From assembly GCA_937870635.1 (NCBI GenBank), contig CALMZP010000147.1, positions 1-64,000 of the forward strand: a DNA stretch of 64,000 bases, given 5' to 3'. A program made the position numbers and the translations under genes. The notes under the pieces were generated by a model that did not search any database, was not told the DNA's origin, and saw nothing but the letters and a program-made list of their open reading frames with translations. Below are positions 1-64,000 of this stretch, piece by piece. The DNA comes from an uncultured Acidobacteriota bacterium. Its GTDB lineage: Bacteria > Acidobacteriota > Thermoanaerobaculia > Gp7-AA8. Position 1 is the stretch's first letter; every line of letters starts with the position of its first letter.

Positions 1-345
1 GATGAAGGCGAACCCCATCTGCAGGTACTGCGAGAAGATCATGATCTTCTTCCGCGAGACGCGGTCGGCGATGACCCCGCCGAAGAGCGAGAACAGCAGC
101 ATCGGTCCCGTCGCCAGAAATCCATCGACTCCGAGCAGAAACGCCGAATCGGTCATCTGCAGGACGAGCCAGCCCTGCGCGACGGTCTGCATCCATGTCC
201 CGGTCGTCGAGGTGAACGCGCCGAACCACAGGAGCCGGAAGTCGCGATAGCGGAGGGCGCTGAACGTCCGCGCGAGGGGGCCTCGCGGTGGCAGCGTTCG
301 GGCGGTTTCTTCGAGAGATTCTTCCTGCGGGAGAGACGAGCTCAT
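1..345 (-). CDS. MFS transporter, N-terminal part (cut by window edge)
   Basis: Inner-membrane exporter of the major facilitator superfamily; only the first 115 residues are in the window. The translation starts MSSSLPQEESLEETART, then an ALRYRDFRLLWFGAF segment and membrane helices, followed by the loop motif GGVIADRVSRKK between helices 2 and 3. This GxxADRxxRK loop and the 'L+YRDFRLLW' entry are typical of the MFS_3 / enterobactin-exporter-like branch, so drug or siderophore efflux is plausible, but the substrate cannot be told. The ATG at 345 overlaps the ruvC stop codon (ATGA), so it is translationally coupled to ruvC. The gene continues beyond base 1. Confidence 0.85.
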   Translation of the reverse strand, partial: MSSSLPQEESLEETARTLPPRGPLARTFSALRYRDFRLLWFGAFTSTTGTWMQTVAQGWLVLQMTDSAFLLGVDGFLATGPMLLFSLFGGVIADRVSRKKIMIFSQYLQMGFAFI

Positions 346-860
346 GCCCGGATCTTCAGCCTCGCATTCGTTCCGGCGGTGTGGGCATGGCAGATCGCAA
401 TGGCCAGCGCGTCGGATGCGTCGGCCGACATCTTCAGCATTGCGCAGCCGGGGAGGAGCATCCGCACCATTTTCGCGACCTGATCCTTCTCGGCACCCCC
501 GAACCCGACGATCGCGCTCTTCACCGAGCGCGGCGAGTACTCGAAGATGTCCAGCTTTGCCTCCTCTACAGCCAGGAGAATCACGCCGCGAGCCTGCGCC
601 AGCTGAACGAGGCTGCTGACGTTGCGTCCGGCGAAGGGAGTCTCGATGGCTACCGCCTGCGGAGCGGTGCGGGCAATGACTTCCCGGAGTGAGCGATGGA
701 TCTTCACGAGCCGCTCAGAGAGAGCCGCGCCGCGCTGGGTGGAGATCGATCCCTGCTCGATCAGCGCGAGGCGGCCCCGATCATAGTCGACCACGCCGAA
801 GCCGGTCGTGATGCTTCCGGGATCGATTCCGAGGATCCGCACCCGTTGATTGTGGGGCAA
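342..860 (-). CDS. ruvC: Holliday junction resolvase RuvC
   Basis: Endonuclease that resolves Holliday junctions made by RuvAB during recombinational repair. The 172-residue product has the usual family length. The four acidic catalytic residues are recognisable: D13 in RILGIDPGS, E73 in AIETPFAGRN, and D147/D150 in MSADASDALAIA. The start used here is TTG at 860; an in-frame GTG at 842 would give the more canonical MRILGIDPG beginning and is a good alternative. No clear ribosome binding site decides between them. It is followed, with ATGA overlap, by an MFS exporter. ruvA and ruvB are not in the window. Confidence 0.93.
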   Translation of the reverse strand: MPHNQRVRILGIDPGSITTGFGVVDYDRGRLALIEQGSISTQRGAALSERLVKIHRSLREVIARTAPQAVAIETPFAGRNVSSLVQLAQARGVILLAVEEAKLDIFEYSPRSVKSAIVGFGGAEKDQVAKMVRMLLPGCAMLKMSADASDALAIAICHAHTAGTNARLKIRA

Positions 861-885
861 GGGTGGGGAAAAACGAAATTGACTC

Positions 886-1040
886 TTTGAACGATGATCG
901 ATGATCGATGAACGGCGTTTGCGGCAACCCTGTCATCCCGAGGGTGAGCGAGGGACCTGGGCGGTCGTGCGGCAGGAGGCATGGTCTTCGCCCCCTGCAT
1001 ACCTGCTTTTTCATCGCTCATCGTTCATCGTTCATCGTTT
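886..1040. repeat. Heptamer palindrome (ATGAACG word) enclosing half of a GTCATCCCGAG hairpin
   Basis: The left arm (about 888-914) is built of GATCGATGAACG-type words and the right arm (about 1011-1038) of CATCGTTCATCG words, the reverse complement. Between them, 931-960 matches the left half of the hairpin family found complete at 27453 and 50513 (GTCATCCCGAG...GAGGGACCTGGG); the right half is missing. The right arm lies against the trmB stop codon. Confidence 0.8.
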
Positions 1041-1044
1041 TTTT

Positions 1045-1629
1045 TCAATCTCTCCGAAACCGCACCTCGTATATCGCCCGCCCCTCGGCCCGGTACTTCG
1101 CCTCGTAATTGGTCCGCGGCGGATCGTCGGGCCCGGGGATCCGAGCTTCCGACGGGAACCACGCAGCGATTGCCGGTGCCGCCGCCTCGTAATAATCCTT
1201 GTGGTCCGTGACGAAGATCCCGACCCCGCCCGCAACGAGAACTCGGCGCATCTCCGACAGCGCCTCGGACCGGATGATCCTTCTCTTCTGGTACCGCTGC
1301 CTCGGCCACGGATCGGGAAAGTACACATGGATTTCGGCGATCGATGCGTCGGGCAGCATGTCCCGCATCACCAGGAAAGCATCGTGGTTGATGAGGCGGA
1401 TGTTCGTCAGGGCTCGTTTCTTCACGCGCTCACGGATCACGCGGTGGTAATGCAGCGATTTCTCGATGCCGATGAAGTTGTGGTCCGGACGCTCCACGGC
1501 CGAGCTGAGGAGAAAGCGCCCCTTCCCCGATCCGATCTCGAGAACGACCGGACGGTCATTGCCGAACAGCTGATGGAGATCGAGTCGCGTGAAGCCGCTC
1601 TCGCGCGGATCGATGGCGAATTCGTTCAA
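1045..1629 (-). CDS. trmB: tRNA (guanine-46-N7)-methyltransferase TrmB
   Basis: Methylates G46 in the variable loop of tRNAs using S-adenosylmethionine. The 194-residue product carries the SAM-binding motif EIGSGKGRFL near its N-terminus, the family signature HVYFPDPWPRQRYQKRR in the middle, and the C-terminal TNYEAKYRAEGRAIYEVRF block that contacts tRNA. The start is TTG at 1629, overlapping the rsgA stop as TTGA, so expression is coupled to rsgA. The protein is short for the family because little precedes the methylase fold. Its TGA stop is followed at once by a run of A residues and a heptamer array. Confidence 0.93.
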   Translation of the reverse strand: MNEFAIDPRESGFTRLDLHQLFGNDRPVVLEIGSGKGRFLLSSAVERPDHNFIGIEKSLHYHRVIRERVKKRALTNIRLINHDAFLVMRDMLPDASIAEIHVYFPDPWPRQRYQKRRIIRSEALSEMRRVLVAGGVGIFVTDHKDYYEAAAPAIAAWFPSEARIPGPDDPPRTNYEAKYRAEGRAIYEVRFRRD

Positions 1630-2729
1630 GCCAGGTCGTTATACAGCCTGACGTACGTTTCGTAGCGGGCGCGGCGCACGCTTCCCTCTTCCACGGCGTC
1701 CTTCACGGCGCAATTCGGTTCGTGGACGTGGCTGCAGTCCGTGAAGCGGCACGATTCGGCCGGCTCCTCGAACTCGGGAAAGTAATCGCGAAGCGAGTCG
1801 CGGTCGAGATCCCACAGCCCGAACTCGCGGATTCCCGGCGTGTCGATGAGATACGTGCCGTCGCCGAAGTCGTACAAGGTCGATGACGTCGTCGTGTGAC
1901 GCCCGGTCCCGCGGCGGTGCAGATCCTTCGTGGCAAGCTGCAGCCGAGAGTCGATCGCGTTGAGGATCGACGACTTCCCCACTCCGCTGTGTCCAACCAG
2001 CGCCGCGGTTTTTCCGAGTACGGCGAGGCGGAGCTCTTCGAGACCTTCGCCGCTCTTCGACGAGCAGGGAATGACCGGCACGCCGAGGTCGCGGTATGGG
2101 GTGAGCGAAACAAGCTCGGAGCGGAGCTGCCCCTCGTCCATGAGATCGATCTTGTTCACGCAGATGACAGGCTGCGCTCCCCCGCGCTGCACGGCGATCA
2201 GGTAGCGATCGATGAGCCGGGGCCGCAGCGGCGGCGCCTTGAGCGAGACGACGTGCACCACGATGTCGATGTTGGCCGCGATGAGACGCTGGCGATGGCG
2301 ATTGATGGGGTCGGGACGCGCCAGAACGGTGCGGCGAGGGAGGACGGCGAGAATCCTTCCCTCTTCGCCGAGCGTGACGCGATCGCCAACGGCAATGGAG
2401 CTCTTCTGCTGCACGGCCAGCTCGGGCGGCACGAGAGCATCGACTTCATCGCCGGCGATGAACACGCGGCAGCGTCCACTGGAAACGGACATCACGATCC
2501 CGGCACGGTCGTAATCCGCCTCGCTGACGGCGGCCGGCACCTCGGCCTCCGAGGCCTCTGGCGGAGCGGCGCGCAGCTGCGATCGTCCGTGACGGTCGAG
2601 AAGATCTTCCCAGTTGTCTTCGGTGATGCGGTGATCGCGGGCGACACCCTTCCCCTGCTTCGCGGCGCGGCGCACTTTCTCAGCGATGTCCTTCTTGTAT
2701 CGCTTGAGCTGGCGGTCGGTCGGGGGCAT
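1626..2729 (-). CDS. rsgA: Ribosome small-subunit GTPase RsgA
   Basis: Circularly permuted GTPase that acts in late 30S subunit maturation. The order is an ~70-residue charged N-terminal extension, an OB fold (~75-130), then G4 NKID (192-195), G1 GHSGVGKSS (246-254), G3 DTPG (296-299) and the zinc knuckle C327/C332/H334-H336/C340. The open frame runs further upstream to 2885, but those residues are encoded by repeat DNA; the ATG at 2729 gives a normal start (MPPTDRQLKRYKKD). It is the first gene of the rsgA-trmB pair and its stop overlaps the trmB start. Confidence 0.93.
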   Translation of the reverse strand: MPPTDRQLKRYKKDIAEKVRRAAKQGKGVARDHRITEDNWEDLLDRHGRSQLRAAPPEASEAEVPAAVSEADYDRAGIVMSVSSGRCRVFIAGDEVDALVPPELAVQQKSSIAVGDRVTLGEEGRILAVLPRRTVLARPDPINRHRQRLIAANIDIVVHVVSLKAPPLRPRLIDRYLIAVQRGGAQPVICVNKIDLMDEGQLRSELVSLTPYRDLGVPVIPCSSKSGEGLEELRLAVLGKTAALVGHSGVGKSSILNAIDSRLQLATKDLHRRGTGRHTTTSSTLYDFGDGTYLIDTPGIREFGLWDLDRDSLRDYFPEFEEPAESCRFTDCSHVHEPNCAVKDAVEEGSVRRARYETYVRLYNDLA

Positions 2730-2751
2730 TGGGCCCTCAGTATGACAGCAG

Positions 2752-2893
2752 GCGACCTTGGACCTTGGACCTTGGACCTTGAATGTTGGATCCGCCGATC
2801 GGTTAACGGTGTGGCTTTGGCGCGATTCGACCTTCGACCTTCGACCTTCGAACCGGTGAATGCGCCTCCAGGGTCCAAGGTCCAAGGTCCAGG
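2752..2893. repeat. Composite heptamer palindrome (GACCTTG, TTAACGG and CGACCTT words)
   Basis: The outer arms are GACCTTG repeats (2753-2780) and the complement CCAAGGTCCAAGGTCC (2866-2893). The loop holds a TTAACGG word (2811-2817) and an array of CGACCTT (2827-2850). Three different 7-bp words that also form separate palindromes elsewhere in the window are thus combined at one locus, directly upstream of rsgA. Confidence 0.8.
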
Positions 2894-2907
2894 AACACCG
2901 GCGCGAC

Positions 2908-3387
2908 TCACAGTAAGTCGAAGAGGGCGGCCGTCGACATCATGGCTAGGGCCATCATCTCGACGTTCGAGCGCGACCGGATCTCGGCACAGGCGTTCAC
3001 CAGGTCGGCGAGCTCGTCCGCATCGAACGGCTTCCGCACCACGCCGTGAATCCTGTCGGGATCGAGGCGGTCGAGAACCGTCGGATCGGCGCCGGTGGTG
3101 ACGAGAACCACAGAGGGTTTCTTCAATTGACCGGACGAAAGTGCCTCGAGGAGGGCGAACCCGTCGGGCTGTGGCATCAGCAGATCGACGAGGATGACCG
3201 CGTAGTGTTCCACGGCCATGAGGTCCATCGCGGCCTGGCCGCCGCCCGCCTCGTCGACGATAAGTCCTCTGTCGCGCAGTCGGGAAGCGAGCGCCAGGCG
3301 CAAGTCCCGTTCGTCTTCTACTACCAGGACTTTCTTCTCACCGGCAACCACGGCGCGGATAGTGGGGTCGGCGGCGGCGGTTGTCAA
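2908..3387 (-). CDS. Response-regulator receiver protein
   Basis: Stand-alone CheY-like receiver domain. Residues 18-130 contain the acidic pair in KKVLVVEDERD, the phosphoacceptor D68 in VILVDLLMP, and the conserved lysine K118 in VVRKPFDADEL. No output domain follows; the last ~30 residues (SNVEMMALAMMSTAALFDLL) form a hydrophobic tail that is unusual for CheY-type proteins. The start is TTG at 3387, two bases after the stop of the upstream GGDEF-EAL gene, so the two are probably co-transcribed and may share one signalling route. A GTG at residue 13 is an alternative start. Confidence 0.85.
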   Translation of the reverse strand: MTTAAADPTIRAVVAGEKKVLVVEDERDLRLALASRLRDRGLIVDEAGGGQAAMDLMAVEHYAVILVDLLMPQPDGFALLEALSSGQLKKPSVVLVTTGADPTVLDRLDPDRIHGVVRKPFDADELADLVNACAEIRSRSNVEMMALAMMSTAALFDLL

Positions 3388-3389
3388 CC

Positions 3390-6300
3390 TCAGGCGTCGG
3401 GTGCGGTTGCCCGGCCGTCGATGACCTTGCCGCCGAGGGTGGCAGTCGCGATCTGCTCGGCCGGCAGGGGCCGGCTGTGGAGAAAACCCTGCATCTCCGC
3501 ACAGCCTTCGGTCCGGAGGAACTCGAGTTGTTTCTCCGTCTCGACCCCTTCGGCAACGACCTGGAGCGAGAGGGCGCGCGCCATGGAGATGACGGCGGAC
3601 ATCGCGGCACGGTCCGCCGGATCCGAACCGACGTTCCTGATGAATTCGCGATCGATCTTCACGCTGTCGATCGGCAGCTTGCGCAGATAGCGGAAGGACG
3701 AGTATCCGGTGCCGAAGTCGTCGATGGCGATGCTGATGCCGAGTTCCTTCAGTTTCCGCATCGTGATTATGGACAGCTCGGGATTGTTCATCGCCGCAGA
3801 TTCGCCGACTTCGATCTGAAGCGATTCGCCGTCGAGACCCGCTTCGCGGAGAATCCGCGCCACCACGTCCGCCAGATCACGCTGCCTGAACTGTCTCGGC
3901 GACAGATTGACCGCCACGCGGAGATCGCCGAATCCGAGCTCGTGCCACTTCTTCATCTGGACGCACGCCGTCGCCAGCACCCACTCGCCGATGGACAGCA
4001 TGAGGTCTCCCTCCTCGGCCGCATCGAGGAAGGACTCGGGCTGCTGCAGGCCGCGTTCCGGATCGTCCCACCGCAGAAGCGCTTCGAGGGTGCGGATTCG
4101 CCCCGTGGCGATCTCGACCACCGGCTGATAGTGAAGGACGAACTGATTCTTCGACAGCCCTTCGCTGAGCCGGCGCTGGATCGAATAGCGGTCGTCGAAG
4201 GGTGGCGGCGTAGCGTACTGGTAGTTGTTTCTCCCGAGCTGCTTCGCGCGATACATCGCCCGGTCGGCGTTGCGGAGAAGCGTTTCGGCGTCGAAGCCGT
4301 CGCCCGGAAAGAGCGCGATGCCGATGCTCGGCGTGATGCGCAGCATGTGCTCGTCGATCAGCACCGGCTCCCCGACGGAGTCGAGGATCTTCCGCGCGAC
4401 GGTCGATGCTCCCCTGCCATCACCGACATCGGGAAGGAGAATCGTGAACTCGTCGCCGCCCATGCGGGCCACGGTGTCTTCGCTGCGAACCGAGGCGATG
4501 AGGCGCGATGCGACGGCCTGGAGAAGGCGGTCCCCGACGGTGTGTCCGAGGGAGTCATTGACGGTCTTGAACTCGTCGAGGTCGAGGAACATCACGGCAA
4601 CCGTTCTGCTGTTGCGTCGCGCGTGCGCGAGACCGAGGTTGAGGCGGTCGCGGAAAAGGAGCCGGTTCGGCAGCGCGGTCAGGACATCGTGGTACGCCTG
4701 ATACTCGACCTGTTCCTGGGCATATTTGCGGTCGGTGATGTCGATGACCGTCCCTTCGATGATGCCCGGATCGGTGTCTCCCTCGAGCAGGGTCATGTTT
4801 TCGAGCACCCACACGGCCGTGTCGTTGCTCCGGCGCATGCGGGCCTCGTGGTTGGTGATGGACTTCTGTTCGCGAAGCATCGTGATGATCCGCTCGCGCT
4901 CTTCGTTGTCGAAGTAGAGCGAGCGCGCACTGTGCCTGAGGATCTCTTCACGCGTTTCGTATCCGAAGATCCGCGCGAATGCTTCGTTGCAGTCGAGCAC
5001 GTGGCCGTCGACCGTCGTGCGGTAAACGCCGGCCAGGTTGCGCTCGAACAGGAGACGGTAGCGGGCTTCGCTCTCGCGCAGACGCTGTTCGGCCTGGCGC
5101 TGCTCGGTGACGTCGTGCGCGATCACCAGGCGCATCCGCTTCGCGCTCAGACGGAACTCGAAGGAGGAGATGTCGACGTCGATGATCGTTCCGTCCTTCT
5201 TCATGTGCCGGAACGTCGCCGGGCCGCCCCGCTCAGCGAGGAGCGGCAGCAGGGCAATGACCTCGGGCACGTCTTCCTGCGGCCGGATGTCGGTGATTTT
5301 CATCCGCAGGAACTCGTCGCGCGAGTAGCCGTAATGCTGGACCGCCGCGTCGTTCACCGCCACGAACTGGAGAGACTCGAAGTCGTAGACCCACATCGGG
5401 AGCGGGTTTGCGTCGAAGAGCGTCCGGTAGCGATGCTCGCTTTCGCGGAGAGCCTGCTCCGATCTCTTGCGCTCCGTGTAATCGCTGGCCACGTAAACCA
5501 CGCCGACCGGTGCGCCGTCCGCGCCCCGCACGAATGAAGACGACGTGAGAACATCGACGCGCGATCCGTTCGCGCTGACCCAGGCCATCTGCTGCTCGAG
5601 CACGCCGGTGCTGTTCAGGATCCGGCGGGTGCTGGTGTTCTCGTCAGGATCGAAGATCTTCCGCATCCCTTCGCCGATGAGGTCCTCCGGCAGATAGCCG
5701 AGGAGGAGAGTCGTGGCGCGATTGACGACGCGGATCTTTCCTTCCATGTCCACGAGAATCACCGCGCTCTTCATCGTCTCGAGGATCTGGCTCGCCGCGT
5801 ACTGTGGAGTGAGATCGACGAGGTTGTATTGCGTGAGCGCAGCCGCCGTAACGATTGAGAACGCGAATGCCGCGACGTAGCCGACCGGATAGACCTCCAC
5901 GCCGATCGCCGGCAGCAGGTCGAGGAACCCCGGCGTGCCCAGCACGAGTGCGACAAGAAGCGCCCCGGCCCGGTCGCTGGCCCGCCCCTCACCGCGGCGA
6001 AACGCCGTCCAGAGCATGAACGCGGCCGCGAAGTAGATGACCCCGGCCACGAGCCCGATGAGGACCGTTCCCGCGTTGCCCGTCGCATGAAAGCCCCAGG
6101 GCCGCCGCATGACGGTGGGCACCACAAACGACGTCATTGACCCGATGACCGCCATCGTCGCGCAAACGATCCAGGCCCCCGAGACGGCGGCTCGCGGGAA
6201 CCGCCAGCGCCTGCCGTTCGCGGCCGCGAAATGAAACGCCGCCGCGGGAAGGAGTGAAACCGGGAACTGCGCCGTGCGCGCCCAGAACAGGGCCGTGTCG

Positions 6301-6509
6301 GGATTGACCGCAGAGTAACCGAGCGCCGTCGCCGCAAGCCAGGAGGACGCGATCGCACTGATGAGGACGAACAGGGAGATGGAATCGGACGCGCGGTTGC
6401 GGAAGTAGGTGACGATCCCCGTCAAAAGCAGCACCAGCGCCGTCAGCGCCGTGACGATGGACAGGCCCGTCGGCGCGTAGCTATGCGTAGCAAAGATGGG
6501 ATCGAACAC
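3390..6509 (-). CDS. Membrane PAS-GGDEF-EAL cyclic-di-GMP protein
   Basis: Dual-domain c-di-GMP enzyme anchored in the inner membrane. Residues 1-230 form about seven helices resembling the histidine-kinase 7TM sensor region. Three PAS domains follow (~235-345, ~355-475, ~480-600), then GGDEF (600-770) with intact GGDEF at 684-688 and an RSED inhibitory site at 675-678 placed correctly, then EAL (780-1035) with E809-A-L and DDFGTGYSSF at 930-939. Both active sites look intact, so synthesis and breakdown are both possible, with product inhibition of the cyclase. The start is GTG at 6509. A single-domain receiver gene follows two bases downstream. Confidence 0.93.
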   Translation of the reverse strand: MFDPIFATHSYAPTGLSIVTALTALVLLLTGIVTYFRNRASDSISLFVLISAIASSWLAATALGYSAVNPDTALFWARTAQFPVSLLPAAAFHFAAANGRRWRFPRAAVSGAWIVCATMAVIGSMTSFVVPTVMRRPWGFHATGNAGTVLIGLVAGVIYFAAAFMLWTAFRRGEGRASDRAGALLVALVLGTPGFLDLLPAIGVEVYPVGYVAAFAFSIVTAAALTQYNLVDLTPQYAASQILETMKSAVILVDMEGKIRVVNRATTLLLGYLPEDLIGEGMRKIFDPDENTSTRRILNSTGVLEQQMAWVSANGSRVDVLTSSSFVRGADGAPVGVVYVASDYTERKRSEQALRESEHRYRTLFDANPLPMWVYDFESLQFVAVNDAAVQHYGYSRDEFLRMKITDIRPQEDVPEVIALLPLLAERGGPATFRHMKKDGTIIDVDISSFEFRLSAKRMRLVIAHDVTEQRQAEQRLRESEARYRLLFERNLAGVYRTTVDGHVLDCNEAFARIFGYETREEILRHSARSLYFDNEERERIITMLREQKSITNHEARMRRSNDTAVWVLENMTLLEGDTDPGIIEGTVIDITDRKYAQEQVEYQAYHDVLTALPNRLLFRDRLNLGLAHARRNSRTVAVMFLDLDEFKTVNDSLGHTVGDRLLQAVASRLIASVRSEDTVARMGGDEFTILLPDVGDGRGASTVARKILDSVGEPVLIDEHMLRITPSIGIALFPGDGFDAETLLRNADRAMYRAKQLGRNNYQYATPPPFDDRYSIQRRLSEGLSKNQFVLHYQPVVEIATGRIRTLEALLRWDDPERGLQQPESFLDAAEEGDLMLSIGEWVLATACVQMKKWHELGFGDLRVAVNLSPRQFRQRDLADVVARILREAGLDGESLQIEVGESAAMNNPELSIITMRKLKELGISIAIDDFGTGYSSFRYLRKLPIDSVKIDREFIRNVGSDPADRAAMSAVISMARALSLQVVAEGVETEKQLEFLRTEGCAEMQGFLHSRPLPAEQIATATLGGKVIDGRATAPDA

Positions 6510-6640
6510 GGTTCTGGCTCAGGACGATATGGCCAGTGTAACGCGGGGCACCCCTTCTCCCCCAGGCGGGGGAGCTCCGGGGGGGTGGGCGGAGGGGGGC
6601 GAGGAGGGGGTGAGGCGCGGAGGTTCGAGAGAAAGGAAAA

Positions 6641-6747
6641 CGGAATGTTGAATGTTGAATGTTCAATGTTGAATGTTCAATGTTCAATGTTCAATGTTGA
6701 AATCGGTTTCAACATTCAACATTCAACATTGAACATTCAACATTCGC
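6641..6747. repeat. Heptamer palindrome (TTGAATG/TTCAATG word)
   Basis: The left arm (6643-6700) has about eight tandem 7-bp units alternating TTGAATG and TTCAATG. The centre is AATCGGTTT. The right arm (6708-6745) has about five complementary units. Transcribed in either direction it would give a long multi-register hairpin. It fills the gap between the GGDEF-EAL gene and the next gene on the same strand. Confidence 0.85.
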
Positions 6748-6784
6748 GTTTACCGATTCTCAACGCGACACCCTTCCCTAAAAC

Positions 6785-7099
6785 CTATTCGTAATCGCGA
6801 TCCTTGAAAAACCCTCCGCGCTTGGCGCCGGTGGCCTGGTCGGTCACCTTCCCCACCGGCTGCTGGTCCGCTTCACGTCCCCGGCCGCTGAGCTCCGCGT
6901 TTTCGGCGAGCTGGCGGTCGGAGACTTTCCCGCCCTGATCGTCGTGGCTGTTGCTCGCCTCCGAATCGTGCCGGCTTTCGTAAAAGTCGCCATGTTGCGA
7001 GTTCGGGTTGCCCTTCTGGTGGTTCACCGTCTCGCCGACGTTGCCGGTCACCCAGTCCTTCTGACTGCCGTAGCTTTGCGGTTCTTTCTCGTTTCCCAT
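6785..7099 (-). CDS. Small hydrophilic protein of unknown function
   Basis: A 104-residue, very polar protein without signal peptide or membrane segment. It is rich in Gly, Asn, Asp, Gln and His (for example GNPNSQHGDFYESRHDSE), suggesting an unfolded or hydration-type protein, as seen in stress proteins. I do not recognise a family. The ATG at 7099 was chosen because GGAAGGCGGC precedes it; the open frame reaches a GTG at 7111. The product ends FFKDRDYE. It sits just downstream of the broken aminopeptidase gene on the same strand and upstream of a heptamer palindrome. Confidence 0.65.
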   Translation of the reverse strand: MGNEKEPQSYGSQKDWVTGNVGETVNHQKGNPNSQHGDFYESRHDSEASNSHDDQGGKVSDRQLAENAELSGRGREADQQPVGKVTDQATGAKRGGFFKDRDYE

Positions 7100-7128
7100 G
7101 CCGCCTTCCACTGCACGTGGTGTGCCGG

Positions 7129-8333
7129 TCAGTCGCGCGCCAGCACGTCATGGAAAGCGTTGATGACAATACGCTTAGGAACACGGGGCAACGGCAGCTC
7201 CGCCTCCACTTTCGAACGGTTCGCGCCGACGACCCGAATGCTGCCGACCGGGACGACCAGGTCGTTCCCGAAATCGACGTAGAGCGGGACGACTGTGCGG
7301 AAGCCGGCCGAGACACCTTCCTGCCACACTTCGCCGCTCAGCCTGAATTTTCCCGGTGTCGCCGCCTCGACGATGACGGTGCTGCGCAGCCGCGGGACCT
7401 CCGTCCCATGGACCCACTGGTTGAAGAACCACTCCATCGTCCCGGTCTCGCCGGCGTTCATCGGCGGGGTCATGTGACGGTCGACCACTTTCCGGAAGTC
7501 ATCCGTCGACGCGCTCTTCCAGGAGTAAGACTGGAGGAAGTCCTTCATCATGGCGATGAAGCGCTCGTCAGGATTTCTGCTGCCCGGGTCGCGCATCATC
7601 GCCCGGATCATGTGGACGACATACGCGCCCTTCGAATAAATGATCGTCTGCGAGGCGCCCGGCGAGTAGCGCGTGTGCAGGCGGAATCCCTGTGAGATCG
7701 GCCCGGCGTCGTTGTTGACGACGCTTCCCCCGCGTGGTTTTTCCAGGATCTCGCGGCGGCGGCGCTCCAGGTAGTCGTTGTATTTCTTCGGACTGTCGAT
7801 GAGGTTCAGGACCAGTGCGGCCGTGAATTCAGCGAACCCTTCGGAGATCCAGGCGTCGCGATAGCTCTCCCATCCGACCGCGTGTCCCCACCACTGATGC
7901 GCCACCTCGTGCCATCCGGCCATGTTCGCGAACTCGTTCAGGCTGAACACGGCTTCGGGCCCTGCTCCCTCGTGAAGAAAATCACCATGGTTTCGAAGGT
8001 GTCGTGAAGGATCTCGAGATCCGCCTTGTTCGTGACGAGGGCGAGGTGCCTGCGCTCCGATTCCTCCGCGGGGCGCAGCTCCCACATCCCGTCGCCGATG
8101 AACACCGCGCCCCACGTACGGGGGCCGGCCGGCTCCAGGAAATGAAAGGTGCCGCTGCGGAAGGTGAAGCGATACTCGTCGCGAGCCAGAGTCAGATCTT
8201 GTACCGCCACCTTCCGGCCATCGGGGCGAGCCGCGCGCATCTGCACGTACTCCGGCACTTCGACGGCAACCGCGGACGTGGCGATCGCCGTCAGCAGGAG
8301 GAAACTACCAACCGCGCACCGGACTCCATTCAT
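7129..8333 (-). pseudogene. M1-family metallopeptidase, internally deleted and frameshifted
   Basis: Two reading frames together make the ends of one zinc aminopeptidase. The upstream part (8333-7938) has a signal peptide and the N-terminal beta domain (REEYRFTF..., FIGDGMWELRPAEESERRHLAL). The downstream part (frame open to 8115) has the catalytic HEVAHQWWGHAVGW followed by the glutamate in WISEGFAEF (HExxH-18-E) and the helical C-terminus. The ~300 or more residues normally lying between these parts are absent, and the frame changes near 7970-7990. I read this as an internal deletion with frameshift, so no active enzyme is expected. It overlaps the 3' end of the PLP-enzyme gene by 29 bp. 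Confidence 0.75.
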
Positions 8334-9402
8334 CGACCACACTCCCTCTTTCGATCACGGCGTAAGCGTCGTACATCGCAGCGGTGAGGCACGAGTGATT
8401 CGGAATGATGCGAAGCCGGGTGCCCACGGGCAGCGGATTGTGCGCGGAGACCTTCCCATGCTCCTGCGACAGCGCATGGATCTTCATCGGCAGCGGCTTG
8501 AGCGACAGATCGCAGACGATGCCGTACCCGAACCGCGGGTCGATGTGGTCGGGGCCCAGATCCTTGGAGAGCGCCAGCGCGCCGGCGTCGACGATCATGG
8601 CCTGACGCTCAGGATACGACCCGATGACGGTGGTGAGCACGGAGACCGCGACGTCGTGGAGACGGCACGATCCGATCGTCGCCTGGAACGCATCGAAAAA
8701 AACATAGTTCCCGGGGCGCACCTCATCGCACTCTTCGAATCTGTCGACGACAGTGGCCGTCGGCGTCGAGCCGATGCTGCGCACCAGGCTGAAGCCCAGG
8801 CGGTCGCGGAAGCGGGTGACGGCGGAGCGCTCGTCGAGTCCGACGTCGCGAATCTCATGGATCGTCCTGGCATGGTACGAATGACCGGCATGCGTGAGCA
8901 GGCCGCGGAATCGCACGGCGTGCGACAGCTCGATCTGGCGCGCGAGCTCTTCGCTCTCGGGCCGGTCGGGATCGACGCCGGCCCGGTGATAGCCGCAATC
9001 GACTTTGAGGAAGACGTCGAAAGCGACGCCGTGCGCACGCGCGAACGACTCCACGGCCTGTAGAGCATCGGCGCTGTCGATCAGGATATTGAAGTGCTCG
9101 AGCTTCGCCCCCAGCTTGGCGGCGCGGTCGAGTTTCTCCGGCGCGATCGGCACCGCGTACGTGATATCCCTGAAGCCGGCCCCCGCCAGCTGCTCCGCCT
9201 CGGCGAACGTGGATACCGTCATGGGTCCGATTCCGCCGCCGTGCTGCATGCGCGCGATCTCGATTGTCTTGTGTGTCTTCGCGTGCGGCCTGAAAATCAC
9301 TCCTGATGCCGCAGCCTTTTCCCGCATCGACGCACAGTTGCGCTCGACGATGGCGCGGTCGACGAGAAGCGCGGGCGTAGTCAGATGAGGAAAATCATTC
9401 AT
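8305..9402 (-). CDS. D-serine/D-threonine dehydratase-aldolase-like PLP enzyme (DSD1 family)
   Basis: Fold-type III (alanine racemase-like) PLP enzyme. The N-terminal barrel starts MNDFPHLTTPALLVDRA and carries the PLP lysine in RPHAKTHKT (~residue 40). The C-terminal beta domain has the PNHSC motif, the His-x-Cys zinc pair seen in eukaryotic-type D-serine dehydratase and D-threonine aldolase. Likely role: breakdown of D-hydroxy amino acids; the exact substrate cannot be set from sequence. The ATG at 9402 gives 365 residues, normal for the family. Its start overlaps by 18 bp, head to head, with that of the DNA polymerase IV gene. Confidence 0.82.
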   Translation of the reverse strand: MNDFPHLTTPALLVDRAIVERNCASMREKAAASGVIFRPHAKTHKTIEIARMQHGGGIGPMTVSTFAEAEQLAGAGFRDITYAVPIAPEKLDRAAKLGAKLEHFNILIDSADALQAVESFARAHGVAFDVFLKVDCGYHRAGVDPDRPESEELARQIELSHAVRFRGLLTHAGHSYHARTIHEIRDVGLDERSAVTRFRDRLGFSLVRSIGSTPTATVVDRFEECDEVRPGNYVFFDAFQATIGSCRLHDVAVSVLTTVIGSYPERQAMIVDAGALALSKDLGPDHIDPRFGYGIVCDLSLKPLPMKIHALSQEHGKVSAHNPLPVGTRLRIIPNHSCLTAAMYDAYAVIERGSVVDEWSPVRGW

Positions 9403-10449
9403 GTCGATATGGACGCATTCTATGCGTCTGTCGAGCAGCGCGACCGCCCCGAGTTGCGCGGCCGGCCGGTGATCGTCGGCTGGCCCGGGCTGCGAAGCGT
9501 CGTGTGCGCCGCTTCTTACGAAGCCCGGAAGTTCGGCGTCCATTCGGCGATGCCGGCCACGCGCGCCATGCGTCTCTGTCCGGAAGGGATCTTCATCCAC
9601 CCCGACTTCGAGCGCTATCGTGCCGTGTCCCATCAGATCCGCGAGATCTTCGAGCGTCACACACCGCTGGTCGAGCCGCTCTCACTGGACGAGGCCTATC
9701 TCGATGTCACAGTGGAGCTGACGGGGATCCCGACCGCGACCGAAGCGGCGGAAACGATTCGCCGGGAGATCCGCAACGAGACGAACCTCACCGCTTCGGC
9801 CGGCGTCGCGCCGAACAAGTTCCTGGCGAAGATCGCCTCCGACTGGCGCAAGCCCGATGGCCTCTTCGTCATCAAGCCGCATCAGATCGAGGCGTTCCTT
9901 CCCCCTCTTCCCGTCCGCAAGCTGCCCGGCGTGGGGAAAGCGACGGAAGCAATCCTGACCGACATGGGCATCGCAACGGTGGGCGACCTGCAACGGTTCG
10001 GTGAGGAAAAACTGATCGAGCGATTCGGAAAATGGGGATCGCGTCTCTACGAGCTGGCTCGCGGCATCGACAACAGCCCCGTCGAGCCTTCGCGGAAGCG
10101 GAAGTCGTGGTCGCGCGAGAACACGTTCGAGACCGATCTCACCCGCGAGGAAGTGGCGGCGTGGATCCGCGAACAGTCGCCCGGGCTATGGGAGTCGCTC
10201 GAAGCGCGCTCGCTGCGGGGCCGCACGGTCACGGTGAAGCTGCGGACGCCCGATTTCAAGACTGCCACCCGCCGCCTCACCCCCGAGCATCCCCCCTCCT
10301 CCGCCGGCGACCTCTGCACGATCGCCCTCGGGTTGCTGGAGAAGTTCGATTTCGGCTCGAACGCGCGCTATCGCCTGGCCGGGATCGGCGTGTCGAATTT
10401 CCCGGAGGAGGAGGGCGAGGAAAAAGTGACGGATCTCTTCGACGGGTAG
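9385..10449 (+). CDS. dinB: DNA polymerase IV (Y-family, DinB)
   Basis: Error-prone translesion polymerase. The 354-residue product contains the first catalytic block HVDMDAFYASVEQRD (D8; aromatic steric-gate residues 12-13), the second block SLDEAYLDV (D102/E103), SAGVAPNKFLAKIASDWRKPDG, a helix-hairpin-helix thumb (LPGVGKATEAIL), and a little-finger domain to the C-terminus. There is no obvious C-terminal beta-clamp motif, though the end (EEGEEKVTDLFDG) includes DLF, which may serve. The start is ATG at 9385. The gene is divergent from the DSD1-like gene with overlapping 5' ends, and its stop lies one base before a heptamer palindrome. Confidence 0.93.
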   Translation: MRKIIHVDMDAFYASVEQRDRPELRGRPVIVGWPGLRSVVCAASYEARKFGVHSAMPATRAMRLCPEGIFIHPDFERYRAVSHQIREIFERHTPLVEPLSLDEAYLDVTVELTGIPTATEAAETIRREIRNETNLTASAGVAPNKFLAKIASDWRKPDGLFVIKPHQIEAFLPPLPVRKLPGVGKATEAILTDMGIATVGDLQRFGEEKLIERFGKWGSRLYELARGIDNSPVEPSRKRKSWSRENTFETDLTREEVAAWIREQSPGLWESLEARSLRGRTVTVKLRTPDFKTATRRLTPEHPPSSAGDLCTIALGLLEKFDFGSNARYRLAGIGVSNFPEEEGEEKVTDLFDG

Positions 10450-10450
10450 C

Positions 10451-10530
10451 TGGATTTTGGATTTTGGATTTTGGATTTTGGATTGGTGGATTGGTCCAAA
10501 TCCAAAATCCAAAATCTAAAATCCAAAATC
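10451..10530. repeat. Heptamer palindrome (GATTTTG word)
   Basis: The left arm (10451-10484) has four to five units of TGGATTT; the right arm (10496-10530) has the complementary CCAAAAT units. The dinB end GACGGG (10441-10446) is itself matched by CCCGTC at 10533-10538, so the palindrome reaches into the coding sequence and includes the stop codon region. Confidence 0.85.
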
Positions 10531-10600
10531 ATCCCGTCACTCGTCACCGGCCCCTTCCCCCGTTACAATGCGCGCCGCTTTACGAACGGGAAGGGAAACG

Positions 10601-11578
10601 ATGAATACGAAACAAGTCACTGTCGCGCAGTACGGGATCGGTCCGATCGGCGCGGAGATCGCGCGTCTGCTCCTCACCAAACCGTGGGTCAAACTCGTCG
10701 CCGCCGTCGACATCGACCCCGGCAAGATCGGCAAAGACCTCGGCGACGTCATCGGGCTGGGCCGGCAGACGGGAGTGAAGGTCACGAAAGACCTTCCTTC
10801 GAAAGTCGACGTGGTCTGCCATTCGACCGCGTCGCGAATGCGCGAAGTCGACGGACAGCTCAAATCGCTGCTCGAGAGCGGCGCACACGTCATCTCCACC
10901 TGTGAAGAGCTGTCGTTCCCGCTCGACAAGCAGATCCGCGAGACGCTCGACGCCGTCGCCAAAGCAAACAAGGTCACTCTCCTGGGCACCGGAGTGAACC
11001 CCGGCTTCGTCATGGACAAACTGCCTCTGACCCTCACCGCCGTCTGTCAGGAAGTGACGGCGCTGGAGATCATCCGCATTCAGAATGCCTCCACGCGGCG
11101 CGAGCCGCTGCAGCGGAAAGTCGGCGCAGGCATGACCGTCGACGAGTTCCGCAAGGCAGTCGATGCCGGCAAGATCAAGCACATGGGCCTCAAGGAGTCG
11201 CTCATCCTCGTCGGGCACGGCCTCGGCGTCGAGTTCGACACGGTGTCCGACGAGAACATCCAGCCGATCGTGGCCGACCGTGAGATCGTGACCAAGTATC
11301 TGAAGGTCGCACCGGGACAGGTTGCCGGCGTTCACCAGACGATCGAAGGAACGGGACAGATCAACGTCCGGCTCGAGCTGCGGATGTACGTGGGCGCCGA
11401 AGCGGTGGCCGCGGACAAGGTCATCGTCAAAGGCATTCCGGACCTGGAGATGGTGATCAAGGACGGCGTGCACGGCGACCGGGCCACGGCGGCGATGGTC
11501 GTCAACGCCATCCCCCGCGTCATGAAAGCGACGCCGGGCGTCCTGACGATGGACGACATCCCGGTCAGCTTTCGCTAG
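10601..11578 (+). CDS. Dihydrodipicolinate reductase-like / 2,4-diaminopentanoate dehydrogenase family oxidoreductase
   Basis: NAD(P)-dependent oxidoreductase with a Rossmann N-terminal domain (VTVAQYGIGPIGAEIARLL), a DapB-like core with STASRM and the GTGVNPGF block, and a C-terminal domain like that of 2,4-diaminopentanoate dehydrogenase. Members act on amino-acid imines in ornithine/lysine fermentation, or are of unknown substrate; I cannot fix the reaction. The ATG at 10601 follows GGGAAGGGAAACG, a fair ribosome binding site, and gives 325 residues. TACAAT at 10564 may be its -10 box. It converges on the next gene with the two stop codons sharing the palindrome CTAG. Confidence 0.78.
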   Translation: MNTKQVTVAQYGIGPIGAEIARLLLTKPWVKLVAAVDIDPGKIGKDLGDVIGLGRQTGVKVTKDLPSKVDVVCHSTASRMREVDGQLKSLLESGAHVISTCEELSFPLDKQIRETLDAVAKANKVTLLGTGVNPGFVMDKLPLTLTAVCQEVTALEIIRIQNASTRREPLQRKVGAGMTVDEFRKAVDAGKIKHMGLKESLILVGHGLGVEFDTVSDENIQPIVADREIVTKYLKVAPGQVAGVHQTIEGTGQINVRLELRMYVGAEAVAADKVIVKGIPDLEMVIKDGVHGDRATAAMVVNAIPRVMKATPGVLTMDDIPVSFR

Positions 11579-12819
11579 CGTTTCTTCTTCTGCATGTGAG
11601 CGATGACATTTCTGCTCACGCCGCCTTTGGCCAGCGCGATCAGCGCGTTCGGCGACGTGTCGAAGTCGACGTCGCTGGCCGCGTCGATCGCGAGGATCAG
11701 ATTCTCGTCCGTGAGACCGGCCTTGGCCATCTCGACGAGCGTCTCGTTCGTCAGGACGGTCTTCGGAGAGGCTGACGTTGCGCTCGCTCGCGCCGTGGAC
11801 GGTCTCGCCGGACCCTTCCACTTTTCGAATGCGGCGATGCTCGCCGTCACGCGCGGAAGCGATGCCGTGCTGTTGCCAGTCGAGAAGAGGCTCGAATACG
11901 CCTTGGCGAAGAGCGCCTCACGCGGATTGCTCTTCACGGCCGTCTCATAGTGGACCACCGCTTCATTCAGCAGGTGCATCGCGCGAGCGGTGTCTTCGAT
12001 TGCGTTCGCGTGCGCGAGCCCTTCCTTGGCAACGCCGAGGGCGTATTGACGATAGGCTTCCTGGCGGGGATCGCGAAGCGGCTTGACCGCTTCCACACCC
12101 GCCAGATAGCGGTCCCACGCGTTCATCTCGGCGAGGGGGATGAGATCTTCGAAGCTCCCCTTCGGCACCAGCAGCGTCACCGAATCCTGGGTCGGCACGA
12201 TCCGGGAGGCGATCTTCTTCGCCGCCCGTTCGAGAAGGTCATCCTCGACCGCTGACGGCGCCGGAGAACCCTTCCCCTCCGAGTATTTGTCGCGGAACGT
12301 CTCGCTGATGTTCCCGCTGTCGAGAATCTTTCCGTTCTTGTCCGCGAGGTCCCAGGTGCCCGTGAGATTCGCATCGATCACCTTGACCTGCACCGTGTAG
12401 TAGACGGTTCCGTAGACGTCCTTGGTCTCGTACTTCTTCTTCTTCTCGTTCCACTCCTGCTTCGTGCCGGTCTTCTCTGTCCGCGACTTCTGTTCGGTCT
12501 CCCAGCTCTCGTGGGAGTCGAGGCGGTCGAGGTCGACGGAGATGCGCAGGTCGCCCTTGTCCCTGTCCGTGGCCATCGTGCCGCCACCGGTGAGAATGAA
12601 TTCCTCCGCGTAGCGTTTGAGCGTGGCCGCGTCGTCTTTGATGCCGTCGCGATCGCTCTTCGCCGTGACCTTCACACGCCGCGCGCCGACGGTGAGCAGC
12701 GGCGGATTCGTGCGGTTCATCTGCACGGCCTTCTTCGTGAAGCCGAAGCCCTCGCGGGCAGCCACGTCGGACGCAACGAACAGACCTGCGGCAAGGAGGG
12801 AGAGCGCCAGTTTTCGCAT
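11575..12819 (-). CDS. Secreted protein of unknown function
   Basis: A 414-residue exported protein. An N-terminal signal peptide (MRKLALSLLAAGLFVASDVAA) is followed by a charged, lysine-rich domain (~30-220), an alpha-helical stretch like tetratricopeptide helices (~225-330: WDRYLAGVEAVKPL, YALGVAKEGLAHA) and a C-terminal region with repeated 'LTNETLVEMAKAGLTDENLI...' helices, which resembles a motif seen in secreted Acidobacteriota proteins of unknown role. No catalytic motif is visible. The stop codon overlaps that of the convergent dehydrogenase gene. Probably periplasmic, perhaps a binding or assembly factor; function unknown. Confidence 0.75.
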   Translation of the reverse strand: MRKLALSLLAAGLFVASDVAAREGFGFTKKAVQMNRTNPPLLTVGARRVKVTAKSDRDGIKDDAATLKRYAEEFILTGGGTMATDRDKGDLRISVDLDRLDSHESWETEQKSRTEKTGTKQEWNEKKKKYETKDVYGTVYYTVQVKVIDANLTGTWDLADKNGKILDSGNISETFRDKYSEGKGSPAPSAVEDDLLERAAKKIASRIVPTQDSVTLLVPKGSFEDLIPLAEMNAWDRYLAGVEAVKPLRDPRQEAYRQYALGVAKEGLAHANAIEDTARAMHLLNEAVVHYETAVKSNPREALFAKAYSSLFSTGNSTASLPRVTASIAAFEKWKGPARPSTARASATSASPKTVLTNETLVEMAKAGLTDENLILAIDAASDVDFDTSPNALIALAKGGVSRNVIAHMQKKKR

Positions 12820-12836
12820 GGGGGAGATTTTACAAG

Positions 12837-12873
12837 CGTTAACCGTTCACCGTTCACCGCTAACGGTTAACGG
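12837..12873. repeat. Short heptamer palindrome (GTTAACC / GTTCACC word)
   Basis: Left units GTTAACC, GTTCACC, GTTCACC are followed by right units TAACGGT. The radical SAM gene's TAA stop (12867-12869 on the minus strand) and its last residues (RYR) are read from the right arm, so the repeat forms the gene end. Confidence 0.8.
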
Positions 12874-13793
12874 TATCTCACGTCCAGCACTTTCCGCACG
12901 ACGTCCTTGGCCGCCTCGGGCAGGGCCTGCACGCCGGAGAGGACTCCGGTCCAGGCGGCGGATTCGCCACCGTGCTTGAAACACTCGGCGCAGCGCGGGA
13001 GCTCCGAGAAATCGCGCTTGTCGAAGAGCGCCTGCATCTGCACGAGCTTCGATCCTTCGATGATCTCAGTGAGGGACTCGGTCTTGAGGTCGCCGATGAT
13101 CTGGTCGCCGTGCGCGTCGTAGCAGCAGTGCGTCACACGGCCGTCGGCGAAGATGACGATCCAGTTGAAGAAGGCGCCCTGCACGCATCCATAGAACTTA
13201 CCGTGCAGGTCGGTCTCCTCGTTGACGTCGAACGCCTCGCAGGTGCGTTCGATGACGCGCGCATTGCGGTATTTCTTCAGCTCGAAAAGCTTCCTGAAGT
13301 CGTCGATCGTCTCATCGACGGTCATCCGCGAGCGCATCTTCTGGATCTCGATGCGGATCGGATGGCCTTTGGCCTGCTCGAGAAACTTCTTCGTCATGTC
13401 CACGAGCTTGTCGAAGTCGCCGCCGGTGCGGAGCTGCGGATAGACCTTCGGGTTGATCGAATCGACCGAGATGCGCAGGCGCTTGAGGGGGCTGCTCAGC
13501 AGCTTCGCCCCCACCTCTTCGGTCAGCACCAGGCCGTTGGTGCTGATGCTCGCCTCGGGAAACAGGCGGATGGCGTCGTCGATGCGGGAGTAGAGAAGCG
13601 GCTCGCCCATCTCGTGGAGCCACTTCAGCTTCATGCCGAGGCCGTGGATTTCGCGCTCGGCTTTTTCGACGAGGGAGAAGTCCATGTCCTCGTAGGGCCG
13701 CCGGAGGACCGGAAGCGGACACATCCCGCACCGAAGATTGCACTTCGATGTCAGCTCGACGAGGACCTTGATGCGCCTTGGGTTGAACTTCAT
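12867..13793 (-). CDS. Radical SAM/SPASM domain protein
   Basis: The 308-residue radical SAM enzyme has its [4Fe-4S] cysteines in KCNLRCGMC (C18, C22, C25), a GEP-type motif (HEMGEPLLY) and a C-terminal SPASM-like cysteine cluster (GCVQGAFF, VTHCCYDAHG, LPRCAECFKHGG). Members modify peptides, or sugars and cofactors; the substrate is unknown. The ATG at 13793 overlaps the stop of the GT4 glycosyltransferase gene (ATGA), so a shared pathway with that enzyme is likely, perhaps modification of a surface glycan or an attached group. A second radical SAM gene lies beyond the GT4 gene. Confidence 0.88.
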   Translation of the reverse strand: MKFNPRRIKVLVELTSKCNLRCGMCPLPVLRRPYEDMDFSLVEKAEREIHGLGMKLKWLHEMGEPLLYSRIDDAIRLFPEASISTNGLVLTEEVGAKLLSSPLKRLRISVDSINPKVYPQLRTGGDFDKLVDMTKKFLEQAKGHPIRIEIQKMRSRMTVDETIDDFRKLFELKKYRNARVIERTCEAFDVNEETDLHGKFYGCVQGAFFNWIVIFADGRVTHCCYDAHGDQIIGDLKTESLTEIIEGSKLVQMQALFDKRDFSELPRCAECFKHGGESAAWTGVLSGVQALPEAAKDVVRKVLDVRYR

Positions 13794-14899
13794 GGTTGCC
13801 CGACCAAACGGCTGAGGAGGTTACCGTAATCCTCCCAGGAATGTTTGCGAGCCATCTCCCGGGCCCCTTCCTCGAGTTTTTCGCGGTCCGAGCCTTGAAA
13901 AAAGCGGTCTACGGCCGCGGCAAGGCCGGATGGATTCTCGGGAGGGATGAGGTAGCCGGTACGCCCGTCCTGGACGATCTGGGGGATGCCACCGACGCGG
14001 GCAGCGATCACGGCCCGCCCGAAGTGAAAGGCGGTGAGAATCACGCCGCTCTGGGCTTCGACGCGGTACGGCGCAAGGACGACGTCCGCAGCCGCAAAAT
14101 ACGTCGCGATCTCGGCATCGGGGATGAACCGGAACTCCAGCCGGACGTGCTCGAGTCCTTCGGCGAGTGTGCGGTACTCGGCTTCGCTCTCCCACCACGC
14201 TTCTCCGGCGACGAGGAGGACGACGTCCGATCGGAGATCCCGCCACGCGCGGAGAGCGAGGTCGAGACCCTTGAACGGACGGAGGTGGCCAAAGAAGAGC
14301 GCGACGTTGCGGCCGGCGAGGCCGAGAGCGCGCTTCGCGTCGTCGCGGAAGGGCATGGCGCCGCCGAGCTCATGCACAGGAAGCCGTGCACTCACGATCC
14401 GCCGTCCTCGGGCGCGGCCTGACGCCTGGAGCAACTCGCTCTCGGCGTGGACTACGAGGACGTCGCCGCGGCGCAGGACGCGATCGGTGAGCCACGACTT
14501 CCATCGCGCCGGCTCCTTGTCGCCGATGTTGTGGCACTGCAGGATGACCTTCGTCCGCCGCGGCAGCAGCGCGATCATCACGAGGTACGGCAATGCCCAG
14601 ACCCAGATCCACCAGACGAAGACCACGGCATCGGGCTTCGATCGGCGGAGCCGCCATGCGGTGCCGAGCCAAGTCAAAGGCCGGACGATGTCGACGTCGA
14701 AGCGAGCGTTCTTCGGTGTCTTCTCGCGCAGTGTCTCGTCGATGTCGCTCCCGCCGGGATAGAACTTCGCCGGGTACTGACGTTTGAACGAGACGATGTC
14801 GACCTGGTGATGCTTCGCCAGCTCCTCGGCGAGCCGAGTCGTGCAATACGCGATGCCGGCGCGGTACGGGTAGACGGGGCCGACGATGGACACTTTCAT
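13790..14899 (-). CDS. GT4-family glycosyltransferase (GT-B fold)
   Basis: Retaining glycosyltransferase of group 1. The N-terminal domain starts KVSIVGPVYPYRAGIAYCTTRLAEEL, and the C-terminal nucleotide-sugar domain has FFGHLRPFKGLDLALRAW and the E-containing block FGRAVIAARVGGIPQIVQDGRTGYL (~300-325). One hydrophobic segment (~100-125) may associate with the membrane. The ATG at 14899 was preferred over the GTG at 14905 because GAGG lies at proper spacing. 369 residues. It sits between two radical SAM genes; the donor and acceptor sugars cannot be told. Confidence 0.88.
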   Translation of the reverse strand: MKVSIVGPVYPYRAGIAYCTTRLAEELAKHHQVDIVSFKRQYPAKFYPGGSDIDETLREKTPKNARFDVDIVRPLTWLGTAWRLRRSKPDAVVFVWWIWVWALPYLVMIALLPRRTKVILQCHNIGDKEPARWKSWLTDRVLRRGDVLVVHAESELLQASGRARGRRIVSARLPVHELGGAMPFRDDAKRALGLAGRNVALFFGHLRPFKGLDLALRAWRDLRSDVVLLVAGEAWWESEAEYRTLAEGLEHVRLEFRFIPDAEIATYFAAADVVLAPYRVEAQSGVILTAFHFGRAVIAARVGGIPQIVQDGRTGYLIPPENPSGLAAAVDRFFQGSDREKLEEGAREMARKHSWEDYGNLLSRLVGQP

Positions 14900-14930
14900 C
14901 GCCACGCCTCGAGGCCATAGAAAAAGCGAA

Positions 14931-15015
14931 ATGGTGAATGGTCAATGTTGAATGGTGAATGGTGAATTGGAGTTACTTTCACCACTAACCATTCACCATT
15001 GACCATTCACCATTC
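14931..15015. repeat. Heptamer palindrome (GGTGAAT / GGTCAAT word)
   Basis: The left arm (14931-14968) has GGTGAAT, GGTCAAT and GTTGAAT units; the right arm (14980-15014) has ACCATTC and CACCATT units. It separates the GT4 start from the end of the next radical SAM gene on the same strand and could act as a processing or attenuation signal within the cluster. Confidence 0.82.
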
Positions 15016-15029
15016 CCGTTCCACTCTGA

Positions 15030-16133
15030 TCAAAGCGCGGCTGCCCGTTTCGGCTTGAAATCCAGGAACGACACGACGGTCGACCCCAGATACGACGCGT
15101 AGGTTCTCCAGTCGAATACGAGCGAGGACGACATGAAGCAGGAGTGCGTGCAATGGCACTCCTTCGCCTTGATCGAGGCGCGCTGTTTGTCGGAGGCTTC
15201 GGAAAACCACAGCTTCGTGAAGTCGTAACCGGTATCGCGCACGTTGCCGACCGCGTCGCGCAATTCGCACATCCGGACTTCGCCGCGCGCGTCGAGAACG
15301 CCCGAGACGTAACCGGCGTGGCAGGGGCGGACCTGCGTTTCCTGCTCCAGCACGGCCAGCTCCATGCGCCGTGAATACACTTTCACGAACTTCAGGAATC
15401 CGTCGTAGTTGCGATACGTCGACCAGTAATCCTCGAGCTTCGGGAGCAGCGCGCGGTACTTCTCGGTCGTGATGGGCTGGATGTTCTTGTCGGGCTGGTC
15501 GCCGCGAAGCATCTCGAAGGAGTGGAAGGAGACTTCGGGGAAATCGCGCTTCACGCCCTCGAAGAGCAGGTCGAGGTCGTTGGCGTTGTAGGTGCACAGG
15601 CATGTGTGCACGTTCACGGTGAAATTCGAGAACCGCTTCTTGAGCGGCATCAACAGCGAGTAGGTCTTTTTCGCGCGCTCGTAGTTGCCTGGGACGCCTC
15701 GGATCCAGTCGTGCTTCTCCCCGATGTGATCGATCGAGAGATTGACCACGATCTGGGTATCAGGGCAGCGGTTCAGTGTGTCTTCGACACTGCGCGCGAT
15801 CAGGTCGCTCGCGATCGCGCCGGTGGGGATCGTGATCTGCTTGACCTTGTTCTCTTTCGACAGGGTCTCGCAGACTTCCGGCAGGTCCCGGCGGAGAAAG
15901 GGCTCTCCCCCGCTCATGACGATGAAGAGCATCTCCCCCATCGAGGCAAAGGTTTTCTTCAGCTCGTCGAGGGAAAGCTCGTGCTCCTTGTTCTTGCGCA
16001 GCTGCTCCCAGTTGAAGCAGGTCCGGCAGAACGAGTTGCAGTCATAGGTCAGCCCGACGATCAGATACACCGGCTTCATGCCCCGCTTGTCGACGAGGTA
16101 GCGCAGGTACTGGGTTTTGTCGGACCACTTCAT
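15030..16133 (-). CDS. Radical SAM protein with C-terminal cysteine cluster
   Basis: The 367-residue radical SAM enzyme carries CNSFCRTC (C32, C36, C39), the MSGGEPFLRRDL motif, an SIDHIGEKHDWIRG segment and a SPASM-like C-terminus (RPCHAGYVSGVLDARGEVRMC and KECHCTHSCF). The start ATG at 16133 gives MKWSDKTQYLRY; the frame is open to 16190, but the extra residues look non-coding. It is unlike the first radical SAM gene in sequence, so the cluster has two different radical enzymes flanking a glycosyltransferase. Likely a glycan or peptide tailoring step; substrate unknown. Confidence 0.87.
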   Translation of the reverse strand: MKWSDKTQYLRYLVDKRGMKPVYLIVGLTYDCNSFCRTCFNWEQLRKNKEHELSLDELKKTFASMGEMLFIVMSGGEPFLRRDLPEVCETLSKENKVKQITIPTGAIASDLIARSVEDTLNRCPDTQIVVNLSIDHIGEKHDWIRGVPGNYERAKKTYSLLMPLKKRFSNFTVNVHTCLCTYNANDLDLLFEGVKRDFPEVSFHSFEMLRGDQPDKNIQPITTEKYRALLPKLEDYWSTYRNYDGFLKFVKVYSRRMELAVLEQETQVRPCHAGYVSGVLDARGEVRMCELRDAVGNVRDTGYDFTKLWFSEASDKQRASIKAKECHCTHSCFMSSSLVFDWRTYASYLGSTVVSFLDFKPKRAAAL

Positions 16134-16194
16134 GTTTTCTGCTGGAACCGTCCCTTGCTCGGGAGAATTCTGCCTTACGCCTCTCGTCACCCGA

Positions 16195-16305
16195 GTGGAG
16201 CGGCGGGCGATCTCGCCCGCCGATTTGTCGCCCCGCGGGCGGGATCGCCCGCGGCTCCACCAATCCTGCAGACGTGGTGGAGCGCGGGCGACCTCGCCCG
16301 CGCAC
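16195..16305. repeat. Three copies of the GCGGGCGA/TCGCCCGC hairpin element
   Basis: GTGGAGCGGCGGGCGATCTC... at 16195-16222, its inverted copy ending GCGGCTCCAC at 16231-16260, and a third at 16275-16305. Each is a perfect or near-perfect 8-10 bp stem with a 2-nt loop, framed by (G)TGGAGC. Related copies lie at 18923, 24847, 34647 and 45448. Confidence 0.85.
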
Positions 16306-16318
16306 TGTTAACGACGCC

Positions 16319-16747
16319 CTAGTTCTTCAATGTCGCCTTCAGCGAGATCTTGACCCCGGTCAGCGCCTTCGACACCGGACAGTTCTCCTTGGCCCCCTCG
16401 GCGGCCTGCTGGAACGTGGCCTGGTCGATGCCCGGCACCTGGCCGGTCGTATCGAGGTCGATCCGCGTGATGCCGAATCCTTCGCCCACCTTCTCCAGGT
16501 GCACCGTCGCGGTGGTATGGATCTTCGTCGGTTTGTGTCCGGCCTTCGTCAATCCGCCCGAGAGAGCCATCGAGAAGCACGAGGCGTGGGCGGCTCCGAT
16601 CAGTTCCTCCGGGTTCGTGCCGGGAGCTTCTTCGAAACGCGTCGGGAATGAATAGGCCCCCGACACCTTCCCGCTTCCGACCTTGAACTGTCCGTTTCCC
16701 TCTCGAAGGGTTCCGTTCCACTCAGCTTCTGCTTTCCGACTCGGCAT
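16319..16747 (-). CDS. osmC: OsmC-family peroxidase
   Basis: A thiol-dependent peroxidase that reduces organic hydroperoxides in the cytoplasm. The 142-residue product has the two redox cysteines: C57 in GAAHASCFSMAL and C123 in AKENCPVSKAL. The pattern is that of OsmC rather than Ohr. The start ATG at 16747 (MPSRKAEAEWNG) was chosen over the longer frame to 16828, which only reads into the upstream glycosyltransferase gene. It overlaps the end of that gene by 26 bp, so the two are co-transcribed. Confidence 0.9.
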   Translation of the reverse strand: MPSRKAEAEWNGTLREGNGQFKVGSGKVSGAYSFPTRFEEAPGTNPEELIGAAHASCFSMALSGGLTKAGHKPTKIHTTATVHLEKVGEGFGITRIDLDTTGQVPGIDQATFQQAAEGAKENCPVSKALTGVKISLKATLKN

Positions 16748-17684
16748 GATTGTTTCCTCCGCGGCGGATGATACCGCGCACGATTCCGGTGACGATCCCG
16801 AAGTAGTAGGTGGCGTGATGCATGGCAAACGCGACAGGAATCATCGGCCACTTCGAGGGCGGAAGCCGCGTCGCCCGCGCACCGAGGACGAAGGTCAGGA
16901 TCGCGTAAGGAATGATGACCAGCGGGGCGAAGAGGATGCCGATCGTCCCCGCGACGAGAAAGGCGTGAATCCTGCCATTGCTCCGGTGCGCCCGTGATCC
17001 ACGGACGAGCAGCTCTCCCGTCTTGACCCGGTATCGCCATCGTTGCCGCAGGTAGGGTCCGGGGAAGGCGCGCCGCCGGTGATAAACGATCACCCCGTCG
17101 TGGTAGACCACCCGGCCGCGCTCGCGCAGCGACTCGAGCAGGGCCGTGTCTTCGCCGATGTAGCCGATCGACTCGTCGAAGCCGGTGAACGCCGACCGGC
17201 GCACGAACAGGTTGACCAGTGCGATCGCGCTCGCTGACCGGATTTCGAATACTCCCCGCCGCCCCTCGTGTGCCGCCACGCCGCTCCCGATGAACCGGGT
17301 CGAGAGCAACGTTTCCGACATCAGTTCGGCGGGGGTGGAGTCCGCCGGCGCGGGGTCGGGCCCGCCGAGAGCGAGCACGGCCGGATGGGCATCGAGGTAG
17401 GCGACCGCGGTGGCGAGCCAGCGCGGGTGCGCGAGGGCGTCGTCGTCGATGAAGGCCAGAATCTCTCCGGACGACACGGAAACTGCTCGATTTCTTCGAG
17501 TTGCGGGATTACGATTCGTCTCGACGACGTTCCTTACGCGGTTATCGAACGGGGCCGGCAGCGGCTCGGCCGAGACCAGAATCAGTTCAAACGGAAACGG
17601 TGCCTGCTGGCCGAGTACGGACGCGATGGCGCGTTCGGCATCGCCGCCCAGGCGCTCAACCGGCATGACGACGGAGACTTTCAA
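16722..17684 (-). CDS. GT2-family glycosyltransferase with C-terminal membrane segments
   Basis: GT-A fold glycosyltransferase. It begins MKVSVVMPVERLGG and has ETNRNPATRRNRAV, the metal-binding DDD-type motif AFIDDDALAHPRW and GEDTALLESLRERG. The C-terminal third has two hydrophobic helices (IHAFLVAGTIGILFAPLVII and the region after), so it is probably a membrane-bound surface-polysaccharide enzyme. The start is TTG at 17684, directly abutting the presumed start of the divergent GT2 gene; the next ATG (17666) would cut the first beta strand. 320 residues. The 3' end overlaps osmC. Confidence 0.8.
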   Translation of the reverse strand: MKVSVVMPVERLGGDAERAIASVLGQQAPFPFELILVSAEPLPAPFDNRVRNVVETNRNPATRRNRAVSVSSGEILAFIDDDALAHPRWLATAVAYLDAHPAVLALGGPDPAPADSTPAELMSETLLSTRFIGSGVAAHEGRRGVFEIRSASAIALVNLFVRRSAFTGFDESIGYIGEDTALLESLRERGRVVYHDGVIVYHRRRAFPGPYLRQRWRYRVKTGELLVRGSRAHRSNGRIHAFLVAGTIGILFAPLVIIPYAILTFVLGARATRLPPSKWPMIPVAFAMHHATYYFGIVTGIVRGIIRRGGNNHAESESRS

Positions 17685-18920
17685 CTGAAGCTCATTATCC
17701 AGATCCCTGCATACAACGAGGAAGCGACGATCGCGCAGACGCTGCGCGAAATCCCGAAGAAGATCGAAGGCGTCACCGCCATCGAGACGCTGGTCATCGA
17801 CGACGGTAGCACCGACAGGACCGTCGACGCGGCGCGCAAAGCGGGCGCGCACCACATCGTCCAGCTCAAGTCGCACCGCGGTCTCTCCGCCGCCTTCGTC
17901 GCCGGCATCGACGCCGCGATCCGCCTCGGCGCCGACGTCATCGTCAACACGGACGCCGACAACCAGTACGCGGCGGCGGACATGGCCCGCCTCATCTCCC
18001 CGATCGTGAAGGGTACGGCCGAAGTCGTGATCGGCGACCGCAACGTGTCGAGTTCACCGTACATGTCGCCGCTCAAGCGCGCGCTGCAGCGGATGGGCAG
18101 CTGGGCGGTCGGCCGGGTTTCCGGCGTGGCCGTTCCCGACGCGACGAGCGGGTTCCGCGCGTTCTCGCGCGAAGCCGCGCTGCAGATCAACGTGTTCAAT
18201 CCCTTCACGTACACCCTCGAAACCATCATCCAGTCCGGCAACCGCAACCTCGGCGTCCAGAGCGTGCCGGTGAAGACGAATGCGCCGACGCGCCCGTCGC
18301 GGCTCTATCGCGGCATGGGCACGTATCTGCGCAAATCGATCGTGACCGTGTTCCGCATCCACACGCTCTATCGGCCGCTGAAGACCTTCTTCGCGATGGG
18401 CACGGCCCTTGTGTTTGCGGGCGTCGTGCTCGGCGCGAGATTCCTCTGGTTCTTCGCGCAGGGCGACCGCGGCGGCCACGTTCAGTCGCTGATCCTCGCC
18501 GCTGTCTTCCTGATCACCGGATTCTTCACGTGGCTCATCGCGCTGCTGGCCGACCTCATCTCGGTGAACCGCCGCCTCAGCGAGGACATCCTCATCCGCC
18601 TCAAGCGAATGGAAGCGCCCCCCGCCATGCAGCAGCGCCGCGAACGGCCTCAGCGTGAGCGGTTCGAGCGCCCCCGCCGCGACGAACGCCCCGCAGCGGC
18701 AGCCGCGCCGGCGGCGCCCGCCGCGCCAGCCACGCAGTGGGTGTGGCTGCTCGACGAAGATAAGCTCGAAGACGAGGGATCGCCCGTGGCAGAAGAATCG
18801 ACCGCGTCGTCGCCGGCCGCCGCGGGTCCTGGCCGCCGTCGCCGCCGCCGCCGCGGCGGCTCGAGGCAGCATCCGGAGTTGCCGGGAAACCGCGGCAAGC
18901 ACCTGGCCGAGCCGGAGTAG
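17685..18920 (+). CDS. GT2 polyprenol-phosphate-glycosyltransferase-like protein with Arg-rich tail
   Basis: Dolichol/polyprenol-phosphate-mannose-synthase-like enzyme. The domain begins LIIQIPAYNEEATIAQTL, with VIDDGSTDRT, the NTDADNQY metal site and RNVSSSPYMSPLKRALQRMGSW. Two membrane helices follow (~240-300). The last ~110 residues are low complexity: Arg/Pro/Ala-rich, ending with a run of arginines (RRRRRRRGGS). No ATG, GTG or TTG precedes the first beta strand in frame without running deep into the opposite gene; CTG at 17685 is the best-placed start and would be unusual. 411 residues. Likely transfers a sugar to a lipid carrier at the inner membrane. Confidence 0.78.
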   Translation: MKLIIQIPAYNEEATIAQTLREIPKKIEGVTAIETLVIDDGSTDRTVDAARKAGAHHIVQLKSHRGLSAAFVAGIDAAIRLGADVIVNTDADNQYAAADMARLISPIVKGTAEVVIGDRNVSSSPYMSPLKRALQRMGSWAVGRVSGVAVPDATSGFRAFSREAALQINVFNPFTYTLETIIQSGNRNLGVQSVPVKTNAPTRPSRLYRGMGTYLRKSIVTVFRIHTLYRPLKTFFAMGTALVFAGVVLGARFLWFFAQGDRGGHVQSLILAAVFLITGFFTWLIALLADLISVNRRLSEDILIRLKRMEAPPAMQQRRERPQRERFERPRRDERPAAAAAPAAPAAPATQWVWLLDEDKLEDEGSPVAEESTASSPAAAGPGRRRRRRRGGSRQHPELPGNRGKHLAEPE

Positions 18921-18922
18921 AC

Positions 18923-18988
18923 AGTGGAGCCGCGGGCGATCTCGCCCGCCGATGCTCGAAGACCGCGGGCGGGATCGCCCGCGGCTCC
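18923..18988. repeat. Inverted pair of GCGGGCGA/TCGCCCGC elements
   Basis: GTGGAGCCGCGGGCGATCTC (18924 on) is mirrored by GGGATCGCCCGCGGCTCC ending at 18988. It lies between two convergent genes and would fold as a large hairpin on either transcript, so it may serve as a bidirectional terminator; no T-run is present. Confidence 0.82.
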
Positions 18989-18993
18989 CTTCC

Positions 18994-19797
18994 CTACCTC
19001 TGATACGCGCCGGCGAAGTGCGCGCTCACTTCGGCGGCACAGATCAGCTGCGGCGGGACATGCACGAGCGGATGGATCGCGTTGTAAGTGTGCCCTGCCG
19101 ACGCGATGATCAGCTTCGACGCGTCGGGCGAGGCTTCGGCGATTGCGTGCGCCTCTTCGACCGGCACGCTCTCGTCGCGCCCGCCATGGACCACGAGCAG
19201 CGGTACGCGCAGACGCCGCGCCGCCGCCTGGATGTCGAGCTGATCGCGGTTCGCTTCGTAATCGTCGAGCATCGCCGGCGACATCCGCATCACCTGCTTC
19301 GTGCGCTGGTTCACTTCCTCGAGGAATCCGTCGCGGCGCCACTTCTTCTTCGTGTCGTCGTCCCAGCGATCGACGGTCGCGATCGCGCTCCACGTGATCA
19401 CGCCGCGGAGATGCGGGATCAGATCCGCCGCGAGCAGCGCCACACCGCCTCCGCGCGAATGACCAAGCAGGAAGGTCGGGATGTCACCGAACCGCCGATG
19501 TGCATGCTCGGTAGCGCTCACCAGATCTGAGATCTGCGCCGAGTACGTGTCGCCCTCAAAAAGGTCGAGACGGTCGAAGGTCTCCAGGTTCTCGCCGATC
19601 CCGCTTCGCGACATGTTGAACCGGCAGACCATGTAGCCGTGATTGCAGAGGAATTCGGCAAGCCAGGGAAAGAATCCCCAGTCCTTGAATCCCTTGAACC
19701 CATGAACGACGACGACCATCGCCCGCGGGTCTTCGGGCACGTCGAAGTTCCCCCGGATCGGAAGCCCTTCAGACGACGGAATGGTGAATTCAGACAT
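18994..19797 (-). CDS. Alpha/beta hydrolase (serine aminopeptidase/esterase-like)
   Basis: Cytoplasmic alpha/beta-hydrolase of 267 residues. The oxyanion segment is VVVVHGFKGFKDWGF, the nucleophile elbow is LLGHSRGGGVAL (Ser ~113), the acid is in VVHGGRDESVPVEEA and the histidine in SAGHTYNAIHPL. The family includes acyl-peptide and ester hydrolases; the substrate is unknown. The ATG at 19797 overlaps the end of ychF by 8 bp, so it is translated from the ychF message. Confidence 0.85.
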   Translation of the reverse strand: MSEFTIPSSEGLPIRGNFDVPEDPRAMVVVVHGFKGFKDWGFFPWLAEFLCNHGYMVCRFNMSRSGIGENLETFDRLDLFEGDTYSAQISDLVSATEHAHRRFGDIPTFLLGHSRGGGVALLAADLIPHLRGVITWSAIATVDRWDDDTKKKWRRDGFLEEVNQRTKQVMRMSPAMLDDYEANRDQLDIQAAARRLRVPLLVVHGGRDESVPVEEAHAIAEASPDASKLIIASAGHTYNAIHPLVHVPPQLICAAEVSAHFAGAYQR

Positions 19798-20884
19798 TGA
19801 AGCGAAACAGAATCACGTCTCCATCCTGCACTTCGTATTCCTTTCCTTCCGAGCGCAGCTTTCCGGCTGCCCGCGCCGGTTGTTCGCCGCCGAGGGAGAC
19901 GTAGTCCTCGTAGGCGATGGTCTCGGCGCGGATGAAGCCCCGCTCGAAGTCGGAGTGGATCGCGCCTGCGGCTTCCGGCGCCTTCGCTCCGACGCGGATC
20001 GTCCACGCGCGAGCCTCCTTCGGCCCGACGGTGAAGAAGGTTTCCAGGCCGAGGAGTCGGTAGGCGGCGCGGATGAGCACGTCGAGACCGGGCTCCGACA
20101 AACCCATCTCACTGAGAAACTCGCGCCGCTCATCAGGAGGCAGCGTTGAAATCTGGGCCTCCAGCTCGCCGCAGATGACGACCACTTCGCCATGCTTTTC
20201 CTTCGCGATGGCGCGAACCACCTTCACGTTCGGAGTGTCGGCACCGAGGTCTCCCTCGCCGACATTCGCCACGAAGAGCACGGGCTTGACCGTGATGAGG
20301 TTCAGCTCCCGCAAGGCGCCCTTCTCGTCTGCCGTGAACTCGACGGCTCGCAGTGGCGTTCCCTGGTCCACCGCCGCGATCGCCTTCTGCAGCGCCTCGG
20401 CCATCAGGACGGCGTCTTTCTGGCCGACCCGCGCCATTTTGCTGATGCGCTCGTTGCGCTTGTTCAGCGTGTCGAGGTCCGCGAGCAGCAATTCGGTCTC
20501 GATGATCTCGATGTCGCGCGTGGGGTCGACGCTGTGCTCGACGTGCACGACGTTGGGATCCTCGAAGCATCGCACCACGTGAAGGATCGCGTCCGTCTCG
20601 CGGATGTTGGCCAGGAACTGGTTGCCCAGCCCCTCCCCTTTGCTCGCGCCCCGAACGAGGCCGGCGATGTCGACCACCTTCAGATCGGTATAGATGGTCT
20701 GCCTGCTGTCGGCGATCTTCGCAAGCTTGTCCAGCCGCTGATCGACGACCGGCACAATGCCTACGTTCGGTTCAATGGTGCAGAAAGGATAGTTCGCGCT
20801 CTGCGCGCCCGCGGCCGTGAGCGCGTTGAAGATCGTCGACTTCCCCACGTTCGGAAGCCCGACGATACCGACTGACAAACCCAT
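19790..20884 (-). CDS. ychF: Obg-family ATPase YchF
   Basis: Universally conserved redox-regulated P-loop NTPase that prefers ATP and associates with ribosomes. The 364-residue product has G1 [14 protein letters not shown] near the start, G3 [14 protein letters not shown], the modified G4 (NVGE in [10 protein letters not shown]) and a C-terminal TGS domain ([16 protein letters not shown]... [14 protein letters not shown]). The start ATG at 20884 is preceded by GGAG; the longer frame to 20926 is not needed. It is first in an operon with an alpha/beta hydrolase. Confidence 0.95.
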
Positions 20885-20947
20885 GTTTTCAATACTCCGG
20901 TAACAATAGTCCCGGGCCGTAACCACAGCGGGATCAACGCGATTCCT

Positions 20948-20976
20948 GCGAATTGAGAATTCTCAATCCTCAATTC
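20948..20976. repeat. Short palindrome of ATTGAGR words
   Basis: GAATTGAGAATTCTCAATCCTCAATTC consists of 7-bp ATTGAGA/ATTGAGG words in both orientations. The glucokinase stop TGA (20970-20972 on the minus strand) is read from one of these words, so this is a minimal form of the heptamer palindromes. Confidence 0.7.
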
Positions 20977-21899
20977 CTTCGCGCCGCCTCGACCGCCCCG
21001 ATCAGTCCCACCGTCTCGTCGACGACGAGATCAACGGGCATGCCACGCATCAGATCGCTGAAGCGGCCCTTCCTGGTGAACGCAGCGACGAACCGCCCGT
21101 CAGTGAAGAATTGCATGTTCTTCGCGGCGATTCCGCCGGCGAGAAAGACCCCGCCCCGCGCCAGCACGCGAAGAGCCATGTTCCCCGCCTCGGCACCGTA
21201 GATGTCGACGAAGATCTGCATCGTGCGGATCGCCGCGGCGTCGCCCGCCGCGGCGAGAGCGGAGATTTCCGCGGGATCTTTCCCCTGCCCGGTCACGAAC
21301 TGGTAGATGCTCTCCAGCCCCATGCCGGACAGAAGCCGTTCCCAGCTCACATGTCCGGCGTATTTTTTCTGCAGTGCCAGGAGCAATCGTGTCTGCTCTT
21401 CATCCTGGGGCGCGAAATCAGCGTGGCCCCCTTCGCCCGGGACGACCACCCATCCGCCGGACGGATGAAAGGTCACGATCGCTTCGCCGAGTCCCGTCCC
21501 GGCACCGAGGACGGCCATTGGCGAAGTGCGGTCGCGCGTGCCGCGGTTGAGCGGCAGCAGATCGCCTTCGGCCAGGAAAGGCATGCCGAGCGCGATCGCG
21601 TAGAAGTCGTTGATGAGAGAGACGCTGGGGATGCGGAACAGCGTAGCCAGCCGCGACGCATCGACAAACCATCCGAGGTTGGTGATCTCCGCGGTTCCCC
21701 CGAAAACGGGACCGGCCACGGCGAAGCATGCGCTGTCGACGGGGCCGGGACACATCCGGACGAAAGCCGAGAGGAGATCGTCGAAGCCGCTGAACGCAGC
21801 GCTCTCGAATCGATGCTCGGCGAGAATCTGCCCGTTCGCTTCGACACAGCGAAGAAGGGACTTCGTTCCGCCGACATCTCCCGCGATGACACGCCGCAC
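20970..21899 (-). CDS. glk: Glucokinase
   Basis: ATP-dependent hexokinase of the bacterial glucokinase family, making glucose 6-phosphate in the cytoplasm. Motifs: phosphate-1 VIAGDVGGTKSLL at the N-terminus, sugar-binding LINDFYAIALGM, phosphate-2 AVLGAGTGLGEA, EGGHADFAP and the adenosine segment VFLAGGIAAKN. The frame is open to 21965, but the first ~20 codons there are repeat DNA; GTG at 21899 gives a normal N-terminus (MRRVIAGD) and 309 residues. No strong ribosome binding site is visible. The stop codon lies in a repeat word. Confidence 0.9.
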   Translation of the reverse strand: MRRVIAGDVGGTKSLLRCVEANGQILAEHRFESAAFSGFDDLLSAFVRMCPGPVDSACFAVAGPVFGGTAEITNLGWFVDASRLATLFRIPSVSLINDFYAIALGMPFLAEGDLLPLNRGTRDRTSPMAVLGAGTGLGEAIVTFHPSGGWVVVPGEGGHADFAPQDEEQTRLLLALQKKYAGHVSWERLLSGMGLESIYQFVTGQGKDPAEISALAAAGDAAAIRTMQIFVDIYGAEAGNMALRVLARGGVFLAGGIAAKNMQFFTDGRFVAAFTRKGRFSDLMRGMPVDLVVDETVGLIGAVEAARRN

Positions 21900-21920
21900 C
21901 GGCCGATAATACTTGCTGGG

Positions 21921-21986
21921 AACGAACGATGAACGATGAATGATGAACGATGAGAATTCTGCCACCGACCATCGATCATTGTTCGT
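21921..21986. repeat. Heptamer palindrome (ATGAACG word)
   Basis: The left arm (21921-21953) has units GAACGAT and GAATGAT; the right arm (21969-21986) has ATCGATCATTGTTCG. It is the same word class as the palindrome at 886-1040. It occupies the glucokinase leader, where promoter and ribosome binding site would be expected. Confidence 0.78.
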
Positions 21987-21999
21987 TTGAAGACGTCCT

Positions 22000-22695
22000 T
22001 CACGCTTCGTTCAGGTGTCGCGCGAACCACTTCCGCGCCAGGCCGGCCACCGTTTCGAGCTTTCCTGGCTCCTCGAAGAGATGCGACGCGCCGGGAACGA
22101 TCGTCATCTCGCGCGCGCAGGTCATACGGGCGAGTGCGTCGCTGTTCATCTCGATGACCGGGACGTCGTCACCGCCGACGATCAGCAGCGTCGGAGCTTT
22201 CACGTGCGGCAATGCGTCGCCGGCCAGATCGGGTCTGCCCCCGCGAGATACCACTGCCGCAACGCGCTCCGGCACTTCCGCCGCAGCGACGAGAGCCGCG
22301 GCTCCCCCTGTGCTCGCCCCGAAGAACCCGATCGGAAGATGTCCCGCCTCGGGCTGTTCGGCGAGCCAGTCGACGGTGCCGACGAGACGCTGCGCGAGCA
22401 TCTCGATGTTGAAGCGAAGCTGGGCGTCGCGCGCGTCGATGGCCTCTTCACTCGGCGTGAGCAGATCCAGCAGCAGCGTGGCGAATCGCGAAGCGTGAAA
22501 GTAGTGACTCATGCGCTCGGTGCGCGGCAGATAGATGACGCCGATGGCGCGCTGCAGCATCGGCTTCTCGAGCGCCGCGGCGGCATCGTTTCCGCGCAGC
22601 GGCAGGTAGAACTCCGGGACACCCCACTCGAACCGACCTTCGAATGGACTGCCGGAATCCGATCGTTGAACTCGGATGGACCGGCGCGGATCCAT
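22000..22695 (-). CDS. Dienelactone-hydrolase-like alpha/beta hydrolase, oxyanion loop altered
   Basis: A 231-residue hydrolase of the type that usually follows or is fused to a phosphoribosyltransferase domain. The nucleophile elbow GFFGASTGGAAAL, acid LLIVGGDD and histidine GASHLFEE are present. In relatives an HGSGSSR motif (oxyanion loop) comes before the FATLLLDLLTPSEEA block; here that place reads VIYLPRTERMSHYFH, about 14 residues shorter, so activity is doubtful. The ATG at 22695 shares one base with the upstream stop (TGATG), showing tight coupling to the phosphoribosyltransferase gene. Function of the pair is unknown. Confidence 0.75.
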   Translation of the reverse strand: MDPRRSIRVQRSDSGSPFEGRFEWGVPEFYLPLRGNDAAAALEKPMLQRAIGVIYLPRTERMSHYFHASRFATLLLDLLTPSEEAIDARDAQLRFNIEMLAQRLVGTVDWLAEQPEAGHLPIGFFGASTGGAAALVAAAEVPERVAAVVSRGGRPDLAGDALPHVKAPTLLIVGGDDVPVIEMNSDALARMTCAREMTIVPGASHLFEEPGKLETVAGLARKWFARHLNEA

Positions 22696-23360
22696 CACTT
22701 CTTCTCCGCAGCCGCGTTCGCGCGATCCAGCAGCTCGTGCACCTCGTCGTCTTCCGTCTGCGAGAAGTCGCGATACCAGAGGCCGACCGCGTCGAACGGC
22801 TCCGGCGTCCGCAGACAGACGATGTCGTCGACCTCGGCCTTCAATTCGTTGCACGTCTGCCGGGCGGCCACCGGAACGGCGACGATCACCGCGGCCGGTT
22901 CCATGGCCCGCAGCGCGCGCACCGCGGCGCGCATCGTCGAGCCGGTGGCGAGGCCGTCGTCCACGATCACGACCATCCGTCCCTTCACGTGCAAGGGTGG
23001 CCGCGAGCCTCGATATGACTGTTCGCGACGCTCCAGCTCGAGCTGCTCCCGCGCCGCGACCTCGTCGATCTTCGCCTGCGGCACCGGAACGTAGCGGAGG
23101 ACGTCCTGGTTGAGGACGCGGACCCCGCCGGATGCGATCGCGCCCATGGCCAGCTCCTCATGACCGGGGACGCCGAGCTTGCGCACAATGAACACATCGA
23201 GCGGCGCGCCCAGCGCCTCGGCGGCGTGGAATGCCACCGGAACTCCTCCGCGCGGCAACGCAAGGACGATGACGTCGCCGCGTGATTTCAGTTTCCGCTG
23301 CAACTCGAGGCCGACCGCGCGGCCCGCTTCATGTCTGTCGGCGTAACGCTCAGATCGCAT
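22695..23360 (-). CDS. Phosphoribosyltransferase-domain protein
   Basis: Type I phosphoribosyltransferase fold, 221 residues. The PRPP-binding motif is MVVIVDDGLATGSTMRAAV (~125-143), with LALPRGGVPVAFHAAEALGAPLDVFIVRKLGVPGHEELAMGAI before it, the arrangement seen in the large family of stand-alone phosphoribosyltransferases linked to dienelactone hydrolases. No specific base can be named. The start ATG at 23360 lies within the 3' end of the small HTH gene (11-bp overlap), and its stop overlaps the hydrolase start. Confidence 0.85.
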   Translation of the reverse strand: MRSERYADRHEAGRAVGLELQRKLKSRGDVIVLALPRGGVPVAFHAAEALGAPLDVFIVRKLGVPGHEELAMGAIASGGVRVLNQDVLRYVPVPQAKIDEVAAREQLELERREQSYRGSRPPLHVKGRMVVIVDDGLATGSTMRAAVRALRAMEPAAVIVAVPVAARQTCNELKAEVDDIVCLRTPEPFDAVGLWYRDFSQTEDDEVHELLDRANAAAEKK

Positions 23361-23559
23361 GGGGCCAGTGCGCCCGCGAATCGTCTTCCTTCTGACGAAG
23401 AACCTGCTCGACCGCATGCGGAAAGGCGATGGGAGCGACTTCCTCTTCCCATTCCGTCACCGAAGTAATCGGCACCCCGATCGCGTGCGCGAGCCGCTCA
23501 CGGCTCAACCCGGCGCGCAATCTCCGTGACCGAAGCTCACTGCCGGAGAGGCGTTCCAT
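23350..23559 (-). CDS. Mini HTH (XRE-like) protein
   Basis: A 69-residue protein consisting almost only of a Cro/C1-type helix-turn-helix: LSGSELRSRRLRAGLSRERLAHAIGVPITSVTEWEEEV. A DNA-binding role is likely, perhaps autoregulation of this overlapping gene stack. The ATG at 23559 (preceded by GGTGAGC) was preferred to the longer frame to 23613. It overlaps the 3' end of the hydroxylase gene by 23 bp and the 5' end of the phosphoribosyltransferase gene by 11 bp. Confidence 0.7.
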   Translation of the reverse strand: MERLSGSELRSRRLRAGLSRERLAHAIGVPITSVTEWEEEVAPIAFPHAVEQVLRQKEDDSRAHWPHAI

Positions 23560-24385
23560 GCTCACCGAAAGGAGCACGATGCATTCCAGATTTTCCTCTG
23601 CTGAAATCGCCATCTGTCGGCCTCAGCGGCATCACCATGATCTTCGGAAGTGTGACCTCGCCTGGACCGAGATAGGCGGGAACGCCGATGGTGATCGCAT
23701 CCTGAGGTACGTCGAGGCGGAACGTTCCGTGGAGGCGATCCCAGACTGACAGCAGGCTCGACCAGTTGCTGTCCATCTCCTCGCGCACTTCGGAATGGTG
23801 GATCGCATGCATGCGCGGCGTCACGATGACCGCTGACAACGCGCGCTCGACGGTCCACGGCAGCGCGATCTTCGAATGATGAAAGAAGATCGAGAGCAGG
23901 AGCAGCGCCTGCCAGATCGTCAGCGAGGCCGCGTCGGGACCGATCAATCGGATCTGCATCAGCCTGACGACACCGGCGAGAGTCATCTCCCCGAAATGGA
24001 AGCGCAGCCCCGTCCAGGAGTCGAGATCGAGGTCGACGTGGTGAACGCGATGGAATCTCCAGAGAAACGGCGCACGATGATTCACCCAGTGCCAGACCCA
24101 GAGTGTGTAATCGAGGAGAAGGATCCCGGCGATGACGCGCAGCGGACGCGGCAACGTCATCTGCCGAAGCAGTCCCTGCCCTTGAGCCAGCACTTTCTCC
24201 GCCCGGGGCCCTACGAGGCGCTCCTGCATGAAGGCAGTGGCCACCGCGCTCATCGCGGCCATGGTGAGGTCGCGCAGGACGTGCCGGGATTTCTTCTCAA
24301 CACGGCGCCGAAGTGGCCGGACCTCTTCCAGTACGGCGATCGCGACGAATCCGAGGGCGAGGAATGCTCCACGTTTCGAGCCCAT
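23537..24385 (-). CDS. Fatty acid hydroxylase / sterol desaturase family membrane protein
   Basis: Integral membrane di-iron oxygenase of 282 residues. It has four to five hydrophobic helices and the three histidine boxes of the family: HWVNH, HRVHH and HAIHHS. Such enzymes hydroxylate or desaturate lipid chains, carotenoids or sterols with O2; the substrate is unknown. The C-terminus (RGKSGMHRAPFGEHGTPLRQ) is hydrophilic. It is the first gene of the stack continuing into the HTH, phosphoribosyltransferase and hydrolase genes, and is divergent from a receiver gene 36 bp away. Confidence 0.85.
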   Translation of the reverse strand: MGSKRGAFLALGFVAIAVLEEVRPLRRRVEKKSRHVLRDLTMAAMSAVATAFMQERLVGPRAEKVLAQGQGLLRQMTLPRPLRVIAGILLLDYTLWVWHWVNHRAPFLWRFHRVHHVDLDLDSWTGLRFHFGEMTLAGVVRLMQIRLIGPDAASLTIWQALLLLSIFFHHSKIALPWTVERALSAVIVTPRMHAIHHSEVREEMDSNWSSLLSVWDRLHGTFRLDVPQDAITIGVPAYLGPGEVTLPKIMVMPLRPTDGDFSRGKSGMHRAPFGEHGTPLRQ

Positions 24386-24392
24386 GCGAGGC

Positions 24393-24398
24393 TACAAT
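24393..24398 (+). promoter_or_regulatory. Candidate -10 box (TACAAT)
   Basis: TACAAT lies 23 bp before the ATG of the receiver gene, in the 36-bp gap between two divergent genes. No good -35 hexamer is seen at the expected distance, so this is only a suggestion. Confidence 0.3.
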
Positions 24399-24421
24399 AG
24401 CCGCACTGCACGCCCCCTTCC

Positions 24422-24838
24422 ATGAAACGCGCCCTGGTCGTCGACGACGAAACCCCCATCCGGAACCTGCTTGCAGCCGTGCTCAGGCGTGAACGCATCC
24501 CTGCGGACACCGCGGCCGATGGAGCAGAGGCGATGGAACTGCTGACCAGTACGAGCTACGCCTGCGTCGTGCTCGACCTGATGATGCCGATCATGAACGG
24601 GCGAGACGTCATCGACGGCATGCTGCGCAACCGGATCCCGCAGGTGCCGGTCATCGTCATCACCGCCGCCGGCGAAGGCGCGACCTACGACCTCGATCCC
24701 CAGGTCGTCAAGCTGATCATCCGCAAGCCTTTCGAGGTGATGCGCGTGATCGAGGCCGTGCGCGCGTTCTGCGCCGAAGCCGAGGACGGCGATCTGGCCA
24801 CAGACTGGAAGAGCGACTCCCACACATTGCCGATGTAG
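24422..24838 (+). CDS. Response-regulator receiver protein
   Basis: Single-domain CheY-like protein of 138 residues. Acidic residues D8/D9 (ALVVDDETP), phosphoacceptor D52 (VVLDLMMPIMNG), the switch threonine in VIVITAAGEG and the lysine in LIIRKPFE are all present. There is no output domain; a 25-residue C-terminal tail follows. No kinase gene is adjacent, so its partner is unknown. Divergent from the fatty-acid-hydroxylase-like gene. Confidence 0.88.
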   Translation: MKRALVVDDETPIRNLLAAVLRRERIPADTAADGAEAMELLTSTSYACVVLDLMMPIMNGRDVIDGMLRNRIPQVPVIVITAAGEGATYDLDPQVVKLIIRKPFEVMRVIEAVRAFCAEAEDGDLATDWKSDSHTLPM

Positions 24839-24845
24839 GTGCGAG

Positions 24846-24953
24846 AGACGCGGGCGAGGTCGCCCGCGCTCCATCGTCATCGCATTGGAGCCGCGGGCGA
24901 TCCCGCCCGCGGGCTCTTGATCACGGCGGGCGGGATCGCCCACCGCTCCCCTA
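24846..24953. repeat. Three GCGGGCGA/TCGCCCGC elements between convergent genes
   Basis: Copies at 24847-24872, 24894-24926 and 24930-24950 fill the whole gap between the receiver gene and the TonB receptor gene, which converge here. The last copy ends at the TonB receptor's stop codon. Likely acts as a terminator-like structure on both strands. Confidence 0.82.
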
Positions 24954-27122
24954 GAACGTCAACCGGTAAGACACGCCGATATCCCGTCCCGGCAGCGGCG
25001 CCAGATCCTTCAGCGCCGAGACGTGGCTTCTTGCAAGCTCGTTCGTGAGGTTCGTCCCGCGCAGCATCACGTCGTGAATGGTGCTCTTCATGAAGAAGCG
25101 GTATCCGACCGTGGCGTTGACGAGTGTGTAGCCTTCGGTCGGTTGTTCGAAGGTCGCCACGTCGTCCTGATTTGCATATCGCTGCGCCTCGGCCATCGCC
25201 GAGAAGGGACCGGCTTCATATCGCAGACCGGCGCGCAGGCGCATCGGCGTGATGCGCGGCAGGTTGCCGCCGCCCGCCACGGTAGCGCGCACGTAATCGG
25301 CTCCCGCTTCGAGCTCGATGTGCCGCGTGTCGCGATGCCATAGCTCGACGTGCGTATCAATCTCGATCCCCCGGAATCGCGCATCGGACTGCCTGAAGCG
25401 GAACACCGGCAGATCTTCCTCGATGTCCGGCGTCGGAGACTCGAAAATGTAGCCCTCGAACTCGTTGTTGAAGAGATTGATCTGGCCGTTGAAGCGGCCG
25501 GCCGTCTTGCGCAGCGAGATATCCAGGCCGAGACTCGTCTCTTCGTCGAGCATCGGGTTGCCGATCTCGAACTGGCGCGTCGCGGCGTGCGGACCATGAG
25601 CGTAAAGCTCGGTCGCCGTCGGCAGCCGCACCGCCCGCGCGAGCGAGACGGCGATGGTGTAATTCTCGATCGGATGCAGGATCGCGCCGATCGATCCCGA
25701 CAGTCCCGAGAAATGCCGATCGGGAAGCTCCGCGGCCGACGTCGAGGCGTCCTGGTCTTCCCACCGCGCCCCGAACTGCAGGTCCGCGGCGCCGAACGTG
25801 AGCTCCTCGAACACAAATGCGGCGCGGGTCATCGTCTCGTTGGGCGGGATATAGGCTTCCTCCCCCATCGCTTCGAAATCGTTCTGCGAAACCTGGACGC
25901 CGAAGGAGCCACGCAACGGCCCGAAATCGCGGTGCGCTGCTTCGATCCGCGCCTCCACCGCATCGTTGAGGAAACGCGTCCCCACCTCCGACCCTTCGAG
26001 CTCGACGTGCTCATACCCGCTCTTGCCGGCGCGGAAGCGGACGTCGCGGAAAAGTCCGCTGAGATTCATTGCCCCTTTGAGGTCGATGCGGGTCTGTTCG
26101 AGATCGATGCGCACCGGCTCGTCGCCGCCGGGAATCCCGTAATTCGAGTTGTAAGCGCTCACGCCCAGGCCGACGAACCCGCGAGTCGCAACCCACGAAG
26201 CGCCGAGGCTGGCCGAGTCCGTCGAGAGCGAGCTGTTGGGGAGCTCGTCGACAGGGCCGGGAACCGCATAGTCGTCCGTTTCCCGGCGCAGATATCCGGC
26301 GTGCCATGCGAACCGATCCTGTCCACCGAGAAGGTTGAATGAGCCGGTACGCTCTCCGGCGACAGAGCTCGCGCGCAGATCGACGTTGCCGGTGATCAGC
26401 GAAGCGGGGACGCGCGATGGGATCCGTTGATCGATGACGTTGACCACTCCGCCGACGGCGTTGCTGCCGTAGAGCAGCGTGGCCGGACCGCGCACGATCT
26501 CGATCTGTTCCGCGCTCGCCGGATCGATGCTCACTGCATGGTCGGGACTGACGTTCGACGCGTCGCCCGTGCCGATCCCTTCCTGCAGGATTCGAATGCG
26601 GTCGGCGCCGAGGCCGCGAATGATCGGGCGGCTGGAACCAGGGCCGAAGTACGTGGCGTCCACACCCGGCTCCTGCTTGAGGGTCTCGCCAAGCGTCGGC
26701 TGGATGCGGCGGGCGATGTCCTCCTCGTCCATCACGTTCACCGGCTGATACACCTCGGACGCCACGCGCGTCTCAGGGCTCGCGCTGACGACGATCTCCT
26801 CCGCGTGCACCAGACGATCGACCATGATCTCCATCGTGCGCGTCTGGCCGGCCGTCACCTCGACATCGCCCGTCGCCGATCCTTCGCGCGGACTCTCAAC
26901 GCTGATGTGATAGTGACCGGGGCGGATGTTGTCGAAGCGGAACGTGCCGTCGGCGGCACTCTTCACGGCGCGCCGCAATTCGACGAGCGTGACCGTGGCG
27001 TCGCCGACGACAGCGCCCCGCGAGCTGAAAACTGTGCCGCTGATGCTGCCCGTGCTCTGCCCGAAGAGAGCAGCGGTGAGAACGAACGGGATGATGAGCG
27101 CGAACGCCCGGATGCGATGCAT
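24951..27122 (-). CDS. TonB-dependent outer-membrane receptor, ZnuD-like
   Basis: Outer-membrane transporter of 723 residues: signal peptide, a carboxypeptidase-regulatory-like beta domain (QSTGSISGTVFSSRGAVVGD, ~20-100), a plug domain (~125-240) and a 22-strand barrel ending in ...YRLTF. The plug segment IRGLGADRIRILQEGIGTG, then SPDHAVSIDPASAEQIEIVRG and GPATLLYGSNAVGGVVNVID, closely follows the zinc-receptor ZnuD pattern, so zinc or another metal is a good guess. The start ATG at 27122 has a strong AGGAGG site. A small Cys/His-rich exported protein gene lies 46 bp upstream on the same strand, in line with metal handling. Confidence 0.88.
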   Translation of the reverse strand: MHRIRAFALIIPFVLTAALFGQSTGSISGTVFSSRGAVVGDATVTLVELRRAVKSAADGTFRFDNIRPGHYHISVESPREGSATGDVEVTAGQTRTMEIMVDRLVHAEEIVVSASPETRVASEVYQPVNVMDEEDIARRIQPTLGETLKQEPGVDATYFGPGSSRPIIRGLGADRIRILQEGIGTGDASNVSPDHAVSIDPASAEQIEIVRGPATLLYGSNAVGGVVNVIDQRIPSRVPASLITGNVDLRASSVAGERTGSFNLLGGQDRFAWHAGYLRRETDDYAVPGPVDELPNSSLSTDSASLGASWVATRGFVGLGVSAYNSNYGIPGGDEPVRIDLEQTRIDLKGAMNLSGLFRDVRFRAGKSGYEHVELEGSEVGTRFLNDAVEARIEAAHRDFGPLRGSFGVQVSQNDFEAMGEEAYIPPNETMTRAAFVFEELTFGAADLQFGARWEDQDASTSAAELPDRHFSGLSGSIGAILHPIENYTIAVSLARAVRLPTATELYAHGPHAATRQFEIGNPMLDEETSLGLDISLRKTAGRFNGQINLFNNEFEGYIFESPTPDIEEDLPVFRFRQSDARFRGIEIDTHVELWHRDTRHIELEAGADYVRATVAGGGNLPRITPMRLRAGLRYEAGPFSAMAEAQRYANQDDVATFEQPTEGYTLVNATVGYRFFMKSTIHDVMLRGTNLTNELARSHVSALKDLAPLPGRDIGVSYRLTF

Positions 27123-27168
27123 GAAAAAACCTCCTGGGATGGGCCTGATTACCGGAGAGAGCTGGGAA

Positions 27169-27411
27169 TCAGACGGCAGGAGGCGCGCGAGACGCCCGGA
27201 CCGCGAGATCCGGCATCTCGGCGGCAGCAACGGCCGCCGGCGCGAACGAGTGCGTGTCGACGGGTGCGATGAGCACGTCCACCCGAGCCACCGCGGCGGT
27301 CGCAGCCGAGTGCACGCAGGGGCACTCCTTCACGAGCGGGTGCTCGAGAGGATGGGCCGCCAGCGCGAAAAGAATCGCGATGGCGACCAGGATTCGAAGA
27401 CGGTTCGTCAT
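27169..27411 (-). CDS. Small exported protein with Cys/His cluster
   Basis: An 80-residue protein with an N-terminal hydrophobic signal or anchor (MTNRLRILVAIAILFALAA), then HPLEHPLVKECPCVHSA, which concentrates three His and two Cys in 14 residues, and an Ala/Val-rich tail. I do not recognise the family. Its place directly upstream of a ZnuD-like receptor suggests a periplasmic metal-binding or sensing role (inference). A TATACT box ends 10 nt before the ATG, implying a very short leader. Confidence 0.6.
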   Translation of the reverse strand: MTNRLRILVAIAILFALAAHPLEHPLVKECPCVHSAATAAVARVDVLIAPVDTHSFAPAAVAAAEMPDLAVRASRAPPAV

Positions 27412-27421
27412 TGGCGTGGGC

Positions 27422-27427
27422 AGTATA
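27422..27427 (-). promoter_or_regulatory. Candidate -10 box (TATACT) of the metal-receptor operon
   Basis: On the minus strand GCTTATACTGCCC precedes the ATG at 27411 by 10 nt. A start of transcription 6-7 nt after TATACT would leave an almost leaderless mRNA. No clear -35 or Zur-type palindrome could be recognised. Confidence 0.35.
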
Positions 27428-27452
27428 AGCGTTGCCGTACGGAGCGCGATTC

Positions 27453-27556
27453 TGTCATCCGAGCGGGAGCGAGGGACCTGGGTGTGAAGGGGGCGCGAAG
27501 ATCGGGCTGCGTGCCGCCCGGCCCCCAGGTCCCTCGCTCACGCTCGGGAGGACAAG
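27453..27556. repeat. Hairpin element, GTCATCCCGAG/GAGGGACCTGGG family
   Basis: The left arm GTCATCCGAGCGGGAGCGAG... (27454-27482) pairs with CCCAGGTCCCTCGCTCACGC... (27523-27555). The loop is GC-rich and not shared with the copy at 50513. It lies between the metal-receptor operon and the small basic gene. Confidence 0.82.
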
Positions 27557-27581
27557 GCTTTGAGACCCGTGCGGCAGACCC

Positions 27582-27779
27582 TCACTTCTTTTTGGACGAC
27601 TTCCGGGAACTCGACTTCTTCGAGCTGGATTTTTTCGTTCTTCCTTCGCTGGCCCGCTCCTTGTTCACGGTCGCCGCGGCGATCTGTTTGGCTCGCTTGG
27701 TCGACCGGCCGCTCTTCTGCGCGGATTCCTTGATGTGCTCGTACTGGCGTTCGTCTTTGTTGCTCCATGCTTTCGGCAT
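27582..27779 (-). CDS. Small basic Lys/Ser-rich protein
   Basis: A 65-residue cytoplasmic protein. The N-terminal half (MPKAWSNKDERQYEHIKESA, then GRSTKRAKQIAAATVNKER) matches a small family I know from soil bacteria, often annotated loosely as plasmid-stabilisation or Rho-N-like, without proven function. The C-terminal half is a histone-H1-like run of Lys and Ser (KKSSSKKSSSRKSSKKK), so nucleic-acid binding is plausible. The ATG at 27779 was chosen; the longer frame to 27965 reads antisense to the divergent methyltransferase gene. Confidence 0.7.
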   Translation of the reverse strand: MPKAWSNKDERQYEHIKESAQKSGRSTKRAKQIAAATVNKERASEGRTKKSSSKKSSSRKSSKKK

Positions 27780-27830
27780 CGCCGTCTCACTCCTTTCGCA
27801 CAAAGACGTGTGCAAACTACACTCCCGCCT

Positions 27831-28658
27831 GTGAGCGACGATCTCCATTACCGAGGGTGGCGGCGTCCGGGACCGATTGCGCCCGGCGGAATCGAAGTGG
27901 ACCCAGGCGAGTCGCTCGACCTGATCGCGGGAAACTTCCGGATCTTCCAGTACGAGAAAGGCCATCGCTATTCGACCGACGACGTAGTCACGGCGTGGTA
28001 CGGGACGATCTGCGCGCCGCGAGTCGATCGCGCGGCCGATCTCGGATCGGGCATCAGCTCCGTGGCCATCATCGCCGCATGGCGTCTTCCCGGTGCGCGA
28101 CTCGAAACGATCGAAGCGCAGGAGATCTCATTCCGCCTGGCGAAGAAGAGCATCCGCTTCAACGGACTCGAGTCGCGCTTCACGCAGCACCTCGGCGACC
28201 TGCGCGACTTCCGTCCCGCGGAGCCCTTCGACCTCGTCCTCGGCTCTCCTCCCTATTTCCAGCCAGGGACCGCGACGGAAGCGGCCCATGCGCAGGCGGT
28301 GCCGGCTCGGATCGAGGTGCGCGGGACCGTAGCCGACTACGCGAAGACGGCGGCGCGGATCCTCGCACCCGGCGGCGTCTTCGCGTTCGTGTTCCCGGCG
28401 CTGCAGACCGGCCGTGCCCTGGCGGCCGTGAGCGAAGCCGGGCTGAAACTGATCCGCCGCCGCGATGTCGTCTTCAAGGAGGGGGAGCCGCCCCTGATCA
28501 CACTGTTCGCCGCATCACGATCGGCCGACATCCCCGCATCGTACGAAACCTGGGTCGAGCCGCCGCTGGTCATCCGGATGAAAGACGGCGCGATCAGTCC
28601 TGAGTACTCGGCCGTGCGCCTCAGCATCGGATTTCCGCCGGGGAATGTGGCGGGGTGA
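27831..28658 (+). CDS. TrmN6/YfiC-like N6-adenine methyltransferase
   Basis: Rossmann-fold SAM methyltransferase of 275 residues. Motif I is AADLGSGISSVAIIAA and motif IV is LGSPPYFQPG, the (N/D/S)PPY motif of N6-adenine methylases. YfiC/TrmN6 methylates A37 of tRNA1(Val); this protein probably methylates a tRNA or rRNA adenine. The start is GTG at 27831; no typical ribosome binding site precedes it. The stop is two bases before a heptamer palindrome. Confidence 0.8.
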   Translation: MSDDLHYRGWRRPGPIAPGGIEVDPGESLDLIAGNFRIFQYEKGHRYSTDDVVTAWYGTICAPRVDRAADLGSGISSVAIIAAWRLPGARLETIEAQEISFRLAKKSIRFNGLESRFTQHLGDLRDFRPAEPFDLVLGSPPYFQPGTATEAAHAQAVPARIEVRGTVADYAKTAARILAPGGVFAFVFPALQTGRALAAVSEAGLKLIRRRDVVFKEGEPPLITLFAASRSADIPASYETWVEPPLVIRMKDGAISPEYSAVRLSIGFPPGNVAG

Positions 28659-28659
28659 T

Positions 28660-28758
28660 GTTGGACGTTGGACCTTGGACCCTGGACCTTGGACCTTGGG
28701 AGCACGAATCTCAGCAGGGTCCAGGGTCCAAGGTCCAGGGTCCAGGGTCCAGGGTCTA
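28660..28758. repeat. Heptamer palindrome (TTGGACC / CTGGACC word)
   Basis: The left arm (28661-28701) has about six TTGGACC-type units; the right arm (28716-28757) has six GGTCCAG/GGTCCAA units. It begins two bases after the TrmN6-like stop codon and ends before the SUI1 start. Confidence 0.88.
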
Positions 28759-28770
28759 GAATGGCCCGCC

Positions 28771-29103
28771 ATGCCAAAGGACGACTCGCGGCTCGTCTGG
28801 ACTTCCGATCCTGAGGCGGCGAAGCGGCTTAGGGAGACGGCGGCGCCCGCCCGCGATGCCGAGCCGCAGAAACAGACCATCCGCGTCGCTCTCGACCGGA
28901 AACGGCGCGCTGGAAAGACGATGACCGTGGCCAGCGGCTTCGAGCTGACGGCGGAATCGCTGGCGGCGCTCGCGACGAAGCTCAAGAAGCGATGCGGGGC
29001 CGGCGGCGCGGCGAAGGGATCCGAGATCGAGATCCAGGGCGATCACGCGGTGACGGTCGCTACCGAGCTGAGTCAGCTCGGGTATCGGGTGAAACAGATC
29101 TGA
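28771..29103 (+). CDS. SUI1/eIF1-like translation factor (YciH family)
   Basis: A 110-residue protein. The last ~75 residues form the SUI1 fold: IRVALDRKRRAGKTMTVASG, then AALATKLKKRCGAGGAAKGSEIEIQGDH and a final ATELSQLGYRVKQI. Bacterial YciH proteins bind the 30S subunit near IF3 and influence start-codon choice. The N-terminal ~35 residues are charged and probably flexible. The ATG at 28771 is in frame; another ATG ten bases upstream is not. Of interest in a genome with many TTG/GTG starts. Confidence 0.85.
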   Translation: MPKDDSRLVWTSDPEAAKRLRETAAPARDAEPQKQTIRVALDRKRRAGKTMTVASGFELTAESLAALATKLKKRCGAGGAAKGSEIEIQGDHAVTVATELSQLGYRVKQI

Positions 29104-29173
29104 CACGAAGCGGAAACCGCTCGTGTCATTGGACGTAAAGTAGGCGGGGTTCCACACCATCAAGGAGGAGTGC

Positions 29174-30703
29174 ATGACAGCAGTTCGCAAACTGTGGCTG
29201 GCGCTGTTGCTTTTGACGCTGGTCGCCGCGAGCGCACGGGCTCAGGACCTGGCCTCATTCGAGCGGCGGACCACCGTGAAAAGGCTCGACAACGGCTTGA
29301 CGATCATCATCTATGAGAGACCGGAGACTCCCGTCTTCTCCTACGCGACGGTCGTCAACACCGGCTCGGCGCAGGAAGTCCCGGGGATCACGGGGCTGGC
29401 GCACATGTTCGAGCACATGGCGTTCAAGGGAAATGATCTCGTCGGCACGAAGGACTGGAAAGCGGAACAGGAAGCGCTGAAGAAGGTCGAAGAGGCGTAT
29501 GCCGCGTTCGATCGCGAACGGCGCCGCGAGACCGGTCGCAGCGAAGAGCGCGTCAAGGAGCTCGAAAAGGCGTGGCGCGACGCCATCACCGAAGCTGACA
29601 AGCACGTCGTGACCGACGAGTTCACGAAGGTGGTCGAGGCTGCCGGCGGGGTCGGGCTCAACGCGTTCACCGCGACCGATGTCACCGCGTACTTCTTCTC
29701 GATGCCCTCGAACCGGTTTGAGCTCTGGGCATATCTCGAGTCCGAGCGTTACCGCGCACCGTTTCTCCGGGAGTTCTACAAGGAGCGCGACGTCGTGATG
29801 GAAGAGCGCCGCATGCGCGTCGAGAGCAGCCCGATCGGCCGCCTGCTCGAGCAGTTCATGAGCGCGGCGTTCATCGCGCACTCGTACGGCGTGCGCGGGA
29901 TCGGACACATGTCCGACCTGCAGACCATCTCCGCGACCGATGCCGTCGAGTTCTTCAAGACACACTACGTCCCGGCGAACATGGTCCTGGCGATCGTCGG
30001 CGACGTGAAGGCGTCGGAAGCGATGCCGGTCATCGAGAAGTACTTCGGCCGCCTTCCGAAGGCGCCCGCACCGGAGCCGCTTCGCACCGTGGAGCCGCCG
30101 CAGAAGAGCGAGCGGACGGTCATCATCCGCGAAGCCTCGCAGCCCATCTACATCGAGGGCTATCACCGCCCGTCGGTCAACCATCCCGACGACCCGATCT
30201 ACACGGCCATCGAGATGCTGATGTCTTCGGGACGCACCTCGCGCCTCTACAAGACCCTGGTGCGCGATCAGAAAATCGCCGTGCAGGCCTCAGGCTTCAA
30301 CGGATTCCCGGGCGAGAAGTATCCGAATCTCTTCACCTTCTTCCTCGTCCCCGCCGCCGGCAAAGCGGCGAGCGACCTCCAGGCGCCGCTGCACGCAGAG
30401 ATCGAGCGCCTGAAGAATGAAGACGTGACCGCCGAGGAGCTGGAGTCGATCAAGACGCGTGCGAAGGCATCGCTTCTCCGTCAGCTCGACAGCAACGCCG
30501 GCCTCGCCCTGCAGCTGGCCATGGCCCAGACGATCCGCGGCGACTGGCGCGAGCTGTTCCGCGACGTGCAGCGAATCGAGAAGGTCACCGCAGCCGAGAT
30601 CCGCCGCGTGGCCAACGCCACGTTCCAGCCGGGCAACCGCACGGTGGGGATGATCGAGCGTCAGGCCCCCGCCGCGACCACAGCCAAAGGAGACTCGAAA
30701 TGA
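29174..30703 (+). CDS. M16B zinc peptidase, catalytic subunit
   Basis: Exported insulinase-like peptidase of 509 residues with a signal peptide (LWLALLLLTLVAASARA). The inverted zinc motif HMFEH (H77, E80, H81) is intact, with the third ligand supplied by the glutamates in FYKERDVVMEER (~204-211). Between them an extra charged coiled coil (~92-145) is inserted, lengthening the usual ~76-residue gap. The gene has a GGAG site before the ATG at 29174 and overlaps the next M16 gene by ATGA. The two proteins probably form a periplasmic heterodimer of one active and one inactive half. Confidence 0.92.
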   Translation: MTAVRKLWLALLLLTLVAASARAQDLASFERRTTVKRLDNGLTIIIYERPETPVFSYATVVNTGSAQEVPGITGLAHMFEHMAFKGNDLVGTKDWKAEQEALKKVEEAYAAFDRERRRETGRSEERVKELEKAWRDAITEADKHVVTDEFTKVVEAAGGVGLNAFTATDVTAYFFSMPSNRFELWAYLESERYRAPFLREFYKERDVVMEERRMRVESSPIGRLLEQFMSAAFIAHSYGVRGIGHMSDLQTISATDAVEFFKTHYVPANMVLAIVGDVKASEAMPVIEKYFGRLPKAPAPEPLRTVEPPQKSERTVIIREASQPIYIEGYHRPSVNHPDDPIYTAIEMLMSSGRTSRLYKTLVRDQKIAVQASGFNGFPGEKYPNLFTFFLVPAAGKAASDLQAPLHAEIERLKNEDVTAEELESIKTRAKASLLRQLDSNAGLALQLAMAQTIRGDWRELFRDVQRIEKVTAAEIRRVANATFQPGNRTVGMIERQAPAATTAKGDSK

Positions 30704-32808
30704 AAACGCTGACGAGACACGCGGCCGCCGCGGTGCTGGCCATTCTGGCTCTCGCCGGCCAGGCGTTCGGACAGGTTCGCGATTATCGCGACATCAAGAC
30801 CCCGCCTCTTCGCGGCTTCACCGTCCCGCGGCCAAAGCGCGTCGCCCTTCCCAACGGCATGGTCCTCCTGCTGATGGAAGATCGTGAGCTTCCGATCATC
30901 CGCGGCACCGCCCGCATCCGCGGCGGTGCTCGCGACGTCGCTGCCGACAAGACCGGCCTGGCCGGCATCCTCGGCCAGGCCTGGCGGACGGGCGGTACGG
31001 CGTCGCGTACGGGCGACCAGCTCGACGAGTTCCTCGAATCGCGCGCGGCTATCGTCGAGACCGGCGCCGGCGATGACTCCACGACCGTATCCCTCAACGT
31101 CCTCAAGAACGATTTCGACGCGGTCCTGCCGATCTTCCTCGACCTGATGCGCAACCCCGCGTTCCGTCAGGACAAGATCGACCTGGCCAAGACGCAGGCC
31201 AATGCGGCGATCTCCCGCCGCAACGACGAGGCAGGCTCGATCCTCGGGCGTGAATTGAACAAGCTCGGCTACGGCCCCGACTCGCCTTATGCGCGAGTGC
31301 CCGAGTACGCGACGATTGCCGCGATCACTCGGGACGACCTCGTCGCCTTCCACAAGAAGTTCGTCCATCCCAACAACGTCGTGTTCGGCATCGTCGGAGA
31401 TTTCGACACCGCGGCCATGGAGCGCAAGCTGCGACAGGCATTCTCCTCATGGCCGCGCGGCGGGGCCGCACTCGCAGCCGTAGCGGAGGGAACGCCGGCG
31501 AAGCCGGGCGTGTACTTCGTGGCGAAAGACGATGTGAACCAGTCGAACATCGCCTTCGTGCACGGCGGGATCGTCCGCAACAGCCCCGATTACGCCGCAC
31601 TGCAGGTTCTCAACGAGATCCTCGGCTCGGAGCGGCTCTTTCCGCGCATCCGCACGCAACAGGGCCTCGCCTATTCGGTCGGAGGTGGTGTCGGCAGCGA
31701 CTGGGATCATCCCGGACTCTTCCGCGCCACCGTCGGTACGAAGAGCGAGACGACTGCGAAGGCAATCGAGTCGCTGCGCACCGAGCTCACCAATCTGCAC
31801 ACGCAGCCTTTCACCGCGGAAGAAGTGAACCGGGCCAAAGAGTCGATCCTCAACGCGCACGTCTTCACGATGGACTCGCGCGCGAAGATCCTCAACCAGG
31901 TCATGAACCTTGAGTTCCACGGATATCCGGCGGACTGGTATCAGCGCTATCCGGAGCTCGTTCGTAAGGTAACGATCAAGGACGTCGCCCGCGTCGCGAA
32001 GAAGTACGTCTCGCCCGACAAGGTGGCCATGCTCGTCGTCGGCAAGCAGGCCGACTTCGACAAACCGCTCTCCACGTTCGGAATGGTCACCCCGATCGAT
32101 ATCACCATCCCCGAGATCAAGTCCTCCGCGGCGCCGGCAGTCGGCAACGCCGGCGGTCAGGCCCTCGTGCAGAAGGTGACCGAGTTCGCGGGCGGCAAGG
32201 CGAAGCTCGACGCGGTGAAGTCCGTACGCTACGTGCAGGCGGTCTCACGGCAGACGCCGCAGGGTCCGATGGACATCGAGGTCGACCAGCTGGTGGTCTT
32301 CCCCGACCGCGTCCGTTCCACCATGAAGATGCCGATGGGCGAGATGACGATGGTCATCACTCCGGACGCGTCGTTCATGGCGATGGGCGGAATGGGCGTC
32401 CGCGACATGCCCGGCTCGCAGCGCGATTCCATCCGCGGCGAGATGAAGCACGACATGCTCACGATCCTCAAATACCCCGAGCGCTATACGTTTGGGACCG
32501 GCGGTACCGAAAAGATCGGCGACGTCGAAGCGCAGGTGCTCGAGATCTCCATCGACGGCGACACCGCGAAGTGGCTCGTCGATCCGGGCACCGGCAAGGT
32601 CCTCCGCAACGTCGCAAAGGCCCGCGGCCCCATGGCCCAGGGCGATCAGGTGACCGAGTTCACCGAGTGGAAGAGCGTCAACGGAATCATGTTCCCGTCG
32701 TCATCGAAGATCATCGTGAACGGAGAACAGGTCGGCACCTCGCGGTCGAAGACCATCGAAGTCAACCCGGCGGTCGACGCAAAGGTGTTCGAGAAGCCGG
32801 CAGCGTGA
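30700..32808 (+). CDS. M16B peptidase, non-catalytic subunit with C-terminal LolA-like domain
   Basis: Partner of the preceding peptidase: signal peptide, two M16 halves (~40-460), and no HxxEH motif (the site reads GLAGILGQAWRTGG), while the substrate-holding Arg/Tyr segment RTQQGLAYSVGGGVG is kept. Residues ~490-702 form an extra beta-rich domain (FPDRVRSTMKMPMGEM... ISIDGDTAKWLVDPGTGKVLR) like the LolA/outer-membrane lipoprotein-sorting fold. The start overlaps the upstream stop (ATGA). A REP-like hairpin follows the stop. Confidence 0.9.
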   Translation: MKTLTRHAAAAVLAILALAGQAFGQVRDYRDIKTPPLRGFTVPRPKRVALPNGMVLLLMEDRELPIIRGTARIRGGARDVAADKTGLAGILGQAWRTGGTASRTGDQLDEFLESRAAIVETGAGDDSTTVSLNVLKNDFDAVLPIFLDLMRNPAFRQDKIDLAKTQANAAISRRNDEAGSILGRELNKLGYGPDSPYARVPEYATIAAITRDDLVAFHKKFVHPNNVVFGIVGDFDTAAMERKLRQAFSSWPRGGAALAAVAEGTPAKPGVYFVAKDDVNQSNIAFVHGGIVRNSPDYAALQVLNEILGSERLFPRIRTQQGLAYSVGGGVGSDWDHPGLFRATVGTKSETTAKAIESLRTELTNLHTQPFTAEEVNRAKESILNAHVFTMDSRAKILNQVMNLEFHGYPADWYQRYPELVRKVTIKDVARVAKKYVSPDKVAMLVVGKQADFDKPLSTFGMVTPIDITIPEIKSSAAPAVGNAGGQALVQKVTEFAGGKAKLDAVKSVRYVQAVSRQTPQGPMDIEVDQLVVFPDRVRSTMKMPMGEMTMVITPDASFMAMGGMGVRDMPGSQRDSIRGEMKHDMLTILKYPERYTFGTGGTEKIGDVEAQVLEISIDGDTAKWLVDPGTGKVLRNVAKARGPMAQGDQVTEFTEWKSVNGIMFPSSSKIIVNGEQVGTSRSKTIEVNPAVDAKVFEKPAA

Positions 32809-32812
32809 CGTT

Positions 32813-32912
32813 CACGTCATCCTGAAGCGGCGAAGCGCGCTGAAGGATCTCAAAATGCGAAAGTCTGGCATTTTGAGATCCTTGGCCGTCTTCGCGGCTC
32901 AGGATGACGTGC
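32813..32912. repeat. REP-like hairpin, CGTCATCCTGA family (stand-alone copy)
   Basis: CACGTCATCCTGAAGCGGCG... pairs with ...CGCGGCTCAGGATGACGTG; the middle has AAGGATCTCAAAATGCG mirrored by GCATTTTGAGATCCTT. The same element forms the core of nested palindromes at 34908, 42951 and 48546. Here no heptamer arms surround it. It separates two convergent genes. Confidence 0.85.
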
Positions 32913-33125
32913 CTACGGCTGCTGGACGCCGCGATGGGCCTGCAGTTCCTTCACCAGACGCACGAGAGTCAGCGTCACTTCGTGCAGCGAGTGGATCAAA
33001 CCCACCTCGAACGCCGACGGAGCGGCACCGGCCGCGCACGCGCAGTAGTTGCAGGGGCCGCCGCGGGCGCCGTCGTGATGGTCCATGACGTGACCGCAGG
33101 CGCATGAGTCTTTCGCAAGTTGCAT
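32913..33125 (-). CDS. Small Cys/His-rich zinc-binding-like protein
   Basis: A 70-residue protein. Residues 8-31 read CACGHVMDHHDGARGG, then CNYCAC: a CxCGH...HH...CxxCxC set that would make a small metal (zinc) knuckle. The C-terminal half is an amphipathic helix (IHSLHEVTLTLVRLVKELQ). The ATG at 33125 is preceded by GGAGAG at good spacing, which supports a real gene. Function unknown; possibly a metal-responsive or protein-binding adaptor. The C-terminus ends against the REP-like hairpin. Confidence 0.65.
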   Translation of the reverse strand: MQLAKDSCACGHVMDHHDGARGGPCNYCACAAGAAPSAFEVGLIHSLHEVTLTLVRLVKELQAHRGVQQP

Positions 33126-33146
33126 GGTTTCTCTCCGATTTCGATT

Positions 33147-33905
33147 CTACAGCGCGTCAGCGATCCGTCTCGCAATGAGCTCGTATCCTTCGGCACCTGG
33201 ATGGAAGCGATCGATCGCCAGCCGGTCTCGATGGGAAAACAGATCGGCCGTCTGCACCACCGTGATGTTCGGATCGCCGCTGAAGCGATCGACCACGCGC
33301 GCGTTCCATCGGCTCACGAGTGAATTGAGCTGCCCCCCGAACGGCGCATCGCGAAACGGATTGTAGAGACCGACGATGAAAATCCGCGCCGTGCCGTTCG
33401 ACTCGCGGACGATCCCGATCACCTTTTCGACAGAATCGAGCACGCCGTCCATCACCGCGGCCGGGTCTGCAGGAGGCGCCGTCCGCCAGTCGGTCCCGCC
33501 CCACAGATCGTTCCCGCCGATCGACACGATCACCACATTGGCTTCGCCCAGGAGTCGTCGCACGTTCGGACTCTCGAGCTGGCGGAGGAGATCGCCCGTG
33601 CGCGCACCGCTGACGGCGATGTTCACCGTCTCCCTGACCGGCAGGTTGCGTCGCTTCAGCTCGGCGTCCAGACGTCCGCCGATACCGAGGCCGGACGGAT
33701 CTCCCGCGCCACGCCCGAGCGAATCGCCGAGGACGATGGCGGAGATTTCGCGGGGCGGAGCGGCGGGGGCGGTTTCCGTGCGAGGGAGAAAATCGACCGG
33801 CTTACCGGTGTCGCCGCGAAGGTATGAGTAGAATCCCGTCCCGAACGCAACCGCGGCCAGCAGCGCTGCCGCCAGCGGCACGAACCAGTAGATGATGCGT
33901 CGCAC
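33147..33905 (-). CDS. SGNH/GDSL-type hydrolase, membrane-anchored
   Basis: Lipolytic or carbohydrate esterase of 252 residues with an N-terminal membrane anchor (~4-27). The blocks are GDSLG (Ser ~62) in IVLGDSLGRGAGD, Gly in VSGARTGDLL, GGNDLW (Asn ~134) and the Asp/His of DRFHPGAEGY near the end. The active site therefore looks complete and would face the periplasm. Typical substrates are acyl esters or acetylated sugars. Divergent from the ABC transporter gene, only 18 bp apart. Confidence 0.88.
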   Translation of the reverse strand: MRRIIYWFVPLAAALLAAVAFGTGFYSYLRGDTGKPVDFLPRTETAPAAPPREISAIVLGDSLGRGAGDPSGLGIGGRLDAELKRRNLPVRETVNIAVSGARTGDLLRQLESPNVRRLLGEANVVIVSIGGNDLWGGTDWRTAPPADPAAVMDGVLDSVEKVIGIVRESNGTARIFIVGLYNPFRDAPFGGQLNSLVSRWNARVVDRFSGDPNITVVQTADLFSHRDRLAIDRFHPGAEGYELIARRIADAL

Positions 33906-33923
33906 GGCTCCCGACTATACCCA

Positions 33924-34835
33924 ATGACTGCGCTCGCCGCCCGCAACCTCACGAAAGTCATCGGCGACCGCACGATCGTCGACGACGTCTCCTTCGAGCT
34001 CCAGCCGGGCGAGGTCTTCGGCTTCCTCGGACCCAACGGCGCGGGAAAGACGACGACGATCCGGATGCTCGTCGGCCTCATCCGGCCGACCGCCGGTTCG
34101 GTGGAGATCTGCGGCTTCGACATCCGCCGGGAGTTCGAGAAGGCCATGCGCTGCATCGGCTGCATCGTCGAGAATCCCGACCTCTACCGCTTCATGACCG
34201 GGCGCGAGAATCTCCAGCATTTCTCGCGCATGCTCGGCCTCGACAGGTCGGAGATCGAACGCGTCGCGGAACTCGTCAACCTCGACCACCGCCTCGATCA
34301 GCGCGTCGGCACCTACTCCCTCGGCATGCGCCAACGGCTGGGAATCGCACAGGCGATGCTGGGCAGCCCGCGCGTGCTGATCCTCGACGAGCCGTCGAAC
34401 GGACTCGATCCCGCGGGCATTCGCGAGATCCGCGAGCTGCTGCGGCGTCTGGCCACCGAACGCGGCCTGGCGGTCTTCGTCTCCAGCCACCTCCTCGGCG
34501 AGGTCGAGCTGATGTGCGACCGCGTGGCGATCATTCATCGCGGGCGGATTCTCAAGGATGGGCCGGTGAAAAATCTGATCTCGAACCGTCGGGCGATGGA
34601 ATTCAAGGTCAATGACGTGACACGGGCACTGCGCGTGTTCGAGCAGAGTGGAGCGCGGGCGACCCCGCCCGCGAGCGGCGATCACGCCGTCCTCGTGGCC
34701 ATCGAAGAAGACGACGCCCCCCCGCTCGTGGCATCGCTGGTCCGCGAGGGCATCGAAGTCTTTCACGCCCGCCCGAAGATCCAGACGCTCGAGGAGATGT
34801 TCATCGAAGTAACCGGTGGGGAGACGGTGGATTGA
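33924..34835 (+). CDS. ABC transporter ATP-binding protein
   Basis: ATPase of an ABC-2 type exporter, 303 residues. Walker A GPNGAGKTT (36-44), signature YSLGMRQRLG (131-140), Walker B VLILDEP with the catalytic E156, and the H-loop SSHLLGE (187-193). Residues ~242-251 (SGARATPPAS) are encoded by a copy of the GCGGGCGA hairpin repeat read through in frame, inside the accessory C-terminal domain. The stop TGA is the first triplet of the TGAAGGA array that follows. The membrane partner is the next gene, 220 bp downstream. Confidence 0.92.
   Translation: MTALAARNLTKVIGDRTIVDDVSFELQPGEVFGFLGPNGAGKTTTIRMLVGLIRPTAGSVEICGFDIRREFEKAMRCIGCIVENPDLYRFMTGRENLQHFSRMLGLDRSEIERVAELVNLDHRLDQRVGTYSLGMRQRLGIAQAMLGSPRVLILDEPSNGLDPAGIREIRELLRRLATERGLAVFVSSHLLGEVELMCDRVAIIHRGRILKDGPVKNLISNRRAMEFKVNDVTRALRVFEQSGARATPPASGDHAVLVAIEEDDAPPLVASLVREGIEVFHARPKIQTLEEMFIEVTGGETVD
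34647..34676. repeat. GCGGGCGA-type hairpin element inside a coding sequence
   Basis: AGTGGAGCGCGGGCGACCCC followed by GCCCGCGAG matches the intergenic element at 16275 and 45448, including the GTGGAGC lead. It sits in frame within the ABC ATPase gene and adds about ten residues without breaking the frame. Confidence 0.75.
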
Positions 34836-35048
34836 AGGATGAAGGATGAAGGATGAAGGATGAAGGATGAAGGATGAAGGATGAAGGATGAAGGAGATGG
34901 GCCAGGCACGTCATCCTGAGCTGGTAAGACAGCGAAGGACCTCAACATGCGCAACCTGAGGTCCTTCGGCGTCTCCGCGCCTCAGGATGACGTGAACTTC
35001 ATCCTTCATCCTTCATCCTTCATCCTTCATCCTTCATCCTTCATCCTT
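34833..35048. repeat. Nested palindrome: TGAAGGA array around a REP-like hairpin
   Basis: The left arm is nine tandem TGAAGGA units (34833-34895). The core at 34908-34994 is the CGTCATCCTGAG hairpin (AAGGACCTCAACATGCGCAA mirrored by CCTGAGGTCCTT). The right arm is about seven TTCATCC units (34998-35048), complementary to the left. It spans the whole gap between ABC ATPase and permease genes, which are probably co-transcribed, so the structure lies inside one mRNA. Confidence 0.9.
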
Positions 35049-35055
35049 TAACAAA

Positions 35056-36027
35056 ATGCTCAACCTGATCGAAAACGAGAGCCTGAAGCTTCTTCGCCGC
35101 CGGCGGTTCCTCATCGTCGTGGCGATCCTCTTCGTCATCATGACGCTCGTCTCGTACTCGCAGTACCGGCAGCTCAGGCAGGGCCGCAACGAGAACTGGC
35201 GCGCCGAGTTGCAGGAACGGATTGCGCGATACGAGAACCGCCTGCGCCGCGGACGCATGAACGAGTCGTGGTCGCGCTCGATGAGGGCGGAAATGCGCCG
35301 GCTCCAGTTCTATCTCGACCGCGGGATCAATCCCGAAGCGCCGACGGCGCCGCTGGTGGTGAGGACCTTCGCCAATGCCGCCGGCTTCCTCCTCCTGCCA
35401 CTGCTGATCTCTGTCCTCGGCGCCGACATCGTCTCCGCGGAGAACGCCGAGGGGACGGACAAGCTGCTGCTCACGCGGCCGGTACGAAGGTGGAAGATCC
35501 TCCTATCGAAGCTGCTGACGTTGTGGATGTTCGCGTCGATCACCCTCCTGACTGGCGGAGCGCTGTCCTGGCTCGTCACCGCGCCGGTGCTTCCGGCCGG
35601 TGGATGGGATGCGCCGATGTTCAACGGCTTCGCATTCGGTGGAGATCAGTTTCACATCGAGAGCGTTCGGGAGCTGCCGCTCTGGAAGGACGCTCTCATC
35701 GCGTACGGTCTGGAGTGGTACGCGCTGATCGCAGTGGGATCGATCGCGCTGCTGCTGTCGGTGATCTTCAAGTCGAGCGCGGCGTCCATCGGAACGATGC
35801 TGGCCTCGCTCATCGGCGGAACGATCCTCACCCGCATCAGCCCGGACTGGACCGCAGGCAAGTATCTCTTCGTCAGCGCGCTTCCCCTGGCCGACTACTA
35901 CACCGGGCAGCTTCCGCCCTACGAAGGCATGACCATGGCCTTCTGCATCACTCTCCTCGGGGTGTGGGCGGCGGTGGCAATCGGCGTCGCTTTTGTCATC
36001 TACACGCGCAAGGACGTCTTTGGGTGA
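35056..36027 (+). CDS. ABC-2 type transporter permease
   Basis: Inner-membrane partner of the upstream ATPase, 323 residues. One N-terminal helix (~20-38) is followed by a ~90-residue charged periplasmic or cytoplasmic loop (RQGRNENWRAELQERIARYE...), then five to six helices with the typical GADIVSAENAEGTDKLLLTRPVRRW segment of NatB/ABC-2 exporters. The start ATG at 35056 follows directly on the repeat array without a visible ribosome binding site. The TGA stop overlaps the next heptamer array by two bases. Confidence 0.87.
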   Translation: MLNLIENESLKLLRRRRFLIVVAILFVIMTLVSYSQYRQLRQGRNENWRAELQERIARYENRLRRGRMNESWSRSMRAEMRRLQFYLDRGINPEAPTAPLVVRTFANAAGFLLLPLLISVLGADIVSAENAEGTDKLLLTRPVRRWKILLSKLLTLWMFASITLLTGGALSWLVTAPVLPAGGWDAPMFNGFAFGGDQFHIESVRELPLWKDALIAYGLEWYALIAVGSIALLLSVIFKSSAASIGTMLASLIGGTILTRISPDWTAGKYLFVSALPLADYYTGQLPPYEGMTMAFCITLLGVWAAVAIGVAFVIYTRKDVFG

Positions 36028-36088
36028 TTTTGGATTTTGGATTTTGGATTCCCCCCGCCCCAAAATCCAAAATCCAAAATCCAAAATC
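36026..36088. repeat. Heptamer palindrome (GATTTTG word)
   Basis: The left arm (36026-36050) has three to four GATTTTG units, starting within the permease stop codon; the right arm (36060-36088) has four CCAAAAT units. Same word as the palindrome at 10451. Confidence 0.87.
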
Positions 36089-36104
36089 TCGATACACTCC
36101 CGGC

Positions 36105-36659
36105 ATGCGTAAGGCAACCCCTCTACTGTTCCTTCTTCTCATCGCCTGCCGCGAAGAGACGAAGCCCTTCCTGCCCGAGACGACCGATACGCGCGCGCCG
36201 ATCGGCACGCGATACGTGACCGGGCCCGAGCTCCCCGTTCGCGCGGAGGCGAATGATTCTGCGGCGGTGATCGCCACCTACCAGAGCGGCGAGCGCGTCT
36301 CGGTTCTCGCGGAGCGAGGCGAGTGGGCCGAAATTCGCGTCGGCGATCGCAGCGGGTGGGCGCGCAGCAACGCCATCGGATCGGCGGCCGAGGCGGCGCA
36401 GGATTCCGAGAATCCGACCGTGCGCTTCCAGAAGATGCCGCCGAGCGTCACGAACCTGACCGCCAAGGGTGAGATCTACATCGAAGCCGACGTCAATACG
36501 GACGGCGACGTCGTCAATACCCGGATCCTGGTAAACAGCACCGGCTCCGAGGCCCTCGCCGCTCAAAACGAGGCGGCATTGAAGCAGGCCAAGTTCTATC
36601 CGATTCTCAAGGCAGGCGAGCGGCAGCCGTTCAAGTACTACCACCGGGTCACTTACTGA
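36105..36659 (+). CDS. Lipoprotein with SH3b and TonB-C-like domains
   Basis: A 184-residue predicted lipoprotein: MRKATPLLFLLLIAC with the lipobox cysteine at ~15. Residues ~40-95 form a bacterial SH3 domain (ELPVRAEANDSAAVIATYQSG... WAEIRVGDRSGWAR). Residues ~115-184 (YIEADVNTDGDVVNTRILVN... AKFYPILKAGERQPFKYYHRVTY) resemble the C-terminal domain of TonB-like energy transducers, but with no transmembrane anchor. It could bind cell-wall material or a receptor plug. It follows the ABC-2 exporter and precedes typA. Confidence 0.75.
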   Translation: MRKATPLLFLLLIACREETKPFLPETTDTRAPIGTRYVTGPELPVRAEANDSAAVIATYQSGERVSVLAERGEWAEIRVGDRSGWARSNAIGSAAEAAQDSENPTVRFQKMPPSVTNLTAKGEIYIEADVNTDGDVVNTRILVNSTGSEALAAQNEAALKQAKFYPILKAGERQPFKYYHRVTY

Positions 36660-36733
36660 CTGTCCAAAATCGATTTGACTTGCGGCTGCCGGGATCTGGA
36701 ATTCATTCACGTCATTAGCGTTACGCACCCAGC

Positions 36734-38662
36734 ATGCAGTTTCGATACGACATCCGCAACGTTGCCATCATCGCCCACGTCGACCATGGGAAGACCACCC
36801 TCGTCGACGCCCTTCTCAAGCAGGCGGGCGCCATCCGCGCCAACCAGCAGGTGGACGAACGGGTCATGGACTCGAACGACCTGGAGAAGGAGCGCGGGAT
36901 CACGATCCTGGCGAAGAACACCTCCATCCGTTACCTCGTCGATTCGCCAGACGCCCTCGGGCATCCGGCGCATCACGAAGCGACGCACACCGCGTCGGGC
37001 CGTGACCTCCCGGCCGAGTTCATTCACCCGAAGGAAGTGAAGATCAACATCGTCGACACGCCCGGCCACGCTGACTTCGGCGGTGAGGTCGAGCGCGTGC
37101 TGTCGATGGTCGACGGGGTCATTCTCCTCGTCGACGCGGCCGAGGGGCCGATGCCGCAGACACGGTTCGTCCTCCGCAAGGCGCTGACCCTCGGGCTTCT
37201 TCCGATCGTCGTCATCAACAAGATCGACCGTCCCGATGCCCGTCCCGGCGAAGTCGTCAACGAAGTATTCGACCTCATGATCGAGCTCGGAGCGTCCGAC
37301 GAGCAGATCGATTTTCCGATCCTCTACGCATCGGGCCGCGCCGGCTACGTGCGGACGAGCATGGAAGACAACAACGACGATTGCCGCCCTCTGTTCGACG
37401 CAATCCTGAAGCGGATACCTCCCCCGCCGGGCAACTCGGAAGGCGCGCTGCAGCTCCTGGTCTCCTCCATCGACTACAACGATTACGTCGGACGCCTCGG
37501 CATCGGCCGCGTGCAGCGCGGCACGATCCGGCAGGGCACGGACGTGATCCTCATCCTTCGCGACGGCACCCACAAGAAAGGGCGTGTCACGAAACTGCAG
37601 GCCTTCGAAGGTCTCAAGCGCGAGGACGTGCCGGAAGCGTCCGCGGGCGAGATCGTATCGGTGGCCGGCTTTGCGGACGTGGAGATCGGCGAGACATTCA
37701 CCGCCGCCGACGCGCCGGAGCGTCTCGAGCCGATCGCCATCGACGAGCCGACCGTCTCGATGTTCTGGATGGTCAACGACTCGCCGTTCGCCGGGCTGGA
37801 AGGGAAGTACGTCACCTCGCGCAACATCAAAGAGCGTCTCGAGCGCGAGTTGCGCAAGGACGTGGCGCTGCGAGTCAAGGAGACCGACCTTCCCGACCGC
37901 TTCGAAGTCAGCGGCCGCGGCGAGCTGCATCTGTCGATCCTCGCCGAGAACATGCGCCGTGAGGGGTTCGAGTTTGCACTCTCCAGACCGCAGGTCATCC
38001 TGAAGGAAGTCGATGGAAAGACGCTCGAGCCTTACGAAGCGCTCGTCGTCGACATCGCCGAAGAGCATCTCGGCGCGATCATGGAGAAGCTGCAGGAACG
38101 CCGGGGCGAGATGAGCGACATGGTCAACCCCGGTACGGGGCGCGTCCGCGTCGAGTTCAAGATTCCGACGCGTGGCCTGTTCGGCATCCGCACCGAGTTC
38201 CTCACCGAGACGCGCGGCACCGGTCTGCTGTACCACACGTTCCTCGAGTACGGTCCGTTCCGAGGGGAGATCGCCAGCCGGTCACGCGGCGCGCTGGTCT
38301 CGAAGGAAGGAGGCGATACGACGGCGTACGCGATCGAACCGCTGCAGGAGCGCTCGGTTCTCTTCGTCCATCCGGGAGTGAAGGTTTACGGCGGGCAGAT
38401 CGTCGGCGAGAACTCGCGCGACGTGGACATGGTCGTCCAGGTGTGCCGCAAGAAGCATCTGACGAACATGCGCGCTTCGGGGTCGGACATGGCCGCGCAG
38501 CTGACGCCACCGCGGATCATGACGCTCGAGCAGTGCCTGGAATGGATCAATGACGACGAGTTGGTCGAGGTGACCCCGGAGTCGATCCGCATCCGCAAAA
38601 AGATCCTCGATCACTCCCGCCGGGAAGTGGCGGCGAAGAAGTCGGCGGCGCAGGCCTCGTAG
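36734..38662 (+). CDS. typA: Ribosome-associated GTPase TypA/BipA
   Basis: Translational GTPase that helps 50S assembly under stress. 642 residues: G1 AHVDHGKTT (14-22), G2 in ERGITI, G3 DTPGHADF (108-115), G4 NKID, then the EF-G-like domains II, III and V and the BipA-specific C-terminal domain ([18 protein letters not shown]... [13 protein letters not shown]). Between G2 and G3 an extra ~30 residues (68-100, [20 protein letters not shown] and following) are inserted compared with the E. coli protein. The gene stands alone; the ATG at 36734 lies 74 bp after the previous gene. Confidence 0.95.
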
Positions 38663-38665
38663 ATC

Positions 38666-38770
38666 GTCCTGGTGTCAGGTCTGGAAAAACAACTTTTCTC
38701 CCAATAGTGGTGTGCTTTGGCCGCACCACTATTGGAAGAAAGGTTGTTTTTCCAGACCTGACACCAGGAC
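38666..38770. mobile_element. MITE-like inverted-repeat element, copy 1
   Basis: Perfect ~28-bp terminal repeats starting GTCCTGGTGTCAGGTCTGGA and ending in the complement ACACCAGGAC, with a second inner stem CCAATAGTGGTG/CACCACTATTGG and a short loop CTTTGGC. No coding capacity. The outer ~35 bp of each arm are shared with copy 2 at 52933, while the inner stem differs. It lies between typA and the second TonB receptor. Confidence 0.85.
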
Positions 38771-38828
38771 ACAGGACAGCAGGACGTATGATCTCCATGT
38801 CCAGAAAATCGGCATTGGAGGTCTCGAC

Positions 38829-41201
38829 ATGGCTCGTGTCCTCGTCCCCCTCGTCTCCCTTCTCTTCGCCAGCATCAGCCTGGCCCAGGATCCCCCGAAG
38901 GAACCGGAGAAACCGAAAGACCCGACCGCGCCGGTCGTGATGGTCATCGAGGTCGGCAGCCGCGCCGCCGAGCGATCGCGCACCGATACGCCGGTGCCGG
39001 TCGATGTCCTCCCCATCAGCGAGATTGCCGATGAAGCGGGGCACCTGGATGTCGGGCAGCTCCTGCAGTTCACCGCGCCGTCGTTCAACGCGAACCGGCA
39101 GTCGGGCTCCGACGGCAGCGATCACGTCGACGCCGCGACTCTGCGAGGCCTCGGCCCCGACCAGGTTCTGGTGCTGATCAACGGCAAGCGGCGGCACTCG
39201 TCTTCGCTCGTTTACATCTTCGGCACGCGGGCCCGCGGAAACGTCGGCACGGACTTGAACACGATTCCGGTCAGCGCGATCGATCGCATCGAGATCCTCC
39301 GCGACGGGGCCTCGGCGCAGTACGGATCCGACGCGATTGCCGGCGTCATCAACATCATCCTCAAGAAGGACCGGGGGATGAACGTTCTCCTTTCGGCCGG
39401 CCAGTACACGGCCGGCGACGGCGAGAATCTTCAGGTCGCCGTCAACTACGGCGTCCCCGTGGGCCGCGGAGCGCTCAATCTCACCGGGGAAGTATTGAAT
39501 CGCGAGGCGACGAACCGCGCCACGCCTGACGAGCCTCGCATCATCGGCGACGCGGAAACCGAGAACCTCACGTTCTTTTACAACCTCGACGTTCCCGTAG
39601 GCTCAGCGTCGACGTTCTACGGCCACGGTGGTTACAACGACCGCAATGGCCTGGCTGGCGCGTGGTATCGCGGCGGCGTCGGCTCCGATGACATTCCATC
39701 GCGGAATTCCGAACAGATGTATCCGGATGGATTCGTTCCGAATATCGGTACGACCATCGAAGACCTGTCCGCCGCGTTCGGCTTCCGGACTCTGCTGGGC
39801 GCCTGGTCGATGGACATCAGTTCGACGTACGGCTCGAACGAGATGGCCTATCAGATCAGGGACACCCTGAACGCCTCGATCGCGACGCGGAACAACGGCA
39901 TCTCGCCGACCGAGTTCGACGCCGGCGGGTTCGAATTCAGCCAGCACACTACGAACCTCGACTTTTCCCGCTTCTACCAGCAGTGGCTGCGCGGTGTGAA
40001 TGTCGCGGCTGGCGCCGAGTACCGGCGCGAGACGTATGGCATCTTCGCCGGTGAGGAAGGCTCGTACGCCGACTTTGACGGCCCCGGCGGCGGCAATGCC
40101 GGATCGCAGGGTTTCCCGGGATTTCAGCCCGTCGACGAGGTGGACGCGAGCCGCAACAGCACAGCGGTCTACGCGGACCTCGAGATGCAGACGACCCCTC
40201 GGCTCCTTCTCACGGCCGCGCTGCGCGCCGAGGATTACAGCGACTTCGGAAATACCCTGAACGGAAAAGTGTCGTTCGGGTACGCCGTGCATCAGGCTCT
40301 TCACTTCCGCGGCTCGGCAAGCACGGGTTTCCGAGCGCCGTCTCTTCACCAGCGATACTTCAGCTCGACATTCACCGACTTCATTGCCGGCGAGGCCGCT
40401 GACATCAAGCTCGCGCCGAACGCGAGCGAGCTCGCGCACCTGGTCGGAATCCCCGAGCTGAAGGAAGAAGAGTCCATGAACTATTCGCTCGGTTTCACGT
40501 GGGCTCCCCGGCCGGCGCTCGACCTGACGCTCGATGCCTATCAGATCGACATCGACGACCGCATCGTTCTCACCGGAGGATTCACCACCGACGACCCCGA
40601 CATCGGTCACATCATCGCCGCGCAGAACCTGGTCGAGGCACGTTTCTTCACCAATGCGATCGACACGCAGACGCGCGGCCTCGACCTCACCGCGGGACAC
40701 AGGCGTCCGCTCGGCTCCGGCCAGCTCACGACGACCGCCGCCCTCAATTTCAACGAGACGGATGTCAAGCGCATCAACACCGCGCCCGGCCTGGCCGGCA
40801 AGGAATCGATCTATTTCAACATGCGTGAGCGCATGTTCGTCGAAGGATCCGCCCCGAAAACGAAGGGGACACTCGGATTTGATTTCGATCGAACACGCTG
40901 GAACAGCGGCCTCCGCGTCATTTACTTCGGGAGCCTGGAGTCAGGGACCTGGACGCAGATCGACGATCCGGCCGCGCCCCCGCAGCGTTACGACGCCCGT
41001 TTCACGGCTGACGTTCACGTCGGGTTCAAGGTCGCCCCCAATCTGCACTGGACAGTCGGCGGCACGAACATTTTCGACGCGCAGCCCACCGAGCAGGATC
41101 CGTTCGAAACCGAGAACGGAGCTCTGTGGGAGAACGTTCAGATGGGCATCAATGGAGCCGCGTACTACACGAGACTGAGCTGGAAGATGCCTGCTCGCTG
41201 A
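38829..41201 (+). CDS. TonB-dependent outer-membrane receptor
   Basis: A 790-residue receptor: signal peptide (MARVLVPLVSLLFASISLA), Pro/Lys-rich linker, a plug (~50-190) with DVGQLLQFTAPSFNANRQSG, TLRGLGPDQVLVLINGKRRH and RIEILRDGASAQYGSDAIAG, and a long beta barrel ending AYYTRLSWKMPAR. The plug 'NGKRRH...GT..R..VGTDLNTIP' pattern is that of receptors for uncharacterised organic substrates, so the cargo is unknown. The start ATG at 38829 has GGAGG six bases before it. Free-standing; it follows the MITE-like element. Confidence 0.9.
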   Translation: MARVLVPLVSLLFASISLAQDPPKEPEKPKDPTAPVVMVIEVGSRAAERSRTDTPVPVDVLPISEIADEAGHLDVGQLLQFTAPSFNANRQSGSDGSDHVDAATLRGLGPDQVLVLINGKRRHSSSLVYIFGTRARGNVGTDLNTIPVSAIDRIEILRDGASAQYGSDAIAGVINIILKKDRGMNVLLSAGQYTAGDGENLQVAVNYGVPVGRGALNLTGEVLNREATNRATPDEPRIIGDAETENLTFFYNLDVPVGSASTFYGHGGYNDRNGLAGAWYRGGVGSDDIPSRNSEQMYPDGFVPNIGTTIEDLSAAFGFRTLLGAWSMDISSTYGSNEMAYQIRDTLNASIATRNNGISPTEFDAGGFEFSQHTTNLDFSRFYQQWLRGVNVAAGAEYRRETYGIFAGEEGSYADFDGPGGGNAGSQGFPGFQPVDEVDASRNSTAVYADLEMQTTPRLLLTAALRAEDYSDFGNTLNGKVSFGYAVHQALHFRGSASTGFRAPSLHQRYFSSTFTDFIAGEAADIKLAPNASELAHLVGIPELKEEESMNYSLGFTWAPRPALDLTLDAYQIDIDDRIVLTGGFTTDDPDIGHIIAAQNLVEARFFTNAIDTQTRGLDLTAGHRRPLGSGQLTTTAALNFNETDVKRINTAPGLAGKESIYFNMRERMFVEGSAPKTKGTLGFDFDRTRWNSGLRVIYFGSLESGTWTQIDDPAAPPQRYDARFTADVHVGFKVAPNLHWTVGGTNIFDAQPTEQDPFETENGALWENVQMGINGAAYYTRLSWKMPAR

Positions 41202-41237
41202 CAGCCGGCAGGGGCCTGCGCGAAACGCTGCTTCAGG

Positions 41238-41340
41238 GAAGACGGGGATGATGAATGTTCAATGTTGAATGTTCAATGTTGAATGTTGAATGAAGTCGGT
41301 TTCAACATTGAACATTCACCATTCACCATTCCCGTCTTCC
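41238..41340. repeat. Heptamer palindrome (TTGAATG word) with unique inverted flanks
   Basis: The left arm (41250-41294) has six units; the right arm (41300-41332) has four to five. The unique sequences just outside, GGAAGACGGG (41238-41247) and CCCGTCTTCC (41331-41340), are also exact reverse complements, so the palindrome extends past the array. It lies between two convergent genes. Confidence 0.87.
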
Positions 41341-41381
41341 CTCTCGTCCCCCCTCCGAACTTGCCTCTTCCCTCCCCGCTC

Positions 41382-41921
41382 CTACCCCACCCTGTGCTCG
41401 TGAATGACCCCATTCACCGCTTCGTCGCCCACGGTCATGTACAGATGCTTCTCCACCACGGAGAGAGACATCTTCATGCGGCGGTCGAAATGCGCGACCA
41501 GGCCGTCGATGAATGGGCGGTCGAATGAGTAGACCGGCATCTCCTCGACGCGATGAATCTTCTTCCCTTCGAGCTGGCCGAGAAGGTTGCGGATGTCGCG
41601 ATGCGTATAGACGGCGACGCGGCCGGCGAGCTTGCTGGCGCGATGTAAGCGATCGGCGTCCGGCATCCCCACCTCGATCCACGCGGTGATGCGACCCGTG
41701 AGATCGCGGACCACGATGGCCGGCTCGTCACCGTTGGAGAGTCCGGCAGTGAACTCGATGCCCTCCTCCCACTCGAGGCAGTAAGCGAGGAGGCGCGTGG
41801 CCATGTACTCCGCCGTCTCGGAGGGGTGCATCGCCAGGCGAAGGTCGAGTGTCTGATAGACGCCGCGATCGACGTCGGAGACCTCGATCGAGACGTTGTA
41901 CATCGTCGATGTGAGCGCCAT
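41382..41921 (-). CDS. yaeQ: YaeQ family protein
   Basis: A 179-residue cytoplasmic protein of the YaeQ family, with a nuclease-like (PD-(D/E)XK) fold. It begins MALTSTMYNVSIEVSDVDRG and has the conserved LDLRLAMHPSETAEYMATRL, EWEEGIEFTAGLSNGDEPAI and ITAWIEVGMPDADRLHRAS blocks. E. coli YaeQ was linked to RfaH suppression; the real activity is unsettled. The ATG at 41921 was chosen over the longer frame to 42002. Divergent from the EVE-domain gene. Confidence 0.9.
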   Translation of the reverse strand: MALTSTMYNVSIEVSDVDRGVYQTLDLRLAMHPSETAEYMATRLLAYCLEWEEGIEFTAGLSNGDEPAIVVRDLTGRITAWIEVGMPDADRLHRASKLAGRVAVYTHRDIRNLLGQLEGKKIHRVEEMPVYSFDRPFIDGLVAHFDRRMKMSLSVVEKHLYMTVGDEAVNGVIHEHRVG

Positions 41922-42000
41922 GTACGCCCCCGAACGTCCACGCCGTGTAGAAAATTTGCCCTCCTCGCGATTCCGAGGGAGCCTCGGTGGAAGGAGGTTC

Positions 42001-42411
42001 ATGATGCGTTACTGGATCAATACCCTTTCCCGCGACGACGTGCAGGCCGGACTGGCCGGAGACAAGCCGCGCCTCAAGCGCGCGGCGAAGGGCGACGTCG
42101 TCGTCTTCTATTCACCGCGGACGGGCATCAGATCCGGCGAGCCGGTCCAGAGTTTCACCGGCATCGCCGAAGTGGTCGGCGAGTCGCCGTATCAGGCTAA
42201 ATTCATCGCATCGACCGAAGCGCCGGTCCGGCCGCTCATCGACAGCCTCGACTTCATCACCAACAAGAAAAGCTGGGGCGTGACGTTCCGGCGTGGCTTC
42301 TTCGAGATCGGAGAATCTGACTTCCAGAAGATCGCCGCGGCGATGTCCGCATACAATCGCAATGGTGGAGAGCACGATCCTGTGGCGCCGCCTCGACCGG
42401 CCAGGCCATGA
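42001..42411 (+). CDS. EVE (PUA-like) domain protein
   Basis: A 136-residue protein of the EVE/UPF0310 type, a PUA-related fold thought to bind modified bases in DNA or RNA. It starts MMRYWINTLSRDDVQAGLAG, with GDVVVFYSPRTGIRSGEPVQ, FTGIAEVVGES and a C-terminal RRGFFEIGESDFQKI. The site GGAAGGAGG four to seven bases upstream supports the ATG at 42001 or 42004. The last 50 bp overlap the next gene in another frame. No modification-dependent nuclease is next to it. Confidence 0.88.
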   Translation: MMRYWINTLSRDDVQAGLAGDKPRLKRAAKGDVVVFYSPRTGIRSGEPVQSFTGIAEVVGESPYQAKFIASTEAPVRPLIDSLDFITNKKSWGVTFRRGFFEIGESDFQKIAAAMSAYNRNGGEHDPVAPPRPARP

Positions 42412-42916
42412 GAGCGCGCGACTGATCGAGTCGCCGGAATCGAATGAACTCGAAGGCACCGCGGTCTTCGTCGAGTCGGACCTTCCGGTCCGGCTCGACT
42501 ACCGGATTCGCTGCGACAGCGGATGGATGACCTGCGAGGCTTCCGTGCGCGGCTGGGTCGGGACGCGTCGCGTCGACGCCGAGATCGAGGTGATCGACGG
42601 CCGCTGGATGATGAACGGGTCGGAGATCGCCGCCGTCTCGGGCTGCACCGACGTCGATCTGAACTTCAGCCCCTCGACGAATCTGATCCCGGTCCGCCGC
42701 CTCGATCTCGCCCCGGGAGAAGAATCGCTGGTCCGCGCCGCCTGGCTCCGCTTTCCGAGCTTCGAGCTGGAAGTGCTCGAACAGCGTTACCGCCGCATCG
42801 GCCGCGACACGTGGCGTTACTCGAGCGGCTCCTTCACCGCAGAGCTGAAGGTGAACGACCACGGCTTCCCGCTGTCGTACGCGGGAGTGTGGGTGGCGGA
42901 AGCGGTTAGCCGTTAA
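42362..42916 (+). CDS. DUF1089 putative glycolipid-binding protein
   Basis: A 184-residue protein of the family annotated as putative glycolipid-binding (DUF1089). It starts MVESTILWRRLDRPGHESA and has YRIRCDSGWMTCEASVRGW, IDGRWMMNGSEIAAVSGCTDVDLNFSPSTNLIPVRRL and the C-terminal YRRIGRDTWRYSSGSFTAEL blocks. The fold is beta-rich; the function is not firmly known. It overlaps the EVE gene by 50 bp. The final residues and TAA stop (VSR-stop) are read from the GTTAACC repeat array. Confidence 0.85.
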   Translation: MVESTILWRRLDRPGHESARLIESPESNELEGTAVFVESDLPVRLDYRIRCDSGWMTCEASVRGWVGTRRVDAEIEVIDGRWMMNGSEIAAVSGCTDVDLNFSPSTNLIPVRRLDLAPGEESLVRAAWLRFPSFELEVLEQRYRRIGRDTWRYSSGSFTAELKVNDHGFPLSYAGVWVAEAVSR

Positions 42917-43081
42917 CCGTTAACCGTTAACCGCGGCGAGTGTAGCCCAGACGTCATCCTGAGGCGCGCAGACGCCGAAGGATCTCAAAATGCGATTCAC
43001 GTGCTTTGAGGCCCTTCGCCGTCTTCGCGGCTCAGGGTGACGTGCTTGCCACGGACTTCGTTAACGGTGAACGGTGAACGT
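42904..43081. repeat. Nested palindrome: GTTAACC array around a REP-like hairpin
   Basis: The left arm GTTAGCC, GTTAACC x3 (42905-42933); the core CGTCATCCTGAGGCGCGCAG... to ...GGCTCAGGGTGACGTG (42951-43043), same family as at 32813; the right arm CGTTAACGGTGAACGGTGAACG (43059-43080). The stop codons of the genes on both sides touch or lie inside the arms. Confidence 0.88.
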
Positions 43082-43464
43082 CACACGGGCCTTTGCAGCG
43101 ACTGGGGATTCTCGCCGGCCCGCAGGGAGATGGAAGCACCCTCCTCGCCCATCTCCAGGCACTCGAAGAGATTGCGGATGTACTGGCCGAATCGGTCAAA
43201 CGAGACTCCGTTGGCTTCGGCAGCCTCGACCAGCTCGCGCGCCACGGCAGCCGCTTCGTCACGGACGCGCCTGGCCTCGGTCTCTTCCGGATTCTCGTCT
43301 TCCGAGCTGTAGCGGAACAGAAGATTCGACAGGCGGTCCGCCACGTCGAGGAGCGCCGGTGCCTCGATGCTCTTCTCTTCTAGATAGCGCTCGAGCAGCG
43401 AGAGGATGCGATCCGCCAGGCGTCCTGCGTGCGGCAGGTCGAGAGGGATGTCGAAATGCGCCAC
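43081..43464 (-). CDS. Conserved-looking helical protein of unknown function
   Basis: A 127-residue acidic, helical protein (MAHFDIPLDLPHAGRLADRI, SLLERYLEEKSIEAPALLDV, YSSEDENPEETEARRVRDEA). No signal peptide, membrane segment or catalytic motif. I do not recognise a family. The GTG at 43464 was selected because a TATACT box lies 7 bp upstream, which would give a leaderless mRNA; the frame is open further to 43527. Divergent from the phosphoesterase gene 32 bp away. Confidence 0.6.
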   Translation of the reverse strand: MAHFDIPLDLPHAGRLADRILSLLERYLEEKSIEAPALLDVADRLSNLLFRYSSEDENPEETEARRVRDEAAAVARELVEAAEANGVSFDRFGQYIRNLFECLEMGEEGASISLRAGENPQSLQRPV

Positions 43465-43471
43465 GGCTCTG

Positions 43472-43477
43472 AGTATA
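43472..43477 (-). promoter_or_regulatory. Candidate -10 box for a leaderless transcript (TATACT)
   Basis: On the minus strand TATACTCAGAGCCGTG places TATACT seven bases before the GTG start codon, the normal distance from a -10 box to a transcription start. No -35 match is visible. Confidence 0.38.
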
Positions 43478-43496
43478 GTGCGCGCTGCTCGCCGGA

Positions 43497-44633
43497 ATGC
43501 GTCCGCTCTTCTTTCTACTCCTCGCACTTGCGATCTTCGTGTCGGTGAACGTCGTTACCGTCCGGGCGATGCTGCGCATCCATCCGCGGCGCCGCCGCTG
43601 GATCATCGCCGCCGTCGTTCTGGGCAACCTTATGTGGCCGTTCCTTGCGATGCTCCGGCAGTCCAACGCGTTCATCAGATTCGTCCGCGCGACCCTCGGT
43701 CCGCTGTGGTTCGCATGGAATTCAATCGCAATCCTTTACGCGATGCTCATGCTGATCGTTGGGATTGGATGGCTGACCACCGGCCGCCGATTCAGATTCA
43801 GGGCGCTGGCTCGCTGGCCCTCACGGCTGTTCCTCGCTTTCCTGCTGGCCGGCGGCATCGTCGGGCTCTGGCACGCGCTCGTTCCTCTGCGGATCGAGCG
43901 GGTTCCGGTGGAGCTCGAGGATCTTCCCCCCGACGCGGAAGGGACGCGTATCGTGCTGCTCGCGGATCTCCACGTCGGGCTGTTCACACGGCCGTCGCGT
44001 CTGGATCGGATCTTCTCCACGGCCCGGGCGCTCGAGCCCGATGCCGTGGTAATCCTCGGCGACCTGATCGACGACGATCCGTACTTCGTCCCCAAGCTTC
44101 TCGCCGGAACGCGCGCGCTCGCTCCATCGACGCCGCTCTTCGCCGTCGTGGGCAATCACGAAATCTACGGCGACCCGCTGAGTGTCATCCGGCAACTCGA
44201 GGGCAGCAGAATCAGACTGATCGTAAACGATGGCGTGCCGCTCGGCTCACTGTGGATTGCCGGTACCGCCGATCGCGCGGCGGAACAGATGCCGCCATAC
44301 AGCGCTCTCCGCCCCGATCTCGACGCCGCGCTCGAGCGGAGGCCGGCCGCGAAGTTCCCGATCATCGTTTCCCACCAGCCGCGGATCTTTTATGAAGCTC
44401 GCGAGCGCAGCCTCCCCCTGACGCTCACCGCTCACACGCACGGCGGTCAGTGCGGGATCCGTCCACTGGGATGGTCGCTCGCCGGAGTCTTCCTCGAATA
44501 CCACATGGGACTCTACCGGTGGGGTTCCTCGCAGCTCTACATCAACACCGGCACGGGATACTGGCTCCTGCCCTTCCGCCTCGGCATGACGCCGGAGATC
44601 ACTCTGATCGAACTGCGCCGCGCACGGCGTTGA
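43497..44633 (+). CDS. Membrane-bound calcineurin-like metallophosphoesterase
   Basis: A 378-residue protein. Residues 1-135 contain three or four membrane helices; the catalytic domain has the five metal motifs: LLADLHVG (~157), GDLIDDD, GNHE, SHQPRIF and HTHGGQ. It is of the YaeI/PA4960 type that acts on phospholipid head groups or phosphoesters near the membrane; substrate unknown. The start ATG is at 43497. Its 3' end overlaps the convergent sir2 gene by 35 bp. Confidence 0.88.
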   Translation: MRPLFFLLLALAIFVSVNVVTVRAMLRIHPRRRRWIIAAVVLGNLMWPFLAMLRQSNAFIRFVRATLGPLWFAWNSIAILYAMLMLIVGIGWLTTGRRFRFRALARWPSRLFLAFLLAGGIVGLWHALVPLRIERVPVELEDLPPDAEGTRIVLLADLHVGLFTRPSRLDRIFSTARALEPDAVVILGDLIDDDPYFVPKLLAGTRALAPSTPLFAVVGNHEIYGDPLSVIRQLEGSRIRLIVNDGVPLGSLWIAGTADRAAEQMPPYSALRPDLDAALERRPAAKFPIIVSHQPRIFYEARERSLPLTLTAHTHGGQCGIRPLGWSLAGVFLEYHMGLYRWGSSQLYINTGTGYWLLPFRLGMTPEITLIELRRARR

Positions 44634-45447
44634 GAACCTCGCCGCACTTCTCTTCGATTTTGAGCGTGGCCAGATCGTCGGCGCGCGTCGGACCGATGTT
44701 GACGATCGCGATCGGAATCCCGCGTTCCGCGGCCCGCTTGACGAACCGGAAGCCCGACCACACCGCCAGGGAGGAGCCGACGATGAGCATCGCGTCGGCT
44801 TCGTCGACGCGGCCCATCGCGTGCGAGACCTTGTCCGCTGGAACGGTCTCGCCGAAAAAGACGACGGCCGGTTTCAACACGCCGCCACATCGCCGGCAGT
44901 CGGGAACCACGAAGCCGCCCACGACCGAGGCCGCGACATTCGCGTCGCCGTCCGGTGCAAAGTCCGCTTCGTCTGCGTCCAGACGCTGCCACTTCGCGTC
45001 CTCGAGCCACTTCGCATTTGCTTCGGCCAGTCGCTCCTGCATCTCCGCCCGCGGGCGCTCGGCGCCACACTCGAGGCACACCACGATGCGATTGCGTCCG
45101 TGCAGCTGAACCACCGCGCGGCTGCCCGCTTCGTGGTGAAGGTCGTCGACGTTCTGCGTGATCAGCTGATGCACCTTGCCCGCGGCCTCGAGTTCCGCGA
45201 GCGCCACATGGGCGCGGTTCGGACGCGCCGAGTCGAATCGCGGCCACCCCCGATAGCTTCGCGCCCAGTAGAAGCGGCGCACCTCGGCATTCCGCACGAA
45301 GGAACTGAAGTAGATCGGCTTGTGCCGCGTCCAGGCGCCGCCGGGGCTGCGGTAATCGGGAATCCCCGATTCGGTGCTGCAGCCGGCGCCAGTCAGCGTC
45401 ACCAGACGACGCGCGCGCGAGATGAAAGTGACGAGTTCAGCAGACAT
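44599..45447 (-). CDS. Sir2-family NAD-dependent protein deacylase
   Basis: Removes acyl groups from protein lysines with NAD+. 282 residues: TGAGCSTESGIPDYRS (20-34), TQNVDDLHHEAG (97-108), catalytic H116 in LHGRNR, zinc cysteines C124/C127 and the pair in PDCRRCGG, then VVFFGETVP and IVGSSLAVWSGF. The length and TQNVDDLHH pattern resemble the SIRT4-like class. The start ATG at 45447 (MSAELVTF) is directly preceded by a GCGGGCGA hairpin repeat; the longer frame to 45507 only reads this repeat. It overlaps the phosphoesterase gene tail to tail. Confidence 0.9.
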   Translation of the reverse strand: MSAELVTFISRARRLVTLTGAGCSTESGIPDYRSPGGAWTRHKPIYFSSFVRNAEVRRFYWARSYRGWPRFDSARPNRAHVALAELEAAGKVHQLITQNVDDLHHEAGSRAVVQLHGRNRIVVCLECGAERPRAEMQERLAEANAKWLEDAKWQRLDADEADFAPDGDANVAASVVGGFVVPDCRRCGGVLKPAVVFFGETVPADKVSHAMGRVDEADAMLIVGSSLAVWSGFRFVKRAAERGIPIAIVNIGPTRADDLATLKIEEKCGEVLNAVRGAVRSE

Positions 45448-45482
45448 GGTCGAGCGCGGGCGACCTCGCCCGCGTGCTGCGG
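45448..45482. repeat. GCGGGCGA-type hairpin in the sir2 leader
   Basis: GTCGAGCGCGGGCGACCTCG followed by CCCGCGTGC on the plus strand: a stem of 8-9 bp with a 2-nt loop, immediately upstream of the sir2 start codon in the place of a ribosome binding site. Confidence 0.78.
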
Positions 45483-45512
45483 CCATTATCGAGGGTAAGG
45501 TCTCCACAGCCG

Positions 45513-46241
45513 CTAATGCAGCGCCGCGAGCCCGTAAACAACGACTGCCGCCGTCGCCAATCCCGCTAGAGTCGAGCCGATCAGGCCGAACCGCGGCCGC
45601 TCGTGCACGTGCGGGAGCAGATCGCTGGCGCCGAGGTAGAGGAGGAAGCCGGCGAAGAACGAGAGCTGGAAGGCGAGGTTCCGGGGATCGATGTCGGCCA
45701 TCAGCGCGACCAGGGCGCCGGCTACGGGAGCCAGGGCATTGATGATCAGAAGCCCCAGCGTCCGGAAGCGGCTGTTACGGCTGGCCAGCATGAACGTGAC
45801 CGTGTTCAGGCCATCCGCGAAATCGTGGGCCAGTACGGCCATGAGCACGACGAAACCGACTTCGGTTCCCGCTTCGAAGCCGACGCCGATGGCGAGGCCG
45901 TCGAGGAAACTGTGAAACGACAGTCCGATCGCACCGACGAGTCCGACGTTGTGATGGTGACCCGGGGCGTCGTGCTGTTTCTCACTGTGAATGATCGTCA
46001 GTTTCTCGAGGAGAAAGATCGCCAGGAATCCCCCGAGAAGCGTGAGCATGAGCACCCGGATATCGAGGCCGGTGTCGACGCTGGTCTCGGTGATCTCGGG
46101 GATCAGGTCGAGGAAGACGACGCCGATCAGTACCCCCGCCGAGAAGGCCATGATGTAGAGGAGGTACTTCTGGTAGCGGAACGCGAATGCCCCGCCCGCG
46201 AGCGTCATGACGAAGGCGAGTAGGGCCCAGAGCGCGCTCAT
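45513..46241 (-). CDS. ZIP-family metal transporter
   Basis: Inner-membrane divalent metal (zinc/iron) transporter, 242 residues and about eight helices. The TM4 motif HSFLDGLAIG and TM5 motif HDFADGLNTV supply the metal site, and a His-rich loop (SEKQHDAPGHHHN) lies before TM4. The length is normal for the family. Together with the ZnuD-like receptor at 25-27 kb it may serve zinc supply, although the two are not linked. It ends 65 bp upstream of the sir2 start, on the same strand. Confidence 0.9.
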   Translation of the reverse strand: MSALWALLAFVMTLAGGAFAFRYQKYLLYIMAFSAGVLIGVVFLDLIPEITETSVDTGLDIRVLMLTLLGGFLAIFLLEKLTIIHSEKQHDAPGHHHNVGLVGAIGLSFHSFLDGLAIGVGFEAGTEVGFVVLMAVLAHDFADGLNTVTFMLASRNSRFRTLGLLIINALAPVAGALVALMADIDPRNLAFQLSFFAGFLLYLGASDLLPHVHERPRFGLIGSTLAGLATAAVVVYGLAALH

Positions 46242-46275
46242 TCAGAGGGCGTAGTGTAGCGGACCGGTCTCATGA

Positions 46276-46305
46276 AAACGCAAACGGCGTCCGATCGGAC
46301 GCCGT
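46276..46305 (-). terminator. Rho-independent terminator (22-bp perfect palindrome)
   Basis: ACGGCGTCCGATCGGACGCC (46284 on) is part of a perfect 22-bp palindrome, 46284-46305. On the minus strand it is followed by TTTGCGTTTTC, giving a stem plus U-rich tail downstream of the gene at 46329-46568. Confidence 0.75.
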
Positions 46306-46328
46306 CGTGAGTCCTTCGGCGAATTCGA

Positions 46329-46568
46329 TCAGGCCGCGTAGACGCGCACGAGAAACACGGAGTCGTCTTTGCGTACGGTCGCGATCGACTCGCGCCCCCG
46401 TACCGGATTGGTGAGGCTCACCAGCTCGGAACGGTTCTCCATCAGAAACTGCGAGATCGCCTCGTCGGCACTTTGCGCCTCGATCGTGATGCGGCGTGAG
46501 CGGGGATCCAGGGACGGACGGTGCGTATCTTCGTTGGTGAGTTCGCGGGCTTCGATCGTGTATTGCAT
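46329..46568 (-). CDS. Small hypothetical protein
   Basis: A 79-residue protein (MQYTIEARELTNEDTHRPSL, ITIEAQSADEAISQFLMENR, SIATVRKDDSVFLVRVYAA), a small alpha/beta fold with no known motif. A GGAGG site seven bases before the ATG at 46568 and a terminator 24 bp after the stop support an independent, well-expressed gene. Function unknown. Confidence 0.72.
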   Translation of the reverse strand: MQYTIEARELTNEDTHRPSLDPRSRRITIEAQSADEAISQFLMENRSELVSLTNPVRGRESIATVRKDDSVFLVRVYAA

Positions 46569-46778
46569 ATCCCGCCTCCGTCAGTGATTTAGCAGCTACT
46601 GTCCATAGAGCAATCCTTGCGCCAGACAAAACGTTTCTTGCGGCCTGTCAACTGCATGGAAGCACTGACCTATCGCGAAGAATTCGTGACTCGAAACGAG
46701 GAGGAAGAGTTGCTCTCCGAGCAGGGGCCAGACTCTCCTTTCACATTGCTCAAGCGCAGGCATTAGACTCTCCGCCGC

Positions 46779-47168
46779 ATGAAAACGATCGCCATCGCCG
46801 CCCTCGCCCTCGGACTCTTCGCCCGCTGCTCCGCCGAAATACCCGCCGGGCAGGCCACACCGGCCCGCGTCGCCGCGCCGGCTGCGGCCGGTGATGCGGC
46901 CGCGGGGAAGAAGCTCATCGATCAGTACGCCTGCCTCTCGTGTCACAAGATCCCCGGATTCGAGGGACCGCAGGGTTCGATGGGGCCGAGCCTGGAAGCC
47001 TTCGCCACTCGCAAGGCCATCGCCGGCGGAATCCCGAACGAGCCCCAGACCGTCGCCGCCTACCTCCAGAACCCGCAGGCCGTCGACCCGCAGAACAGGA
47101 TGCCGCCGCTCGGGATCACGGAGCCCGAAGCGCGGGACATCACGGCCTATCTGCTGACGCTCAAGTAA
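46779..47168 (+). CDS. Exported mono-haem cytochrome c
   Basis: A 129-residue class I cytochrome c. An N-terminal signal (MKTIAIAALALGLFARCSAE; the Cys could be a lipobox) is followed by an Ala/Pro linker, the haem site CLSCH (52-56) and the axial methionine in NRMPPLGI (~107), ending EARDITAYLLTLK. It would be a periplasmic electron carrier. No oxidase or reductase gene is adjacent, so its partner is unknown. Confidence 0.9.
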   Translation: MKTIAIAALALGLFARCSAEIPAGQATPARVAAPAAAGDAAAGKKLIDQYACLSCHKIPGFEGPQGSMGPSLEAFATRKAIAGGIPNEPQTVAAYLQNPQAVDPQNRMPPLGITEPEARDITAYLLTLK

Positions 47169-47202
47169 GACTGGCAACCGACATGCAACGGCCGAGAACG
47201 CT

Positions 47203-48441
47203 GTGACTTTCTACGTTCGCAAATCTCTCGCTCATGGACCGATTCGATTCGGTGTTTCGCCGCGGCTGCCGCTCGATGAGATCGATGACGATCCTTCACT
47301 GAGCACCGGTCCCGCCGGCGAGTTCCTGCGCCGCCGCACGCACGGATTCTTCCTCGCGGATTCGCGGGCCATCGGCGCACCGGACATTCCGAAGCCGAGC
47401 AGCATCGCCTCGACTCCTTTCTGGATGTCGATGGCGCCCGAAGATGCACGCGGATGGGCACTCATCGGCATGATGGGCTTCGGCGCACTCTTCGCGCTCC
47501 TCGGGCTCGCGGTCATCGTCAACAAAGGTCCGCAGGGCATCATCCCGCTGCTCCTCGGGCTGACGCTGATCGGCGTGCCGATCTTCATCACCGCTCAGAA
47601 ACGCAACGCCATCCGTTCGCAGGAAGAGCGCGAACGCGCCGAGCGCGAAGAGCGCGATCGCATCAACCGCGAGGGCATGGCCTCCTACGCCACCGCTCTC
47701 GAACGGGTACGTGAAGATCCGAGCGAATCGAACCTTCTCGCCGCTGCCCGGGAACGCGAGAAGCTCGAGCTCCCCTACAAGCACTGGCGTCCGCTTGCCA
47801 AGCGCAGCGTCCTCCACATCGGTTTCGGTGCGCTCGCTCAGCTCGGTCCGAAAGGTGCCCGGGAAGTCGGCAAACTGATCGAGCGCGCAGGAAGCTCGGT
47901 CGGTCTCGACAAGGCCGACTCGCGCGACGTGAAGGTCGACCTCTATCGCGTCGCCGTATGGCATCTGCTCGCCGACGACCGGTTGGGGACTGTCCAGGCC
48001 GGCGAGATGGAAACGCTCCGCCAGGGATTCGGCATCACCGACGAACATCTCGAGCAGGAGCTCGCGGCGATCCAGGAGTTCGATCGCCTGCGCGGCATCA
48101 CCCGCGACGAGCTGCCGCGCGAAGAGTGCGGCGTCTCGCTTCAGTTCCGCGAGCACTGCATTTACACCACTCCGGGCCGCGTCCTCGCAAAGAAGGGCGG
48201 TCACGACGAGGGACGGATCATCCTCACGAACAAGCGCCTCATCGTCGAAGGAAGACGAAGGGTCGAGCTCAACCTGCAGCGAATCGACGACGTCGAGGTG
48301 GATGCCGACACGCACCTCCTGCGAGTCGTCGCCGCGCGGCCCGATCCGCCGATCGAACTGCAGACCCAGCAGCCGATCTATTCAGCCGCGCTCATCGACA
48401 TCGCCACGACAATTGATGAGCGGCCCAAGGGGTTTGCGTAG
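47203..48441 (+). CDS. DUF4236-type membrane protein of unknown function
   Basis: A 412-residue protein. The N-terminus (MTFYVRKSLAHGPIRFGVSP) is the DUF4236 motif; two hydrophobic helices follow (~86-132), then a charged coiled coil (SQEERERAEREERDRINREG, ~138-160), a helical TerB-like region (~200-300) and a C-terminal PH-like domain (IILTNKRLIVEGRRRVELNLQRIDDVEV). Similar layouts occur in proteins with a 'NKRLIV' PH domain that may bind lipids or peptides. The start is GTG at 47203, 35 bp after the cytochrome gene. Confidence 0.72.
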   Translation: MTFYVRKSLAHGPIRFGVSPRLPLDEIDDDPSLSTGPAGEFLRRRTHGFFLADSRAIGAPDIPKPSSIASTPFWMSMAPEDARGWALIGMMGFGALFALLGLAVIVNKGPQGIIPLLLGLTLIGVPIFITAQKRNAIRSQEERERAEREERDRINREGMASYATALERVREDPSESNLLAAAREREKLELPYKHWRPLAKRSVLHIGFGALAQLGPKGAREVGKLIERAGSSVGLDKADSRDVKVDLYRVAVWHLLADDRLGTVQAGEMETLRQGFGITDEHLEQELAAIQEFDRLRGITRDELPREECGVSLQFREHCIYTTPGRVLAKKGGHDEGRIILTNKRLIVEGRRRVELNLQRIDDVEVDADTHLLRVVAARPDPPIELQTQQPIYSAALIDIATTIDERPKGFA

Positions 48442-48491
48442 CATCTCGATTCTTTCTTGCGCCGGAGCCGCCGATTGCGGCTTCGGCGCGA

Positions 48492-48667
48492 GTCGACCTT
48501 CGACCTTCGACCTTCGACCTTCGAGCGATGGGGGGAGCACTGCCCACGTCATCCTGAGCCGGCGAAGCGCGGCGAAGGATCTCAAAATGCGGAGCTTTCG
48601 CATCTTGAGACCCTTCGGCGTCTGCGCGCCTCAGGGTGACGTGGCCACGCGAAGGCCGAAGGTCGAA
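48492..48667. repeat. Nested palindrome: CGACCTT array around a REP-like hairpin
   Basis: The left arm has four CGACCTT units (48493-48523); the core is CGTCATCCTGAGCCGGCGAAG... to ...GCCTCAGGGTGACGTG (48546-48642), with AAGGATCTCAAAATGCG mirrored by CGCATCTTGAGACCCTT; the right arm GAAGGCCGAAGGTCGAA (48650-48666). It lies between convergent genes. Confidence 0.88.
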
Positions 48668-48725
48668 TCGCAGCAGAAGTACACAGGGCTGACTCCCCAA
48701 AAACGCGCCGAGAGTGCTCCGGCCG

Positions 48726-49604
48726 TCAGCCCAGCACGACGCGGTTCCCACCCTCGCGAACGGCCTTGGCCATCGCCTCTTCCGCTGCGGTCAGCAGAGT
48801 TTCGGCGGCCTCCGTATGTCGTTCCGTGCCGGAGACCCCGATCGCGGCGCGCAGGCCGTCCGAGTCGAGGGATTTTCTCAGCGCCGCCGCAATCGCAGCG
48901 GCCGTGGCGCGCGTAGTGCCGCTCAGAACGATTGCGAAGGACTCGTCGCCCACCCGTCCGAAATAGCGGCCGAGGTCGTCGAAGCTATTGCGCAGAAGGC
49001 GGGTGACGGCGAGCATTCCGGCACGCCGGTCGGGGAGCTGTTCCATCTGGAAGGCGATGACGCTGACGGGCCTGGCCGCGGTCGCGCTGTCGATCATGTA
49101 CGCCAGCCGGACGAGGAGATGCTGGCGGTTCCACAGGCCGGTCATCGGATCGATCGTCGACCTTGTGTGCAGTGATTCCGTGAGCTCGACTTCCACGAGG
49201 GACTCGACGTACTTGAAAACCGAGTTCCCGAGCTTGAGAAGATTTCCCTGCGACAGGAAGACCGGCGTTCGAATGCGGCGCCCATTCACGACCGTGCCGT
49301 TCGTGCTCTCCAGATCGGATACGGAGACACCGGTGTCGGTGTGAACGATTTCCGCGTGGTGCGCGCTCACCGCTTTCTCGCGCAACCGGATCTGGCAATC
49401 GCCTTTTCTTCCGATGAGCTGCCGGCCGATTGGCAGCCGGAAGACCTGTCCGGGCAGATCTCCCTGCAGCATCACAAGGGCGGGCTGGCGTTCGTCGGCG
49501 CGTTGCGCCGCCGTGCGTCGCTCCGTGACGTCGAGGTACACCTCGGTCGTCCGACCCGGGACGATGTCCGCGAACTCCTGCGAGCTGCGCTTGCCGTCAT
49601 CCAT
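48726..49604 (-). CDS. FHA-GGDEF protein with degenerate cyclase motif
   Basis: A 292-residue cytoplasmic signalling protein. The FHA domain (~40-135) has IGRKGDCQIRL, AVSAHHAEI and LESTNGTVVNGRRI, so it should bind phosphothreonine. The GGDEF-like domain (~145-290) keeps STIDPMTGLWNRQHLL, but the signature reads GRVGDESFAIVL instead of GGDEF and there is no RxxD site, so cyclase activity is unlikely or altered. It may act as a c-di-GMP or nucleotide sensor. Divergent from the FRG-domain gene. Confidence 0.87.
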   Translation of the reverse strand: MDDGKRSSQEFADIVPGRTTEVYLDVTERRTAAQRADERQPALVMLQGDLPGQVFRLPIGRQLIGRKGDCQIRLREKAVSAHHAEIVHTDTGVSVSDLESTNGTVVNGRRIRTPVFLSQGNLLKLGNSVFKYVESLVEVELTESLHTRSTIDPMTGLWNRQHLLVRLAYMIDSATAARPVSVIAFQMEQLPDRRAGMLAVTRLLRNSFDDLGRYFGRVGDESFAIVLSGTTRATAAAIAAALRKSLDSDGLRAAIGVSGTERHTEAAETLLTAAEEAMAKAVREGGNRVVLG

Positions 49605-49713
49605 GTTGTTTCAGGAAGACCGAAGTGTACTCGGAGTGACCACTCTCACACCACCCCGACGTCCGGTCGCGGTCTCCTTTTGATCGGCGCATCGCTTGCA
49701 ACCGGCCCCGGCC

Positions 49714-50493
49714 GTGGACATCCGCGTCCAAACCTGGACTGAGCTGCAGGAAGCTCTGTTCGAAAATTCGTGGCAGGAAGGGATCGCCCGCTTCCGCTCG
49801 AACTATGTCTTCCGCGGTGTTCCCCGCGTCAGCCATGCGCTCGAGACCAGCCTGCAGACGGGCGGCTTCGTCGCCAAGGAGCGGCATCTGCTCGCCAGTT
49901 TCCGTAAATACGCGGCGCGCAACGCCGTGCAAGGTGACGTGCTCTGGAACTGGCTCTCGCTGGCGAAGCATCACGGCCTGCCCACGCGCGTGCTGGACTG
50001 GACGTATTCGCCGTACGTGGCGATGCACTTCGTGACTCACGACGCCAAACACTTCGACGAAGACGGCGCGATCTGGTGCGTCGACTACCGGAAAACGAAC
50101 GAGCTGCTCCCCAAGGCGCTTCGCAGGCAACTGGAAGAGAATGACGTCAACATCTTTACCATCGAGATGATCGAGAACGTGGCTGCGTCGCTGGCCGAGT
50201 TCGACCGTCTCTCGAAGGACGACTTCGTCCTCTTCTTCGAGCCGCCCTCGCTCGACGAGCGCATCGTCAACCAGTTCGCCCTCTTCTCGCTGCCCTCGAA
50301 CCCGGAGATGCTCCTGGAGTCGCTTCTGAAACGCCTGGAGAAAATGTACCGCCGTGTCATCGTTCCGGCCGCGCTGAAGTGGGAAATCCGCGACAAGCTC
50401 GATCAGGCCAACGTGACCGAGCGTGTCCTCTTCCCCGGGCTGGATGGCCTCTCGGCCTGGCTGAAGCGCTACTTCACGACCCGAAAAACGTGA
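49714..50493 (+). CDS. FRG-domain protein
   Basis: A 259-residue protein built around the FRG domain: NYVFRGVPRVSHALETSLQT contains the FRG triplet, then WNWLSLAKHHGLPTRVLDWTYSPYVAMHF and GAIWCVDYRK. FRG proteins are common in accessory and defence-type loci, but the biochemical activity is not established to my knowledge. The GTG at 49714 gives the clean start MDIRVQTWTELQEALF; TTG at 49696 is the alternative. A hairpin element and an antitoxin-like HTH gene follow. Confidence 0.85.
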   Translation: MDIRVQTWTELQEALFENSWQEGIARFRSNYVFRGVPRVSHALETSLQTGGFVAKERHLLASFRKYAARNAVQGDVLWNWLSLAKHHGLPTRVLDWTYSPYVAMHFVTHDAKHFDEDGAIWCVDYRKTNELLPKALRRQLEENDVNIFTIEMIENVAASLAEFDRLSKDDFVLFFEPPSLDERIVNQFALFSLPSNPEMLLESLLKRLEKMYRRVIVPAALKWEIRDKLDQANVTERVLFPGLDGLSAWLKRYFTTRKT

Positions 50494-50512
50494 CGGCGCT
50501 GCGGAAAAACGT

Positions 50513-50614
50513 GTCATCCCGAGCCTGAACGAGGGACCTGGGGGGGTTGGGCGGCACGAGGCATCATGTTCGCGCCACCCGGCGCCCAGATCCCTCGCTC
50601 ACGCTCTGATGACA
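50513..50614. repeat. Hairpin element, GTCATCCCGAG/GAGGGACCTGGG family
   Basis: GTCATCCCGAGCCTGAACGA... (50513-50542) pairs with CCCAGATCCCTCGCTCACGC... to GATGAC (50584-50613). Same family as at 27453. It fills the space between the FRG gene and the HTH gene. Confidence 0.83.
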
Positions 50615-50683
50615 GTGTGCTGCGGCACCACGCGCTGCCGCACTTCCAAAGAGCGTAAGATTGCAGGATCAAGGAGGTCCCGC

Positions 50684-50926
50684 ATGGGCCGCGTCGAAGT
50701 CGCCCCTCCTGTCCCTGCACCGCTCGTCCGGCCGGACGAGGTCAAAGCCATCCGCTACCGCCTCAATCAGTCGCAGTCGGATTTTGCGACGATGATCGGC
50801 GTCAGCCTCGCCACCCTTCAGGGCTGGGAGGAAGGCAGGCACCGTCCAGATGGTCCGGCGATGGCGCTCCTCCGAGTCGCCGCCAAGAATCCGCGCATCG
50901 TGGCCAAAACCCTCGGACGCGGTTAA
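50684..50926 (+). CDS. HigA2/NadS-like HTH antitoxin-type protein (no toxin gene beside it)
   Basis: An 80-residue HTH_XRE protein. KAIRYRLNQSQSDFATMIGV then SLATLQGWEEGRHRPDGPAM and ALLRVAAKNPRIV match the antitoxins of HigB/RelE-type systems in which the toxin gene comes first. A perfect AAGGAGG site precedes the ATG at 50684. Upstream, where the toxin should be, is only the hairpin element at 50513-50614, so the gene looks orphaned. The stop overlaps that of a DUF1361 gene remnant on the other strand. Confidence 0.82.
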   Translation: MGRVEVAPPVPAPLVRPDEVKAIRYRLNQSQSDFATMIGVSLATLQGWEEGRHRPDGPAMALLRVAAKNPRIVAKTLGRG

Positions 50927-51156
50927 CGCGGCGCATCGCGCCGGACCGTCGTCAGCGCGAATACGCGCAGCGCGACATAGCCGAGAAGAAGCGCGATTCC
51001 GTAGACGACCGTGACGCCCAGTGTGCGGTCATCGGGATTCCGAAGCCGCACCGCGACGTCAGCCAGCAGCTGTCGCGGCTTCGAGACCGCATCCCAGCTG
51101 TTCCATCGAAGGAAACGGCCCAGGTAGATCCTCAGAAAACTGATCGCACTCGCTGT
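50923..51156 (-). pseudogene. C-terminal remnant of a DUF1361 membrane protein
   Basis: Minus-strand translation from 51156 gives about 77 residues with a clear DUF1361 C-terminus: AISFLRIYLGRFLRWNSWDA, SKPRQLLADVAVRLRNPDD, TVVYGIALLLGYVALRVF, then a TAA stop. A TAG in frame at 51157-51159 closes the frame upstream, and the first ~150 residues of the family are missing. So only the 3' end of the gene is left. Confidence 0.72.
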
Positions 51157-51229
51157 CTATGCAGTGATGTTCCTCCCGACCGCCGACTACCGGACGACCG
51201 CGTGGATTCGCGCCAACGTCCCGGTATGA
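51128..51229 (+). pseudogene. Possible 3' remnant of an unidentified gene
   Basis: An open stretch without start reads LIALAVYAVMFLPTADYRTT then AWIRANVPV and TGA. The TGA overlaps the ATG of the next fragment (ATGA), as in real operons here. It is too short to identify and overlaps the DUF1361 remnant on the other strand by ~30 bp, which marks a junction near 51140. Confidence 0.4.
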
Positions 51230-51336
51230 AACGTCTTCTCCCCATCCTGCTGCTCTTCGCGGTCATTCCATTGCGCGCTGCGGACTTGGATCTTCTGCCG
51301 GCTCCGCCGACCCGGCGCCGAGCGGCAGGGCGCTGA
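51226..51336 (+). pseudogene. Signal-peptide remnant of a secreted protein
   Basis: A 36-codon frame starts MKRLLPILLLFAVIPLRAAD, a good signal peptide with cleavage after RAA, but stops after LPAPPTRRRAAGR. It looks like the first codons of an exported-protein gene whose remainder is lost. A true micro-peptide cannot be excluded. Confidence 0.45.
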
Positions 51337-51379
51337 AACAGGTGGCCAGCCCGCTGCTGACGGGCCGGCCATTTTTCAA

Positions 51380-51673
51380 TCAGCAAACCCCGCTGATCAC
51401 GATCACTTCGGGCATGCCCCGATCGACTTTGCGATGCATCAGGAGCCGGCCGAGGAGGCCGACGCCGAAGCCCGCGCCAACCGCTGACGCAACCCACGGC
51501 CCGGGATGGGTCCGCAGATGGTTCTGCGTCTTTGAAACCGATCCTCGCATCGTGCTGCGCATCGATGACACCGTGCTCATGCCGCGCGACTTGAACCTGT
51601 CGAGCTTGCCCTTCCACCCGGACTGGGTTATCACCTCTGAGCTGAGAACGTCGGAAGTGCGATTGCTTTCCAT
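51380..51673 (-). CDS. DUF883/ElaB-like small membrane-associated protein
   Basis: A 97-residue protein. The N-terminal half is polar and helical; the C-terminal half has HLRTHPGPWVASAVGAGFGV then GLLGRLLMHRK, a glycine-zipper hydrophobic segment after a (N/H)PxPW motif, as in ElaB/YqjD-like proteins that tether ribosomes or stress proteins to the inner membrane. The last residues (VDRGMPEVIVISGVC) end in cysteine. GGGAGG six bases before the ATG at 51673 is a strong ribosome binding site. The role is inferred only from layout. Confidence 0.65.
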   Translation of the reverse strand: MESNRTSDVLSSEVITQSGWKGKLDRFKSRGMSTVSSMRSTMRGSVSKTQNHLRTHPGPWVASAVGAGFGVGLLGRLLMHRKVDRGMPEVIVISGVC

Positions 51674-51732
51674 TCAATCCTCCCTTCTGACTTCACTCTC
51701 AATCACTGCGAGGAAGGTGCCAAAGAGGAAGG

Positions 51733-52044
51733 TCAACTCGTTGGTACAGTTGAGCTTACGAGGCGACCGACAGTGATGAGTCCGACCAGTTTCGCGCCAT
51801 CGACCAGCTCCAGCTCGGTCCCGCTCCGCAAGCCGGCGGCCTCGGCCTCGAGCTCGACGACGACCCGCGCGGACTCGCCAGGAAACACCGCGGGTGGTCC
51901 CTCGATGAATCGCACGCGCAGGAGCTGATCCTCGCCGGCGATACGGGCCCACGGGCGATAGTTGCCCTCACGCGGCATGACCATCTCCGCTCGACCACCC
52001 GCATCCTCGGGCAGGAGAACGACGAGTCCCTCGATCCAGGACAT
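51733..52044 (-). CDS. EF-Tu C-terminal-like beta-barrel protein
   Basis: A 103-residue protein (YRPWARIAGEDQLLRVRFIE, PPAVFPGESARVVVELEA, TELELVDGAKLVGLITVGRL) that matches the C-terminal beta-barrel of elongation factor Tu as a stand-alone unit, of the small family sometimes called 'EF-Tu-like hypothetical'. It lacks the GTPase domain. Function unknown. It is followed on the same strand by the ElaB-like gene and preceded by the YkgJ gene. Confidence 0.72.
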   Translation of the reverse strand: MSWIEGLVVLLPEDAGGRAEMVMPREGNYRPWARIAGEDQLLRVRFIEGPPAVFPGESARVVVELEAEAAGLRSGTELELVDGAKLVGLITVGRLVSSTVPTS

Positions 52045-52063
52045 GGGGTTATTTTACAGAGGG

Positions 52064-52330
52064 TCAGACCGGTTTCGTATCGAGCTCCAACCGCGCGAGG
52101 TACGCGAGTGCCTCCGCCGTCGTCGTCCCGCACATCTCCACCGACGCACGGAGGCGGCCACAGATTTCCGGCCGGTCGGGATGACCGTAGATCCCGCAGA
52201 GATTCTCCGCCGTCAGCTGTACGCAACGGACACCGGCCGGTTTGCCGTGAGGCATCCCCGGGATCGGCGATGAGATCGAAGGTGCGATGCAGCAGGCACC
52301 ACAGCCGGCGCGGCAGTTCACGGACGTCAT
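52064..52330 (-). CDS. YkgJ-family cysteine-cluster protein
   Basis: An 88-residue protein of the CxxCxACC type: VNCRAGCGACCIAPSISSPI, then RCVQLTAENLCGIYGHPDRP and EICG, with eight or more cysteines that can hold an iron-sulfur or zinc cluster. Function in bacteria is not known. The ATG at 52330 overlaps the stop of the upstream DUF3267 gene (ATGA), so they are coupled. The longer frame to 52375 reads into that gene. Confidence 0.88.
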   Translation of the reverse strand: MTSVNCRAGCGACCIAPSISSPIPGMPHGKPAGVRCVQLTAENLCGIYGHPDRPEICGRLRASVEMCGTTTAEALAYLARLELDTKPV

Positions 52331-52932
52331 GGTCTCACGCGCGCGTAAAAGAACGACCGGCCACCTTCGTCCCACGTGTAAAGCTCACGGTCCCTGTGAT
52401 GCCAGTAGTAGTTCATGAGCGCCCAGTCACCGCTGACGCCGGCCGTATGCCACAGGAGCATGGTGAGCCAGAGGACACTCCAGCCGGGAAAGAGCAAGGC
52501 GAGAACGATGGCCAGCGGCGTGATCACCACGAACGGAGCGAGTGCCACGACGAAAAAGACTCCCCTCCCCGCCACGAATCGCTCCGCGACGACGTACGCT
52601 GCCAGGTAACGCCATAGCATCTTCCAGCGGATCTCGCGCGCGCCTGCCATCCGGTAAGCCAGCGCGTGCAACCCCTCGTGCAACGGCAGCACCACGGTGA
52701 ACATCACCAGGAACCCCGCCGCAAACTGCGCGAGAGCTGCCATCCACGTGATGTCGTGCATGATGGCGGCCGCGATGACGGCCGCCAGTGCAATCAACGA
52801 GAGCAGGTGGTGAAGGCGCGTGATCCAGCTCGTTTTCTCGAAGAAGTATCGGGCCGCAAACGTGATGAGATCGTCGTAGTGGAGCTCGTCGAGGAGCTCG
52901 AACCGGTCCCCGCGCAACTCATCGATCGTCAT
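52327..52932 (-). CDS. DUF3267 putative membrane zincin metalloprotease
   Basis: A 201-residue membrane protein with four or five helices. The motif VLPLHEGLHALAYRMAGA is an HExxH zinc site in a helix, followed by HxxxxY-type residues, as in the DUF3267 family predicted to be intramembrane or membrane-linked proteases. The late segment WHTAGVSGDWALMNYYW is also conserved. The ATG at 52932 is immediately preceded by the second MITE-like element, leaving no normal leader. Downstream it overlaps the YkgJ gene. Confidence 0.82.
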   Translation of the reverse strand: MTIDELRGDRFELLDELHYDDLITFAARYFFEKTSWITRLHHLLSLIALAAVIAAAIMHDITWMAALAQFAAGFLVMFTVVLPLHEGLHALAYRMAGAREIRWKMLWRYLAAYVVAERFVAGRGVFFVVALAPFVVITPLAIVLALLFPGWSVLWLTMLLWHTAGVSGDWALMNYYWHHRDRELYTWDEGGRSFFYARVRP

Positions 52933-53044
52933 GGTGTCATGGTGTCAGGTCTGGAAAAACAACTTTTCTTCCATTAGTGAAGCGTCGGAGACGCGTTCAC
53001 TAATGGAAGAAAAGTTGTTTTTCCAGACCTGACACCATGACACC
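52933..53044. mobile_element. MITE-like inverted-repeat element, copy 2
   Basis: GGTGTCATGGTGTCAGGTCT... mirrored by ...AGACCTGACACCATGACACC, with the shared arm GGTGTCAGGTCTGGAAAAAC then AACTTTTCTTCCA. The inner stem ATTAGTGAA/TTCACTAAT and the loop differ from copy 1. It fills the gap between the DUF3267 start codon and the ftsK stop codon exactly. Confidence 0.86.
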
Positions 53045-55552
53045 TCAAATGCTCCCATTGGCAGACGGATAGTCGTCGGCGCGGACGAGGATGTCGCGCG
53101 GCTTCGATCCCTGGGACGGACCGACGATCCCGTTCGCTTCCATGATCTCGATCAGCCTCGCCGCGCGGGAGTAGCCGAGCTTGAGCCGGCGCTGCAGGTA
53201 CGACGCGGAAGCCTGGCCCGTGGACAGCACCACGCGCACGGCGTCGTCGTACTTCGGGTCCTCGAGATACTCGATCCCATCGACGCCGCTCTTCTCCTCG
53301 ACCGGCTTGGTGATCTCCTCGATGAACTTCGGCTCGCCCTGATTCTTCTTCACGAAATCGACGATCTCGTTGATTTCCTTCTCGGAGACGTACGCGCCGT
53401 GAATGCGTCGGATGCGCGCCGTGCCGGGCGGCAGGAAGAGCATGTCTCCGCGGCCGAGAAGCTTTTCGGCGCCCTGTGTATCGAGGATCGTTCGGGAGTC
53501 GACCTTCGACGCCACCTGGTAGGAGATGCGCGAGGGGAAGTTTGCCTTGATGACGCCGGTGATGACGTCGACCGATGGACGCTGCGTAGCGATGATCAGA
53601 TGGATACCGACTGCGCGGGCCTTCTGCGCGATGCGCGTGACGGAGTCCTCGACGTCCTTCGACGCCACCATCATCAGGTCGGCGAACTCGTCGATGATGA
53701 TCACGATGTACTGCATCGGCTCAGGGAGCGGCCCATCGTCCTCGGCCGACACCTTGCGCGCGCGGCGATGCGCGTCCGGATCCTTGAGGAGCGCGTTGTA
53801 CTGGTCGATGTTGCGCACTCCGCACTCGGCCAGCGTCCGGTAGCGGTTCTCCATCTCGGCCACGGCCCAGATGAGGGCGTTCGACGCGAGCTTCGGATCC
53901 GTAACGATCGGATGCAGCAGATGAGGGATGTCCTCGTAGATCTTCAGCTCGACCATCTTGGGGTCGATCATGATCATGCGCAGCTGCTTCGGCAGAGCCT
54001 TGTAGAGCAGCGACACGATCATCGAGTTGAGGCCAACAGATTTGCCTGCGCCGGTCGCACCGGCAATCAGGAGATGAGGCATGCGGGCAAGGTCGGTGAC
54101 GATCGGGTCGCCATGAATGTCCTTGCCGAGAGCGAGCGTCATCGTAGTGCCGGACTGCGAGAAGGCGTCCGTATCGATGATGTCGCGCAGGTTGATGTCT
54201 TCACGCTTCCGGTTCGGAACTTCGATGCCGACCGTCGACGACCCGGAAATGCGTTCGATGCGGATCGACTCGGCCTTCAACGCCAATGCGAGGTCGTCCC
54301 CGAGGTTGACGACCTTGGCGTATTTGACGGCGGGGCCCGGCTTGAACTCGAACGTCGTGACGACCGGTCCGGGGTGATAGGCCGTGATCTCGCCTTCGAC
54401 CGAGAACTCACGGCATCGCTCCTCGATCAGACGGCCGATCTCCAGGAACTTCTTGTGCACGTCATCGTTGATCTGGTCCTGCTTCGGCCCGGGAGTCAGC
54501 AGCGACACGGGTGGCAGCTGATCGTTGCCGCGATTCTCGCGCCCCGGCCGGGTCGAGGGCGCCTTCGGCTTGCGCATCGCCGGCCGCGGCGGGAGCGTCG
54601 CCGCTCGCGGGATCCGGGTCGCCGGCGGCTCGTCGTAGAGATCCTCGAAAGAGTCGTCGATGACCGGTTTCTTCTTCGGAAGAGGGACGACGGGACCGAG
54701 TTCGGCACCTCTTGCAGCGTAAAGCTCGAACGGGTCGGCGTTGTCGCTGAGCGATTCGGCCGCCTTCCGGAGATCCGCCTTCGTTACCTTGCGGATCTGA
54801 AAATGTCCCCGCCCCTTCACCTCGCGCACGACGGGGCCGCCGGCCACCCCCGATACAGGACCCGAGGTCGCGCTCTCCGTGACGAGGCGGAGCGCGGGCG
54901 CTTCCTTCTCGAGATGCTTGCGGAGCACCGTCTCCTTCATCTTCTCCTTGCGGCGGCGCTCGTTCACACGCGCCCAGTGCATGGAGAGTCTCCGTCCCGC
55001 CGCGATCAGCTGTTCCTGAACCATCATGAAGATCGCCGCGAGGCTGATGCGTGTCGCGAGCAGAAGACCGACGAGCACCGCGGTGACGAGCACGATCGCG
55101 GCGCCGCTGGCGTTGAGATTCGAAGATGCTGTGCGGTTGATCTCCTGCCCGAGATACCCGCCCGACGGAATGAGCGAGCCGCGGATCCAGGCCTTCCCGA
55201 TCGTCAGGTCCAGAAGCGCGGGCACGGCCAGGGACAGGACGAAGAAGCCGATCAGCTTCGTGTGCGCGTACTCGAGCTCCTTCGCCCAGAAACGGTTCCA
55301 TCCGATGATCAGAAGAGCCGTGGGGAAAAGGAGGCTGGCGAACCCGAAAAAACCGACGAAGATCCACGAGATCGTCGCGCCGTAGTAACCGATGGCGTTC
55401 GCGATCGTGGTGTTGGTGGAGGTGTAAAAGGCGGAGGAATCGTTGGGGTGATAGGTCAGCAACGCCGCGGCGAGCGTCACGCCCGCCGCGAGCACGACGA
55501 TCCCGATCAGCTCACCACCGCGCCGGCTCCGCGTGAATTGAAGAAGGTCCAT
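53045..55552 (-). CDS. ftsK: DNA translocase FtsK
   Basis: Double-stranded DNA pump that clears chromosomes from the division septum. 835 residues: four to five membrane helices (~15-175), a short Pro/Arg/Lys linker (~200-355), the alpha/beta motor with Walker A GATGAGKS (498-505) and Walker B IIIDEFADLM (618-627), and the DNA-reading gamma winged helix (~765-825, DDAVRVVLSTGQASASYLQR). The linker is short compared with E. coli. The ATG at 55552 was chosen; the open frame continues to 56734, but that part is an out-of-frame reading of the cupredoxin gene. The stop touches the MITE-like element. Confidence 0.94.
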   Translation of the reverse strand: MDLLQFTRSRRGGELIGIVVLAAGVTLAAALLTYHPNDSSAFYTSTNTTIANAIGYYGATISWIFVGFFGFASLLFPTALLIIGWNRFWAKELEYAHTKLIGFFVLSLAVPALLDLTIGKAWIRGSLIPSGGYLGQEINRTASSNLNASGAAIVLVTAVLVGLLLATRISLAAIFMMVQEQLIAAGRRLSMHWARVNERRRKEKMKETVLRKHLEKEAPALRLVTESATSGPVSGVAGGPVVREVKGRGHFQIRKVTKADLRKAAESLSDNADPFELYAARGAELGPVVPLPKKKPVIDDSFEDLYDEPPATRIPRAATLPPRPAMRKPKAPSTRPGRENRGNDQLPPVSLLTPGPKQDQINDDVHKKFLEIGRLIEERCREFSVEGEITAYHPGPVVTTFEFKPGPAVKYAKVVNLGDDLALALKAESIRIERISGSSTVGIEVPNRKREDINLRDIIDTDAFSQSGTTMTLALGKDIHGDPIVTDLARMPHLLIAGATGAGKSVGLNSMIVSLLYKALPKQLRMIMIDPKMVELKIYEDIPHLLHPIVTDPKLASNALIWAVAEMENRYRTLAECGVRNIDQYNALLKDPDAHRRARKVSAEDDGPLPEPMQYIVIIIDEFADLMMVASKDVEDSVTRIAQKARAVGIHLIIATQRPSVDVITGVIKANFPSRISYQVASKVDSRTILDTQGAEKLLGRGDMLFLPPGTARIRRIHGAYVSEKEINEIVDFVKKNQGEPKFIEEITKPVEEKSGVDGIEYLEDPKYDDAVRVVLSTGQASASYLQRRLKLGYSRAARLIEIMEANGIVGPSQGSKPRDILVRADDYPSANGSI

Positions 55553-55610
55553 CCCCACCCGACACTCCCGTCGGCGAAGTGTAACAGAGTATCCCGAGCG
55601 TGAGCGAGGC

Positions 55611-55665
55611 ACGGAGGGCGCAGCAAGCTGCGCCCAGCCTGAGCGGCAGCCAAGCTGCCGCACTC
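55611..55665. repeat. Two adjacent GC hairpins upstream of ftsK
   Basis: GGGCGCAGCAAGCTGCGCCC (55617-55636) and GCGGCAGCCAAGCTGCCGC (55644-55662), each a perfect stem with a 2-3 nt loop, share the AAGCTGC core. They lie after the stop of the cupredoxin gene and may terminate its transcript; no T-run follows. Confidence 0.7.
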
Positions 55666-55668
55666 CAA

Positions 55669-56802
55669 TCAGTACCCCGGGCCCGACCCGTTCCCGTTGC
55701 CACCTTCGCCCACGGTGAGCGACCCTGACATGATCGTGTGGCCGGCTCCGCAGGTGCTGACCGTACAGAAGTAGCTGTAGGTTCCCGCGGCGGTCACTTT
55801 GAAGCTCCGCTCCGAGACATTGTTGCCCGAGGGCCTGGTGTCGGGAACGACGGTCGTGAAGGAGGGGCTCGTCATCTGGAAGCCGTGAGTCCCCTCGAGC
55901 CGCCGGATCCGAAGGATCACCGTGTCGCCGACCTTGATGTCGTCCGGAGCCGGCGAGAACGTGATGCTGAAGTCCTGTAGCGTCACGTCGAAGGTACGGG
56001 TCGTCGACTGCGGCGGCGGCTGGGTCGGAGGAACTCCGACGTCTTCGACGGCGGGGACAAAGGTCTGATCCGTCGTTCCGTTGTCGAGCACCGAGGCGTA
56101 GGCAAAGATCGGATTGGAGGCGCTGTAGCTGACCCAGGCATCGGAGAGATCGCTGCCGGCCTGGATGTCGTCCCAGAAGAAGCGATCGGCCATGTTGATC
56201 GGCGTCGTGACGCCGTATGGCGGCATCGTCATCTCCCCGGTTCCCACCAGGGCGTTGTTGCGGTCGTAAAGACGCCACTGAACGGTCGTGTCGGCGTTCA
56301 CGGGATTCACCACGCCGATGTTCGTGCGGAACGTCCCGACCTGCCCCGCGCCGCCGTTGGCTTTCATCTGAAGGATGGCGCCCTTCGGTCGAGCCTGACC
56401 GACGTTGAGGCCCGGGCCGAACTGCCCCAGGGTGCCGTTCGCGGTCTGGGCGTAAATGCGCGAGGTCACTTCGAACGGATCGTCGGATGTGAAAACGATC
56501 GCACCGAGGCTGTTGGTGGCAAAGAGGGCGGTGGTGACGTCGTTGAGGATGTGCATGCTGCGTTTCGGCACGGTGAAGACCGCGCCGGCGGCGGCGATTC
56601 GCGCGGCGTTGTCCACGGGAGGATTTCCGGCGACGGCGAACTTTGCGGTGACCTGAATGTCCTTGTCGAACGACGGGTTGAACACGCGGGCATCCGTGTG
56701 GAAAGGCCCGGTCGTGCCAGAGATCAGGACCCATCGGTCGGCCGCGAACAGGGGCGTGGCCACGAGCAGCAGCAGAACAACGGAAAGACGAAATCTACGC
56801 AT
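55669..56802 (-). CDS. Secreted protein with C-terminal cupredoxin (CuA-like) domain
   Basis: A 377-residue exported protein. A signal peptide (FRLSVVLLLLVATPLFAA) precedes an adhesin-like beta domain (~25-255: ISGTTGPFHTDARVFNPSFD..., IGVVNPVNADTTVQWRLYD). Residues ~275-370 form a cupredoxin: VTLQDFSITFSPAPDDIKVG, then GTHGFQM (His ligand) and YFCTVSTCGAGHTIMSG. The set His...Cys-x4-Cys-x3-His-x2-Met is close to the CuA motif of cytochrome oxidase subunit II, with one extra residue between the cysteines. It may carry copper for electron transfer at the cell surface. The C-terminus is Gly/Asn-rich. Confidence 0.8.
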   Translation of the reverse strand: MRRFRLSVVLLLLVATPLFAADRWVLISGTTGPFHTDARVFNPSFDKDIQVTAKFAVAGNPPVDNAARIAAAGAVFTVPKRSMHILNDVTTALFATNSLGAIVFTSDDPFEVTSRIYAQTANGTLGQFGPGLNVGQARPKGAILQMKANGGAGQVGTFRTNIGVVNPVNADTTVQWRLYDRNNALVGTGEMTMPPYGVTTPINMADRFFWDDIQAGSDLSDAWVSYSASNPIFAYASVLDNGTTDQTFVPAVEDVGVPPTQPPPQSTTRTFDVTLQDFSITFSPAPDDIKVGDTVILRIRRLEGTHGFQMTSPSFTTVVPDTRPSGNNVSERSFKVTAAGTYSYFCTVSTCGAGHTIMSGSLTVGEGGNGNGSGPGY

Positions 56803-56885
56803 GCTCCGATCGTACGCTGCCCCGCCGGCGGCTGCATGTAGGACAATGGAGAGATCCGCCGTAGGAAAAGGGGCGGATCGTTCCG

Positions 56886-56962
56886 GAGAGGCGGAAATGT
56901 TGAATGTTCATGTTGAAAAACAACTTCAACATTCAACATTGAACATTCAACATTCCGCCTCT
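56886..56962. repeat. Heptamer palindrome (TTGAATG word) with unique inverted flanks
   Basis: The arms are AATGTTGAATGTTCATGTTG and CAACTTCAACATTCAACATT plus further units. The unique flanks GAGAGGCGGAA (56886-56896) and TTCCGCCTCTC (56952-56962) are exact reverse complements. The right flank ends two bases before the mutase stop codon. Confidence 0.87.
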
Positions 56963-56964
56963 CT

Positions 56965-58728
56965 CTAGAACAGGGCCGGTTCCTGATACGTCCCGAACAC
57001 GTCCCTGAGCGCGTCGGAGATCTCGCCCACCGTCGCGTAGGCCTTCACGCACTCGATGATCGCGGGCATCGTGTTCGCCTTCGGGTCGGCGGCTACCTTG
57101 CGCAGGTGATCGAGCGTGCTGGCCACGGCCTGCTGATTCCTCGTTTTCCGCACGTGATTGAGCTGGTTCACGTGTTCTGCGGTCATCGACTCATCGATGT
57201 ACAGGATCTCGTACGGCTCTTCCTGCTCCATCTGGTAGGCGTTGACACCGATGACGAGCTTCTCTTTCGAATCGACGGCGCGCTGGTACTGGTATGCAGC
57301 GTCCCAGATCTCGCGTTGCGGGAATCCCGCTTCGACCGCTTCGACCATCCCGCCGAACTGGTCGATCTTCTCGAAATAATCGAAGCAGCCCTTCTCCATC
57401 CGGTCTGTCAGCTCCTCGATGAAGAACGATCCGCCGAGAGGATCGATCGTGTTGATGACCCCCGACTCGTGCGCGATGATCTGCTGCGTGCGCAGCGCGA
57501 TGCGCGCCGCCTTTTCCGTCGGCAGCGCCAATGTCTCGTCGAGCGAGTTCGTGTGCAGCGAATTGGTGCCGCCGAGCACTGCAGCGAGGGCCTGGATCGT
57601 GACCCGCACGATGTTGTTGTACGGCTGCTGCGCCGTGAGCGACGCGCCCGCGGTCTGCGTGTGGAAGCGCAGCATCATCGAGCGCGGATCCTTCGCGCCG
57701 TAGCGGTCGCGCATGACCTTCGCCCAGATGCGGCGCGCGGCGCGGAACTTCGCCACTTCCTCGAACAGGTCATTGTGCGAATTGAAGAAGAACGACAGCC
57801 GCGGCGCGAAATCGTCGACGTCCATACCGGCCCGGATGCCGTACTCCACGTATTCCATTCCGTCGCGCAGCGTGAACGCGAGCTCCTGCAGCGCCGTCGA
57901 TCCCGCCTCACGGATGTGATAGCCGGAGATCGAAATCGGGTTGTATTTCGGAACGTTCTCCGCGCAGAACGAGAAGGTGTCCGTGATCAGCCGCATCGAC
58001 GGGCGCGGCGGGAAGATGTACTCCTTCTGCGCGATGTACTCCTTGAGAATGTCGTTCTGCAGCGTGCCGGAGATCTTCTTCCAGTCCGATCCATGCTTCT
58101 CTGCGACGGCGAGGTACATCGCCAGCGCGATCGGCCCCGTGGAGTTGATCGTCATCGAGACGGTCACATCCTCGAGGTCGATTCCGTCGAAGATCGTCTC
58201 CATGTCGGCCAGCGTGTCGACCGCGACGCCGCATTTACCTACTTCGCCGGCGCTGAAGGGGTGATCGGAGTCGTAGCCGTAGAGCGTCGGGAGGTGGAAC
58301 GCGATCGAGAGGCCATGCTGCCCCTGCGACAGCAGGTACTTGTAGCGCTCGTTCGACTGCTTCGGAGTCCCGAAACCGGCGAACTGCCGCATCGTCCACA
58401 GCTTGCCGCGGTAACCGGTCGGATGAAGGCCGCGCGTGTACGGAAACTGGCCGGGGAAAGCGAGATCGTGTTCGAAGTCGAGGTCCGCGACGTCGTGCGG
58501 GGTCGCCAGCGGCTTCATCTCCATCCCGCTGACGGTCGTGAAGTCCTTCTTCCACGCCCCCTTTTTCGCGACCACCGGATCGTGAACCTCGCGGCGCCAT
58601 TTCGCGTCAGCTGCGCGAACGGCGCGGAGCGCTTCATCGGAGAAGAGCGGCAGCTGCGCCTCCTTCTCCTTCCCAGCCGGCGGGATGACCGCCGATGCGC
58701 CGCGAACGTCCGTCTCATTGCCCTTCAT
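56965..58728 (-). CDS. Methylmalonyl-CoA mutase large-subunit-like protein
   Basis: Catalytic TIM-barrel chain of a B12-dependent acyl-CoA mutase, 587 residues. Motifs include [79 protein letters not shown] and [17 protein letters not shown]. The B12-binding DxHxxG domain is absent, so a separate small subunit encoded elsewhere is needed. The substrate may be methylmalonyl-, isobutyryl- or ethylmalonyl-CoA. The ATG at 58728 (GGGAG site) was preferred to 58740; it overlaps the stop of the crotonase-like gene (ATGA). Confidence 0.93.
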
Positions 58729-59108
58729 TTGATCTCCCATTCTTCAGCGAACTCCGGGCGGCGCTTTTCCAGAAACGCCGCCAGCCCCTGCGCGGGCGTC
58801 CCGGTCGCGAACAGCCATGCGAACGTGGCGCGCTCCAAAGCGTCGCCGCCCCGCCGGCTCACCAATGCAGCGGCCGCGCCCAGAGCCCGCGCGCTCCGCC
58901 CCGCCAGGAAGTCTGCACCATCCCCCACCTCATCGCAAAGGCCCAGCCTCAAGGCCTCCCGCGCCGTGACCCTCGGCTGCCCGAGGAGGCCCAGGGCCCG
59001 GCCGCCGATGCGCCAGACGGCACCGGCCAGCGCGGCTGGCGAGTCGAGAACGATCTCGTCCTCTTCGCCCATCACCACCCAGTCGTTGAACAGGAAGTGA
59101 TCGGGCAT
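58725..59108 (-). CDS. Half-length crotonase (enoyl-CoA hydratase)-like protein
   Basis: A 127-residue protein that matches only the C-terminal half of crotonases: [20 protein letters not shown] and the end [30 protein letters not shown]. The N-terminal half with the CoA- and oxyanion-binding core is missing; instead a new start ([19 protein letters not shown]) leads in. The frame is intact and both ends are coupled (TGATG with the zinc-ribbon gene, ATGA with the mutase), so it appears to be a working, reduced gene rather than debris. It could be an accessory subunit of the mutase. Confidence 0.72.
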
Positions 59109-59419
59109 CAACGAAAGACGGACATGACTTTACCGAACAACCCGGCGTTGGCCGGCTTGAGGAGCTGCTCGACTTCGCCCGCGTCGAACCACGTGCCGTT
59201 GCAGTTCGGGCACTTGTCGATGTGAATCCCCTGGAACTCGATGGTGGTGAGGTCCATCCCGCATTTCGGGCACTTCATGTAGTGCGTCTTCTTGAGGCGT
59301 TCCTTTTCCTCGGCGGCCATCTTGCCGGCCTGTTCCTGCGCCCACTTCTTTCGGCGTTCGAGCTCCTGCTTCGCGAAATACTCGTCTTCGGCACGGCTCG
59401 GCTTGTCGAGGTCTGACAT
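59108..59419 (-). CDS. TFIIB-type zinc-ribbon protein
   Basis: A 103-residue protein. A charged helix (~10-45, YFAKQELERRKKWAQEQAGK) is followed by a zinc ribbon: MKCPKCGMDLTTIEFQGIHI, DKCPNCNGTWFDAGEVEQLL. This is the small zf-TFIIB family of bacteria, of unknown role. The ATG at 59419 has GGAGAAGGA before it; the frame open to 59791 is not coding there. Its stop shares a base with the start of the crotonase-like gene. First gene of the mutase operon. Confidence 0.85.
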   Translation of the reverse strand: MSDLDKPSRAEDEYFAKQELERRKKWAQEQAGKMAAEEKERLKKTHYMKCPKCGMDLTTIEFQGIHIDKCPNCNGTWFDAGEVEQLLKPANAGLFGKVMSVFR

Positions 59420-59457
59420 TCCTTCTCCTCCTCGGGTGGATCCCGGTGCCACGGATT

Positions 59458-60210
59458 CTATCTTTGCTTGCGGGCGACGAGCAGGAGGCCTGGACCGAAC
59501 GGGATCCACGAGAAGAGGCGGTCGAGCGCGAAAACGGCCCGCACCGCCGCGACGAGCGCCCGGGAGCGTCCCGCTCGCGCGACCTGCCGCAGTCCCGGAT
59601 CGCTTTCCACGGGTCTGGCAGCGCGCCGTTTGTTCATCGGCAGCAGGAAGAGCGTGTCGTATGTGAGTACCATGGGAAATCCCCAGAACGCCGCCTTCCG
59701 TACGACGAAGCCGGCATTGCGAAAGAGATCGATCAGCGTTCCGCGGGCGTAGCGGCGGCGATGCTCGTAATAGGTGTCGGACGCAGTCCACAACGATTGC
59801 AGAGCCGGAACGGTGGCGATGCAGGTCCCTTCCGGGCGCAGCACGCGCCCGATCTCCCGCGCCGCGCCGGCATCGTCATCGAGATGTTCGAGCGTCTCGC
59901 CGGTCGTCATCCCATCGAAGACATCGTCGCGGAACGGCATGCGCGTCAGATCGCCAACCACGACCGGGATCGGCGATGTCTTCTTCACGTGCAGCGCGGC
60001 GTCGAACGAGTAGTCGATGCCGACGACGGGATATCCGTTTGCGCGAAGACGCGTAGCGAGCTGCCCGAGACCGACCGCGCCGTCGAGAATTCTCGACGCT
60101 CGCGCGAGGCGGGACACTTCGCGCACGATCATGCCGAGGCGATGCTCGTGCCGTGGCCCGAACATCTCCGGTTGCGTTCCCCACGCGTGAGTTTTCGAGG
60201 TGCTGGTCAT
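59458..60210 (-). CDS. Class I SAM-dependent methyltransferase
   Basis: A 250-residue Rossmann methyltransferase of the type-11/UbiE-like group: RILDGAVGLGQLATRLRANG (motif I; the usual DxGxGxG is partly changed to DGAVGLG), VVGIDYSFDAAL (II), GDLTRMPFRDDVFDGMTTGE and TLEHLDDDAGAAREIGRVLR. Substrate unknown. The start is at 60210 directly after a GTTAACC array. It is followed 38 bp later by the mutase operon, on the same strand. Confidence 0.85.
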   Translation of the reverse strand: MTSTSKTHAWGTQPEMFGPRHEHRLGMIVREVSRLARASRILDGAVGLGQLATRLRANGYPVVGIDYSFDAALHVKKTSPIPVVVGDLTRMPFRDDVFDGMTTGETLEHLDDDAGAAREIGRVLRPEGTCIATVPALQSLWTASDTYYEHRRRYARGTLIDLFRNAGFVVRKAAFWGFPMVLTYDTLFLLPMNKRRAARPVESDPGLRQVARAGRSRALVAAVRAVFALDRLFSWIPFGPGLLLVARKQR

Positions 60211-60211
60211 G

Positions 60212-60262
60212 CGTTGATCGTTAACCGTTAACCGTTAACCGTTAACCGTTAACCGTTAACGG
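60212..60262. repeat. Direct heptamer array (GTTAACC x6-7), no second arm
   Basis: Six or more GTTAACC units in one orientation (60218-60262). GTTAAC is itself a palindrome, so each unit can pair with its neighbours, but unlike the other loci there is no opposed arm. It occupies the upstream region of the methyltransferase gene. Confidence 0.88.
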
Positions 60263-60296
60263 CAGGGAGGATAGCACCCGCGAAACGCCGGCGAAC

Positions 60297-60330
60297 GAGA
60301 GGGGTTCCCGCGGAACGGGAACCCCTCGGA
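60297..60330 (-). terminator. Hairpin terminator after the VWA gene
   Basis: GAGGGGTTCCCGCGGAACGG followed by GAACCCCTC forms a 12-bp stem with a small loop, 9 bp after the VWA gene's stop on the minus strand. The tail (TCTCGTTCG) is only weakly T-rich. Confidence 0.6.
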
Positions 60331-60338
60331 CGGGGAGA

Positions 60339-61688
60339 TCAGTTACTCGGCGAAACGGTCGCCGTGGCGCTGTCGCGCGAGCCGCAGGCGTTGGTCACGC
60401 GCACCCAGTAAGGCGTCGAGCCGGTAACCGCGGGCGTGGTGAACGTTGCGCTCGTCGCTCCGGCGATCGGGAACCGCGTGCTCCCGCTCGGGCCACGGAA
60501 CCACTGGTAACGCAGCGGGCCGTCGCCGCCGGGCACGGCGCGAAGCGTGGCCGTCGAACCGCGAGTCACCGTCTGATCCTTCGGCTGATTGGTGCCGAGG
60601 AAGTACGGAGGCTGGCATTCGACGATGACGTGGATGATCGCGTAGTTGTCCGGCGCGCCTTCGCGCGTGGCCTTGAGGATCACGAGATGAGTTCCCTGCG
60701 GAGTCTCCGGACCGGCGGTGATGACCAGATCCATCTCCTCGGTCCCTTCGACTTCGGCAGGCGTCTCGTGGAAGGAGGCGGTGAAGGATGACGGCGAACC
60801 GTCGATGTTCTCGACGCTCCACACGGTCATGTTGCCGAAGCCTGCCGCTTCGAGGTTGCGTACGTGAACCGTGCCGCTGCCGTTGTTCACGACAACGAGC
60901 TCCTGGGGATCGATGAAGAGGTTCGTCGGGCCGGTGCGCGTGCCGCCGCCGCAGTTCTTGATGATGTCGACGACGATCTCGGACAGATCGCTCGCGTCCG
61001 GCGAAGTCTCCTTGAAGAAGCCGCCGGTGCTGTTCACCGGATCCTGCAGGATCGCTACGATCTCGGACTCCGGTGTGTTGCCCGTCGGGACGTAGACGCT
61101 GGTGACGAGAATTCCGCGCGCCGCAGCCTGCTGACCGAGCTCGGTGACGCGCACGTCGTGTGTGCCGGCGTCGAAGTCGCATTCGAACCCGCTGGGATGA
61201 ACGTCGGTGATGATGATGATGATTTTGGTGGCGCTGCCGCGCCAGTTGTCCGGGAAGTCTCCGATCTGTTCGCCATCGGGGCCCTTACGTTCGGAAAGGC
61301 CGTTGACGGCGGTGTTGAGGCCTTCGTCCCACGCCGCCGGGTTACCGCAGCTTCCCTCGGTCTCCATCAGGTCGACGGCATCGTCGAACGCCGCGCGGTT
61401 GCCCGGTGACATCGTCAGGAGCACGACCGCGTCGTTGCGCGGATGTGCGATCAGGCCGAACTGATAATCGCCGTTCGAGGCCTGCGCGACCGCGTCGGCA
61501 ATGAGGCCGACCTGCGTCTGGATCTGGCTGATGACGCCGCCCATCGATCCCGTGTTGTCGATGACGAAGACGACGTCCATGGGACCGCATGACTGCGCCG
61601 ATGCTGTGCCGGCCGCCCCGAAAAGAAGAACGGCCGCAAAAACGGCAAGAGCGGTACGCCTGAACGTCCGCTGGCAGTGGTTCAACAT
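60339..61688 (-). CDS. Secreted VWA-domain protein with Ig-like C-terminus
   Basis: A 449-residue exported protein: signal peptide (LAVFAAVLLFGAAGTASA), then a von Willebrand A domain (~35-245) with the MIDAS motif DNTGS (D44, T46, S48) in VVFVIDNTGSMGG, and IIIIITDVHPSGFECD. A beta domain follows (~255-360), and the last ~85 residues form an Ig-like module (GTNQPKDQTVTRGSTATLRA, RYQWFRGPSGS, YWVRVTNACGSRDSATATVS). Probably a surface or secreted adhesion or protein-binding factor. A hairpin terminator follows. Confidence 0.87.
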   Translation of the reverse strand: MLNHCQRTFRRTALAVFAAVLLFGAAGTASAQSCGPMDVVFVIDNTGSMGGVISQIQTQVGLIADAVAQASNGDYQFGLIAHPRNDAVVLLTMSPGNRAAFDDAVDLMETEGSCGNPAAWDEGLNTAVNGLSERKGPDGEQIGDFPDNWRGSATKIIIIITDVHPSGFECDFDAGTHDVRVTELGQQAAARGILVTSVYVPTGNTPESEIVAILQDPVNSTGGFFKETSPDASDLSEIVVDIIKNCGGGTRTGPTNLFIDPQELVVVNNGSGTVHVRNLEAAGFGNMTVWSVENIDGSPSSFTASFHETPAEVEGTEEMDLVITAGPETPQGTHLVILKATREGAPDNYAIIHVIVECQPPYFLGTNQPKDQTVTRGSTATLRAVPGGDGPLRYQWFRGPSGSTRFPIAGATSATFTTPAVTGSTPYWVRVTNACGSRDSATATVSPSN

Positions 61689-61798
61689 CTCACCCTCCTC
61701 TGCTCACGCCCAACCCGGATGTTTCTCATTTGTCAGAGTGAAAACCGGCCTAAAGCTTACGGTCCCGAGGGGGAGAAGGCAACTTAACGAACGATATA

Positions 61799-61899
61799 GG
61801 GACCTTGGACAAGGGACCTTGGACCTTGGACCTTGGGAGGCCACCAACCCGCCCGTGCGGCGTCGCTCCCAAGGTCCAAGGTCCAGGGTCCAAGGTCCT
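61799..61899. repeat. Heptamer palindrome (TTGGACC word) abutting the alaS stop
   Basis: The left arm (61800-61838) has GACCTTG units; the right arm (61870-61898) has CCAAGGT/CCAGGGT units. On the minus strand the alaS TAG stop is directly followed by GACCTTGGACC. The sequence ATAGGGACC at the left end mirrors GGTCCTA at the stop codon. Confidence 0.87.
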
Positions 61900-64000
61900 A
61901 CACGGCCGCCAGCATCTCCTCGAGCGCGCCGGCCGCCTTGCCGAGGGCCTCGTCGAGCTTGTCGGGGTCTTTGCCGCCGGCCTGCGCCAGGTCCGGCTTT
62001 CCCCCACCCTTCCCACCGACGATCGGCGCGAGCTTCTGGATGAGGATGTTCGCCGGAATCCTGTCGATCAGGTCCTTCGTGACGGCAGTGAGCAGCGTGA
62101 CTTTGCCGTCGGTGACGCTGCCGATCACGATCACACCGCTCCTGATTTTTGTGCGGAGCTCGTCGGCGAGATTGCGGAGATCGCCGCCGGCGATGTCGTC
62201 GACGCGCTTCGCCATCAGCTTGATACCGCCGACGTCGACCGCCGTGTCGCCGTTGCCGGCGGAGCCGCCGCCGGAGGCCATTCTCATCTTGAGCTGCTTG
62301 AGCTCCTTCTCCAGAGCCTTCTGCTTCTCCTGCATCGACCGCACATAGGCCGGCACATCTTCCAGACGCGTGTTGAGCTGCTGCTGCAGCTCGTGCGCGG
62401 AATCATCGAGCGTCTGGAAGTACGCGAGCGCGCCGCGCCCGGTGAGAGCTTCCATGCGCCGGACGCCCGCGGCGAGCGAACGGTCGGAAACGATCTTGAA
62501 GATGCCGATGTCGCCGGTGCGATTCACGTGACAGCCGCCGCAGAACTCGCGCGAGTAATCGCCGGCCGAGACGATGCGCACGACTTCGCCGTACTTCTCG
62601 CCGAACATGGCGACGGCGCCGCTCCGCTTCGCTTCCTCGATCGGCATCGTCTTCTTCACCACGTCGTGGTTCGCGCGGATCTGCTCGTTGACCTGCGCTT
62701 CGATCTCTCGAAGCTGCTCGTCGGTGAGCGGCTGATGGTACGTGTAGTCGAAGCGGAGGCGATCGGGCGCGACGAGCGAGCCCGCCTGCTGGACGGTCGG
62801 TCCGAGAATGTCCTTCAGCGCCTTGTGCAGAAGATGCGTGGCGGTGTGATTGGCGGTCGTATCGAGCCGTGTCGGAACCGGAACCGATGCGCGAACGGTC
62901 GAATCGAGCGACAGCGAGCCTTCGTCAACTCGCACGCGCGACACGATGAGGTCGCCCGCCGGTCTCTGGGTATCGAGCACCGATCCGCGCCCGCCCTCCC
63001 ATTCGAGCGTGCCCGTATCCGCGATCTGCCCGCCTGATTCGGCGTAGAACGGCGTCGGGGAAAGAACGACCTCCGCCTCTGCGCCCTTGGCCAGGGTCCG
63101 CCGCTCTTCACCGTCCACCACGATCGCTTTCACTTTCGCGGGGACGTCGGTGAGCCTGTCATACCCGACGAACTCCACCGCACCCGTCTTCTCGGCGATC
63201 CGCGAGAACGTAGCGGCGTCGGTCGACGACTGAAACTTCGAAGAAGCCTTGGCCTTCGCGCGCGCACCGGCCATCATCGTCTCGAAGCCTTCGCGATCGA
63301 GCGTCACCCCTTCTTCCTCCGCCATTTCGGCGATGAGATCGATGGGAATGCCATACGTGTCGTAAAGGCGGAACACCTCCGCACCGCCGAGCGTGCGTTC
63401 CCCCCGCGCGCGCACTTCGTCGAGAACGGCCCCGACACGCTCCATCCCGGTGGAAAGCGTCCGCGAGAAGCGTTCCTCTTCGGCGGACAGTGTCTTCACG
63501 ATCGCTTCGCGTCGATCGCGAAGCTCCGGATAGGCACTGGCCATCGCAGCGATGACGCTGTCCACGAGGTGCGTGAGGAGGACCGGATTGGGAAGCTTGC
63601 GCCCGAAGCGGATGGCGCGGCGGATGATGCGCCGCAGCACGTACCCGCGTCCTTCGTTCGACGGGATGACGCCGTCGCTGATGAGGAACGACGAGGCACG
63701 GGAGTGATCGCACAGCACGCGCACCGCCGTATCCAGCTCGCTCTCCATCTCCTGCGTGTAGCGATGACCGCTGATCTCGGCGATCTTGGTCATGACCGGG
63801 CGGAAAAGATCGGTGTCGTAATTCGTGGAAGTCTTCTGCAGCACGCTGGCAAGCCGCTCCAGGCCTGCGCCTGTGTCCACGGACGGCGCCGGCAATGGAT
63901 TGAGAACGCCGGTCTCGTCCCGGTCGTACTGCATGAACACGAGATTCCAGATCTCCATCGTGTCGTCGCCGGGACCGTTCACGAGCTCCGGCACATTCTT
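61898..64000 (-). CDS. alaS: Alanyl-tRNA synthetase, 5' end beyond the window
   Basis: Charges tRNA(Ala). The window holds the last ~700 residues: part of the catalytic core (NLVFMQYDRDETGVLNPLPA, SVDTGAGLERL), the tRNA-binding region (SNEGRGYVLRRIIRRAIRFG), the editing domain with the HTATHLLH and CGGCH zinc-site motifs, and the C-terminal coiled coil plus DHHA1-like oligomerisation domain (IVGGKGGGKPDLAQAGGKDP). All these are intact. The first ~170 residues lie outside. The stop TAG abuts a heptamer palindrome. Confidence 0.96.
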   Translation of the reverse strand, partial: KNVPELVNGPGDDTMEIWNLVFMQYDRDETGVLNPLPAPSVDTGAGLERLASVLQKTSTNYDTDLFRPVMTKIAEISGHRYTQEMESELDTAVRVLCDHSRASSFLISDGVIPSNEGRGYVLRRIIRRAIRFGRKLPNPVLLTHLVDSVIAAMASAYPELRDRREAIVKTLSAEEERFSRTLSTGMERVGAVLDEVRARGERTLGGAEVFRLYDTYGIPIDLIAEMAEEEGVTLDREGFETMMAGARAKAKASSKFQSSTDAATFSRIAEKTGAVEFVGYDRLTDVPAKVKAIVVDGEERRTLAKGAEAEVVLSPTPFYAESGGQIADTGTLEWEGGRGSVLDTQRPAGDLIVSRVRVDEGSLSLDSTVRASVPVPTRLDTTANHTATHLLHKALKDILGPTVQQAGSLVAPDRLRFDYTYHQPLTDEQLREIEAQVNEQIRANHDVVKKTMPIEEAKRSGAVAMFGEKYGEVVRIVSAGDYSREFCGGCHVNRTGDIGIFKIVSDRSLAAGVRRMEALTGRGALAYFQTLDDSAHELQQQLNTRLEDVPAYVRSMQEKQKALEKELKQLKMRMASGGGSAGNGDTAVDVGGIKLMAKRVDDIAGGDLRNLADELRTKIRSGVIVIGSVTDGKVTLLTAVTKDLIDRIPANILIQKLAPIVGGKGGGKPDLAQAGGKDPDKLDEALGKAAGALEEMLAAV

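Follow-up and report, generated by a model that had tools for sequence, protein, structure and literature searches.

Arrays of seven-base units are over-represented in bacteria, and we know of no explanation for why the unit should have seven bases or for what spreads such arrays. The cyanobacterial STRR sequences, associated with Mazel et al. (in 1990), are reportedly heptanucleotide repeats in which period 7 dominates. Heptanucleotide simple repeats in bacteria also include TAACTGA of Beggiatoaceae, with period 7 again dominant (PMC4679880). In Xanthomonas, the heptamer GGGAATC forms about 185 arrays and 70–75 inverted pairs (PMC4692102). For inverted repeats in general, inversion of the loop has been described as a mark of template switching from one arm to the other (PMC8604942, PMC8794818).

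The hairpin described here lies in a window of 64,000 nucleotides (the whole stretch that was analysed) from an uncultured Acidobacteriota bacterium. It occupies positions 41235–41342 (108 nt) and its computed fold is −60.2 kcal/mol (z −8.5). The left outer stem AGGGAAGACGGG (41235–41246, plus strand), a variant of the purine tract–CGG end of the TTGAATG family, is followed by the left array (41247–41292, plus strand) with the units GATG, ATGAATG, TTCAATG, TTGAATG, TTCAATG, TTGAATG and TTGAATG, of which GATG ATGAATG represents a mutated unit. The loop (41293–41302, no strand) separates it from the right array (41303–41330, minus strand; CAACATT, GAACATT, CACCATT and CACCATT), and the right outer stem CCCGTCTTCCCT (41331–41342, minus strand) is the exact complement of the left one in 12 of 12 positions. 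The complementary words reported in the original prediction are thus real and even longer than claimed, 12 bp instead of 10 bp. The hairpin lies between two convergent genes, a TonB-dependent receptor gene (38829–41201, plus strand), which ends 33 nt before it, and a YaeQ gene (41382–41903, minus strand), which ends 39 nt after it. Two of the three relatives of the receptor are from Acidobacteriota (Holophagae, Sulfidibacter). A TonB receptor gene beside YaeQ was not found in the relatives, hence no ortholog of this locus was located, and no Rfam RNA family was found in the window. The hairpin is probably one copy of a dispersed intergenic element with arms built of 7-base words (TTGAATG, TTCAATG, GTGAATG) and a family-specific outer stem at its base.

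Tandem arrays with units of 2–15 nt were counted in 1.12 Mb of the 4.52-Mb draft genome. Period 7 was found in 300 arrays and every other period in 1–4 arrays each, although these densities are not unbiased because the sample was taken partly around TTGAATG hits; a further 80 arrays scored as period 14 are doubled sevens. An inverted partner lies close by for 224 of the 300 arrays, which group into 209 loci, 141 of them palindromic. The array words include GATTTTG, TTGAATG, TTGGACC, GTTAACC, GATGAAC and GGATGAA, among others. With their intergenic location and their excess of 7-base tandem units, these arrays are heptameric simple-sequence repeats. The complete TTGAATG element, including its ends, has dozens of further matches in the genome at about 80–90%. 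The outer stem and the arms form terminal inverted repeats such as those which characterize MITEs. Three Y1_Tnp genes are present in the genome. No transposase or target-site duplication was linked to the hairpin elements. Three pairs of empty and occupied sites displayed no clean target-site duplication, and the empty sites could be deletions.

The prevalence of period 7 over other unit lengths is shared with TAACTGA of Beggiatoaceae (PMC4679880) and with the cyanobacterial STRR; these are, however, direct arrays, as a rule without an inverted partner, whereas inverted pairs were found here. The similarity to GGGAATC of Xanthomonas extends to intergenic 7-base arrays, many inverted pairs, a position closer to the end of the upstream gene and the lack of conservation at the same genes between species (PMC4692102). 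In contrast to the single G-rich word of Xanthomonas, at least six words occur in one genome here, and the hairpins are long and near-perfect, have family-specific outer stems and undergo word replacement at orthologous sites. Like REPs, the GTAG/CGTC-tagged extragenic palindromes, they are dispersed intergenic palindromes, but they are longer (80–120 bp), with arms made of tandem arrays and symmetric paired ends (PMC3733652). The unpaired tetranucleotide tag of REPs at one end is absent, since the listed flanks are symmetric and have no constant one-sided tag. As far as literature searches show, it is new that so many words occur, that the hairpins have outer stems and that one word replaces another at orthologous sites, while inverted heptamer pairs were already known from Xanthomonas (PMC4692102).

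Several related hairpins, none with an assigned strand, are present in the window. A methylmalonyl-CoA mutase gene on the minus strand has the TTGAATG hairpin at 56886–56963 directly 3′ of its stop codon, and the hairpin's mirrored ends GAGAGGCGGAA (56886–56896) and TTCCGCCTCTC (56953–56963) are complementary over 11 bp, as had been predicted. The ends of the TTGAATG hairpin at 6643–6745 are mirrored in part only, and a TTGAATG/GTGAATG hairpin (14930–15017) lies 3′ of a radical-SAM gene (minus strand). GATTTTG hairpins were found immediately 3′ of dinB (10451–10530) and between codirectional genes, with the start at the stop codon (36026–36088). Such GATTTTG hairpins (about 50 loci) often span the whole gap, from the stop codon up to a point about 19 nt short of the following start. 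TTGGACC hairpins are located at 28660–28756 and 61814–61898, and GGATGAA arrays at 34833–35048 are mirrored about a CGTCATCCTGAG palindrome.

Palindromes of other families were also observed. A second family, GGTGTCAGGTCTGGAAAAACAACTTTTCTTCC, with near-perfect arms of 47–49 nt, is represented in the window at 38666–38770 and 52933–53044 and elsewhere by L032:9036–9139, and further copies are dispersed over the genome. A third dispersed family, CGTCATCCTGAG...CTCAGGATGACG, occurs at 42951–43043 and at 34907–34994, the latter copy within the GGATGAA arrays, and has many copies in the genomes G000, G008 and G010. The fourth family, GGAGCCGCGGGCGATCTCGCCCGC (16195–16260, 18926–18988 and 24887–24949), is GC-rich and not heptameric. 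Head-in TTGAATG hairpins, in which the arrays form the outer part and CCCGTC/GACGGG words lie at the loop, were seen at L034:5668–5770, L036:13528, L041:14949, L073:10019 and L089:11923.

The mirrored flanks had been taken for unique DNA, which they are not. The left outer stem of the TTGAATG family consists of a purine tract and CGG or CGA followed by the first AATG, and the right one is its complement (CATT, CCG and a pyrimidine tract). Variants resembling CCCGTCTCTC occur across the family in this genome, with a consensus common to 36–46 of its own loci, and CGCTTTTC-like ends are present at the corresponding position in two other genera. Ends of the type AAAAGCG/CGCTTTT were found in 20 loci of G017 and G013 (another genus) and G014 (a third genus). 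Since the outer stem is shared across the family and with two other genera, the flanks are family ends, and the mirrored DNA is mainly the element's own end. The prediction itself had named the recurrence of the flank-array-flank unit elsewhere in the genome as the observation that would speak against it; this unit was found to be dispersed both within the organism's own genome and in further genera of its family.

Orthologous sites were compared in three species of one genus (G017, G013 and G004), with compared flanks mostly 75–90% identical. When 18 TTGAATG hairpins were traced between G017 and G013, eight were kept, a hairpin of another word was present in six cases, a direct array in one and none in three. 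The words at orthologous sites of the three species were TTGAATG, AGGCAGA, GGATGAA, CACAGAG and GGGAGTC, usually just 3′ of the stop codon. At L186:9338, TTGAATG (G017), AGGCAGA (G013) and GGATGAA (G004) correspond to each other; TTGAATG of G013 corresponds to GGGAGTC of G017 at L183:13699 and to CACAGAG of G017 at L124. In the G013 ortholog of L114:556, the outer TTGAATG units are kept and a GGGAGTC hairpin is nested inside, which makes it a plausible replacement intermediate. Swaps at 6 of 10 non-identical sites compare with a background of 15–17% of gaps of at least 60 nt filled by hairpins of other kinds in G017 and G013 (p about 0.003), but this excess is only suggestive because two of the six were judged by eye; the four strict swaps alone gave p about 0.07. 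The site behind the mutase stop codon, with TTGAATG here, is occupied in other genera by CACAGAG hairpins, by CGTCATCCTGAG-like ones or by others. One orthologous GGGAGTC hairpin (L179:18450 in G017, L173:13354 in G013) has identical left arms and right arms with ACTCCCG and ACACCCG, respectively, in all three units, i.e. whole-arm homogenisation in one arm only.

The hairpins are placed preferentially behind genes. In codirectional gaps, the upstream stop codon is the nearer one in 60 of 74 cases (median distance 6.5 vs 58.5 nt), and most GATTTTG arrays begin no more than 10 nt from a stop codon. This location, together with the exchange of hairpins at orthologous 3′ ends, the very stable fold and the purine/pyrimidine outer stems, which, like AAAAGC...GCTTTT in the relatives, are similar to terminator A/U tracts, would be consistent with functional 3′-end structures that either act as bidirectional terminators or protect the 3′ ends of mRNA. 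Selection would then keep a hairpin of any word, and paired changes on the two sides of the outer stem would be compensatory. We consider such a function an unlikely explanation. The hairpins are distributed over convergent, codirectional and divergent gaps in background proportions, with no avoidance of divergent gaps and no enrichment of convergent ones, and G-U mismatches on the transcribed (sense) strand are not in excess over A-C mismatches (17 vs 20); both results speak against a plain terminator function, short of excluding it. A simple terminator scan detected no terminator-like site here, although its loop limit of 3–8 is too tight for these hairpins, and the tail of the hairpin is C/T-rich rather than a run of T. 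Moreover, the stop-proximal placement is also expected if insertions near promoters get removed.

According to the original prediction, the mirrored flanks and paired arms arose by hairpin-templated copying, in which replication switches template between the arms and rewrites one arm and the adjoining DNA as the complement of the other. The flanks provide part of the support for it. When the sequences flanking the arrays were tested against shuffled partners from the same word family, matches of at least 10/12 were observed at two loci (12/12 at this locus, the extreme among 36 TTGAATG loci, and 10/12 at L081), whereas 0.37 were expected. Within-locus coupling beyond the TTGAATG consensus had p values of 0.0012 (31 loci, runs), 0.023 (46 loci) and 0.03 and 0.22 (36 loci in register), so that the shuffled partners were surpassed in three of four scorings. 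On the other hand, no such excess was found in the GATTTTG (51 loci) and TTGGACC (15 loci) families, the two most common ones besides TTGAATG, or in 20 loci of the relatives G017, G013 and G014 (p = 0.81). The coupling of left and right flanks past the family consensus is therefore weak and only marginal, and the flanks at this locus may also have been homogenised locally. Here, the two outermost left units, GATG and ATGAATG, are mismatched to the right arm, whereas the DNA outside them matches, which speaks against such copying.

The arms themselves speak against general copying. Own arms were no closer to each other than to arms of other loci (TTGAATG p = 0.62, GATTTTG p = 0.23, TTGGACC p = 0.08), and unit-by-unit mirroring of the TTGAATG/TTCAATG order, counted from the loop, was at the chance level (p = 0.79). 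The decayed G004 ortholog of L114:556 has private, unmirrored changes in each arm. In favour of copying, rare units (GTGAATG, GTGAGTG, TTAAATG) are shared by the two arms of a locus more often than expected (p = 0.0002), although either occasional exchange or common descent of a subfamily would produce such sharing. At L110:12852, G017 and G013 have the loop TGAGGAGACGAA in opposite orientations but agree in the orientation of the two outer flanks; this was the case in one of seven ortholog pairs inspected by eye and is as expected if the arms undergo template switching or recombine with each other. The exchange between arms and the loop inversion at one ortholog pair resemble quasi-palindrome template switching, from which the hairpins differ by the absence of general arm homogenisation (PMC8604942, PMC8794818, PMC7202029). 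Hairpin-templated copying thus appears to happen at times but is not the general cause of mirrored flanks, and as the main explanation of this locus it seems improbable.

Chance or a reading bias, by which purine-rich left and pyrimidine-rich right flanks favour complementary runs and the longest of many is picked, is very improbable: the family flanks are indeed nearly two-letter (R/Y) sequences, with matches of at least 8/12 in 4 of 36 loci vs 2.5 expected, but the 12/12 match here and the 11 bp at 56886 lie above the expected level, and the R/Y asymmetry in turn requires an explanation, namely the family end. Both matches also exceed random DNA, since complementary runs of at least 10 were obtained at random spots of the window in 0.2% of trials and those of at least 12 in 0.1%. 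The 6-bp pair GACGGG/CCCGTC adduced at dinB does exist, but it is a chance match; it belongs to the GATTTTG family, and GACGGG (10441–10446) represents the last two dinB codons (...GAC GGG TAG), i.e. coding DNA.

We therefore prefer the dispersed hairpin element as the explanation of 41235–41342. The established features are the family with its shared ends, period 7, placement behind stop codons, orthologous sites both with and without the element, word replacement, one nesting and one loop inversion. Copies of the element would spread from locus to locus by ectopic copying or transposition, and the units within each arm would turn over through slippage, largely independently. The arms may occasionally exchange material via template switching or recombination. 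A hairpin with a newer word might land within an older one and then take over the site, and hairpins at gene 3′ ends could be tolerated, or useful. The 12/12 match at this locus is rarer than the family consensus predicts and counts against the dispersed-element explanation, as does the lack of a linked transposase or target-site duplication.

Mirroring of palindrome flanks needs a control against the family consensus before it is read as template switching. It is conceivable, though doubtful at present, that members of this bacterial family have site-conserved hairpins at their gene 3′ ends, with the 7-base word swapped wholesale between species via nesting and subsequent takeover, which would be neither ordinary transposition nor simple slippage. 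A single genome contains many heptamers in one hairpin architecture, and its relatives swap the words at the same gene ends. Owing to this word replacement in relatives, including the nested intermediate and the loop inversion, strain comparison can test how such repeats arise and turn over.
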